A stretch of DNA of 64,000 nt, taken from positions 446,001 through 510,000 of the forward strand of contig CAUYUJ010018549.1 in assembly GCA_963575745.1 (NCBI GenBank), written 5' to 3'. Shown in pieces: positions 1 through 64,000 of the stretch. The DNA is from Prorocentrum cordatum (lineage: Eukaryota > Sar > Dinophyceae > Prorocentrales > Prorocentraceae). Within the stretch, counting starts at the first letter, position 1; each line of letters starts with the position of its first letter. Both the position numbers and the translations under genes were made by a program. Under the pieces are notes generated by a model that did not search any database, was not told the DNA's origin, and was given only the letters and a program-made list of their open reading frames with translations.

Positions 1-382
1 GGCAAACAAGAAGCCCCCAAGTCAGTCCAACAGGCTACCAACTGGCATCCAAGACTGTCGAAAACCAGTTCCAAGACAACCCTCACAGACGGCCCTGCCA
101 TTTTCCGAAGCTGCCCCGGGACCTCCAAAGAGACGCCAATGCTCCAAGAGGCTTCCTTCTCCTCCTCGTCCTCGTGCTCGTCGTCTTCCTCTTCCTCCTT
201 CTCCTCCTACTCCTCCTCCTACTCCTCCTCCTCCTCCCCTTGGTTTTCTCTGGGGATCGGCGGAATTGCGTAAGGCTGTAGGATTGGAGCGTTGTGCAAT
301 GATGGTCGCACTGCTGCCGTACCAACATGCGCATGGTGCGCGGAATAATATTGATGCAATGCTGCTGTGACGCTTTCTGAAA
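1..382. repeat. Intergenic DNA with imperfect TCC microsatellite
   Basis: No gene is visible. Positions about 148-240 are an imperfect TCC/CTC triplet tract. Reading frames here are low-complexity Arg or Ser runs produced by the tract. Confidence 0.6.
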
Positions 383-2059
383 TCATGTCGTCAGCATGTG
401 GCACTTGCGATCTATAAATTTGATTTCAAGACGCCTGTGCTTACGATCGAACTTTGCTGTGGCATTTCCGCTATTCACTTCAAGAGGATCCAAGGGAATC
501 ACCGCAACACTCCGTCCGCGCACAGAAATGATGAGCTGCGTCGCGGAGATATCGGCTGCAATGTCCGCTGCTGCTCTTGCGCCCAATACATGTGCTTCCA
601 GGCTTGTCTTGGTCTTGTCGCATGCAAACGGTACGCAATACGAGGCCATCGGGACGAGTTGTGATACCTCCCACGGCCGCGCCCACCTGGAATGTACCGC
701 AATTGGGCCGCCTTTGATCCGATGGAGCCACAGCTCCTTGCCCCCACCAAAACAAGCGACGTGTACCATCAACGCGCGGGTTGCAGCGTCGGAAAGACCA
801 GATTCGCCACGATGCATTCCGGCCCCAGCCGCTGCAAGAGCGAGAGAACAACAATAAGAATGCACAGAGGAATTTGGCATGGCTGAGCCAGCGGCGTGTA
901 CCATAATCTCGGCCACCGATGAGAACTCTGGGTCGCGCACCCGAATCATACTCAGGCGCCGCATCAACGCAGGGAAACTCACGCTTGCGAAGCAGCCTCT
1001 CAGACAGAGCCCGGCAATACTTGCCTCCTGAAGCAAAGCCTCTGGTGCAACAGCTATCGCTAACTCTTCCGCTCGCAAAGCAGCTCTTACGGAACGCATG
1101 CCGATGTCAACGAGATCATCTGTCGATGAAACCGCATGGGGCCTGAGTGCCACTGGTACGAATGCCTCCAGGCGGCACCTAAGGCAAGTGCATCGAAATC
1201 CATAGTCCGCTAGCAGAGACTCTTGCCGACTCTCCAAGTCGCAATGGTTCAAAATGTAGCTGGTCACAACTTCTTCGCCTTCCTCTAGCTGGCGAGCGGC
1301 GCGTACAAATACTGTGTCCCCAAGGAAGTAGCGGGTCGAATTTGGGACACACGAATGGTTTAAGAGTGCTGCGACAGGAAAAACGCCTGCCATATCACTT
1401 TTTATGGAGCCTTTCCGCTCGTCCGACGCTGTCATCTCCAATGAATTGCGATCGACAATCTTGTCGACCGTATGGTGGTCGACTGCAGATGGCCCCCCTA
1501 GGCAGTCGCCAATCCTCCACCACGACATGCTGTCCGCGCCTTTGACGTGGTGGCCGCTGCCTTCAAGGGCGCAGAAGCGGCGACAATCTCTTGGTGCTGA
1601 CGTTGCCATGGCGGCACGGGCCGCTGCCGACAATAAGGGAACAAAAAGTCACATAAACACAACAACTCGGAGGTCCGCGCGGATTTCTCGGATCGGCGCT
1701 GGACCCCCCTCCCTGGCGCGCGGAGCGCGCCAGGGGCGGCGCCGGAGGCGCCGCCGGGGGGCCCCAGCGCCGATCCGAGAAATCCGCGCGGACCTTTGAG
1801 TTTTTATGTTTATGCCACTTTTTGTTCCCCTAGACAAGCTATCGCCCGTGGCTCCCACGCAGAAGGCCTGCTCGACGATCAGCAGACGTCCTCTGTTGCA
1901 AGCTTCCGTGGCGAAGAGACCGCGGCCGCGGCCGCTCACCCTGCGGACCTCCAGCGGCCCGATTTGGAGCGGGCGCAAGCTGGCCAGCGAAGACCCCAAC
2001 GGCTGCACGCCGAACCTCGCCAGGTCTTGCCACGGGGGCTCGCACACGACGGTCTCCAT
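383..2059 (-). CDS. SET-domain (SMYD-like) protein, two exons
   Basis: Probable protein-lysine methyltransferase. The ATG at 2059 is preceded in frame by a TAG, so it is a reasonable start, though an upstream exon is possible. Exon 1 (about 1840-2059) carries the N-terminal SET strand region with GRGRGLFATE. Exon 2 (383-1623) carries NHSCVPN (residues 92-98 of the exon-2 frame), GEEVVTSY (119-126) and the post-SET cysteines CTCLRC (148-153), followed by about 260 unassigned residues. No MYND zinc finger is visible. The intron is an introner-like element. Removing it exactly, with one target duplication, restores one continuous frame through SLS-AAARAAM. Phase-1 splice options are GC-AG (intron 1624-1839, 216 bp) or GT-AG (1624-1818, 195 bp); I cannot choose. 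Substrate unknown: histone or non-histone. Confidence 0.72.
1634..1832 (-). mobile_element. Introner-like element, family 1, copy a (intron of SET gene)
   Basis: A 199-bp inverted-repeat element. It has a perfect 32-bp inverted repeat (1671-1702 and 1764-1795) and an outer imperfect repeat reaching both ends (GGGAACAAAAAG on each outer arm). Between the arms are two GC hairpins with GGA loops. A 5-bp direct repeat GACAA (1629-1633 and 1833-1837) flanks it like a target-site duplication. It lies exactly where the SET reading frame is interrupted. No protein is encoded, so it would be non-autonomous. Confidence 0.8.
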
Positions 2060-4264
2060 CGGGAGCGTGCCAATCGGGGGCGAGCGCGGGACGAACTATC
2101 CGGAATCAGGCTTGGTCCAAGATTGCTGATCACGGCAATTGTGACGGTAGTGCTGTTGTTGCTGTCGGTGATGTGCATGATGATGACGACTGCGACGACG
2201 ATGTTTGTTTCAATAACTACGGCAGTTTAGCAATACGAATAAGACCAGATGGACCTGAACATAACTGCATACATAGAGCAACATGCACGGCTAGACAGGG
2301 CCGTGACAATTTTTGGGGGCTGCTTCGTGCTTCTGGGCGCCCTGATGGTCCGGGAGAGGATCCCCAGGAAGTGCCAGATGCTGGGGAAAATCTATCGGGG
2401 AGGAGCGGGAGAAGCTCTGTGGGGGGGAACTGGGAGGGCTGGATAGCGGTGACTACAAGAACGGGCAGTGCCCAAGAAGAGACGAAAGGAAACGGACACC
2501 TCCAGACGATGGTAGTCGGTGAGGCGAGCGTGGACACATAGCGATTCCCTCGTTGGGCAAGCAATCTAACTCAAACTAGGGCACCAGGAATCTACCTCAT
2601 TGTATGCGGTGGGCATCTGCAAGCGTAGAATTGCATTCCAAGCGCCTGTGTGACCCAGCATCAAGAGAGCAGCGTCAGAGCTGTTCCACTGCACAAGTCC
2701 TCAGTCCTCAAGCCTAAGTCCTCTGTGCGGGCACGCATGCATGCTCTCGTCTCTCTCGGGCGGCGCAAGCTCGCCTGGAGGGAGGCAGCCTCACGGATGC
2801 AATCGTGTGCGCGCACCTCGGCCCACGGACCCCTGTTCACCGACAGCGGCGCTCCATTAGCCCAAGTCTGCCGCCCAGCTGGCCGGATAGCGGGGTGGGA
2901 GGAGGGAGAGAAGCGACGCCCTCAGAAGCTGGGCTCCACAATTGGCACTCCTGCGCAGCGGCGGCCGGTGAACGGAGACGAGCGGGGACGAGCGGTGACA
3001 CTGCCAGAAGCCAGGCCTCACACCTCTTGCGGTCAGTACCACCTCCCCCTCTTCCCACGTGGCTGGATCCAGTTCGAAACATTGCCAAAAGAAAGCTAAG
3101 GGATTTACGACATGCTCGATGGGGGCCCGCACCAGCCGAGCGTGGTGCAGCTAACGTTTGTGCGGGCTTGCGGTTTCCCCTTTCCATTCGCGAGCTGGAA
3201 CGAAGTGCGGGGGCCCGGAATGAGGTAAGGAGGAACGACATCAGGAGGCGGCGGCGCATCAGCAAGTGGTCAGAGCATGAGCTCAGGAAACACAATTGAC
3301 CGCTGCGCGCACAGGCTCACTATGGCCCCTGCGATGTCAACCGCTATGCGTCCCCTGTGCACTGCTTATGCACACTGGCCCGTCCAAGACATATAGGTGA
3401 GCGGGACCTACCACGGCGTCATATGAGAGACCCAAGACAGTGGACGGAGAGGCAGGAGGAGGACAGGCGCTCGGAGGTCTGACAAGGAGGAAGACAGCAG
3501 GATGATGCCGACGGAGGTATGGAGAAGGAGTCCGAATAACATGATGAAGGAGGTAAGGAGGAAGGAGGTCGAGAGGAGGCGGGGCAGCAAACCTTCCTAG
3601 GTAATGCCAGCTTGCTTCAACAAGCCCCAGGGCAATCTCAACGCGCTGGCGCCGCCTCGGGCGGCGCCCCTAGGGTGCTCCACGCTCCATGGTCGGGGTG
3701 TTGAAACAAACCCAGACTAGTCAGGAGGGTTGTTGAGGCCAGCTGGTGCTACCTGAGGGGGTTGTCTTTGCGCAGCCACAAACCTTACCATGGGAGGTAA
3801 GGGAAAAGAGAGGAGAACGACGAGGTCATATGTGCGTAGGACAGGGGATGCACATGATAAGTGCCATCTTACAAGGGTGGGCAAAACACCAGGCCACAAC
3901 AAAAAGAGAGCACAAGAGACTGGAGGGGGAATCTGTCGCTGCACAATGAAATTTGTGCTTCGCCCTCGTCGCCGAACTTTTTGCTGCACCCTTTTTGGGT
4001 GTGCGCGCGGCTCTGGGATGCCACTACAGAATCTGGTGGCGACGGTAAAGCAGCGCGGGCTTGGGATACCGTGCCGAAGCACGAAACACGAAACACCAAA
4101 CACGCCCGCACATGGTCACCGTCTGTGGTGCTGCGGATGCGGCGCCGGAGCGCCAGAGCGTCGACAAACGAGGCCCGATCAGGAATCCTGCTCAATCTTG
4201 TTCCATATCTCTGTTGTGGCAGCGTTACATCTATTGTAAGTCCTGGGGGAGTCTGCATCTTTCC
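2060..4264. other. No recognisable gene
   Basis: Mixed-composition DNA without any recognised protein motif or tandem array. Short ORFs on both strands look random. Confidence 0.5.
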
Positions 4265-6480
4265 CGCGAGGGGGGGGGGGGGGGGGCGCCGCGCGCGCGA
4301 CGGCGTCGGCCGACTCGGCATGTCAAAATAAAATGCGCGACGCGCCAAGGCAGCCCCGGGCTCGGATGCCTCGGGCCACCGCGCGCGGGAAAAAAACAAA
4401 GTTGCGCGGAGGGGGGGTGGGCGGGGGCAGGGCCGCCGCGCGCGCGGCGGTTCAGTCAAATTCTGCGCGAAAAGAAACAACGCGCGGCGGGCCAAGAACG
4501 CCGCGCGCGGGGCGGCTCAAGCGAATCGCAGAGGGAACAAAGCCGCGCGCGAGGGGCCTGGGCCGCCTCCCTGGCGGCCCTTGCCCAGTCGAATGCGCTG
4601 CGGCACCGCGCGCGAGGGGGCAAGGGAGCCGCTCGCGCAGTGCCCTGGCCAATTCCGGCTAAAACAAACCAGATAGCGAAGGAGCGAGGCCGATGCGCCC
4701 AAAGCGCGGGGCGCGGTGTCGCCGCGGCGGCGGCCGCCAAGCGCGCGGCAATGCTGGTCCAGTCTGTGTGGGGAACGCAGCGCGCGCAGCGGCAGGGCCG
4801 CCGCGCTCGTGGCGGCGCTGGCCACGTCTGAAAAGGGGGGCACGCCACGCGCGCGGTGACTCCGTCGCCGCGCCCACAGCGGCCCTGCCCAATTCTGCGA
4901 ACAGAAACGCAGCGCGCGAGGGGCAGGGCCGCCGCGCGCCCAGCGCCCCCTGCTCATTTTGAATGCATGGAAGAACCACGCGCTAGAGAGGGGGGCTGGC
5001 GCGGCCGCCGCGCGCGCGGTGTCCCTGGCGATTCGCGCGCGACAGGATACCGTGCGCGCGGGAGCTGGGCCGTCGCTCGCATTGGGACAGGGCGGGGGGG
5101 CAGAAAAGAGATTGGGGCAGGGCGGCCGCGCGGGCGGCGGCCGCGGCCCACTCTGAACGGGCCAGCGCAATGCGCGAGAAGACATGGCCGCCGCGAGAGC
5201 GGTGGACCTGCTCCTTCCCGAATGGAACACCCGAGCGAGCGAACGGGCAAAGCCGCCGCCCGCGCGACAGCCCCAGCCAAACCTTGGTTCAAAATCACGG
5301 CGCGCCAGAAAGCAGCGCCGCCGCGCGGCGGCTCTGGTCGATGCGCGCGGAGAAAGCGCAACGCGCGGGGCGGGGGCAGACCCGCCGCGTGCGCGGCGCC
5401 CGTGGCCAATGCTGGATGGACAACTACGTCTGCAGGTGCGCAGGTCTGCCGCGCGCGTGTCGGCCGTGGCCCAATCTGTTCGAAAAAAAAAAAAAACGCC
5501 ATGCGCGCGGGCGCGCGGCCGCCGCGCGCGCGGCAATCCTGGCCTCTTCGGCTCAGGAGAGCGCAGCGCCCCAGTCCACGGGCCCGCTCTGCGTGGACAC
5601 GGGGGCGCCATGTCCGAGCGGGCACGGCGGCCGCGCGCGGCGGCGCTGGCGCGCCCTGCAAAGGGCAGCGCGCAAGGCGGCTCCGGCCCTCTCTGCGCGA
5701 ACAACCTGGCGCCAAGGGGCAGGGCCACAGCGCGCGAGGGCGCGGCTCGGAGCGGGGGGGATCCTGGAAGTGAGCAATGCCACGTGCGAAGGGGCAGGAA
5801 CGCGGCGCGCGGTGACAGCCGCAACATTGCATGATGACATTAGTAGCGCAAGCGCCATGCGCGAAGTAGCAGGGCCGCCGAGCGCGCGGCGCCCCGTCGG
5901 CCATGTTGAATAAGACAATTAAATGCGCCCAGGGGCAGCGCTGCCGCGCGCGCAGGGCCACGCGCGAGGCGGCCCTTTTGTCATTTTGACAGCGGAGAAA
6001 AAATTACGCGCAACGGCAAAGAAGCCACTGGGCCCGCGGCGGCCATTGCGCGATGCGCGGGGGTCCCTGCTGCGCGCGGCGGACCTGGCCACGTCTGAAC
6101 TGACGAGCGCCCCCCGGAGGGGGGGGGCAGGGCCGCCGCGAGCGCGGCTGCCTTGTCCGCCTCTGGATTGCAATGCCACGCGCGGGGGGGGGGGGGGGGG
6201 CGGCGAGGGCCGCCTGGCCCACTTGGAGCCGCCGCGCGCTGTGCCGCCCTGGCCCAGGCTCCGCCTGGAGAAGGAATCGCGCGCTGGGACAGGGCCGCCG
6301 CTCGCGCGGCGACCTTGGCCCATTCTGCACTGAATCGCAGAGTGCGCGACGGAGGGCAGGGCGGCCGCCCCCGCGGCGGCCCTGGCGCCGCCTGGAATAA
6401 CAGGGCGGCGCGCGAGAGTGGGCAGCGCCGCACCTCGCAGCAGTCCTATCCCAGACAACTAGAAGGGCACAGTGTGCGAG
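4265..6480. repeat. GC-rich tandem array with a palindromic core
   Basis: Degenerate units of roughly 80-95 bp, each with GGGCAGGGCCGCC joined to alternating GC and then GGCGGCCCTG, so each core can fold on itself. Cores are separated by short variable stretches often containing AATTCTG or GCGAAAAGAAAC-like text. The composition opens long Arg/Ala/Pro frames on both strands (for example 4517-5827), which are not genes. A 14-A run occurs near 5485. Confidence 0.8.
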
Positions 6481-7261
6481 GCGCAGGACTGGCGCGCGCG
6501 CGGCCGCTCAGGCTCATCCTGCGTCGGAGCTCCACCTCAGGCCCCAGTGGCGACGTTCCCACGCGTCCCCGCCACCCATTTTCGGCGCGCCCCCCGCGCG
6601 GTTCGTGGCCCCATAGGGAGCGCCACCGAAGGCGATGTCCACAATTGCGGCACTCGCATCTGCGAGTAGTTGGGCCCTTCACCAAGCGAATTTTTCCAGC
6701 GAGCGGCAACGGCCTGAGCCCGCGGGCCCCCAGGAGCGCCCCCGCAAACGTCACCGCTGATCTCCCAGGGAGCCACCGGCGCCCGCGCGCGAAGCCGTCA
6801 AGCGGCGCCCCAAAAAGCCCCCCTCCCCCCCGGGCCCTGCACGCAGCCCGCCGCGGCGGTCGCTCGACGCCGCGAACTCCAGGCCCGTGCGGCGGTCGCG
6901 CCCCGCCCCAGATCTCCTCCAGGGATGGCACTCCAATCTGCAGGCGCCCCCCGCGGCGTGCGTCTCGCTGTCGAATTCATCGCCGAGGCGGGCACCTCGC
7001 TCTGCGCGACCCCTCCCGCGACGGGCGACCCATTGGACGTGCGAGCCGAAGGGCGCGCACCCCGCGCAACAGAGCATCTCGAGGCAGTCGCACCACCGTG
7101 CGAGCCCCCTTCCAGACGCGCCACCCGCCGCGGACACCGCCCACCAGGATGGCGCCCCGCACTCCAGCCGCCCCCCGCAGCTTGGGCGCCCAGACTGCAA
7201 TGATCCACCAGAGGTGGCCACCCAACGTGCAACCCTCCACCCACTGTGGGCACCCCATTAT
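6481..7261. other. GC-rich DNA, no recognisable gene
   Basis: Pro/Arg-rich open frames on both strands with no motif. Probably non-coding continuation of the repeat-rich block. Confidence 0.4.
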
Positions 7262-7720
7262 AATGTTACCTCGGGCGCCTCGGGCATCCTCCCGGCTCGG
7301 ATTGACCTGGGATAGTGCGCGGTCTGTCGACCCCCCCGCACCTCGGCCATCCTCCCGGCCGACGATTCAGATAATGTTGCGAGCGATTGACCTGGGGTAA
7401 TGCGCGGTCTGGCGCCCCCCCCCCCCGCACCTCGGCTATCCTCCTGGCTCGGATGGGCCTGGGGTAATGCGCGGTCTGCCGCCCCCACGCGCCTCGTGCA
7501 TCCTCCATGCTCGGATGGACCTGGGGTGATGCGCGGTCTGCCGGACCCCCTCCGCACCTCGGCCATCTCCCCGGATCAGGCCCGGGTTAATGCGCGGTCT
7601 GCCGGCCGCCCCCCGCACCTCGACCATTTTCCCGGATCGCACGGAGCTGGGGCAGTGCGCGGTCTGCCGAGCACCCTGGAGCCTCGACCATTCTGCGATC
7701 TCGGACTATGGGGGACGCGC
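7262..7720. repeat. Tandem repeat, ~61-67 bp unit
   Basis: TGCGCGGTCTG recurs at 7316, 7401, 7468, 7530, 7591 and 7656 (spacing 85, 67, 62, 61, 65). Each is preceded by a GACCTGGGGTAA-like block and followed by a C-run and CACCTCGGCCATCCTCC. The first interval carries an insertion of about 20 bp. Confidence 0.85.
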
Positions 7721-8219
7721 AATTTGCGCCCCCCCCCGCCTCTCAACCCTCCCAGCCCCAATGCATCGTCCGCCGCGGCCTCGGCGAATGCGGGCCCGAG
7801 TTCGAAAGCAACGTGGCGCGCGCTGACGGCCCCAAGAGCGACCGGCGCAAGATCGCGCCTTCTCGACCATGGACAATGACACTGGCGGGCGCGGAGACGC
7901 CCCCCCCACGTCGCGCATATTGCAATCCCGAGCAGGTCTGCCCCGAACGCATGCGCGGGCGGCGGGCCGTTGGGTTGGGGATGGAAGCAGGGTGCGCAAT
8001 GGGCCCGCTTGGGGCTCTAAGTAAATCGCGGCAAACGCGCGCCGCCGGCCCCGCCGAATGCGGCTTTGCACGGCCGAGGGCGCGCGCGCCCAATAGCTCC
8101 CCGCGCGAATGCGCGCCTGCGAGCTACTATCCGCAGACATGGCTCGGTTGGCGCCAAGGCGCGGGCCCAGAAACTCGTTCGCGCCCCGCGCGAGACAGGT
8201 GCGCAGCGCGCCGCGCAGC

Positions 8220-10215
8220 TCCCGTGTTCGCGACGCAAAACTTGATGCCGAATGGCAGCGTTAAATTCGAAAGCTAACTGGTGAGAGCCTATTGATTCTT
8301 TCTTATTCTGATGGCATAAACATGGAATGCTGCGCTGCGACGCGAACGCGACTTCCCCATTGCCCGTCCGCGCGCGCCATGCAGCAACAGACGGCGCCGA
8401 GTGGCGCCATCCTGAGTTCGAAACTTGAGCTGTGCAAGCCACCGTGTGTTTCACCCGTATTCGCATGGCGCCAACGTAGCAGGATGCAGCGCGGTGCAAC
8501 GCGCCGCCCCCATTCCTCGCGCGCGCTGTCGCGCGCGCAGCGCAATGAGCGATGAAGCATGCCCATCCTAAGCTCGATAATTACATGGTGTCCACCAGGT
8601 GTTTGACCAAGGTTCCGAAGGGGCCGTGATGCAGTGTGATGCAATGCCGATCCTCAGTGCTCGCGCGCGCGAGCGCCAGCGCCCATGCGCGCGCGCGCCC
8701 TTGCGCGTGCAACGCAGAAAAGTTGATGCCCGACGGCCATGTAAATGTCGAAAACTCAACGGCGGCAACCAATTATTTCACGAGTGTTCTGCTGGGCCCA
8801 ACGTGGAATATTTGATTGTGGCACAATGCGCTGTCCCCCTTGCTCGCGCGCGCGCGGGCGCGGGCGCGCGCTGGCGCCCGCGCGTGCGCGACGCAAAAAT
8901 CGAAGCCACGCTGCCGCCTTGCATTCGAACGCAGAACAGTGGCTACAAATTGCTCCACGTGTATTCTGCAGGCCCAAGCGTGGAACAATGAATGGCGGCG
9001 CAATGCCCGCCCCTCGTTGCCCGCGCGCAGCGCAAAAACCCGCGCCGAATAGCCGTCGCAATTCAGGGGAGCTGGGTGGTGAAAGCCAATAGTTGCACTC
9101 GTATTCGGGGGGCCCCGACGCGACGCAATGCGTCCTGGCGCAATGTCCTGTCCTCGTTGCTCGCGAGCGCGCGGGCGCCCGCGCGTGCGCTGCGCGAGAA
9201 CCTGTCGGACAGCGGGAAACTGAATGGTAAAAGCCAATCGTTCCACTCGTGTTCGGGGCGCCTCAACGTGAAATGATGCACGGTGGCCCGACGTGCTTGC
9301 CTCGCTGCTCGCGCGCGCGCAATGCAGGAGAAATGCGCAGAAAGGCAATGTAAATTCTGAAGGGCTACATGGTGGAGACCAATAGTTTAACTGATATTCT
9401 GGGGGGCTCAACGCGGGGTAATGCGCCGCGTCGCGACGCAGTTTCGCTGCCGATCGCGCGCGGGCGCGCGCGCGCGCGCGTAGGCGAGGCGAAGGCTTAT
9501 GCGGGCTAGCCATCTGAAGTTCGAAACCTAAACCACCTGTTCCACTCGTAATCTGGAAGCCTCAACGTGGGATAATGCGTTGTGGCACAAGAAATTTTCC
9601 GGATCCCCCGTGCGCGCGCAATGCAAACTGCGCTGCAACGTGAACATCTTCATCTCGATAACTCAATGGTGACGACCAACTGAATTCTGGAGGCCTCAAC
9701 GTGGAATAATGCAGCGTGGTCCAATGTATTCGCCTCGTTGCTCGCGCGCGCGCGCGCCCGCGCGCGCGCGTTGCAAAAACCTATGGGGCAAGCAACTGCT
9801 GCGTAATGGCCATCTTAATTTGAGAACGCCGAATGGTGAAAGCCCAGTATTTCACTCGTAAGCTGGGGGCCCTAATGTGGAATAGCGCATTGTGGCGCAA
9901 TGTATTTTCCTCGTTGCTCGCGCGCGCGTGAACAATGCGAGCGCCTATGCCTCATGGCCATCTTGACCTCGAACACCGAATGGTGAAAACCAAATGTTTC
10001 ACTCGTATTCTGGGGGCATCAACGTAGAATCACGCATTGTGGCGCAATGAAATGTCCTCGCATCTCGCGCGCGCGCGCGCCCGCGCGTGCTCCGGGCAAA
10101 GAAATATTCAGAATAGCCATATTGATTTCGAAAACTGCAACATGAAAACCAATTGTTTCGCTTGTACTCTGGAGGCCCCAGCGTGGAATTATTCATTGCG
10201 GCGCAGCGCATTTTC
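8220..10215. repeat. Tandem array, ~13 copies of a ~155-bp unit with Z-DNA-prone GC tract
   Basis: The anchor AACGTGGAATAATGC (with variants) recurs near 8322, 8483, 8620, 8805, 8980, 9116, 9266, 9410, 9563, 9700, 9874, 10022 and 10182. After each come TGGCGCAATG, TCCTCGTTGCTCGCGCGCG with long alternating C/G, and then TTCGAAAAC...TGGTGAAAACCAAT...TTTCACTCGTATTCTGG. Spacing is about 135-185 bp and sequence is degenerate. No coding role is visible. Confidence 0.85.
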
Positions 10216-11188
10216 CAGCGCCCCAGCTTGGGCCGAGCACTGGCAACCGCTGCCGGGGCGCCAAGCCCCGCGGCCGCCAAAGGTCGGCTGCGGCAGTCCA
10301 AGGGCCGGGCCCCTCCTGGGCCACGCTTGGGCCTAAGGCCGCGGAGCGTGACATGGCGCGCGGCCGCGTCGCAGAGAATGCGCGGGGCCCGCGGGCGCAA
10401 CGAGAAAAACCTCCGCGCCAATGGGGGCCCAGGGGGGTGGGGGCTGATCACTCGTGGGGGTCCCTGGGAAATCGGGGAACACTGCAAGCCTATATGAGTC
10501 CTCAGGGCCCGCGTGGAACCAGCGGCGGGCCAGTGGAACGACTGGGCAAGGATGCCGAGTGAAAGAGGGACCCGCAGAAAGCATTTGGAAACGCGATGAA
10601 CCATTTGGTGTCCGATAGGCATCAAAACGGGTTCCAGAGGCAGGCGACAGATTCTATGAGCAGCCCGGGGGGGCCATCGGGCATCGATGGCATACCACTG
10701 GGGTTTCTTACATCATGCCGGCCGGCAAGTGGCCCAATGCTGAAATGAAATATGCGGTGCAGTAGCGGATCAACGAGTTCGAACATGTTAATCCTGGGCG
10801 TGCAGGGCCCACTGAGACTACTGAAACCGTTCCCCCGCCGCCCCAAGATGTGATGCACTGCGCGACTGCTGGGGGCGCTGGGGTCGTGCTCTGTAGGAGC
10901 GTTTTTGATTCTCAACCGCCCGTCGAGCCCGCGCAACCGAATCCATATTGAGATCGATGACAGGCCTTGTTTTATTGTCTCAGAAACGTTTAGGCACCGC
11001 GGTGGCAGTCGGATTACGACAATGCTTTTGTCTCCGTTTAGTAAAACGTTTTTCTTTTGTTTGCATTATCCCGGCAAAGCAACCTGACAGCGATGTGTAG
11101 GAGCATACCTGGAAGCATTCCCCTTCAGATTCAGATGAGAATCCAGTTGTAGAGTTCTGCTGTTCTCGCAGTCGTAGTCGCATTCGCG
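10216..11188. other. No recognisable gene
   Basis: Transitional DNA between two arrays. The longest frames (for example 10622-10936, minus) show no recognised domain. Confidence 0.45.
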
Positions 11189-20870: not shown

Positions 20871-22856
20871 CAAGGAGGGAGGACGTGCGAGGAGGGTGGA
20901 GGACAGCGAGGGAGGAGGAGAAGCAGAGAGGACAGAAGAGGGAGGAGGAGGCCTCCGAGGCGAACTGGCTCAGCAGCGCCCGCTGGGGCGTGGCCTGCAC
21001 CGGGGTCGCGTGCCCCGACGTGGCCGGGCGAGAGCGGTCCGCGGAGTCGGCCATCTGGCGGGGAGGGGGGCGCACCCTGAGATCCTGGCGTTGCAATCTT
21101 TTCGCAACGGGCGTTGTCGCCCAAATTCGGGCCCGGGGATCCTCACAGATCGATCTGGCTCGTAAAATGGCGTAGAACAAAAAAACTCTAGCGATCTGGC
21201 CGTGTGTGTTATAGAGCGCCATCATTATGACGAAGTGGCGCCTGTCTTCACAGGAGTGCTGATTGCGCGTTGCACCGAGCTTGGCAGATGTACCTGCCAC
21301 AACATTCCCCAGGATATGGGGTCTCTCTGGATCGTCCCCCATATTCTTCTCTTCCTCCTCCTCCTCCTCCTTCTCTCCATCCTGCTCCCGGGAAATCTCC
21401 CGAAGTCCCTACTTTGAAGCGTCTGGAGGTCTCCGAAGGCCTCGATCTCCGAAGCCCCCCCCTAAGAGCCCAACCGCAACAACAACCTCGATTCGAATGC
21501 AATCAGGCAGCCTCCTAGCCTCATGGGGTGAGGGGGAGGAGGAAGGAGGAGGAGGAGGAGGAGGAGGATGTGGAGGATGTGGAGGAGAAGGAGCAGGGGG
21601 GAGGGAGGAGGAGGAGGAGGAGAAGGAAGAGGAGGAAGGGGAGGAGGGATGATGATTTCTGCCGATGTTGATGCTGATGATGATGATGATGAGGAGGAGG
21701 AAGAGGAGGAGGGATGAGGAGGCCAGGAGGAGAGGAAGACTTTTGGAGTGCAGCGGGCTAGCGACTATAGCATGCCACATGTTCGAGCGGAAAAGGGCTC
21801 GCAGGCGTCCGCCTGCCAAAGTCGGCGCTGTGCAGGTGTGCCCGCCTCTCTTCCTCGGACCATCTTGACTACCGAGATCAGCGGTGCCAGCTGCTGGGAG
21901 GAGGCAAGGAGAGAAGAGGAACCGTATGAATGAGAGGAGAGAGGAAAGGAGCGCCTGCAAGAACACACCTATTCCTGCAGGTGCTCAGCCCGCTTGTGGT
22001 ATTATTCCCTGCGAGGCATGTGAGCTGCCGAGGCCAGCAACGGTCCCTCCACAGGTGGGAAACGCAGCGGGCGGTTAGTCTCCAGGGGAAAGGAAGAGTG
22101 AGAAGCAACGAAGAGGGGGGAGAGGGCCCCCCCTGGGCGTGCCCAAATTCCCCAATCCAAAGGAGACTGGTGATGAACGATGGGCGAAGCCCCCTGTGAC
22201 TTCGCACAGGGGAGGAGGCTGGATCAGGAAGCCTCATGCAAGATCACCTTGGGAGGACATCTGGCTCTGCTTTGTTAGAAAACTGGGATCCCCGTCGGGA
22301 GCACGTCTGTGCTGTGCATCTTAACCAGGTTACCTGACCCAGGCAGGATACACATCACAATGCCTGAGGGATGAGGGAGGAGGGAGGGAGGAGAAAAACG
22401 AGGAAGAGGAGGGAGGAGGAGCGGGGTGGGAGGAAGACCGATCCCCCAGAAGACCCCCTGTGGCTACGCTGGACTCGACCCTCGCCCTCGACGGCGACGA
22501 CGAAGGCCGGCCGCGGCGTGGCACTCTCGGCGCGGCGAAGCTGCTGGATCCCTGTGCCTCGCTCCTCCGCGCGATTAGCCTTAAGTCGGGCGTGTCCCCC
22601 TACAGGGGGATTTTCGACGAAGGAAAAAAAACAACAAATATGCCCAAATGGTCAAACAATTCAAACAAAAACTCCAGACACTGTTTTTTAAAACAATGTT
22701 TGAATTTTCCTCCTGTAGAGGGACGGGCCCGACTGAAGCTTAGCCCCTGGAGCCCTTCTGGGGGCCCTCGGAGGGGAGCCACCAGCCTCGAGGGAACTAC
22801 TCTGAATGGCAGCTCGGGATACGACTTCCCCCCGCAAGGAGCGCGCACACTCAATA
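20871..22856. repeat. Non-coding DNA with several triplet tracts
   Basis: Triplet tracts include TCC at 21349-21375, GGA at 21530-21650, GAT at 21665-21695 and GGA-rich stretches at 21700-21740 and 22370-22435. No recognised gene between them. Confidence 0.6.
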
Positions 22857-23010
22857 CGAAACCAGGGCGAGGATAACATCGGGTGAAGATGAATCGAGAG
22901 TCTCTGAGATCCGGGGGCTCTGGAAGATGTCTCGGGCGCCGCGGCCTTCCCAGAGCGTTCCGGAACGCTCTGGAGCGGAGTTGTCCTCGTCCTAGCCCCG
23001 TCTGGTGTTC
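22857..23010. repeat. Dispersed repeat, copy 1 (other copy at 43798-43972)
   Basis: Shares GATGAATCGAGAGTCTCTGA, TCGGGCGCCGCGGCCTTC, AGCGTTCCGGAACGCTC and TCCTCGTCCTAGCCCCGTC with 43798-43972. The GTTCCGGAAC part is palindromic. The flanks share a CTGAATGGCAGCTCGGGATA motif at about 22802 and 23010. Confidence 0.75.
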
Positions 23011-23308
23011 TGAATGGCAGCTCGGGATACGAATCCCTTGGCCGGAAGCCCGCCCCAGGAGCCTTCAAGAAGGCCCACGCAACCCCGCCCCAATAAGACA
23101 CCCAGATGCCGCACAGGGTCCCTCCTGTAGATCTTCGGGAGTCGAAGCGCATGTGGAGAGGTGGCCCTCGAGGAGAGCCACTGGCCTCGAGGCGAGCATC
23201 TTCAGGCTCAAGGCTCCAGCGCTGCCCACTCGATTAGGCTGTTGCCGAAACCCTCGATTCTCGAGAGGGGAACGCTGTGGGCCCTCCTGTCTCGAAATTT
23301 GCGCATCC
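23011..23308. other. No recognisable gene
   Basis: Unique stretch leading into the CAT tract. Confidence 0.45.
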
Positions 23309-23520
23309 TCTCCCTCATCATCATCACCATCATCATCTTCATCATCATTCTCATCTGCATCATAAGCATCACCATCATCCCCATTCACATCGTCATGATC
23401 GCCAGCATTCTCGTCAACAGTATCAGCATCATCGAGATCATCTGCATCGTGATCTCCATTTTCATCATCAGTATCAACATCATCACGTCTGCATCAGAAT
23501 CAACATCATCATCATTATCA
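23309..23520. repeat. CAT/ATC-rich triplet tract at retroelement boundary
   Basis: Imperfect (CAT)n with many substitutions. It abuts the outer edge of the B2 repeat of the retroelement. Confidence 0.85.
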
Positions 23521-23656
23521 TGCCCGGCGATGGTATTTCCGAGGCCAGGTCGGAGTATGTTAAACAGCAAGAGGCAGCACCGTGAACGACACTGGGGCTG
23601 GCAAGAGAGATAATTCATCAACCGAATTCGTGCTCTGGCAAACGGCCCCACGGCCA
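23519..23656. repeat. Split direct repeat B2 (outer 3' end)
   Basis: A 138-bp copy aligned without gaps to 23791-23928 (offset 272, 8 mismatches). Begins CATGCCCGGCGATGG next to the CAT tract. Confidence 0.92.
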
Positions 23657-23695
23657 CGGCGAAGCCTTGCAGCAGCAACAAGGCGGGAGGGTGGG

Positions 23696-23793
23696 AGCTC
23701 GAGAGCCGAAGGCTATTGACAAGAGACAACGCATTCTGCATTCGGCCTCGCCCTTCCCCTCTAGAGGCATTCGTCTTCAATAGAAAAGTCCAT
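23696..23793. repeat. Split direct repeat A2
   Basis: A 98-bp copy of 30111-30208 (offset 6415, 3 mismatches, no gaps). Starts AGCTCGAGAGCC and ends TAGAAAAGTCCAT. Its terminal CAT is shared with the start of B1. Confidence 0.93.
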
Positions 23794-23928
23794 GCCCGAC
23801 GATGGTATTTCCGAGGCCAGGTCGGAGTATGTTAGACAGCAAGAGGCAGCACCGTCAACGACACTGGGGCCGGAAAGAGAAATAATTCATCAACCGAATT
23901 CGTGCTCTGGCGCACGGCCCCACGGCCA
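23791..23928. repeat. Split direct repeat B1
   Basis: Internal copy of B2. It overlaps A2 by the 3 bases CAT, reproducing the junction expected in the circular intermediate of this element class. Confidence 0.92.
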
Positions 23929-23966
23929 AAACATCCCGAACAATCCAGAGGGCTACTCCTCTGATG

Positions 23967-24740
23967 TTAGCTGCCTAGCCAGAGCGGTGTGACTGACAGC
24001 GCCTCGTAGTGCAGTCTGGCACCGACGAGCGCGCGAGCCCATCGTCTCGCGAGCGTCTTGGGATAGGCTTGCGCAACTGAAGTCCACAAAGGCCTTCCAG
24101 GAGCTCCTCCTCTTAGAATTTGATGAGGCTGACCAGTCCTACTACAACAAGTACGAGAGCCAGTGCATAAGCGAGCGAAAGCCGAGACATCAACACGACA
24201 ACCTAGGAGGCCAGTCGGCTTTTGCCACGCTGTCCCATCTTGGCAAAAATGCGTGGCAGCCCAGAAAAAAAAGAGGTTGCTTACGACAGCTTTGCAGAGA
24301 CGGAATGAGCCACAGCCTGGACATCGCGGGATTCTCGACTGTAAAATGGATCTGCAGACGCTTACAACTGACCCAAAAAATCCCACAGCATCTCACTAGC
24401 TTATTGGCGGTCGTGATCTGAGCCCGGTCCACTGGGCGCGTCACAGCTGCAAGCCCCCAGAACTCTGAGTCGGAGCGAAGACGGCTCGGCCAGGACGGAG
24501 GCCCGCCTGGCACGCGCAGCGGTCCGGTGTCTCGGACTCTGGACCATGTCTCACAGGGCGCGCCGAAATTCATGCCCCAGATCAGGCCGGCGTCCAACCA
24601 GCCCCGCAGCACGCGGGGAGACCCTCGGGTCGGTGAGGTCCCAGTCGGCGCCCCAGGCGATGTCACATTCGATGGCCAGGGCGCCCTCGCTCCGCAAGGC
24701 TGCTGCAAGCACGCCTTCGCCGGAGAAGACCTCCACGAAG
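23967..24740 (-). pseudogene. C5-type DNA methyltransferase-like domain of the retroelement
   Basis: Last domain of ORF2. Motif I-like FVEVFSGEGVLAAALRSEG lies near 24739. The motif IV-like GAPCETWS has the Pro-Cys pair of C5 cytosine methyltransferases. ENP (motif VI-like) follows in HFTVENPAMSRLW. A C-terminal block TAWQKPTGLLGCRVD, then CSRTGQPHQILRG, completes it. The adenine-methylase motif DPPY/NPPF usual in DIRS elements was not seen. The domain is split by frameshifts near 24610 and 24260, so this copy is dead. C5-methyltransferases carried by dinoflagellate retrotransposons are known; linkage to a tyrosine recombinase is what stands out here. No target-recognition domain was recognised. 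Confidence 0.68.
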
Positions 24741-24786
24741 ATCGGCGGCGCCAGGAAGCGCCTGCGGCGGGGGCCCAGCAACCTCC

Positions 24787-25962
24787 TCAGCGCCAGCCGA
24801 GGAGAGAGGCCAGCCGTGCTGGGGCCAGCAGGGCCGCGCGCTGCACCTCGGGCGCCAGCCTCTGCAGCTGCTCGTTGACGCGGCCTGGCTTGAGGTAGCG
24901 CGCGACCGACGCGTCGGTCCGCCAGCGGCCGCGGAGCTTGACGCTGGCCAAGGTCCGCAACTGCAGTGCCAGCTCCACCGACGGGCCCGAGTGCCGGAGC
25001 TGGAACAGCTGCGGGATGAGCGACGCCAGCTCCATGTCCTCCGCCGCCTCCTTGAACAGGGAGCTGACGCGCACGAGGGGGAGCGGGAACAGCGGCTCGC
25101 TCGGGTGGGTCGCCGCCTTGAGCCAGCGGAGAGCGCTGGGTAGGAAGCTGTAGAAAGGCAAGTCGAAGGGGATCACCTCGTCGTAGACCTGAGTCTTGCT
25201 GGGCACTGCCAGCTCGCGAGGATGGAGCACCAGTGACCAGCCGTCGCACGCGCCCCCCGGCGTCGGGGGGATCAGGTGGGCCCCCAGGGCCCGCAACGCC
25301 TCCGACGGCCGCAGGTGGCCCGCGAAGGTCACCAGCACGTAGAGGGCGACCCGCAGCTGGCCCCGATCGATCAGGCGAGTCGCGATGAGCGCCACGATCT
25401 CCCAGGGCAGCGGGAGCCTGGTGCGAGCTGGCACTCGCATCCGCCAGCCTCGCAAGGCCTGCAGTGCCTTCGGCAGCCCCTGGCCCCCGCGCCCGAACTG
25501 CGGCATCATGAACTTCAGCGCCGCCAGCATGTAGGCCCCGCGCTCGGGGTTCCAGCCCTCGGCGCACTGCTGGTCCATCAAGTGCGCCAGCAGGTCGCCC
25601 ACTGTCTCGGTGCGGAGGGCCACGGTCAGTGTCGTCATCCAGGCCGCGAACTCGGCCCAGAGGCGCGTGTACTTGGCCCTCGTGGTCGCCGAGATCGAGA
25701 GGGCTCTCAGGACATTGCCCGCCAAGGATCGAAGGGGGGCTGCCTCGGGCGCTCGCGCCGCGGCCCTCCCCGCGCGCTTGGCGGCCGCCTCCGCAGCCTT
25801 TGACAAGTGGCTGCGTCTCGCCCGGCGCTGGCCTCGCTGCGAGGCCGTCGCCTGGCTGGGGCGCCCCGCTGCTGCCTGGCGCGGGACCGTCGCCGCGAGT
25901 GGCGCTGGCGTCAGCACCTGCCTGTCCGCCCTCCCGCCCGGCGGCCATACTGGCGACAGCAT
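24787..25962 (-). CDS. Tyrosine recombinase domain of the retroelement
   Basis: Open frame of up to 391 codons. An Arg/Ala-rich start leads into a core-binding-like segment (residues about 85-175) and the catalytic part. Arg218 in GHLRPSE is box I. RHSGPS (323-328) is the His-box region. GRWRTDASVARYLKPG (345-360) holds the expected Tyr356. The spacing fits DIRS-group and Crypton-type recombinases. It would integrate the cDNA circle without an integrase and without target duplication. It lies in a different frame from RNase H upstream, and its stop (near 24787) overlaps the methyltransferase frame. Its catalytic core is intact by eye. Confidence 0.8.
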   Translation of the reverse strand: MLSPVWPPGGRADRQVLTPAPLAATVPRQAAAGRPSQATASQRGQRRARRSHLSKAAEAAAKRAGRAAARAPEAAPLRSLAGNVLRALSISATTRAKYTRLWAEFAAWMTTLTVALRTETVGDLLAHLMDQQCAEGWNPERGAYMLAALKFMMPQFGRGGQGLPKALQALRGWRMRVPARTRLPLPWEIVALIATRLIDRGQLRVALYVLVTFAGHLRPSEALRALGAHLIPPTPGGACDGWSLVLHPRELAVPSKTQVYDEVIPFDLPFYSFLPSALRWLKAATHPSEPLFPLPLVRVSSLFKEAAEDMELASLIPQLFQLRHSGPSVELALQLRTLASVKLRGRWRTDASVARYLKPGRVNEQLQRLAPEVQRAALLAPARLASLLGWR

Positions 25963-25999
25963 CCCAGCGCAGCCGCGCGCCGATCCTCAGCGCCCGGCG

Positions 26000-28282
26000 G
26001 GAGGGCAGGTCCGCCGGGTTCGCCTCCGACGGGATCCACCGCAGCGCCGCGGTGGCGCCTCCTGCCACCACGAGGGCGGCCCACTGGCGGCAGATGCGCG
26101 CCATTCTCGGCCGCGAGGAGCGGCCCTTGGTCAGAGCCAGGACGGCGGCGAGACTGTCTGAGAGGAAGAGGACGCGATGGCCATGCTGCCCGGCGTCCCG
26201 GAGGACGTGCTTCAAGGCGTGGATTAGGGCCCCCCCCTCCAAGGCTGATGTGCCCCTCCCTCGCCCAGGCCCCGCTCGAGATGACAACCCAGTCCCCTGA
26301 GATGTGATGCGCCTCCAGAGGCTCGAAGTCGGTCTCCTGGGGCTCCGTGTGGGGGCTGCCTTTGTCCAGGGGGGCGACGGGCTCCTGGATGTGCGACGGG
26401 GCGCTGCATACGTGACCTTTCGAGGACGGCTCGGAGTAGACGAGGGTCCCCGGAGGCTCGAGGGGCTCGATGAGCTGCTCCCGGGGCGCCCTCGCACTGG
26501 GGTCTCGGAAGCGCCAGCGCTCCTGGATCCTACCCATCCTCTCCACCACGTCGTTGCTCATTTCACGCTCGCATACCCCTCGGCCCCACTCGGAGGCATC
26601 CGTGCGCAGAACTCGGCCCAGCCAGCGGGCCCGGAGGTCGGCGCGGGCCAGCGGGACAACCCCCGTGGCCCACGTCAGCTCTCGGCGCACGCTGGGCCAC
26701 CAAGGCCTAGGCGCCTCGCCGGCCTTTGCGACGAAGCGGTACACGGCCGAGAAAACTGCCAGCAGCGGGCGCCTCACCATGAAAAGGAAGGCGCAGTGGC
26801 CCGCGACCTGGCGCACCTGCTGGGCCGAGACCCTCGGCGCGGCGAGGAGCGCGCGCGTGGCCAGGATGATCCTCCGGGCTCTCCGAGGAGAAGGCGCGAC
26901 TGCTCCCCGCGCGCCATCGATGGCCCAGCCCAGCACCTGCGCGTGGAGCGAGGCGGCCTCCTCCTCATGCACCGGGAGGCCCTCGCTGCGCAGCTCGGCG
27001 ACTATGTCATCCTTCAGGCGGTCGGCGGTGTCACCGTCGAGGGCGAGGGAGGCGAAGTTGTCGACGTGCACGAGGTGCGCGCCGGCGCCCAGGCTAGGGC
27101 CGGTCCTCCGGTCCGCGATCCTGGACAGCACTGGCAGCCCTGCGCGGTCGGCGGCCGCCTCCGACACCCGCTGGCGGACGGCCAGCGCGTGGGGCCAGCC
27201 CATGGGCAGCGCCGCGAGCCGCGGCCAGAGCCGCTGCGCGCGCGGCTGCCCGGGGGCGGCCCCCCGCCCGAGCCTCCAGGAGTCCAGCGGAGGGAGCGCG
27301 AAGTACGACCTCCAAGCGTCCGGCAAGTGCATGGTGTAGAAGGCGTCCGCGATGTCCGCCGACGCGGTCCACAAGTTGGCGCCGTCCGGCAGCTCGATCG
27401 CCGCCAGCGCCGCGCCGGTGGCCAGGCGGGCGACCTCGGGGTCGCCGAACCAGAGGTTGGCGGGGCGGGCGTCCTCGACCAGCCGCTGCTTCCCACTCTT
27501 CTTGGCCACGCTGAATAGGTCAACCTCGTCGACCACCAGGGCGGCGTCGCTGACGAGGTCGACCACCCCGGCCTCGTGGAGACGCCTCGCCAGCGCTGCG
27601 TAGCGGCGAGGGTCTCGAAGGCAGGGGTCCGAGTAGGGCTTCTTGAAGCGAGCGCTCTGCTCCTGCTGCAAAACTTCGGTCTTTGGCATGACCTTGCACG
27701 CGATAACACGATAGACGGAGTCGAAAACCTCGGCCCCCAGCAGCCGCTCCAGCGCCACGGAGTGGTTACCTGGAGGAGGTAGCGAGAGCCGGGAGACGTC
27801 CATCGCCTCCGCCCTGGTCGACAGCGAGCCGTCGTAGGACAGAGCAGCCTGGAGCCCCTGCAGGGCTGCCAAAGGCTGTAGGTCGCCTGGCGGGGGACCC
27901 AGCTGGGAGACGGAGTCCGCGACCCGCGTCAGGCACTTCTGCTGCGCGAGCGTCGGCCAGCCCGCGGCAGCGAGCCGCCCTGCACCCCGGGACCGCTGAG
28001 ACCATTGAGCGCCTCGACCGCCTGCCGCGCGAGCCAGGGCGCGGGCGCCGCGCGCCGCGCGCGCCGCCGCGCGGCCCGGGAACAGACGCCAGCAGCCGGC
28101 CCGCCAGGGTCGGCGGCGCCAGGCACGGGCGGCGGAAAGAGGTCCCGCTGCCGCTCCGCGCCCGAGCTGTCGAAAGTGCTGTGTACACCCTCAGCGCCAC
28201 TGGTAGTCGCCGAGATGGGCCCCGATACCGTAGCGCCCGGGGGAGCTGGGCCACAGGGCCCCCCCGGGCATGAGAGAGTCAT
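26000..28282 (-). pseudogene. Reverse transcriptase and RNase H of the retroelement (ORF2)
   Basis: ORF2 begins with an ATG at 28282 overlapping the ORF1 stop as ATGA. After a frameshift near 27962 (into WPTLAQQKC) the frame runs to about 26240. The reverse transcriptase includes LFSVAKKSGKQRLVEDARPA, ASADIADAFYTMHLPDAW (first catalytic Asp in DIADAF) and LVHVDNFASL, where HVDN replaces the usual YxDD. RNase H starts at RTDASEWGRG. After another shift at a G-run near 26235 it continues with ALEGGALIHALKHVL, FLSDSLAAV and NPADLPSR, supplying the expected E, D and D. Domain order is as in DIRS-group Pol proteins. At least two frameshifts break it. Confidence 0.8.
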
Positions 28283-30084
28283 GCCTTGGCTCCGCCGGCT
28301 TTCGGCCCAGCGGCGGCCTTCGCCTCCTCCCGCAGCTTGCGGGCGTTCTTCTTGATCTGACTGATGCGCTCGAGCTCCTTGCCGACCACGTCAATCAGGG
28401 CGGGGCGCGCTATGCTGCTTGGACGATTCGACGGGCCCGTGCCGCCCATGAAAGCGGAGACCTCCTCCACCGGCAGCTCCAGCTGCCCCGCATCCTGCTC
28501 CCGTTGCTTCTCGCCCCAGAAGTGCCCGATCAGCTGCGTCTTCCTCAGAAGACGCTCCGCGCCGAGGAGGTTCGTCGCGTTCACCTCGTCGTGCGTGGCG
28601 AGGTCCTCGAGCACGGTGGAGAGCGTGTGGCGCTCCGAGACGCCCCAGTCCGAGGAGTTGAGCCTCTTGCGGGACTTCCAGCTCTCGCGGTGCTAGATCG
28701 GCCCGCCCTTCCGCAGCAGCCGCGCCGCGCACCAGCCCGCGGACCTCGGCTGCAAGGTGAAGCTGGGGTCTGCCACCTCCACCGCCGACTCGGTCACTGC
28801 GAGCCAGCTCCGTGCCGGGCGAACGCCCGGCGTGCGCGCCAAGATCCTCGCGCCGGTCCCCCGCCGCTTGTCGATGAAACCACCTCGCCGCCAGTCCTCC
28901 AAGAGGAACGCCATGGCGGAGGCACCTCCGACGGGAGTGATGGTCGCACGTCGGCCCGCTCACGCTGCCAAGATCGCGCCACCGATCGGGCCGAATTGCG
29001 CCGCCGAGCCGTAGGCGAGGCCGCCTGCATCCTCGGCGTGCACCCACGACCAGCCCGCTGGCGCCTCGCCGTTCGGCCCGAGGGGGCGCCGCCGTCGTCC
29101 TTCCTGGAGGGTCCTGGAGGCGCTCCGACGGCCGGGGGTGCGCCCGGCGCGATGGGCACGCCGGCCGCCGGGCCTGGCACCGCCGCGGCGAGCGGTCCGT
29201 CGGGCGCGGGCGGCCCGGCAGCGGCCAGCGCGGCAGCGGCGACCCCAGCCGCGGGCGGTGCGGCGGCAGCCCCATCGGGAGGCGGCACGGGCCCGACGAC
29301 GGCGGCTGGCGCGGCCGCGGGCGCCGCGAACCCCGGCAGCAGGCCGCCCGCCATCGGCACCAGGGCGCCGCCGGGCGGCACGGGCACCCCTGGATGGCGG
29401 CGGCCGAACTCGGCGTCGGCCTCCGCGACGGCGGCCGCCAGCCAGGCCGCCTCGCGCGCCGCCGAAGGGGCCTGGCGGAACCTGTGCGTCGCGCCAGGGT
29501 CGATCCCCGGCGGCGGCGGCCACCTCGTAGTCGAGAACCGCACCGCCGAAATGTCGGGCCCCGCCGTCAGCAAGGTCTCGGCATAGACCATTTCATCAGG
29601 GGTCACGATGATCACGTCACTCGTGAGCGCCAGCTGGCCTGCTACCCTCCTCTGGTGGATCAGCGGCGCGCCGACCACTTTGTAGAGGACCCACGCCCAC
29701 GCCTCCGACATGAGGCCCAGCGGCGAGCGCAGCGAGCGGCCACTGTGTCCCTGACACGCTGGCGACCGTCGCGGGTCGGCCGCGGCCATCCGCAGCACCC
29801 CAGCGCGGCGCCCAGAGCCAGAGCGCCGTGAAGGTGCCGAGGGCCCCGAGCGACGCGCCAGCCAGCGCGGCCGTCCCGCAGGCGAGTGCGACAGTGCCCG
29901 TGGTCGCGCCCACTGAGGCATCAGGGCAGGGCGGGCAGGCTGGGCAGCTGCAGCCCGGGAGCGCTGGGCACGGCGGGAGCTTCACCACCGGGCAGCGTGC
30001 GACCCAGGCCTGGAGCGCGGGGACGCCCCAGCGGTCGATGAGCCCCGCCCAGCCCGCGGGAAACCCCAGGAAGGCCCCGGCCAT
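28279..30084 (-). pseudogene. Gag-like ORF1 of the retroelement
   Basis: The ATG at 30084 is 27 bp inside repeat A1. The N-terminal part has Cys/Pro spacing CPACPPCPD and a long hydrophobic, probably transmembrane segment (GTVALACGTAALAGASLGAL and beyond). Next come IIVTPDEMVYAETL, an Ala/Pro linker, a segment ending ARLLRKGGPI, and NATNLLGAERLLRKTQLIG. The second retroelement in the window has matching blocks, so this is a conserved ORF1 and not noise. It is broken by frameshifts near 29740 and 28920 and by one in-frame TAG (28693-28695). A membrane segment in a Gag-position protein is unusual. Nucleic-acid binding is inferred from position only. Confidence 0.65.
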
Positions 30085-30110
30085 GCGCCGCGGTCAAGCC
30101 GCGGCCCACC

Positions 30111-30208
30111 AGCTCGAGAGCCGGAGGCTATTGACAAGAGACAACGCATTCTGCATTCGGCCTCTCCCTTCCCCTCTAGAGGCATTCATCTTCAATAGAA
30201 AAGTCCAT
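30111..30208. repeat. Split direct repeat A1 (outer 5' end)
   Basis: Matches 23696-23793. Outer edge is TAGAAAAGTCCAT followed by CATCGTCGTCTGCATCATC, that is, CAT-rich target DNA. Confidence 0.93.
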
Positions 30209-30519
30209 CATCGTCGTCTGCATCATCTTCTTTCCGCTGATCGTCAGCACCCCCTTCCTACCACCTACTTCCATCTGCTTTCTCCCATTCCCATATCATC
30301 GCGTTCTTATTCATAATCTTCGTCGCGCCGCGCCGAGGTTTCGGCTCGAGCCAGCTCAAATTAGAAGCCCCCAAAAGGGTACGAAACCCTACGCGGCGAA
30401 GCTAGAGAAAAGCGCAACTTACAAGGCAACACGACGCTTTGAGTAATTCCTGCTCCAGCCCCACAGGCGGCGCCTGATGACGGAAGACGCACGCGCGGCC
30501 GCCGCCAAGCTGAAGAACC
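30209..30519. other. No recognisable gene
   Basis: Short unique DNA between the retroelement and the large inverted repeat. Confidence 0.5.
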
Positions 30520-30947
30520 GCCTTGTGCAGGCGGCTACGAAAGGATTCTTCATGTGGCGACCTTACACAAGGATGTCAAGTGAGGGGGATCTGCAGTGGC
30601 CTCCACATTTCAAACCCTTTTGTAACAGCCTTTACGCAAGGAACCCTTTTGTGGCGGCCTTACAAAAAGGGTTTCCACTGTGGGGGGATCTGCGGTGGCG
30701 ACACCTTGAGCCCAGGAAAGCTAAAGAGGAACACAGGACAAACAGGAACAGCAGGAAACAACCTGTGTTTCACAGAGGTTATTAAGAACAAGCTAGGAAT
30801 ACATGTGGCTGTCAGTACTTTTATGGTGCAGACGCTCCACAACGATAATCGTCTTGTAGCAGCCTTGACACAATGATTCCTGCTGTGGCGACCTTACACA
30901 AAGGTCTTTTGTGTGGGGGACCTGCAATGGCCTCCACACTTATAACC

Positions 30948-30983
<36 letters not shown>

Positions 30984-31990
30984 ATTTTTGTAACAACTGT
31001 TACGATTCCTTCTGTGGCGGCTTTGCAAAACATGGTTTTCATTGCGGTGGGGTCTGCAGTGGCGGCACCCTGAACCCAGGAAAGCTAAAGAGGCAACTAA
31101 GACAAAAACAGGAACAACAAGCCACAACCTGTGCTTTCGGATGGAAAAACAAGAAACAGCTCGGAAGACATGTCACTCGTACCTTGACAGCTCGGAAGAC
31201 ATGTGCCTGTCGCTACTTTTTATGGCGCAGGCGTTCCACAATGAAAATCCTCTTGTAGCAGCCTTTACACTATGATTCCTTTTGTGGCGGCTTTACACAA
31301 GGAATCAAAATGTGGGGCACCTGCAGTGGCCTCCACACTTAGAATCATTGTGTAACAGCCTTTACAACAGAATTCCTTGTGTGGCGGTCTTACAAATTTT
31401 TTAGTGGTGGAGGATATGCAAACAAGGAATTATGCTGTGAAGGCTGTTGCAATAATGATTCTAAGTGTGGAAGCCACTGCAGGTGCCCCACACTTAGAGT
31501 CCTTGTGTAAGGTCGCCACACACGGAATTCGATTGTAATGGCTACTGCGTAAGGATTTTACTGGTGGAACGCGTGCACCATAACACTACCGACAATCACA
31601 TGTCTTCTAAACTTGTTCTACTTTTTCCATGTGCAAGCATTTTTTCCGGTTTTCCTCTGTGGCTTTCCTGGGCTCAAAGGTGCCACCACTGCAGATCGCC
31701 CCACAATGAAAACCCTTTGTTGAAACTGCCCAAACAAAGGAATTCTTTTGTAAAGGCTATCGCACAAATCATTCTAAGTGTGAGGGCCGCTGCAGGTCCC
31801 CCATACTTAACGTCCTTGTGTAAGGTGGCCACACAAGGAATCCTTTTGTAAAGGCTGCTGCAATAAGTTTTTATCTGTGGAACGTCTGCGCCAAAAAGCA
31901 CCGACAGTCACATGTCTTCCTAGCTTGTTCTTATCTTTCCCTGTGCAAAATACAAGCTTCTTCGTGGTTTTCCTGTTTTCCTCTTCCCTC
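30520..31990. repeat. Head-to-head inverted array, ~1.5 kb
   Basis: Units of roughly 335-400 bp contain TGTGGCGACCTTACACAAGG, CTGCAGTGGCCTCCACACTT, AGCCCAGGAAAGCTAAAGAG, GAAGACATGTGACTGTCGGT-like and GTAGCAGCCTTTACAC blocks. About two and a half units run forward to near 31390. From about 31400 the same blocks appear in reverse complement in reverse order (AAGTGTGGAAGCCACTGCAG, CTTTCCTGGGCTCAAAGGTG, GACAGTCACATGTCTTCCTA). A 33-T run sits at 30949-30981. No coding. Confidence 0.85.
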
Positions 31991-32867
31991 CCTCGAGCGT
32001 CCTGGGCCCGCCGAGCGGCCCAAGCACCTCCGCCCAGAATTTCATTGAATCCGAATTAGACGGTGGTTAGGTGTTCATTGTTATAGCGCAATTCCCAAGC
32101 TCAGGTGATTACCATTCGATTGCGGTTCGATTTCTGGTCAAACCATATGACAAAGAGTGGATCACTGATCCAGATGATCTGTTCGTTGTTTGCGAGAGAG
32201 GAGGGCTCCACAACGTTCCCTTCTCCGAAGTGGACGCGCACAAGTGGAGGGTTGGATATTCAGCGCCTGAGATCAAAACAGGCACAGCAATGACACATAA
32301 GCGCGTCACGGGAAGCGGGATGAGAAGCAGCATCGCCGCACCGCTTTCCAGATGGCTTTCTCACCACGACCCGAAAGCAGGCCAGCATGGGCCCTGGCAG
32401 GTGTCCAAGGATCGATCTCACACGGAGTCGTCGACGAACCCCCCTCGAGGAGGCAGGATCGAGGATCGAACCGCCCGTCTTGCAGCATGGGCCCTGGCAA
32501 ATGTCCAAGGATCGATCTCACACGGAGTCGTGGACGAACTCCCCTCGAGGAGGCAGGGCTCGAAGATCGAGCCGCCCGCCTTGCCCGCAACTCCGCCCCC
32601 GTCGGCCCGTCGCCCGCGAGAGCCGGAGCGGAGCAGAAAGTCGAGGGCGGGCGGTCGCGGGGGGGAAGGCGAAGGAGAGATGTTGGAATGCTACAATCAA
32701 TCCGTATGATAAGGATGCGCGGTAAGGATGCAAGGGCCTTGGAGGGCCATGCTGACGATTTTCGAACGAGGTTGGCCAGCGAAAGTCGCTGAGGATGGGC
32801 CGACGGGGAAGGATGCAAGGGTAAATTTGGGAAGGTTGCACATCCTTCCCATGCGGATTGACTGTAG
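31991..32867. other. No recognisable gene; contains 100-bp tandem pair
   Basis: Unique DNA apart from the duplication at 32383-32582. Short frames lack motifs. Confidence 0.5.
32383..32582. repeat. 100-bp tandem duplication
   Basis: CAGCATGGGCCCTGGCA starts at 32383 and 32483. Both copies carry GTCCAAGGATCGATCTCACA and CCCTCGAGGAGGCAGG. Confidence 0.9.
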
Positions 32868-33070
32868 AGGAAGACGCAACTACAAAACTGTAAACTTTCG
32901 ACGGTCCGCGCGGATTTTTTGGATCTGCGCTGGAGCCCCCTCCCTGGAGCAAGGAGCGCGCCAGGGGCGGCGCCGGAGGCGCCGCAAGGGGGCTCCAATG
33001 CAGTTCCAATGACTCCTCGCGGAGCGTCGGCTGTTTGTGTGTATGCAGTGTTTCTTCTTCCATCGAGGGC
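32868..33070. mobile_element. Introner-like element, family 1, copy c
   Basis: CGGTCCGCGCGGATTTTTTG at about 32900, the shared GCGCGCCAGGGGCGGCGCCG core (near 32957) and a right flank TTTGTGTGTATGCAG and TGTTTCTTCTTC. The right inner arm is diverged (TTCCAATGACTCCTCGCGGA). No host ORF recognised around it. Confidence 0.7.
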
Positions 33071-34057
33071 GAGGGAGAGATTGGGAAGTGGACGGGCGAA
33101 GGGGGAGGGATGCGACAGGGGCCAGGTGGGCGCCAGAAGGGGGGGTGGGTGGGGCAGTTCACGGGGGGGACGATCGACAGCTGCAGGAGATGGGCCTGAG
33201 AGCCCCCTCCGAACTGCCCCACCGTGGCCCAAAGACGCGACGGGGAGGTGCGCCTGTCTCTGCCCGCCGGGCCCAGGCCCCCTCGCGCTGTGAATTCATC
33301 GCAACGGGAAGCTTTCGCCCATTTCGTTCTCCGGGAGCCCTTACCGGGCCTCGGGGCCGTCAGAAACCGGCTCAGGATTGAAAGACTGGCCCTGGGGAAA
33401 AGGGATGCAGACCTCTGGGGGTCGACGTTGTGAACAAAATCGCGACGTCGGGGGACTGGGTTCCCGCCGTTCACTTCCCCCCCCGAATCGGGGGAGCAAG
33501 GTGGGATATGGGGCAGGGGTGGAAAAGGACGGGTGGAAAAGGACATTGCTCCAAGCGAGCCCTGGAAGCGGGACGTGAGCAACCAGCTGGCTTCGTTCCC
33601 TAACCCTACCTTGGGGTGCCCCCCCCTCCCCCCCCACGAACCCCCGACCAATGTCCGTCCGCCCGGGCGAAGGGGGGGGGGGGGGGGGCAGGGGCTTCCT
33701 CTCTGGGGCCAACTTCTCAGACCACGCAACGCCCACCCAGGGGCTCGGCAGGGCCCTGGCGGGAGCCCGAGAGCGGGGGAGAGACCTCCAGGGCGGCGTG
33801 TCCTCCAGGACTCCGTTCTCTTCGCGCTACTCCTGAAGCATCGACCCCCTCGGACCTCTCTTAGGGTTCGCTTTGGCCAGAGCTCCGAGGGGGGATCCAG
33901 CCGTGGCGACGAGAAGCCTCGCAGGAAGCCTCCAAGAAGACAGAACGGCGCCAAAGGCAGCTCGAACTTCGACCCTCGGATCTCGACCTCGTCATGCCGC
34001 GGTGAGAGGGAGGTCCAGACATGGGCAGGACGAGCCAGGGTGACTTGAGCAGGGAGC
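33071..34057. other. No recognisable gene
   Basis: G/C-run-rich DNA with a long minus frame (32518-34212) that shows no domain. Confidence 0.45.
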
Positions 34058-34273
34058 GACCGTCCTGGCATTCCTGTAGGCCTACCACGAAATATTCTCA
34101 GAACCCAAGAATGTCCTAAGAACACAAACGGTGTTCTTGAAATATAAGACCGATGTGTTAAAACAAGACAGTCCCAATCAGAAATGTCCCGAGAACACTT
34201 CGTGGAAACCACAAACAGTTCTTAGAGCATTGTTTGGTAGGGCTATAGGCGAGCCAGGATGCTTCGCCACTGC
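34058..34273. repeat. 216-bp dispersed repeat, copy 1
   Basis: Aligns end to end with 38921-39136 (offset 4863 at both ends, same length). Starts GACCGTCCTGGCATTCCT, contains GCCTACCACGAA and TTCTCAGAAC-like text, and ends GCTTCGCCACTGC. Confidence 0.85.
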
Positions 34274-35559
34274 TTGAGAGAAGGTCCAGACAGGGGCAGG
34301 ACGAGCCAGGGTGGCGAGAGAGCGGGCCAAAGAGCACGGGCCGGCCATCGCCTCCGTCTGCAGCCTCACCACCTGGGGGTCGGCCCACGGGGCCCAGCGC
34401 GGCCGAGGAGGCAGCCCCGAGACAGGGCCAGAGTTGGAGGCCTGGAAAAACAGGCACCAACACCAGCACAGGGGTTTGCCTCCACAGGTGGAAGAAAATC
34501 ATAGATTTTGGTGTTGGTGGTAATATTTCGGCCACCTTGGAAGACAGACTACTACCGCCATCACCGAGATCGGGATCTTCTTCCCTCGGTGGAGGCACAT
34601 CGCCGATATTGGTGTTGGTGTCAATCTCTAGGCCTGCGACAGAGACGAAAAACATTTAGCCTGCGGGGGTACAGGGGCACATCTTCTCTACAGCTGCTAC
34701 TGTAACCAACCTTGTCAAACCAAGAACAGTCAACAACATTGAACTAATCACAGGCATTGTTTATTGTGCACTGACAGTATAAACTTGCCGTCGCAATGCT
34801 ATGCGCTTTTGTCTTCTCCATGCCCTGGAGTGTCCCAAAGCTCCGTTGGGGTCCTCGGGGGCATCGGGGAGAAAGACATTTCCCGCTTGAAGGCCGGATC
34901 TTTAGTTGGCAAACTTGCTGCACTACAAAGCGGGTTCAAGATGGCTCCAAGGCGTGTTTCAACCTTACTCCGAGATTGGCAATTACAACAACAATCACAC
35001 AGTAACAACCGAAATTTACCTATATCCTACATTACCGACCAACAGCAAATCAAGAGGTTCGGGGGGATGGAACCATCGACGGGACAACCATCGGAACAAC
35101 CGTCCCTATCCATCGAACAACCTGTGTCGATCTTTATCTCGATCGATCTCACGATCTATCAATCCCACTACGAATCTACCGACTCCACTGCCTATACAAC
35201 TGTTGGTATCTTTCTCTTTATGTAAGGCTTATCGGCCTCAGTATCGATCTACCGATTCCCAAAGCAGCCAACCAACCATCGGGACAAGCATCGGGACACC
35301 AATCGGGGTAAACCCTATCTGTCTATGTATCCATCTACGGGTCTCAAAGAATGTCTCACTATACATGCATCGACGTCGCGGTGCATCCATCGATATCACG
35401 ATTTATGTATACATATATATATATACATATTGATGTCACTACCTGCCGATCGATCTAAGTATCGATATAAGTACAGGTCTATCGGCCTCACTGTCTCTTT
35501 ACCGATCTCACTACCAATAAGACAATCAACCATCGGGGCGACCATTGGGACAATCATCT
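34274..35559. other. No recognisable gene
   Basis: Includes a short partial repeat of GGTCCAGACAGGGGCAGGAC (compare 34012) and a 34440-34640 stretch with inverted CACCAACACC elements. Frames in 35000-35400 are Thr/Ile/Ser-rich from GATCTATC- and CCATCG-like repeats. Confidence 0.45.
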
Positions 35560-35705
35560 CGACCACCATCAGGGCGACCCTCAGGACAACCATTGGGACA
35601 ACCATCGGGACAACCATCGGGACAACCATCGGGACAACCGTCGGGACAACGACGGGACAACCACGGGATAACCACGGGACAACAAAGGGAACACCCTGGG
35701 ATAAC
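35560..35705. repeat. 12-bp minisatellite CATCGGGACAAC
   Basis: About 10 units of CATCGGGACAAC and variants. Confidence 0.9.
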
Positions 35706-35989
35706 CGCGAGCCCAATTTTCCGAAGGAAGGTTTTTTATACCGACTTTACCCTGGCAGCGGCGGGCTCACTCCTCGCCAGGGCACGTAGCTTCGCCTCGC
35801 CGACACGCCCGGCACGAAGACAGATTTCTTAGTGGAGGGTCTCCGTCTCACTTCGATCTTACCCCGAACCTCGGGTTAAACGCTACTTCCATGGCGGCAT
35901 TACGCCCCACGCAGATCGTTAGCGTAACACAGAGATATGTATGTTTATAGCGTGCGAGCGAAAGAGAAGAGTAGCATCGAGAGTACCCT

Positions 35990-36445
35990 GGAGAGCACAT
36001 GAAACCACAACGCGGACCATAAGGTAAGCCATGCCGAAAACCATAACGGATACCATGCGGGAAACCAAAGAAACTGTAACAGAAAGCATGCCTTAAAAGA
36101 AGCCGTGAGGGAACCCATAAGCGGGACCATAAAGAAACCCGGAGACCATACGGGAGACAATGCAAAAGAACACACCAGAAACCCATTGGGAAACCGGGAG
36201 ACCATGCGGAAGACCGTACAACAAACCATGCGGGAGGCCATACGGGAAACCGCACGGGAAACCACACGGAAAACCACACGGGAGATCACACGGGAAACCA
36301 CACGGGAGACCGTACGGGAGACCACACGGGAGACCGCACACAAGAGACTACACGGGAGACCGTACACAAGAGACTACACGGGAGACCATTCAAGAAACCA
36401 TGCAGAAGACCATACAGGAGGCCGCGCGGGAGACCACGGGCTACA
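35990..36445. repeat. 12-bp minisatellite ACGGGAAACCAC
   Basis: Dozens of degenerate ACGGGAAACCAC/ACGGGAGACCGT units, cleanest at 36220-36440. Frames give TRET-like repeats without domain content. Confidence 0.9.
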
Positions 36446-36881
36446 AAGGGCCACCGACTCAGGACTTGGAGGACTTCACACCCGACAGCAGAAACAATCG
36501 ATCGGTCCCTTGCAGGCAGCTGTCGAGGAAAAATATGGCAACACCATCGTTTTCTCAAGATGGCCCTTGGATGATCCCTGAGAGGCCAAATGCACAAGAA
36601 ACTATCAAGTGTGCTATTCAATCCTCTGCTGAAGATGCCCCCCAAGTGGGCCCAGATGCTCCTTGAACGACCACGGGGGCTCCCCAGAATAGCAAGGGAG
36701 AGGGCCTCCCGACATCTAGCCCCGCACGGATTTCTTGGGTCAACCCTGGATTGTGCCGAATCGGACCGCCAAGAGATCGGAATCGGATCGGATCAGGCTG
36801 GCTGGGGTAGGTATTGGATCGATAACTGCCTTTGAAGGGAGGGAGAGGAGAGAGGCGGCCCTGCATCGAGAAGAAGGATAT

Positions 36882-37077
36882 TCGGGTCGGGCGAAAGGGG
36901 GGGATAGCAAAGGGGGGGTTTGAGAATCAGCTCACCGAGCTGATTTTCCCAGCGCCTCCCGGCGCCGGGAGGCGCCCATGTATCGAGGAATGGGCCCCTC
37001 GGTGAGGCCGAAACCAGCTGCATGTAGCAAATTTCGTAACCCCCCCTTTCCCAATCCCCCCCTTTCGCCCGGCCCGA
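36882..37077. mobile_element. Introner-like element, family 2, copy A
   Basis: A 196-bp element with termini TCGGGTCGGGCGAAAGGGGG and the reverse complement of TCGGGCCGGGCGAAAGGGGG. Exact 5-bp target duplication GATAT (36877-36881, 37078-37082). Internal hairpins AATCAGCTCACCGAGCTGATT (with a loop) and CCTCCCGGCGCCGGGAGG. Same element as in the oxidoreductase gene at 62766. No host reading frame recognised here. Confidence 0.85.
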
Positions 37078-37103
37078 GATATACACGTAAGCACAGCCTT
37101 TTG

Positions 37104-37238
37104 GAGGTCGGCGAGGGCTTCTCGGGTCGAGGCTGGACCCGCCTCCCCCCGCGCGCGGGGCGCGCCGTGGGCGGCGCCGGAGGTGCCGCCAAGAGGGGGG
37201 GAGGTCCCACTTCCGACCCAAGAAGTACGCGCGGAGCT
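37104..37238. mobile_element. Introner-like element, family 1, diverged copy d
   Basis: AGGTCGGCGAGGGCTTCTCG (37105) with reverse-matching TTCCGACCCAAGAAGTACGC, and the core GCGCGCCGTGGGCGGCGCCG. It starts only 27 bp after family 2 copy A. Confidence 0.6.
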
Positions 37239-37831
37239 TCGAACGTTCCTGTTTCTTCTCCTCCTCCTCCTCCATCCGCCATCTCCTCACTTCACAGTGC
37301 ACATCTACTTCTTCCATGTCGCACCACCAGGCGTGTTCACAGGCTGGGCTGGGCGTTTTGATGGAGCCTTCCTGGCAACTCCTTTTTCTGAAGCCCAACA
37401 GAACTCGGAAGGTTACAAGGAAGGAGGACAGGTGGTTTCCCAAATGCGGCTCCTGCCGCAGCGCCGCGCACACTTGTTTTTGTTATGCTTAGTGTTCTAG
37501 GAAAGTAATTAAACACAAACATAAAGCAGTCACACACACACACTTATAGGGGTGATGGTTTTCGAAATGGGCTCTCGCCTTAGCGCTTAGCGCTGAGCGC
37601 ATACACGCACACACAAACACTTGTGTTTAACATTCCAAACACTTCCTCGGAGGCCGTGGAATCTTGCTCGCGTGCTGAGGCCCCGACATCTGAAATTGTG
37701 CGGCGATTAATTACGCGTCTGGAGGGCGGATTACAGATGATGCGTATGCAGCAGTTACTTTCTCGAGAAAAAGGAACAACTTTCGCGCAGCCAAGGCCGC
37801 GGTCGCGTGCAAGGCTACGACGCTGCGCGCA
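37239..37831. other. No recognisable gene
   Basis: Unique DNA with a short (CA)n stretch near 37532. Confidence 0.45.
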
Positions 37832-38075
37832 GAGGAGGAGGAGGAGGAGGAGGAGGAGGAGGAGGAGGAGGAGGAGGAGGAGGAGGAGGAGGAGGAGGAG
37901 GGAGGAGGAGAGGAGGAGGAGGAGGAGGAGGAGGAGGAGGAGGAGGAGGAGGAGGAGGAGGAGGAGGACGAGAGGGAGGAGAAGAAGGACGATGAGGGGG
38001 GACGACGAAGAGGAGGAGGAGGAGGAGGAGGAGGAGGAGGAGGAGGAGGAGGAGGAGGAGGAGGAGGAGCGAGGA
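37832..38075. repeat. (GAG)n microsatellite
   Basis: About 240 bp of GAG/GGA triplets with few interruptions. Long Glu, Arg, Gly, Leu and Ser runs in the frames are artefacts. Confidence 0.95.
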
Positions 38076-38209
38076 GCGAGGAGCGTGTCGCTGTCCTCGT
38101 CCGACCCCGCCCCCCCCGCCCGGGCGCCTGCTCGCACAGCGTGTCGAGCCTGCCCCTCGCCACGACCTGCCGAGCTGTGGTGCGCGGCCGCGCTAGCTCT
38201 GCGGAAGAA

Positions 38210-38550
38210 GCTCGAGGGGGTGAAGGGGTGGGCGGGAAGGGGGTGAAGGGGGTGAAGGGGGTGAAGGGGGTGAAGGGGGTGGGGGGCTCGAGTGTCGGGG
38301 CTCCGGGATCGAAGATCGATGGGGGTGAAAGGGAGGGAGGAAGGAAGGAGGGAGGGAGGGAGGGAGGTTCGAAGCTTGAGGGAAGGAAGCGGCGAGGGAA
38401 GCAGGGAGGGGCGGGGGGTTCGAGAATCAAGGCCCGAATATTGAAAGAGGAAGGAGGGAGGGAGGGAATGAGGGAGGGAAGATATAGGGACGGGGGGAGG
38501 GAAGGAGGGAGGGAGGAAGGTTCGAGGATCGAGGTTTGAGGATCGAAGGT
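38210..38550. repeat. GGGGGTGAA and GGGA/GAAGGAGG purine-rich repeats
   Basis: Nine-bp GGTGAAGGG units at 38216-38285, then GGGAGGGA purine-rich DNA. Confidence 0.8.
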
Positions 38551-38920
38551 CGATGGATGGAAGGGGGAGAGGAACAACGCCGACAAAAGAAATGAAAAGC
38601 GGACCTCCGAAAATAGCTGTACATGCAAATGTTTCTCCTTCGAGAGTTGGACAAGGTGGATCTGTACCGCTGCCCTCGTCTGGCCCCTCTATGAATCGAG
38701 CATGTACACTGGTCCGCCTTCTTCTTCCTCGCCCCCACTCTGATCGTTCCCACCCCCCGAACCTCCACGAGCATACAGTTACAACTTAGAATAAGGATGC
38801 GCGATAAGGATGCAACAGTCGGCGCTGATTGGAGAGGAATGTAGAGGCCATGAGTCGCGAAACACATGACACGAAGGCGCCCTCGACTTCGCAAGGTCCA
38901 CCTACTATTGCGCCGGGACC

Positions 38921-39136
38921 GACCGTCCCTGCATTCCTATGGGCCTACCACGAACTTTTCTTAGAACCCGCAAATGTTCGAATCACAATAGACCGTATTC
39001 TCAGAATCTGAGCCCAATGTCTTAAGACAAGACGTCTCAGCCAGAAATTCTCTGAGAACATTTCGTGCACACAGGAACAGGTTTTTAGAACATTCTTTGG
39101 TGGCCCCATGCGCAAGCCAGTTCGCTTCGCCACTGC
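38921..39136. repeat. 216-bp dispersed repeat, copy 2
   Basis: Second copy of 34058-34273. The preceding 100 bp (about 38820-38920) resembles 44390-44460, sharing TCGCGARACACATGACACGA-like text. Confidence 0.85.
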
Positions 39137-39399
39137 CCGATACGGATCAGCCTCGACTGTGCTTCAGCCGCCCTGGCCGCCTCACGGAGCCCGGCCGACC
39201 ACCCCGCCGTGCCGTGCGGAGGGGGGCGGCGGGCGCGGGCCAACGGGCTGATCTGACTCGCCGCCGCGTGGCCGCGGGAGGCCTCCGCATCGCGGGAGGC
39301 CCGGCGGCGGCGGGGGGCGCGAGAGCGAGGAGAGGCGTTGGGGGGTGGGGGGGCACCAGCCAAGATTCACAGTGCGCAGCAGAAAGAACGTGAAACAGG

Positions 39400-39550
39400 A
39401 GGAGCAGGAGGAGGAGGAGGAGGAGGAGGAGGAGACCAGCGTGTGAGAAACGAGGCGGAGGAAGAGGAGGAGGAGGAGGAGGAGAAGGAGGAGGAGGAGA
39501 AGAAGGAGGAGGAGGGGGAGGGGGAGGAGGATGAGGAGGAGGAGGGGGCC
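39400..39550. repeat. (GAG)n microsatellite
   Basis: GAG/GGA triplets, imperfect. Confidence 0.95.
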
Positions 39551-40924
39551 CATGTCTAACAGAGGCGTCGGGTGTCTCAGAAGGGAGACAGCGGATCCGA
39601 TCCTGATGATCCTGGGCGTGCGCTGGCGCTCACAACGCGGGTCTCATGTCGTGGCCAGGCTGAAAAGGCAACATGCGAGCAATTGCCTTACCGCGTTGCA
39701 GGCCGATTCGAGATATGCCGCGAACGCGGATGACAACGACTATGCATCATGGGCTAAACAGCGACTGAGGAGGAAACAAGTACGTATCGGCTTGCCCATG
39801 GATGTCATCGCAGAAGGGCGGCTGGCCGCAACGCGTGCACATTTGAGTATTAAGCGATCCGGTTCACCCACAGCTGGCGAACAAAAACCCTCCTTCCTCC
39901 CCCACACACATGAAGCCCAATCCCGAGATGCTCACCTTTTTCAGGGTAGCACGCCGTAGGCGTCGAGATGTCGGAAGGCACAGACAGGCATGTCGCTCGA
40001 ACGGACGGTGGCATGCAGAACAACTGGAAAGACGCGACGCCGTTCCCAACCTTCTGTCACCAAACATCTGTCTACCTTAGGACCGCTGAGCCCCTGTACC
40101 TCGACATTCATGAATCAGTGCGCGCGAAAGTGTATCCTGCATGCTTGTTCAGGTCTGGCCCCATCCCACACCCCAGCCTCACTCGCGACTTCGGACCTGT
40201 CCTGGGCCAAGAACTGCCGAATCTCCGCAGTGCCCGAGGCATCGCTCTTCTGCCCCAGCGCCTGCACGACCTGCTCGCACACCGTCGCGCTGCCGCCAGG
40301 AACCTGGACTCCCACTCGGCGGCGGGCTCGGGCGGGAAGGCAGAGGGGGCGGGCCCCCCCAAAACGGGCTCAGCAGACCTGCAGCCTTCTAGAAAAACTG
40401 TCTGAGCCTTCCGCGGGAACGCCGAGGGCATCTCAGAAGGCCGGAGGGTCTCTGAGAAGCCCCGCCGCCTTCTGAGAGGGCCTGCCCCCTTTCTTTCCCT
40501 CTCGGCGCACCGCCGACCCCTATCCTCGCACGTGCGTGCTGAGGGCTCCTCTCCCGTGCCCGCTCCGCAGCTCCTACCTCCTGCCCTTCTCTCCCCGGAG
40601 CGCAGCGTGGCCTCCAGCCCGTCGGCCACCCGTGCACCAAAGCTCTCCTCATCCTCCGTGACATCACAATTGACACAACAAGAACATGGAGTGCGACTCA
40701 TGAGCCAGAAGCTCCCGCCACGTGTGCCAAGCGACCCCCTCCTGATGATGGCCCGAACCAAAACACGAGGTGCAAGACTCTGCTTGTGCCCTCGACGATG
40801 CATCCGCGCAGCCTGCGATCTACCACGGTTCCCGCTGGCACGTAGTGGAGTTCTGGAGTGAGAGGAAGAAAAGCATGAACATACACTCCCGAATGCGAGA
40901 CATCCTGGTCGTAGACTACGACAA
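39551..40924. other. No recognisable gene
   Basis: Short frames on both strands. The minus frame 40115-40315 has plausible amino-acid composition and could be an exon, but no family is recognised. Confidence 0.4.
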
Positions 40925-41215
40925 GTGTGCCGTGGCTCAATTGGTGCATGCGACAATTGTGCCGCGCCGTGCCCGCGTGCCGTACATCATTTCTGGACTG
41001 CAGAAAAAGTGCCGTGCCGGGCTCGCCTACTATGCCGTGCCAAATTTAAGACTGCGAATAACGTTCCATGCCGTGCCGTGCCCGTGTGCAATGCCTAAGT
41101 GGCAGAATGCGAAAAACAGCCGTGTTGTGCAGTGCCTAATTCTAGAACGCGACAATGTGCCGTGGCTTGCGGTGTCCGCGCACCGTTGTGTGCTGTTGTT
41201 CTTGCGGCGGAAACC
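40925..41215. repeat. Degenerate repeat with GTGCCGTGCC motif
   Basis: About five irregular units (41-56 bp) of GTGCCGTGCC followed by AT-richer text such as AAATTTAAGACTGCGAATAA. The motif returns near 41360, 41710-41850 and 42075. Confidence 0.6.
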
Positions 41216-41598
41216 GCCCACACCAAGCGCGCCCCCTTGAAATTGAACTATCATGTATATATATATATTATCATGCATCGCTCCTGTGGTTTCTTTGCAT
41301 GGTGCAATGACGGATAATCAAACAACAATAACATAATGCGACAACGTTGCCGCCTGATGGCCGTGCCGTGCCGTGCGCATCGCGCCTCATCTCAGGATGC
41401 GAACCAATTGCCATTGTTTCCCACGTTTCGTGAATTATGTTTGCGTCTGACTTCGGAGCAGAGGATTTGTTAACTTGCCCGGTGGACGCCGCTGTGACCC
41501 GACCGCAGCACCACACCAGAGGATATGTTGACCAAGCATGGCCGCGAGGATTGCTGGAGTGAGTTTGGAACAAATCTTTAAACCCAAAGAGCAACACA

Positions 41599-42010
41599 CC
41601 TCCTCCTCCTCCTCCTCCTCCTCCTCCTCCTCCTCCTCCTCCTCCTCCTCCTCCTCCTCCTCCTCCTCCTCCTCCTCCCGTCGTGACCAAACTGAGAATC
41701 CGAACAGAGGCGCCGTGCCGTGCCCGTGCGCCCCGCCGCGCCCGTGCGCCCCGCCCGTGCGCGTCGCGCCCCGCGCCCGGGCCGTGAAGACGCTGCCGCC
41801 GTGCCGTGCCGCGGCGTGCCCGCGCGTCGTGCCGTGCGCGTCGCGGCCAGCACCGAGCACGCGACGCGCACACCGAGCAGCCGTGCCGGTGCCCCTCCTC
41901 CTCCTCCCGTCCTCCTCCTCCTCCTCCTCTCCTCCTCCTCCTCCTCCTCCTCCTCCTCCTCTTCCTCCTCTTCCTCCTCCTCCTCCTTCTCCTTCAACTC
42001 CTTCTCCTCT
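41599..42010. repeat. (TCC)n microsatellites in GTGCCGTGCC-rich DNA
   Basis: Pure TCC at 41599-41677, and TCC/CTC again at 41892-42005, separated by a GC-rich stretch with repeated CCGTGCC and CGTGCGC. Confidence 0.92.
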
Positions 42011-42116
42011 CGGCACGCAGCACGAGCGAGCGCCGATGGAAGAAGGCGACGCCAGGATCGAGTAGGCTCACCCGCGTGCCGTGCCGTGCCCTCGTCTCCC
42101 AAAAGCACAGACCTGC

Positions 42117-42240
42117 CGTCGCTCGGGCGTCCCCTCTCCGTGCACGCTTCGGTTCCGTGCGCGTGTTTTTTCTGCTCGAGGGTCCAGGAGGGTCCTCGAC
42201 GGTCCTCGCCGAGAAAAATTGCACACGTCCGAGCGATGCC
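42117..42240. repeat. Short inverted-repeat element, family 3, copy 1
   Basis: Starts GTCGCTCGGGCGTCC and ends CACACGTCCGAGCGATGCC, giving ~15-bp terminal inverted repeats. The middle shares GGTCCTCGCCGAG with copy 2 at 43543-43661. No clear target duplication. Confidence 0.6.
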
Positions 42241-43542
42241 AAGCAGAGTGCAAAAACATCTCGTACCGTGCAGCGCCTGATTTTCAGGGACCCGTGATTC
42301 TTCTCGTGCAGCGTGCCTGTGCAAGGTCTCCGTGCCCGTAGCATGTGGGACATGTCGCTGGGGACTCTCGATTCTCACGGCCCAGGGCCCAGGACCTGGG
42401 ATCGGGGGTCAAAAACCGACTCCCAGGACATGTCCTGGGACAAGAATTTCAAAGGGAGGCTCGAAATGCGATCTTCGGAGTGCGGCCCTTGAAATCTGCA
42501 CTGCTGGTTCCTGTCGTGACGACAATTGATTTGGTGTCTGACACCGCGTGGAACATTCGGCCTTCAGCGGTCGCAACCTTCTGATAAGATCGTTCGATGC
42601 CTTGCGATTCCAAACCAATGGCGGGGCTCAATCTTGCACGACTGCGCTGACGTCGCCTGCCGTGTCGACGATCCTACCGTACTCGACAGTCGGGGGCTGG
42701 AGAAAACGCCCCTGTCCCGAGGTGCCCCCCGGCTCCTGAGCCGTTCTCGAAGCCTCGGGCTTGCCCGCCCCCCCCCCCCCCCCCGTGGGCCTCGCCTGAG
42801 CCACCCGAGGGCCACCAAGAACTGCGACGAACACGAGACGACGAGACGAATTCGGACGAAGTGCCAACGCATTTCGGCAACACGCCCGTGATACCGAGCC
42901 ACGGCATGCGAATGACCACGGTGTCCGACGAGATTCGGAGGCACCTCCCAGACACAGACGCCTGTGAGGATCATGCGCTCGGACGCAGCGAAGGAGGAGA
43001 TCTCTCAGAGCCGGCGGGTCCGGAATCGGGTGCCGCGGCCCGGATGTGCCTCGAGGAAGCACGCGAAGAAAGGGGGGGGAGGAGGCCAAATCCGCGCACT
43101 CCCCAGGGGCGTCCCAGCGCGCAAGGTGCTCGAGCCGTGCCCTGGCGTCGAGAGGCCTCCAGGAGGTCCAGAGAGGCAAAAGCACACCGCGCCCTGCCGC
43201 TCCTCCCCTCCTGTCCGCCAGGGCCAGAGACCCCCCGCCGACTCCAAGCTGGACAGACCCGACGGCCGCCCTCTGCCGCAGACCGAGCGCAGCCCGCGCC
43301 CCCCGCGGCGCCTCGCGGGGCGCCATCCGCAGCGCCTCCACGGCATACAGCCGCTGCACCTCCACCGACCGCGGAGGGCCGGGGATCGGCCATCATCGGA
43401 TGAGGTATATAATCCTGCTGGCGCGCAGAGGGAGATATATATAGGGGACTGGGGGGGCTTCTTGGAAGGAGGCTGACTCTTCGAGGGCGCGGGCCTCACA
43501 TCTGCAGGCAAGGCCCGCGCGCTCCGAGAAGCGGGGGCTGGC
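42241..43542. other. No recognisable gene; CpG-rich
   Basis: Overlapping frames on both strands (for example 42628-43365 minus, 42964-43476 plus) are Arg/Pro/Gly-rich and lack motifs. A CATCTGCAGG... CCCGCGC block near 43490 resembles 61480-61520. Confidence 0.4.
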
Positions 43543-43661
43543 CATCGCTCGGACGTCCATTCCCTGTCTTTTTTCGGTTTCGTGCGTGGTTTTTTCGCCT
43601 CATGATCAAGGCTGCTCCTCGATGGTCCTCGCCGAGGGAAAGATGCACACGTCCGAGCGAT
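43543..43661. repeat. Short inverted-repeat element, family 3, copy 2
   Basis: CCATCGCTCGGACGTCC at the left and CACACGTCCGAGCGATGCC at the right, with shared GATGGTCCTCGCCGAGG. Non-coding. Confidence 0.65.
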
Positions 43662-43797
43662 GCCAAGATCCCCCTCCGCCCCCCCCGCCCCCTTTCCTCC
43701 GCCGCTGGCGACCAAGGGGGGGGGGGAAAAGGGTGCACTCTTCAGGCCCGTAATTCCTCCTCCTCCTCCTCCTCCTCCTCCTCCTCCTCCTACGAAG

Positions 43798-43972
43798 CCG
43801 GGACGAGGACAACATGGGGTGAGGATGAATCGAGAATCTCTGAGGTCCAGTAGCTCTGGAGGATGTCTCGGGCGCCGCGGCCTTCTCGGAGCGTTCCGGA
43901 ACACTCCGAGAGCGTTGCGGAACGCCCTGGAACGGATTGATCCTCGTCCTAGCCCCGTCCGACAAAATGCCC
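43798..43972. repeat. Dispersed repeat, copy 2 (other copy at 22857-23010)
   Basis: Preceded by a (TCC)n tract at 43756-43791. Shares ATGTCTCGGGCGCCGCGGCC and TCCTCGTCCTAGCCCCGTC with copy 1. Confidence 0.75.
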
Positions 43973-45894
43973 ACTCTTGGGCCCCGAAAGGGCTACTGCA
44001 TGGGCCCTGAAGGGCTCCTTTTCTGCAGCCCTCGCTGCACCCCCCCCCGTTATCGCCCCCCCATGACGCGACGCCCAAGGTTGGCCAGACCTCCGAGTCC
44101 CAGCTGGTTCGACTACACGCAAGAGTGACCCTGGGTAAGAGTGACCTTGGGTTCGCGGCTTTTTGGGGACCGCGGGGAGACCAAACACGAGCGCGCAAGA
44201 CGCTCCTGCCGTCTGGCGACCGGGAGGCCCCAGTGCGCCCGCACCAAAGGTCACTCTGGCGAAAGGTTACTCTTACGTGTCGTCGACTGGTGCACTTTCA
44301 GGACCAGGCGCTTCAGTCGGACTTGCTTGGACAGGACACGCGAGAGGACACAAGACCCTTCCGAGGGCCACATTGCCATAATAATGTAGGGACCATGGGT
44401 CGCGAGACACAGGACACGAGGGTACCCTTGATTTGGCAAGGTCGACCTACTCCTCTGGGCCGACTGCAGATTGACACCCGCTTCCCGCAGCGCAGCTTGC
44501 GACGTTCGGGAAGAGAGAGCGCACCGGCTTGGGCTGCATCGGCGCGGGGGGTCGAGATAGCGTCGGATGCGCCGGGATGCACGACTGCGCCAAGCACGCA
44601 TCAGGCCGCGCCGGACCGTCGGAGCACCGGAATCGAACCGGATGGAACCGAAAGGAATCGATACCGGGCCGGATCGCCCGGATCAAAGCTGACCCTGCGG
44701 AGGATTGAACTCACTTTCGCCCCCCTCCCCCTCTTCTCCTTCGGCATTCGACTCTGCGAGTAGACGGGGGGTACATCGCGCTTGGAAGGGATGGGAGGGA
44801 TGGGTCGGGTGTCAGATGTGGCGCCCGCGCACCCATCTTGCCTCTCGCCCCCTCTCGCGCCTGCCCCCCTCCCCTCTCGCCCTCTTCACCCTCGTCCGTT
44901 GCTTCCTCCTTGCTCTCCTCCCCGCTCTGTTTCTGCTTCCTGCTCCTCCCTGCTGCTTCCTGTTGCTCCCTGCTGTTGCTGTTCCTCCGCCTCTTCCTCC
45001 TTTTCCTCCATCCGTCTTCCGCATAGGTAGCTCCTCCCTGTCGCACCACCAGGCGGGTTGTGAGGGCGGCTCCGGCGCTTCATCCGCGTCATGAATTACA
45101 CGGATGAAGCACATGTGTTTTTCAACATGGGGCTCCCGCCATGTCGGCGTGCACGCTCGTTTTGAACATAGCAGCAATTCGAAGATTGGAGGTCGCGCCG
45201 TTTTATAGTGTGGCTCTCGCCTCGGAGCCAAGCCCATTTATCTCAAACTCTCTTGACGGTTATATTGGTGGACGCCGGTTCGTTCTCAAAGTGTGGTTCC
45301 CGCTTGAGCTTGCCTCTGGTTTTGTGGCCCGGAAGTGGAACATGTGTAACAATGCGGATGGAGGGCGGCTCTCTCTCTTCCTTCTACCATGGTGCTCCCG
45401 CTCGAGACTCACGGAACACTCCGTTTTTGGCCCAAAGAGCGCCGCCTGTGCGCACGAGGCGCGCTAGATGAATAACCATGGAATGGTCAAAGGAACGGCG
45501 AGACCCCTCCAGACCCCACGTGTTCAGTATGCCAGCGTCTGGACTCTGTCCCACTGTGTCCGGACAGCGAGATCCTGTGCAAAACTGGGCCTCGCCTGAA
45601 TGGCATGCCTACCATGTGTGCGTCTGCCAAGAGGGGGGCGCTTCACGCAGTGGAGAGGAATGCCTGGAAGGGCTTGAGAAACGGAGGCCTGGGACCGGAG
45701 GGCCTGTTGTAGCGTCGCTGTTGCATGTTGGCTCTGCTCTGGTACTTCCCTTCTTGCGCCTCCGCGCTGCTCCTTCTACCTTGCGATTTCCAAGCAGCTG
45801 GATGGAGACCAGGCGCAATGAGCGGACCATGCCCCTGCCTCCACCTGGCCACCTCCCGAAGCGTCTTCTCGTCCAGCGCCCTCCCACCCCCCCT
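43973..45894. other. No recognisable gene; degenerate ~57-60-bp repeats near 45080-45420
   Basis: TGTGGCTCYCGCCT-like motifs recur at about 57-60 bp between 45080 and 45420 and again near 61030-61150. No domain in any frame. C/T-rich tract at 44840-45020. Confidence 0.4.
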
Positions 45895-46017
45895 TGATGA
45901 TGATGATGCTGATGCTGATGATGATGATGATGAGGATGATGATGAGGATGATGATGATGATGCTGAGGATGATGATGATGGTGATACATGGTGAGGGTGA
46001 TGATGATGATGATTTTT
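45895..46017. repeat. (GAT)n microsatellite
   Basis: GATGATGCT/GATGAG triplets ending in a T-run. It lies at the 3' edge of the decayed coding region 46290-47995. Confidence 0.95.
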
Positions 46018-46289
46018 TTTTGAAGGCGCCCCGAGGCGGACGCCGAGGTCGGCCGCCCGCGGCCCCCCGCCCTCCCGTCCAGGACCTTGAGGAGGTAGGC
46101 GGCACCTGGAGGGGAGAGGGAGGGCGCAGCCCCCGAGGGGAGGCTGTCCCGTCGCCCTCCCCTGTCCTGCCGTGGCACGCAGGTCCACGACAGGCCCAAA
46201 GCCCCGAAGGGCTACCCAGCGTGTCCAGGGAGCCAGCGCCCATGACGGCCATGAAGTGCCGGCGAGCTTGTCAGGATCCACGTAGCCGC

Positions 46290-47995
46290 AGTCGGCGACG
46301 AACAGGCCGGTGGAGCCCATCAGCGGCACGACGAAGAGGAGGGGTCAGAGGTCTCGCACACATCGTGGGCACTCACCTCGACCTTGTCCCCATCAGGGTA
46401 GATCCCCACCTCGAAATTGGCCTCCCCCACGACAGACAAGATAGTGCCGATTCGGCCAATGAAAACTCCTTCCATCACATTTGCAAACCGTCGCACGAAG
46501 AGATCCAATGGCCAGGCCGAGCGTTGACAAACTTCCCAGATCGAGGCAGGGCCATCAACCTTGTCGTCACTGTGAGGGCAGTGATGCCTGAAAAGAATCT
46601 CCCGCCTGAGCCGCGGAACAGCAGGTAAGGGACTGTCAGCATCATGATAAAGCGCCTGGCCAGGGATGGCTCCCTTCCATAGCTGTTCCTCGGACACCGT
46701 GGGTAGACGCAAGCAGGTAGCCTTGATCAGGTGTGTGGCCATGGAGTACACGCTCACAGGAATGATCTATACGAACTGATTCCAAGCCTTTTGGTATTTG
46801 TCACAGCCACCAATAACCACCATTTCACCATTGAGGCGGCTGCGTAGAGTATCCACTCGCGCATGTCTCCCGATCATCCTGTCCAAGTCCCAACCTTGCC
46901 CTCGACAAAACTCGGCAACTGTAGGCTGAATGGCAGGAGCAGCAGGAACTGGAGCAAGACCTGGAGCACCAGCAGATCCTTCAGCAGGAAGGGGTGCTGG
47001 AGGCCCCTCTGGAGCAGGGGGCACACCATCCTGACGATGTGCAGCGTCAGGGGCAGGCGCAGGGAGAGACTTCGTCATCACGTCGATGTGCCTGTATCGC
47101 CAGGAACATATCCTTGATTTCGCTAGGTAAAACTTCCTCAACTTTTCCAGGAGAGCAATCTGGTGCACGACCAGGGGCGAGAAGAAGATCAGAACTAGGT
47201 AGCCCAGCACAGGGTAGGTCGGCACCATCAGGACCCGCAAGTAGCAGCAACTCCTCAATGGTCATCCCGTCGTCCTCGAGTAAGAGCTCCTCCACCTTCC
47301 CAGTGTCATCATCAGGTGCACGACCAGGGGCGAGAGAATGGTCCTCGCCGATCGGCACGAAGACCTTCGCATCAGAGTTGAAAAGGGAAGACAGGAATCG
47401 CAGGTAGATCAGCAGGAGTATGGCCATGGTCAGCATGACGCCGAGGACGCTTGGCATCGCCCCAAGACCTATGATCATTACCTCCACCAGCAGGCCCAGC
47501 AACAGCAGAAGAACACGGGTCCAGACCCGTGCCATGCCAAGGGTCACGCAATCGGCGACGAGCACGGCCTCCAGGGTGATCATCTGGTCCATCATCCTCG
47601 TCTCCTCCATCATGTCCGTCGGGCCCCACAGGGGCATCAGCGGGTCCAGCGACAGCCCGAAGTTGAAGAGAGATGTGGGCCTCTCCTCGGCTGTTCTTGT
47701 GGCCGTGGTCCACCGAGACGGTCCAAGGGAGCGAGCCAATCACCGAGTAGATGAGGTCGATCAGAATGGCGTTCTGCGTCTTGTCGTCTACCTCGGGGAG
47801 GAGGACGATCTGGAGCAGCAAACGGTCAGTATGTGAGGCCAATTGGAAACGAGCCTTTCGCCCAGCCCGTAGCTGCGCGAGAATCCAATCGAGCCTCGCA
47901 GCCACGACCATCCACGGGGCGAAGCGGGGGGGCCCTGCACGTGCAGAGCGGCGGTAACTCGGGATGCGAGCAAGTGCTCGAGCCCAAATGGTTAC
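46290..47995 (-). pseudogene. Unrecognised decayed coding region with two membrane segments
   Basis: I do not recognise the family. On the minus strand protein-like text runs in several frames. 47990-47690 carries PRFAPWMVVAARLDWILAQL and LLPEVDDKTQNAILIDLIYS. 47680-47060 carries MMEETRMMDQMITLEAVLVA and a 50-residue hydrophobic stretch of two likely membrane helices, then two similar acidic segments (LAPGRAPDDDTGKVEELL and LAPGRAPDCSPGKVEEVL). After a frameshift near 47080 comes a Pro/Ala linker with CRGQGWDLDRMIGRHARVDT. A single in-frame TAG (46767-46769) separates this from EQLWKGAIPGQALYHDAD and GRIGTILSVVGEANFEVGIY. GAT tracts border both ends. Membrane segments in a mobile-element ORF1 also occur in the retroelements here, so a retroelement origin is possible. 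Confidence 0.5.
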
Positions 47996-48135
<140 letters not shown>

Positions 48136-48354
48136 CCTCCTTTGGTCCACGATCCCTCCTGCCTTTCGACTCCGTGCTCCCTCGCCACCCATTCCTTCCC
48201 CCCTGCCACCCTGAGGCTCAGTAGCCAGGCCTGGCCACCGTTCTCTTCCCTGCGAGGAGGATTCCGATACAACACATGTATACATGCATACACATCTAAA
48301 TACATGTGATAGATTGAGGTAGAGAGAGCGGGAGGGAGTGAGAGGGGGAGAGAG

Positions 48355-48460
48355 GGAGGAAGGGACAGACAGACAGACAGACGGACGGACAGACAGACAG
48401 CCAGATAGACAGACAGACAGACGGACGGACGGACGGACAGGCAGACAGACGGACAGACAA
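48355..48460. repeat. (CAGA)/(CGGA) tetranucleotide repeat
   Basis: CAGACAGACAGACGGACGGA-type repeats. Purine-rich GAGGGA DNA follows. Confidence 0.9.
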
Positions 48461-51400
48461 TCAGAAAGAGAGAGGGAGAGGACGGATGAGTGAGTGAGAG
48501 AGAGGAGGAATGAATGAGAGTGAGGAGGAACACGAGGGTGAGGGTGGGGAGCGCTGAGGGAGGAGGGAGGGATGATGAGGGAGGGAGCGGGAGGAGGGAG
48601 AAGGAGGCATGATATAAGACAGCGGAAGAAGAAGGACGACGAGCCTGACGTGGAGGATGTCATGCGGAGGCGAGGAAAAGATGAATGAGAAGAGCGGAAG
48701 GAGAAATAATGAGGTGTAGATGGATGCGGAAGAAACGACAAGACGTATATGTTCTTTTGGCTGCCACATCGAGCGGGGGCGACGCTCGACAACGGCGTCA
48801 CTCGCCCAGCTTCTCCCTCATCTCTGCCAAAGTTACGCGCGCTGCTTCCGGGGGGACTTGGCGCAGGAAATTCAGCAAGTCCGGGTTGGCCTCCAAAACC
48901 TGCCGCCATGTCCGACAGAGAACCCTAATTAAATGCCAAGGGTGCCCAAGTACCGGCCAATAGACCAAACTATACGCAAACTGTGAAACGAGTAATTCGT
49001 TGCATGCCAATTTAGACCAGCCAGCAACAACACCTGAAACTAGCATTTGTTTGTTCCTCCTCTCTCCCAAAGCTTCGCGAACCTCCTCTGAAGCGCTGGC
49101 TCCCGCACTGCTTTGAAGGCACAATCGCATTGCACAAACTCGAAACACCACCAACGAGACGCCTGGTCAGAATGGCACGGAGAACAGCGCACGCCTACGA
49201 GCGAGACATACTAAGCTAAGATCAGGTCAATGCTTTGAGGACGGGTGGGCAGAAATCAGAGGTGCTACGCAATGCTATGCACGCCAGCGCTCGGCGGGAT
49301 CATCAACATAGGGTCAACATGCGCGGACGAGGAGCTCAAGACGGAAGGGGGGTGGAGGAGGAACATGCGAATCAGCTATCGCAGAAATTGGCCAACGTCT
49401 GTGCTAGAAAAGCTGGCGCCCCTATAAGCCCTTAGGACGCGGCTCATGAAACGAGCAATTCGTATTACAATTTGACAACCTTTTAGCCCATTGCTCTGTC
49501 CCCCCCCATCCGCCCCGCACACTCCCGCAGGCGCGAGCGAGGGGAGGGAGACGAAGCGGCACCAACCATCGCAAACCTCTCCGTCTCCCTGTTCTCTACT
49601 TTTTCTTCTCCTCTCCCCTCAGAAATCCCTCTCCTGACCCGTCCAGGGGCGCTTCTGACCAGAACTTCCAAGCGGATCCAGCTGAGCAGAAACACCCCAA
49701 CACCTCGATCCACCGTCTCCTTCTCCTCGTCCTGCTCCTCCTTCTCCTCCTCCTCTTCCTCTTCATCCTCCACCACCCTCGTCCTTCTCCTTCTCCTCAT
49801 CCTGCCATTCCTTCTTCCTCCTCCCGCTCGGTCGGCCACGGACCCTTCCCCACAAACAGAGATAACGACAGAAACCTCCTTCCTCGATCCTGGATCATCC
49901 TCCCTTCCCTCCTTCCTCCTCCCCTCTCTCCCCTCCCGCTTCCCTCCTCCCTCCTTCCTCCTCCGTGCGCAGCCAGTGCTGCCTCTTGCCCCATGCGTGC
50001 GCCCCTGACGCTCGGAGCTTGCCTGCAGGCAGCGTGGCGGCTCAACGCGCCCCCCCGTGCCTTCGGAGTGCCGCGAGCTCCTGCCGAGAGCAGGACGCGC
50101 CGGCGTGCGCGACGGCTCTCGCGGGGTCTCGCGCGCGATCGCGACGTGGTGCGCGGGCCACGCGAGGAAACCGAAGAGCTCTCCAGCTGTGACCGCCCGG
50201 CTCTGAAGCACGTCGGACGATTTCTACATTCGAGCCTCGGCGGCTACGGATGGCGCAACACACACACACACATACACGTCGTTCATTTCTACTCGTGCTC
50301 GTTTCTAATTGTGCTCGTTTCTAATTGTTCCTGCTCCCAGTGGCCAGGAAGAGGCCCAGGATAGAACAACTGGAAATGAAAGGATCTCGGCCCCCCAGAA
50401 AATGAAAGAACTTTTGAACACTTTGCCACGATCAATGTGCACATGCATGAAGGCCTGCAGCCAGTCATGCGGCAGTGTGTGTCGCAATCGTGCGCTGCGT
50501 GGCGGCTTCATCGGACCCCACTCACTCTGGGGTTGCCAGCCTTGCGGCTCACGTCCAACTCTGCGTGCAAACTACGGTGCCGCTGGGGGGATATGCTCCG
50601 AGAAGTGTCGTGCAGCGGGCAACATCTTTTGGCGGTGGTGATGGCGCTCTTGCTCTTCGGGGTACTGGAGCGGGTCGCAACCAACGCCCTCCTACGATCG
50701 GCAGAAAGCCAGAGGCCAAGCTGGAGCAGCAGCTGGGCAGCCCTACGAAAGCAAATGGATGCCTTCCTGGCGAACCCCCCGCAGATCCCAACCTGTCCCT
50801 GGCCAGCAATGAAGACGTGGACCTTTAGAACAAACCGCTAGATATTCTTTGCGTGCGCAGGCGTCGGACTTGTCAGCCGCGGCTCGTGCATGCAAGGGGG
50901 ATGGTATGGCGGATGCGGATATTCTCAGTCAGGTCGCGACAAACATATACAGCATTACCCAGCACACCAGCGTTGGCCTTCGGCCAGCAATGGCGACGGC
51001 GAAACTCACGAAGCTGGCTGGGGAGCTGCAGGAGCAGGACCTGAGCAAGAGAAGCTCGTTGCAGATGTCCAGGCCCAGCGGGCCGATATCAAGAACATGA
51101 CTTACCCTGGTTTTTAGCGGGGTATGGCTCCCTCTCTCTACTAAACCCGCTGGTCGCATTGACTCGGATCCGAGACGGCGGCGGCGAGAATCTCGCCTCG
51201 CCGCCGCTCAAAATCACACACCGGACAGAAGAGGGCTGGGCGAGCCCGAAGTGGCTCGAGAGGGGAGGGGCGCCAGGATGACTACAGAGTGACGCGATTA
51301 GGATCGATGAGACCGACGCCCGAAACCCCGCTGGCCAACTGCCTCTTCCTGGAAGGCGGGGCAGTCGGTCGGGGCCGCCGCGGAGTGCGCGGAGACCAAG

Positions 51401-51605
51401 GTCCGAACCTTCGCATCTCGTCTCTTTCGCGGCGGACTGGGTTCTTTCCCGGTAAACTGGGTTCTTTCCCAGCGCGGTGCCGGGAAAGAGTCCAGTTTGG
51501 TATGCATTTTGCGGGGAAGTCTCGCGCGTCGGTTTTCGAAGGTGCCGCTGGCACCTTAATGGTTGGCACCTTAGTTTCGCGGGGGGCACGCCGGGGAAGA
51601 GTGTA
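48461..51605. other. No recognisable gene; possible short exons
   Basis: The minus frame 48798-49154 ends with WRQVLEANPDLLNFLRQVPP and a helical tail, and could be a terminal exon. The plus frame 50849-51100 has SQVATNIYSITQHTSVGLRP. Neither belongs to a family I know. A G/A and C/T-rich tract lies at 49700-49970. Confidence 0.35.
51271..51325. repeat. Short dispersed repeat, copy 1 (other copy 58187-58241)
   Basis: GCCAGGATGACTACAGAGTG, then GATCGATGAGACCGACGCCC, nearly matching the other copy, which sits at the 5' side of retroelement 2. Confidence 0.75.
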
Positions 51606-51616
51606 GATGTGAACAA

Positions 51617-51704
<88 letters not shown>

Positions 51705-52007
51705 GTACTACTACCGCCACTACTACTATTACTACTACTACTACAACAACAACTACTACAACAACAACAACTACTACTACTACTACTACTAGTACTACTA
51801 CTACGCCTACTACTGCGACTACGACTACTACTACTACTACTACTTCGACCTCTACTATTACTACTAGGACTACTACNNNNNNNNNNNNNNNNNNNNNNNN
51901 NNNNNNNNNNNNNNNNNNNNNNNNNNNNNNNNNNNNNNNNNNNNNNNNNNNNNNNNNNNNNNNNNNNNNNNNNNNNAGTAGTAATAGTAAAAGTAGTAGT
52001 AATATTC

Positions 52008-52041
<34 letters not shown>

Positions 52042-52102
52042 AAATAGTAGTAGTAGTAGTCGTCGTAGTAGTAGTAGTAGCATTCGTAGTAGTAGCAGCA
52101 GC

Positions 52103-52154
<52 letters not shown>

Positions 52155-52178
52155 ATAGTAATCGTAGTAGTGATCGTG

Positions 52179-52228
<50 letters not shown>

Positions 52229-52250
52229 CGTAGTAGTGGTAGTGGTAGTG

Positions 52251-52303
<53 letters not shown>

Positions 52304-52318
52304 TGTAAACATATTAGT
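51617..52318. repeat. Inverted (ACT)n ... (AGT)n microsatellite spanning an assembly gap
   Basis: (CTA/ACT)n with some ACA/CCG triplets to 51876, 100 N, then (AGT/GTA)n to about 52310. The triplet on the right is the reverse complement of that on the left, so the two sides form an imperfect palindrome centred in the gap. Confidence 0.93.
51877..51976. other. Assembly gap (100 N)
   Basis: Exactly 100 N, probably a placeholder of unknown true length. Confidence 0.99.
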
Positions 52319-52532
52319 CATACTACTCGTAGAAATTGAAATAATAGTAATAGTCGTCGTCGTAGTAATAGTACGATTACTACTAGTAGTAGTAGTTGTT
52401 GTTGTGGTGGTAGTAATCGTAGTAGTAGTGTAGTACCAATATTCATACGAATAGTAGGAGTATCACGAATAGCACGAGTAGTAGGAGGAGGGGGTCGTAG
52501 TGGACGTAGTGATCTGTTCATTATTCTTAGTG

Positions 52533-53592
52533 GTAAAAGTAGCTTTCGAAGGTTCTCAGAGGCTCTCAGAGGTTCTCAAAGGCTCTCAGAGGTTCTCAAA
52601 GGCTCCCAAAGGTTCTCAGAGGCTTCCAGAAGCTGTCAGAGGTTCCCAGGGGCTCTCAAAAGTTTCAAAAGCACTCAAAGGTTCTGAAAAAAAAACTCCC
52701 AAAGGTTCTCAAAGGTTTTCAGAAGCACTCAGAGGTTCTCAGAAGCTTCCATCGTTTCTCAGAGGCCCTCAGAGGTTCTCAGAAGTTCTCACAGGTTCTC
52801 ACGGGTTCTCAAACGTTTCAGAAGCGTTCAGATTCTCTCAAAAGTTCTCAGAATCTCTCAGAAGCTCACAAAAGCTCCAGAGGCTCTGGGAAGCTCTCAG
52901 AGGCTCCCAGAAGCTCTCAAACATTCCCAGAAGCTATCAGGATCTTGCAAGATCCATCAGGATCTTTCAGAATCCTCCGAATCTCTCCGGATCTCTCAGA
53001 ATCGTTACAATTCTTTCAGAAACTCTCCGAATCTCTCAGAATCCCTCCGAATCTCTCCGAATCTCTCCGGATCTCTCCGAATCTCTCCGGATCTCTGAGA
53101 ATCTCTGAGAATCTCTCAGACTTTCTTAGAATCTCTCAGAATGTCTAAGAATATCTCCGACTCTCTAGGAATCTCTCAGAATCTATAAGAATCTCTCCGA
53201 ATCTCAGAATCTCACATGATCCTCAAGAATCTCTCAGAATCTCCCTCGGAATCTCCCCAGGAATCTCTCAGAGTCTCTCAACATCTTTCAGACTCTCTAG
53301 GAATCTCTCAGAAGCTCTCAGACTATCTAAGGGTCTCTCAGAAGCCTTCAGAAGCTCCCAGAGGCTCTCAGAATCTTCAGGAATCTTTCAGAAGCTTTCA
53401 GATTCTCTCGGAATCGCTCAGAATCTCCCAGAAGCTCTCTGAAGCTCTCAGAAGCTCTCAGATGCTCTCAGAAGCTCTCAGAAACTCTCAGAAGCGTTCA
53501 GAAACTCTCAGAAATTCCCAGAAGCTTTCAGAAGTTCTGGGAGGCTCTCAGAAGCTCTCAGAGGTTCTCAGAAGCTCTCAGAATCTCTCAGT
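52533..53592. repeat. 10-bp tandem array TCTCAGAAGC
   Basis: About 1.05 kb of decamers GGTTCTCAGA/AGCTCTCAGA/AATCTCTCAG with drift along the array. Every frame is open for long stretches (SQRLSEVLKG-type); not coding. Confidence 0.93.
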
Positions 53593-53758
53593 CTGACCGG
53601 GGAAGAACCCAATTTACACGGAAATGCCCCACTTTACCGGGCAAAAGACTTGTTTCCGAACCTTCGAGGCTGATGTAGAGGGGCTCGGTGGCATATGAAA
53701 TGGCTTGGGCCGAAACGTCTACATGTGCAGGGCGAGGCGCAGCTGCTACCAACCTCGT

Positions 53759-56700
53759 TCATTCGCTTAGAGGCCCCGGACGAGGGCCGCAATGCTTGCG
53801 CAGACTCTCGGGGCTACCATGCGCAAGCTGAAACGAAACCGATCGGGGACGGGTGCCGACAGAGTCGGGGCGGGAATCGCTCTGAAATCCGTCTCGGGAA
53901 AAGAACGGGCCCCGAGATCCCGCCGCATTACCATGGGTCTGTCCAGAGTCACGAGGGGCATGCTTATGGCGAGGGGGTCGGTCAACATCGTCCTTCCCAC
54001 TGGCTGTGGATGGCTGCTGAGGCCGAAACAACCGGGAGGAGGCGTCGGCAGGGCCCCTTCCTGACGCGATCCAGCGGGCCACCAAATATGCGTTGCGACT
54101 GCGGCACTAGGCGGCTGTTCTCCTCAGGGTGATCAAGCTATTGAAGCTGCGGCAACGCCACCTGCCGACTGCGAGCGCGATGCTGAGGTTGTCGGCAAAC
54201 AGGGCCCGCCGAACGCTGCGCCCGAACCTCGCGCGGCTGACGCGCTCTAGGCCCCAGAGCAAGCCGCGCGCCTCTAGCGCCATGGCGTCCTCGACCCGGC
54301 CGCGCTTCCAGCCGCCGGCGGCGGTCCAAGACGCGGTCGGGAAGCTGGGGGCCCCCGCGAACTCGGGGTCGGGCCGGCGACCAGGGCAACCCTCGACGCC
54401 GAGATCCTCATGTAGATCTGGGCCGCCGCCGAGCGCGGCGGCCCGAGCGCCCGCGCGGTCCACGGCCAGGTAGCGGTCGCGCCCCGGGCAGCGACCGATC
54501 GAGGCGACGTCGCCTGGGTCGAACCAGCGAGCGCAGATGCCGCGGCCCTACTCCGAAGAGTCCGTCGCCGCGACCAGGGGATCCCAGTCGGGCTCCCGCG
54601 CGGGCACCAACGACGCCATCGGGCCCGCGAGCGCCCGCGGCTGGACAGCGGCCGACGGCCAGAGCGTGAAGGGCTGTTCGTACTGAATCCCGATGAAGGA
54701 GTAGACCGTCGAGAAGACTGACGCGGTCTCACCGCGCGCCAAGCCGCAGGAGGTCGCGCGGCCGATCGCCACCTCGACTTGGCGGCCCGAAACGCGACGA
54801 CGACCGGCAAGGGCCAGAAAAAGCGCTTCGAAGGTGCCAGAACCGCTTGGCAGTCAACCTCGCGCGCCACCGACGCTCGCCCAGCAGCGCGCCCGGCGCC
54901 TCGATAGGTGGTCGCCACCTCGTGCGCGGCGAGAGCCCCTCGCCTCGAAGGTCGCGCGCGCGTCCTCGAGCTCGGGCGCGACCGCCCCGCCGTCGGAGCC
55001 GAAAACCCCGATGTTGTCGACGTGGGTGCAATGCCTGGCGCTGCTCGCGCGCTCGCCGCGGAGCGTGGGCGCCAGGGGCTGACCTCGGCCGGGGCGGTGT
55101 TCAGCTCGGCTCAGCACCTTGCTGGGGACCTCCTCGTCGACATCCTGCGCCGAAAACGGACCCCAGGAGAAGCCAATGGGGAAGCGGCAGGGCCGAGACG
55201 TGATCATATCATCAGGGCCGACCATGCCGCCCAGGGTCTCTGTCGCGCCGGCGCCCCCCGCGCGCGCCCGGGGCGGCCCCGACCGCCGCGGCAACCGGGC
55301 AGGGGCGCCCATCCCGTGGATGGCGCCCTGGACCTCAGCGGCCCCGCAACAAAGCCATGCGCCATCATGTCCGTCGGGAAGCTCCTCCAAGATGCGGCCG
55401 AGGCCCTCGGCTGTCAAAAGATCAACGCGCGGCGGCGGCGCGAAGCGCCGATTGGTCCGCCTTGCATTCATTGCGAGGCGAAGCTGATCATCCTTCTCGC
55501 GAACAAGGAAGATACCTGTTTGCTCATGGGCCCAGCCGCCGAAGACCAGCATGTTCCTGGCCGTGAGGTCGCGGGCGGATCTAGCGCGCGTCGGGCTGCT
55601 GGCGAGCTGGGGGCCCGCGCGGCATCGCTCAGCACTTTTGACAGCAGTGTCCTCAGCAGTCGGATTCAGCAGGCGCTCTCCTGCGCCTGCCAGAAAGAGT
55701 CGGCCGCGCTCTCCCACCAATTCCGAGATGTCGGGGGCGCTGGTCCTCATCTCGGGCAGGGGGGCCCCGCCGCGATGGTCGGGCGCGAGCGTAGTCGATG
55801 AGGCGTCCATCCTGTTGCCAGATGCCTCGTCGCAGAGCAATTCTCAAAACAAATGCCACTTCTGGCGGCTCGTGGAAATCCCGACTGGCGTCGCGCGCTC
55901 GAAGATCAGCCGGCGCCTCGGGGCAAGCCGGAGACTTTCCCAGCTGCGGCGGGGCCTTCCGTAGGAGCGGCCCCATCGCCGGCACCGGTTGAATCGGAGC
56001 GACCTCGGACAGCGCGCAGACGACGGCGATCGGCCTCGGCAAGCTAGTTATGCGCATGTGACGGAGGCCTCCACCAGCAGTCTGATATGATCGCGGCAGC
56101 GGTAGTGTTCCCCACGTCGACCGCCAGCAAGTGGCGCGAGTTCTCGCCGAGGAACAGCCGGCGGGAACTGCTCGAAAAAACGGGGGCGAGCAGGCGCCCA
56201 GAAGTCCCTGGCCTTCAGCGGGCCGCGGCGTGGAGGGCCTGTCCGCTGCCCGTCATCCTGCTCGCTCAGTCCACTGGGCTGCGAGGCCTCGCCCGCCCCG
56301 CCCGCCCCGGCCAGCCTCGTCGCCGCCGCCGCGGCCTCAGCCGCCGTCAGCGGCGCCCTGGCCGCTTCCAGCGTCGGCAGCGTCCGCGGGCCGCGAATGG
56401 CGCGTCCGAGCGCCCTCGATCTCGTTCTGGTCCTGACGCTCGTTGATGCCCCACTTCCGCGGGGCAGGGGCGATGGCGCTGCCGAATTTGGCCTCGCCCT
56501 GGTAGTCGGCGGCCACGCGCCGCGACGGGGCGCCGCCACCAGCAGAGCAGGCGTCGATCGCGCCCGGCAGCCGACAAACTATCTCCTCCATGCCCGCCGA
56601 CGCGCCCAAGTTCAACTGGTCGTGCTCGCCGAACAATTTGAACCATTCCGCGAGCGTGGTCATCTCGTGGTAGATTTGGTCCGTCTTCGAGACGTTGCTG

Positions 56701-58168
56701 ACGCCAGCGAACTCCTGCCGCCGGCGCCGCGGATCGCCGCCGCAACGCCCCTTGTGGCGAGCGAGGTGAAGACCGCATGGCGAACGAGGTGAGAGCCGGG
56801 AGGGCCCTGCGCCTGGATCGCGGAGATGGGCTCCCCCCTGCTCTCCTGCGCGGCCTTCTTCCAGCCCTTGAACCGCTCGTCTTCCACGTCGTAGTCGACC
56901 CGCAGCGCGCGAGCTTCGTCGGCCTGCCCCTTGGGCCCCTCGCCCGCGCGGGGGCGGATGGCGGCGGCGCTCGCTGAAGCGGCCAGGGCAGCGCGCCGCG
57001 ACCTGGGCCTCCGAGCGAACTCGACGCAGTCAGCGCTGGCTATCGCCTGTGCGCGCAAGAAGCCGCCGCGCCTGTATGAGAGGGCGTCGGTGGACGTGGC
57101 CGCGACGCCCCCCGCGCGAAGCGACGCCTCCACTCCCGCGGTCTCGACCCCGTCCGCATTCTCATCGATGAGCCAGACGAGCGCGTCATAAGGGGCGGTC
57201 CTCTTAGGCAGCTCGGCCAAAACGGGCGCCGCAGCGCGGGCAGGCGCCAGGCCGTCGTCTGCGGGCTCGGCAGGCTCTGAGGGCGAAGTAAGCGGAGGCG
57301 CCGCCGTGCCCCCAACCACCAGCGGCGCAGCGGGGCCGCGGCGCAGCCGCCGGCCAACGCCCGCGAGCGGCGCCAGCTCCCCCTGATCGCTGATGGAATG
57401 CGTCGTGACGGGGGGCTCCTGGCCCGACGCGCGCATCCTCCCGACCGACGGCCTCGCGGGCCTCGCGATCGTCGGCGGGGTAGGCGTCGCCCGAGAACCT
57501 GTGGCGGCCGCGGGGTCCTGGGGGCAGCGGCCAGCCAGGTCGAACATGATGAGCCTCTCGCCCGCGTCGGCCTCCATGGAGAGATCCCCTTCGTGCAGGT
57601 CGCCATCCGGCGTGAGGATCCACCGGGCCACCACGTCGCAAGCATCACTAAGCCGCCGAGGGCCCATGACGACCCTCATGCCCGAGCCCGTCCCCTGGGT
57701 ACTTGATGGCCACGGGCCGTCCAGGCTGCAGCCTGCGCGATAACTCCTGCACCGAAAAAAAGCTCGCCTGTGTCCGCGGCCTGCCTGGGGCGCGCCTCCG
57801 CGACCGCCATCCCGACGGGCGAACTGCCAGCGCCACGCACTGACCAAACAGATACACACCGACTGGGAGCCGATCGCCATGGCGACGGTGATGCCGATCA
57901 GCCAACGTTCGTGCTCGTCCGCCTCGTACGTGAGCTCACAAATGCAGGCCTCCGCACCCACGCGGCGGATCACGTCCTCTAACACGCCAGGGGCAACCAC
58001 GGCCTCAGGACAGGTCACCCCCACTCGCGCAGCGGGCGCGGGCAGCGGCGGCTCCCGCGAGCGCGGAGGATCGGGCGGGACTGCAAGGCCAGTCCACCAC
58101 TGACGCTCGGCAACGTCACGGTGGATGATCGTTGGAGTGGCCAGAAGAGCGCCGACCGCAGACTGCAT
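53759..58168 (-). pseudogene. Second tyrosine-recombinase-type retroelement, truncated (ORF1, RT, RNase H)
   Basis: Same organisation as the 23.5-30.2 kb element but a different lineage. ORF1 (58168 to about 56340) has a membrane-like segment LIGITVAMAIGSQSVCICLV, WILTPDGDLHEGDLSMEADA, DYDVEDERFKGWKKAAQES and HDQLNLGASAGMEEI. The reverse transcriptase (55840-54854) has IFLVREKDDQLRLAMNARRT and the active-site variant THVDNIGVFG. RNase H is spread over 54560-54040: ATDSSE, a stop, ALEARGLLWGLERV, FADNLSIAL, WIASGRGPADASSR. Multiple frameshifts and stops. No recombinase, methyltransferase or split direct repeats follow; the sequence passes into unrelated DNA and a decamer array, so the 3' half is lost. 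Confidence 0.72.
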
Positions 58169-58186
58169 GCGGTGAACTCTTCGAGC

Positions 58187-58241
58187 CAGGATGGCTACAA
58201 AACGACACGATGAAGATCGACGAGACCGACGCCCTAAACCA
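58187..58241. repeat. Short dispersed repeat, copy 2
   Basis: GCCAGGATGGCTACAAAACG, then GATCGACGAGACCGACGCCC. It lies just upstream (minus sense) of retroelement 2 ORF1 and could be part of a terminal repeat, but no matching copy is present at the element's 3' side. Confidence 0.7.
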
Positions 58242-58689
58242 AGCTAAATCATTCATGTGCACGCACCCCCACGCGTCAGTCTGGGGAGGCAGGTGTGGCC
58301 GACCTCCAGTAGCAGTTGGTCGTGTATCTGTCCGGAGGAATCCAGCATCCTGCTGGTGATCACGGTGCTGTGGTTCTTGATTTGGTGGTACCCCAGGGAT
58401 GCTTGAAGGAAAAGGCGAGATCCAACGCGGTGTTGGGCACACCTCTCGTAAAATGAGATTCCCAAATATCGTCAAACAACTGCGTCAACCATATCACATG
58501 ACAACTGTGCCCAGATCGCGAGATAACGGCTGTCGGTGTGTTTTGGGAAGTTCCCCTTCGGGTGGTGGTGGGAAAGGGGCACCTTTTGAAAACGACCGTT
58601 CGTGGTCTCCTCCCTCAAGTGTTTCGGTCCGCCGGCAATAATGTTCCAGCTTACTCGATAATGCTAGCCACCGTGGGCCTCCAACGACG

Positions 58690-59112
58690 AGTTTTTGCAC
58701 TGTGGAGGTGGAAGGTTTGCTGTGTAAGCTGTGGCGTACGCAGTGTTGTATGTTTGTGGTGCGGGCGATTTGCTGCAAGCGCTGTTGTGAATTTTGTAGT
58801 GCAAGCTATGTCGTGGGAGATCTGTGGTGTGATCGGTATGGAATGAGCTACTTTGTGAAATCTATGTGGTGCCAGCTGTGTTGGATGATAAATGCGGCGT
58901 GAGCTATCTGGTACGAGCTAGGTTGCGTGAGCTATGTGATCGAAAGTCAGCAGTCCCAGCTAGGTGGTCTAAACCATGTAGTGTGAGCTATGTGGTGTAA
59001 GTTATGTGGTGTGCGCTGTGCGTTGCAAGCTATTGTCTGAGGTGCAAGCTGTTTGGTGAAAGCTATGTTGTGCCACCTACGTGGTGCAATCTACGTGGCG
59101 CAATCAATAAAA
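58690..59112. repeat. ~16-bp degenerate repeat TGTGGTGYAAGCTATG
   Basis: GTGAGCTATGTGGTGTAAG and variants recur about 20 times. No ORF of interest. Confidence 0.75.
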
Positions 59113-59405
59113 GCGGCCGCGGGCGGCAACGTGGCGAAACCTCGCCATACCCACCCAGCGCACGAGGCGGCAACGACGCGGCAACGGTAAGCAACGTGGC
59201 GAAACCTCGCCAGACCCTAACGCACGAAATGCCCACGGGGCGGCCACGGGCGGCAACGTGGCGAGACCTTGTCGGGCCCTCCCAGCGCACGAGGCGGCCA
59301 CGAGGCGGCCTCGGGCGGCAACGTGGCGAAACCTCGTCGGACCCACCAAGCGCACATGGCGGCCGCGAGTCGGCCACGGGCGGCAACGTGGAAACTTGCC
59401 GGGCC
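59113..59405. repeat. 65-bp tandem repeat, 5 copies
   Basis: GCAACGTGGCGAAACCTCGT anchors at 59126, 59191, 59253, 59318 and 59383 (spacing 65, 62, 65, 65). Units include CCAGCGCACGAGGCGGCCAC. Confidence 0.92.
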
Positions 59406-59544
59406 AAGCTAATCCCACCAGCCCTCTGGGCGTAGGTGGTCTAGAGCAGATCCTCTTCCACCCCTCCCTCTTCCCCCTTGGGGAGGGGTTTACCCCTCCC
59501 CCTACCCCCTCCCCTGGACCTGGACGGGGGGGGCCGCGGGTAGT

Positions 59545-60310
59545 TAGAGCGTCCCAGATGGCCCAAGACGGCTCCAAGAGCGCCTCAGAGAACCCAAGAT
59601 GAGCTCCAAGATGGCTCAAGATAGCGCAAGATCGCTCGAGATGGCTCCTAAGATGGTTCCAAGAAGCCCAAAGACGGCCCCAAGATAACTCCAAGTGGCC
59701 AAACAGCTCCCCAAGGAGGCCCCGAAGAGGCCAAAATCGTCCCAAAACCTAAGGAAAATCAATGATTTTTGCTTTCTCGCCTTTTCGCTTCCGATGGCCA
59801 TCCGAGGCCTGGAGATGGTTCCAAGATGGCCCAAGAGGGCCCCAAGAGAGCCCCAAAAGAGCCCCAAGACGGCCCCAAGAGCGCCCAAGAGCACTCCAAG
59901 AGCGTTCCAAGAGGGGTCCAAGAGGCGATTTTAGGGGCTTCCGAGGGGGGGCGCTAATTAAACCCCCCCTCTTGTTTGATCGATCTCCTCCAAGATGGCC
60001 CCAAGAAGCGCCCAGGAAGCCCCAAGAGGTCCCAAGATGGCCCCAAAATGGCCCCAAGAGGCCCCCAAGAGGCCCCCCGGAGGCCCCCAAGAGACCCCCA
60101 AGAGGCCCCAAGAGCCCCCCCAGATGCACCCAAGATGCTCCAAGAGGCCTCGGCGAGAATGCCTAATCATTGATTCTACACAGGTTTTAGCCACATGGAG
60201 GCCTCTTGGGGGGGGGCACGGATTAAGATGACTCCAAGAGCGTCTGGGAGAGCCCAAAATGACCTCCAAGATGGCTCAAGATATCCCAAGATGTCTCATA
60301 ATGGCTTCCT
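59545..60310. repeat. 10-bp tandem array GCCCCAAGAG
   Basis: Decamers GCCCCAAGAG/GCTCCAAGAT over about 760 bp, interrupted near 59745-59800 and 59930-59990. Frames give Pro/Arg/Lys-rich repeats without domains. Confidence 0.9.
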
Positions 60311-61713
60311 CTGTGTGCTGCCCACTTCTCTGATCGAGGCAATTCCTCTGGGCATCGTTTCTGGATGGGCTGGTGGGGATTCGCGAAGCGACAACAATTC
60401 CAAAGTCAGACAACAAACCACCCCAAGCTGAAAGCACTGCTTGGTGAACAACCTTTCATCAAACTTTCGGACTCCCCGGGAAGCTGCATTGCGGTTCGGG
60501 CCTCGGCCTGGATCCATGTGAACAGATATTGTACAAACTCCTCCTCACTGTCTGAGGACTTCCACCTCCCCCCTGTCGAGACATATGTTTTTTTGTGCTG
60601 TTTTAATTGGATTATGTTGCTTATTCGCTTCGAGCATGTCTGTTTGTGTTCTTACGCATTCCCTGGCGACTTTCGGCCTCTACTGGGAAGTCGGCTTTGT
60701 TGTTTTCATCTATGGCGGCGCAATATTTCCCCGTGCCCGACCATTACCTGTTGAACTATATCTGTAGCTTCCGTGGTAGCTCCCATGCGGCTGAAAATTG
60801 GAAGAGTCCCCGCGGCGCGCCTGTGCAACATGTAGTGGAGAGCGAAAGGTGCTGCGCGATCCTTTATAAAGACCACATTGCTCTGTAGGCGGGCCAGTTC
60901 TGGCGGGCCCCCTCTTGATTATCAAGAAGCACAGGCGGGTGTGGGACCGGTGGGGTTGGAAGGGCAAGACCCCAGACAAATAATAGGGAACCCGCTTAGA
61001 GGGAGCATCAGTTGTGCGGATAGGGTGTGGTTCCTTGTCACAATGAGGCTCTCGCCTGGGGCTTCCTTCGGGCACATGGCCAGACGTCCAACATGGAGTA
61101 ACAGCTTCTTAAATGGAAGGCGGATCCGTTTCAACATGGAGCTTCCGTGTGAATTGCGGGACCTGGGGCATCGTCTTTCACAGGGCGCTTCGCGCAATAC
61201 ATACACTTGCTTGCGCGGAGTTCTGAGGAGGCCTTCCTCCAACTCCCTGGCCCTTCTCCCTCCTCGCTTGCTTGCTTACTGCCGATATGCGACGCGGCTG
61301 CCAGTCCTAGCAGAAAGCAGGTGCAAGTGTATTCGGAAAACAAGAGACAGCAGTAAAGGACGGCTTCCCCTCCATCGAAACAACCTGGTGCAAGTATCGT
61401 CCTATTGTGGAGGCGCTCGCTATGGGGGTAGGGGAAGGGGGGAAGGCTTCTCAGAAGGAGGCTGCTTCTTAGAAGGCGCTGCCCCTGCAATCTACAAATG
61501 AGGCCCGCGCCTTATAGGAAGTTGGGGTGCTTCAAAGAAGCTTCCCCCCTCCCCGTACCCTCTTTTCCCGTGGCTGACTGTCTGCGTGCCTCGTACCACC
61601 CCAAAAGCGAGGCTGACGATCGGACGCCAGCGGGCCTGCAGCACCCAGAAACACGGGTCAGGGTCAGCCTGCTGCCTACACCCTGTGCGCCTGTTCGCAC
61701 GATGTCGGCACCT
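60311..61713. other. No recognisable gene
   Basis: The plus frames 60365-60754 and 60878-61501 lack recognised domains. 61010-61160 resembles the degenerate repeat near 45080-45420. Confidence 0.4.
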
Positions 61714-61905
61714 TCTTCTCCTCCTCCTCCTCCTCCTCCTCGTCCTCCTCTTCCTCCTCCTCCTCCTCCTCCCCGTCCTCCCCCTCCTCATCCTCCTCGT
61801 CCTCTTCCTCCTCCTCCTCCTCCTGCACACTCCTCCCACCTCCTTCTCCTCCTCCTCCTCCTCCTCCTCCTCCTCCTCCTCGTCCTTCTTCTCCTCCCTT
61901 TCGCC
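61714..61905. repeat. (TCC)n microsatellite
   Basis: TCC triplets with CGT/CTT interruptions, immediately 3' of the oxidoreductase coding sequence on its minus-strand reading. Confidence 0.95.
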
Positions 61906-61929
61906 CACACTCCTCCCCCTTCCTCCTCT

Positions 61930-63258
61930 TCCCTGGCCGGCAGGGCCAGCCATTCGCGACCAGGGGCCTGGCGCACCATCGGCGTGATCTCGTCCTCGCC
62001 GATTCCCTCCAGCAGCTGCCCGAAGCGCTTGGGGTCGAAGGGCGCGACATCCACCTCGGGCTCCCGTCCCAGCGCCAGCGCCGCGGCAGCCTGGCCCATG
62101 GCTGGGCCGTTCAGCAGGCCCCAGCAGCCCCCGCCGCACGCGACCACCGCGTTGCCGACGCCCGGGACCAGCCCTATCACTGGCAGGTTGTCGTCGGACC
62201 CGGCGAGGAAGCAGGCGGTGGTCCGGAGGACCTTGGCGCTGCGGAGGCGCTGCACGGCGGCGCGCGCCTCCTGTATGACTTTCTCGATCTCGTCGCGTGG
62301 GGGGGTGATCTCCAGCGGGTCGTCGGGCAGCTCTCGCACGGAGGGGCACCCGTTCGCGTAACACTCGTTCGAGCGCGGGTAGATCTCGGTCTGGTGCTGC
62401 CCGGACGTGAAGACCATGGTCGCGTCTTTGCCCACAGTGACGTCGTCCCAAATCACGCTGGTGTACCGGTTGGAGACCGTCCTGGTGGGCATGGGGCAGT
62501 CGGGGAACCAGCTGGCAGCCTCGTCCGCCCAGGGACCCATGGCGAGGATCACGGAACTGCAGTGCAGCGGCTCAGCTGCGCACCCCTTCTTCTCTAGCAT
62601 CACGGAGCGGACGGTGTCCCCATCCCTCTCCACGCCTACGACCTTCCCAATCCGCACCTCGCAGCCGTTGCTGACGGCATCCTCCTCCAGGGCCGCCATC
62701 AGCATGTACGGCGTGATCTGGGCCATGCCGTCCCGGCCGGCCATGTCCTGGCCGTAGGACTCCTGTCGGGCCGGGCGAAAGGGGGGATAGCAAAGGGGGG
62801 GGGTTGAGAATCAGCTCACGTAGCTGATTTTCCTGGCGCCTCCCGGCGCCGGAGGCGGCTATGCATTGAGGAATGGGCCCCTCGGTGGGGCCGAAACCAG
62901 CTGCATGCAGCAGATTTCGTACACCCCCTTTCCCAATCCCCCCCCTTTCGTCCGGCCCGATCCTGGTCGAGCCACTCCGGCACAGGCTCCCCCTCCCTCG
63001 GGGCCCCGGCGCCGATGCAGCGCACCTTCCGAAAGCCGATCCGCTCCGCCCCGAAGTGGTCGGCGAGCTCCTCGTGCAGTGAGAAGGAGTGCTTCGCCAG
63101 GCTGGAGATGGGCCACTGGTGCCAGCCCGAGTCCCCGTCCGTCAGGAAGCCGCCGCCCTTCCCCGAGGAGTGGCACGCGATGGCGCACTTCTCCACCAAC
63201 GTCACACGGTTCCCCTGCCGCGCGAGGTAGAACGCGGCCGTGAGGCCCACGATCCCTC
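61930..63258 (-). CDS. FAD-dependent oxidoreductase (DAO family, TDA3-like), partial, two exons visible
   Basis: Probable flavin enzyme of the D-amino-acid-oxidase fold. The exon at 62966-63258 starts at an AG acceptor followed by G, with GIVGLTAAFYLARQGNRVTL (end of the dinucleotide-binding GxGxxG fold) and SSGKGGGFLT. The exon from 62760 down to about 61930 has ITPYMLMAAL, VILAMGPWADEA, GSDDNLPVIGLVPG, CGGGCWGLLNGPAMGQA and FDPKRF, all in family order. Removing the intervening introner with a GA-AG junction (CAG|GA...ACAG|GAG) joins EWLDQ to ESYGQDMAG in frame. The first Gly residues and start lie in an upstream exon not identified. The exact stop is uncertain because the frame runs into the TCC tract. 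Substrate unknown. Confidence 0.8.
62766..62960 (-). mobile_element. Introner-like element, family 2, copy B (intron of oxidoreductase)
   Basis: A 195-bp element, termini TCGGGCCGGGCGAAAGGGGG and, on the reverse, TCGGGCCGGACGAAAGGGGG. Exact 5-bp target duplication TCCTG (62761-62765, 62961-62965), read as CAGGA on the gene strand. That duplication supplies the AG acceptor followed by G. Internal hairpin AATCAGCT...AGCTGATT and GGCGCC core as in copy A. Confidence 0.88.
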
Positions 63259-63720
63259 CTCTGAGGGAAGCAAAGGCTGAATCCCCCGACCCTGCCGGCG
63301 TGTGTGAGCGGCTTGTCCGTTCGATTCGTGTCCGTTTCCATGGGCTCGTCTTCGCTTCCCCCCTTTCCCTCGGCCCTCCTCCTCCCGTGCGCTCCAGCGC
63401 GCCAGCCCAAACGAAATTGAGCAACGTCGCATTTGAGTCGAAGGGAAGCTCCTTCCCCTTGATCCCTCCCCCGCTGGGAGAGGGGGTGGTCCCTGGGGTA
63501 ATCCCGGGGGGGGGGGCAGATACGACGCCCCCCCGGGGAGTCCCAGAGCCCAGACAAAACCCAACAAGCGCCCAAATTACCCCCAAGATGTCCTCACGCT
63601 CTGTTCATCGCGCCTTGACAGTTTCCAGACCGCCCAAGAGGCCTGCTCACTGGCCCAATCAGTGGTACAATCAATGATTTTCCATTCGTTTTTGAAGGAT
63701 TTCGGCGTTCTGGCCCCTTC
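63259..63720. other. Probable intron or upstream DNA of the oxidoreductase gene
   Basis: No coding motif on the minus strand. C/T- and G-run-rich. The missing N-terminal exon should lie further upstream, perhaps beyond the window. Confidence 0.4.
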
Positions 63721-63870
63721 TGGTTCCCGACGTTCCAAGATGGCCTAGGACGCCTCCAACATCGCCCCAGGACAGCCCAAGAGCCCTGCAAGAGGTTCCC
63801 AAAACAGCCCCAGAAGGCGCCAAGACGGCCCAAAACGCCTCCAACACGGCCTCAGAGGCCCTCAGGACGG
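63721..63870. repeat. 10-bp repeat GCCCCAAGAG-like, short array
   Basis: GTTCCAAGATGGCC, GCCCAAGAGCC and similar decamers. Same theme as 59545-60310, including a nearby AATCAATGATTTT motif (63670; compare 59757). Confidence 0.75.
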
Positions 63871-64000
63871 GTGCCCAGACGAGGGACCCTCCTGGCCCCG
63901 TCTTCACCGTCCTTCCACTGAACATTGTCCTGCCCCGACTCCCTCCTTTCCCGCCTCCCGCCCATCCTCCTCCGCACCCTCCTGCTCCTCCCCTCTCATT

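Follow-up and report, generated by a model that had tools for sequence, protein, structure and literature searches.

The stretch of DNA analysed here, a window of 64,000 nucleotides, raises the question of whether the reverse transcriptase (RT), RNase H, tyrosine recombinase (YR) and methyltransferase-like (MT) domains on its minus strand belong to a single mobile element and, if so, what this methyltransferase is and where the element inserts. Positions 23519-30208 (minus strand) are a decayed YR retrotransposon with split direct repeats in the arrangement A1-ORFs-B1-A2-B2 (see the table). In the comparison within the window, the two B repeats are 138 nt long and 94% identical and the two A repeats 98 nt long and 97% identical, and all four lie exactly where the original prediction had placed them. 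The coding sequence of this copy is broken across several frames, and tblastn with open-frame relatives as queries delimits RT-RNase H at 27806-26132, YR at 25719-24838 and MT at 24748-23976, all on the minus strand.

Features of the retrotransposon and of its target in the window
Feature	Positions	Strand	Remarks
Imperfect TCATCA (GAT-type) microsatellite abutting B2; 3'-side target	23315..23521	.	61% matches
B2 repeat; 3' end of the element	23519..23656	-	GGGCATG adjoining ATAATGATG
A2 repeat	23696..23793	-	3-nt overlap (ATG) with B1
B1 repeat	23791..23928	-	terminal ATG common to A2
Methyltransferase-like domain, in several frames	23976..24751	-	FVEVFSGEG, GAPCETWSR, VENPAMSRLW
Tyrosine recombinase core, within open frame 24787-25986	24796..25731	-	HLRPSE, LRHSG, GRWRTDASVARYLKPGR
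RNase H-like region, in two frames	25997..26627	-	motifs by eye
Reverse transcriptase domain	26724..27650	-	active-site motif HVDNF
Gag-like ORF1	28324..29073	-	44% to L040 ORF1, 31% to part of L042 ORF1
A1, 5' split direct repeat; left end of the element	30111..30208	-	begins ATGGACTTTT

Within this dinoflagellate-like genome of 4.1 Gb, 12 copies with the split-repeat layout were examined. Among the 40 scored matches to the A repeat, 24 form 12 pairs spaced 5.3-6.4 kb apart (66 candidates), and thus the A repeats are not due to chance. Matches to B1 and A2 are present in all 12 copies and matches to B2 in 11; the remaining one, L014, contains 961 N at its locus, and in L016 the B repeats and A2 are partial. 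The same layout also occurs in the relatives L041 and L042. These copies bear out the proposal that the element is a retroelement of the YR kind whose split direct repeats are complete. Moreover, RT, RNase H, YR and MT follow one another in the same order in 12/12 copies, and their divergences are correlated over 20 loci (MT-YR, r 0.885; MT-RT, r 0.825), with 0 of 2000 permutations as high. This constant order and these correlated divergences make the MT a part of the element, as had been predicted, and it was found as a separate neighbour in none of the 12 copies and 20 sister-family loci, L046-L049 being too short to judge. The repeats do not seem to be dispersed without ORFs either, since element coding sequence accompanies the A repeat in 12/12 pairs and is also found close to at least eight of the 16 A matches that lack a partner, eight of these 16 having been looked at.

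The presence of RT and RNase H together with a tyrosine recombinase is a feature of the DIRS order that this element shows. The RT is detected by RVT_1 in the relative L042 (E 1.2e-4, below the curated cut-off), and an RT profile built from three relatives finds a POL protein of solved structure (E 0.014), while no profile match was obtained for the RNase H-like region of the window. The RT active site reads VDN, with Asn replacing the usual Asp in 24 of the 29 aligned loci, so that catalysis by this RT is only putative. PF00589 reaches only E 0.01 on the YR of L042, also below its cut-off, a YR profile gave no match to solved structures at E up to 1, and the model predicted from the window sequence alone is poor (pLDDT 44). 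In the four aligned YRs, the arginine of the box is conserved, as is the RH pair (4/4 each), and the Tyr is found in 3/4; the catalytic Tyr is retained in 20 of 33 aligned loci, and in L041, where the frames are open, its position is occupied by Cys.

The relatives with open frames (L040, L041 and L042) show how these domains are encoded. In the three of them, a single Pol frame of 1466-1593 codons comprises RT-RNase H-MT, with the MT as its C-terminal part, and the YR lies nested within it, read in the +1 frame. Through the YR core, the Pol frame contains 0 stops versus 4.5, 3.4 and 4.3 expected from synonymous shuffles in L040, L041 and L042 (P 0.004, 0.02 and 0.005, respectively), whereas the unused frame contains 10, 12 and 13 stops versus 8.0, 8.5 and 12.9 expected. 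The same test on the window copy alone is not significant (0 versus 2.1 expected stops, P 0.084). The domain order that the original prediction read on the minus strand was recovered in 12/12 copies, but in the relatives the MT is not a continuation of the YR, and a YR-MT fusion was discarded because the continuous frame of the relatives is RT-RNase H-MT. The MT could also be a separate product of the YR ORF, made by a -1 frameshift or by reinitiation outside Pol, given that it lies one frame back from the YR in 11/11 window-family copies with both placed and just beyond the YR stop codon, itself conserved in 10/12. However, the unbroken Pol frame from RT to MT in L040, L041 and L042, with fewer stops than expected, and the location of 29 of 150 scored MT matches in stop-free frames of at least 1300 codons (by eye, among the matches listed) make such a product very unlikely. 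Against the nested arrangement, the offset between YR and MT is not kept in 7 of 20 sister-family loci, with one more ambiguous (by eye). An MT encoded within Pol across the nested YR is still the preferred arrangement, and the pairing of a pol-encoded MT with a YR that overlaps pol, a feature of the PAT/DIRS group, is present in L040, L041 and L042, the window copy being too broken to show it.

Regarding the nature of the MT, motifs I, IV and VI are assigned to C5 enzymes, in which motif VI usually reads ENV. The MT carries motif I, the PC of motif IV and the EN of motif VI and, on the basis of these motifs, is most likely a divergent DNA methyltransferase-like domain of the C5 type. Among 34 loci, the motif Cys is found in 30, the Glu in 30 and the Asn in 28. 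The domain is under purifying selection, with dN/dS of 0.08-0.18 between L009 and eight sister-family loci, values that are only rough because dS exceeds 1. The prediction of a C5-type enzyme stands as regards its motifs but not as regards PF00145, which did not detect the MT in 3/3 open-frame relatives (E up to 1) or in 2/2 window-family MTs (E up to 10). The most similar solved structure is M.HaeIII, at a weak E 0.34 (0.67 with a larger profile), and profile-profile comparison with three PF00145 proteins of the genome yields an alignment confined to motif I (probability 46%). Pattern scans of viral contigs and of genome contigs from viruses and prokaryotes yielded no relatives of the MT, and neither did tblastn with two MTs against phages. 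A confident family match is thus absent, the matches obtained being weak and mostly to PHROG DNA methyltransferases (best E 0.0034), and motif VI reads ENP; both would suit a domain that has lost its catalytic activity or modifies something else (RNA, or a position other than cytosine C5). This alternative is somewhat unlikely; the conservation of GxPC and EN and the low dN/dS argue against it.

Alternatively, the element might simply represent, in a second dinoflagellate, the SymbioDIRS-Dnmt3 described in Symbiodinium in 2018 (de Mendoza et al. 2018), with a diverged Dnmt3 as its MT. In the available part of that report, the repeat layout is identical, methyltransferase and RT share the Pol ORF and the YR has a separate ORF, and the DNMTs are defined by PF00145 and placed in Dnmt3 (PMC5890265). 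However, PF00145 works in the present genome, where at least 129 matches were obtained as a positive control, and, by eye, the PF00145 matches nowhere fall together with those of the MT among the matches listed. Since this profile fails to detect it, the MT is probably not Dnmt3, which was dropped as the likeliest identity, and the SymbioDIRS-Dnmt3 explanation as a whole appears unlikely. Depletion of CpG was not observed as a trace of methylation, the observed/expected ratio being 0.99 in the window element, 0.97-1.00 in L009, L012, L018, L040, L041 and L042, and 0.90 in the remaining window.

Inspection of the flanks located the 12 copies in GAT/ATG microsatellites. The mean density of ATG rotations in 22 flanks is 0.58 versus 0.059 in a background of 60-mers from the rest of this window only, with 19/22 flanks above the 99th percentile of that background. 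At least one flank reaches 0.47 or more in 12/12 copies, and of the 10 copies measured on both sides, 7 lie above the 99th percentile on the two sides alike; the 5' flank of the window copy is weakly ATG-rich (0.16), and the 3' flank of L011 has a density of 0.14. L004, another copy, has this microsatellite as its 5' flank but in reversed orientation, (CAT)n. The 3-bp overlap between B1 and A2 is ATG in 10/10 window-family copies compared (L014 and L016 left out), with A and B queries taken from the window, where they were already cut with a 3-nt overlap. When target-site duplications were looked for, ATG was found on both sides of the element, the target being itself an ATG repeat.

Such a distribution could also arise from untargeted insertion, if elements persist or build up where DNA is rich in microsatellites or if the repeats grew from the element ends after insertion. 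Flank repeats are indeed imperfect in several copies, and 3/22 flanks fall within the 99th percentile of a background drawn from this window only. However, the consistency among copies of the ATG-rich flanks, the location of other lineages of the genome in (CCT)n (two loci, L038 and L040) or outside any microsatellite (two loci, L036 and L037), and the coincidence of the B1/A2 overlap with the repeat unit render untargeted insertion highly improbable. Targeted insertion is thus favoured, and the identity of the ATG overlap with the microsatellite unit fits integration of a circle at a matching 3-bp core. No report of microsatellite-targeted DIRS elements was found at title and abstract level in mostly open-access literature. 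Neither the GAT/ATG target nor its match to the B1/A2 overlap featured in the original prediction.

On the whole, the element is, with good confidence, a decayed retrotransposon of the DIRS order, similar to the PAT/DIRS group, which carries an MT in Pol and would integrate as a circle with an ATG core in (GAT)n. In the cycle that we infer, the Pol protein (RT-RNase H-spacer-MT) would copy the element RNA, and the split repeats would allow closure of the cDNA into a circle, whose junction, with B adjoining A, would bear the 3-bp core ATG (..GGGCATGGAC..). The YR, translated from the nested overlapping frame, would exchange strands between this core and one of the ATG units in the (GAT)n microsatellite, and integration would leave no target duplication. 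Moreover, the MT, most likely of the C5 type, could modify the cDNA or circle of the element itself, since it is physically part of the reverse-transcribing protein.

A broader reading, held with about even confidence, is that of a clade of YR retrotransposons with many members in a single dinoflagellate-like genome, which captured a DNA methyltransferase independently of Dam-type DIRS and Dnmt3-type SymbioDIRS, fused it to the cDNA-synthesising enzyme and encodes it across a wholly nested recombinase gene. Its lineages would be specialised on different trinucleotide microsatellites, (GAT)n or (CCT)n, owing to the match between the repeat unit and the crossover core of the circle junction. If this is right, simple repeats would be places where a retrotransposon driven by a recombinase can land safely, the match between the 3-bp junction core and the repeat unit would provide a direct and testable rule of target choice, and sister lineages with other repeats would constitute a natural series for the study of recombinase specificity. 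In addition, it would represent an apparent third kind of methyltransferase capture among DIRS-type elements and suggest that modification of their own DNA is useful to the DIRS-type life cycle, whichever enzyme performs it.

The element group is not new, since DIRS elements of Symbiodinium whose Pol includes a C5 methyltransferase and whose layout is A-coding-B-A-B were published in 2018 (PMC5890265), and the suggestion of a distinct, poorly described group is not supported. As far as the available part of that report goes, the present element shares with SymbioDIRS-Dnmt3 its DIRS type, its dinoflagellate-type host, its layout and its distribution of RT, methyltransferase and YR between ORFs, and differs from it in an MT undetected by PF00145; no mention of a microsatellite target was found there (PMC5890265). 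With PAT-like and DIRS1-like elements it has in common YR and RT/RNase H, an MT in pol and the overlap of YR and pol, and in particular, as presumed here, the 3-bp circular junction of DIRS1 and, as observed, the split direct repeats of PAT (PMC3266345). DIRS1 is described as entering the genome through this junction, at a genomic 3-mer of the same sequence and with no duplication of the target, and no microsatellite targeting by either kind was found in the part of the source available (PMC3266345). However, the catalytic YR part of DIRS1 is in the non-overlapping 3' end (PMC3266345), whereas the whole YR ORF lies inside Pol in L040-L042, and DIRS methyltransferases are reported to be of the Dam/N6A type (PMC5890265), whereas the motifs of the present MT are C5-like. 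The A1-B1-A2-B2 split direct repeats are also those of Ngaro and VIPER (PMC6681497), but these are described as lacking an MT and usually ORF overlap (PMC3266345); identity with Ngaro was rejected on account of the MT. By its insertion site, the element resembles TATE of kinetoplastids, a YR retrotransposon found at one position in a short tandem repeat, although the target of TATE is a telomeric hexamer instead of a trinucleotide microsatellite (PMC6681497). Finally, the entry of YR families into simple repeats is shared with endogenous nimaviruses, whose YR is described as telomere-specific, although these are large DNA viruses of crustaceans and not retrotransposons (PMC10871703).

The element of the window is decayed, with its coding domains scattered over several frames and 11 of the 236 sites of its repeat pairs (4.7%) differing. 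The four repeat positions of the original prediction proved exact (see the table), with A1 and A2 of 98 nt sharing 97% identity and B1 and B2 of 138 nt sharing 94%, and B1 overlaps A2 by three bases, ATG. From A1 to B1, the minus strand carries a gag-like region followed by reverse transcriptase (RT), RNase H, tyrosine recombinase (YR), and a methyltransferase-like domain (MT); the predicted RT–RNase H–YR–MT order is, moreover, kept in all 12 copies of the window family (L017 without the first piece of MT).

Positions of the element, its repeats, and a second reverse transcriptase in the window
Feature	Position	Strand
Element	23519–30208	minus
A1	30111–30208	
B1	23791–23928	
A2	23696–23793	
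B2	23519–23656	
Second RT	54467–55576	minus

The genome searched, probably that of a dinoflagellate judging by its size, its composition, and the kind of element it holds, comprised 4.13 Gb in 21,875 contigs, where the A repeat gave 40 scored matches among 66 candidates. Twenty-four of these 40 form 12 pairs spaced 5.3–6.4 kb apart, which were read as the window family (the window copy and 11 further ones). B1 and A2 are present in 12/12 and B2 in 11/12; L014, containing 961 N, has no B2 match, and the repeats of L016 are partial. Among the 16 unpaired A matches, at least eight (L004, L020–L022, and four more beside MT matches) lie with or within ~1 kb of element coding sequence. In addition, a sister family of 20 loci was picked by MT: YR adjoins MT in all of them, and 16 show the same RT, YR, MT order, RT not being found within the stretch read in the other four. 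In one sister copy, L030 (~2526–4364), tandemly arrayed units of about 90 bp interrupt the recombinase.

In the window, MT starts directly beyond the YR stop, one frame back, as in all 11 window-family copies where both can be placed, and this stop is conserved in 10 of the 12; in the sister family the offset, judged by eye, is clear at 12 loci, ambiguous at one, and absent at seven. MT lies one frame back because it sits in Pol, in whose +1 frame YR is nested, as read in three distant relatives with open frames, L040, L041, and L042. In each, a single open Pol frame spans, in order, RT, RNase H, a spacer, and MT (1593, 1466, and 1593 codons, respectively) and wholly contains the YR ORF (683, 498, and 503 codons, stop to stop). 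Upon synonymous shuffling of the YR core, 4.5, 3.4, and 4.3 stops were expected in the Pol frame versus none observed (P = 0.004, 0.02, and 0.005), while the unused frame held 10, 12, and 13 versus 8.0, 8.5, and 12.9 expected; for the window alone, 0 stops versus 2.1 expected was not significant (P = 0.084). Third-position GC is 0.86–0.89 in the YR core frame versus 0.52–0.53 in the Pol frame there, and thus YR is the dominant reading, while the Pol frame resembles a linker that is carried along. Counted by eye, 29 of the 150 MT matches scored in the genome (out of 9,071 first-look candidates) fall in frames free of stops over 1300 codons or more.

Distances of MT, YR, and RT are strongly correlated across 20 loci (r 0.79–0.89; 0/2000 permutations as high) and, therefore, MT has travelled with the element, which, together with its constant YR neighbor, bears out its prediction as a component. 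Comparison of L009, from the window family, with eight loci of the sister family gives dN/dS of 0.08–0.18 for MT (a rough range, since dS exceeds 1), 0.28–0.44 for YR, and 0.28–0.47 for RT. Pooled pN/pS inside the window family (MT 0.37, YR 0.89, RT halves 0.53 and 0.74) is as expected from many dead copies.

The predicted C5 type of MT was upheld in part. Its motifs FSGxG, GxPCxTW, and ENP resemble those of C5 enzymes, and over 34 loci the PC cysteine and the ENP glutamate are each kept in 30 and the ENP asparagine in 28. However, the PF00145 profile found no match in three relatives (E up to 1) or in two window-family MTs (E up to 10), and other matches are weak (PHROG DNA methyltransferases, best E 0.0034; M.HaeIII, E 0.34), so that a C5 identity, judged from motifs, is only likely. 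The same genome has at least 129 PF00145 matches, and among those listed none coincides with an MT place (two listings compared by eye). Many fall within open frames of a few recurring lengths (383, 386, 401, and 402 codons), which look like a repeated family reminiscent of SymbioLINE-Dnmt ORF1. Searches of viral contigs, prokaryote contigs, and phages found no MT relatives.

All 12 window-family copies are embedded in GAT/ATG-rich simple sequence. Mean ATG-rotation density is 0.58 in the 22 flanks measured (60 nt each; two on the 3' side were unplaceable), versus 0.059 for 60-mers sampled across the rest of the window on their better strand (95th percentile 0.14, 99th 0.19). Every flank reaches the 95th percentile and 19 exceed the 99th, the lowest being the 3' flank of L011 (0.14), and in every copy one or both flanks score no less than 0.47; the window copy has 0.52 at its 3' flank, an imperfect TCATCA array, and 0.16 at its 5' flank. 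L004, a further copy, has a GAT/ATG microsatellite in the opposite orientation as 5' flank, and 11 sister-family loci (10 independent, since L021 and L022 share a flank) show 3' densities of 0.33–0.83. Another lineage (L038 and L040) ends in (CCT)n, with densities of 0.86 and 0.74, and L036 and L037 have no microsatellite at the end. L038 is apparently shortened internally, its A repeat lying ~0.5 kb ahead of the YR match.

The B1/A2 overlap is ATG in all 10 window-family copies compared. According to PMC3266345, the circle of DIRS1 has a 3-bp junction that recombines with the same 3-mer in the genome and leaves the target unduplicated; most simply, the ATG core of the circle junction would here recombine with one of the ATG units making up the microsatellite. 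The (CCT)n lineage has GGCAT beside GC at the junction, without a whole CCT unit, and therefore its match to the target may be shorter than the 3-bp unit.

The YR tyrosine is conserved in 20/33 aligned loci, L041 having Cys instead. The RT active site reads VDN, with Asn for the usual second Asp in 24/29 aligned loci (Asp in one) and also in L040–L042, possibly a polymerase oddity fixed in the clade of these three and the window family; the same substitution is described in PMC554778 for Cer7–Cer12 elements of unknown activity. The second RT of the window, with motif THVDN, is of the same broad kind but more diverged (25–30% to L040/L042); YR and MT queries from L040 and L042 had no match near it, and it is perhaps a relic or part of a different kind of element.

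Regarding known systems, de Mendoza et al. 2018 (PMC5890265) describe SymbioDIRS-Dnmt3 from Symbiodinium in two architectures, with an A-coding-B-A-B layout, Dnmt3 and RT in Pol, and YR in its own ORF, and already propose cDNA methylation upon reverse transcription. Coupling of circle integration to cytosine methylation, for which novelty had been suggested, is thus pre-empted. YR–pol overlap is likewise known in DIRS1-like elements, where, according to PMC3266345, the catalytic YR part occupies the non-overlapping 3' end, whereas in L040–L042 the whole YR ORF lies within Pol. Precedents exist for repeat-targeted YR elements, namely TATE in telomeric hexamers (PMC6681497) and telomere-repeat nimaviruses (PMC10871703); trinucleotide-microsatellite targeting by DIRS elements is not reported in the titles or abstracts of the literature searched. 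As far as these searches reach, the new features are an apparently non-Dnmt3 MT, a wholly nested YR frame, and lineage-specific microsatellite targets.
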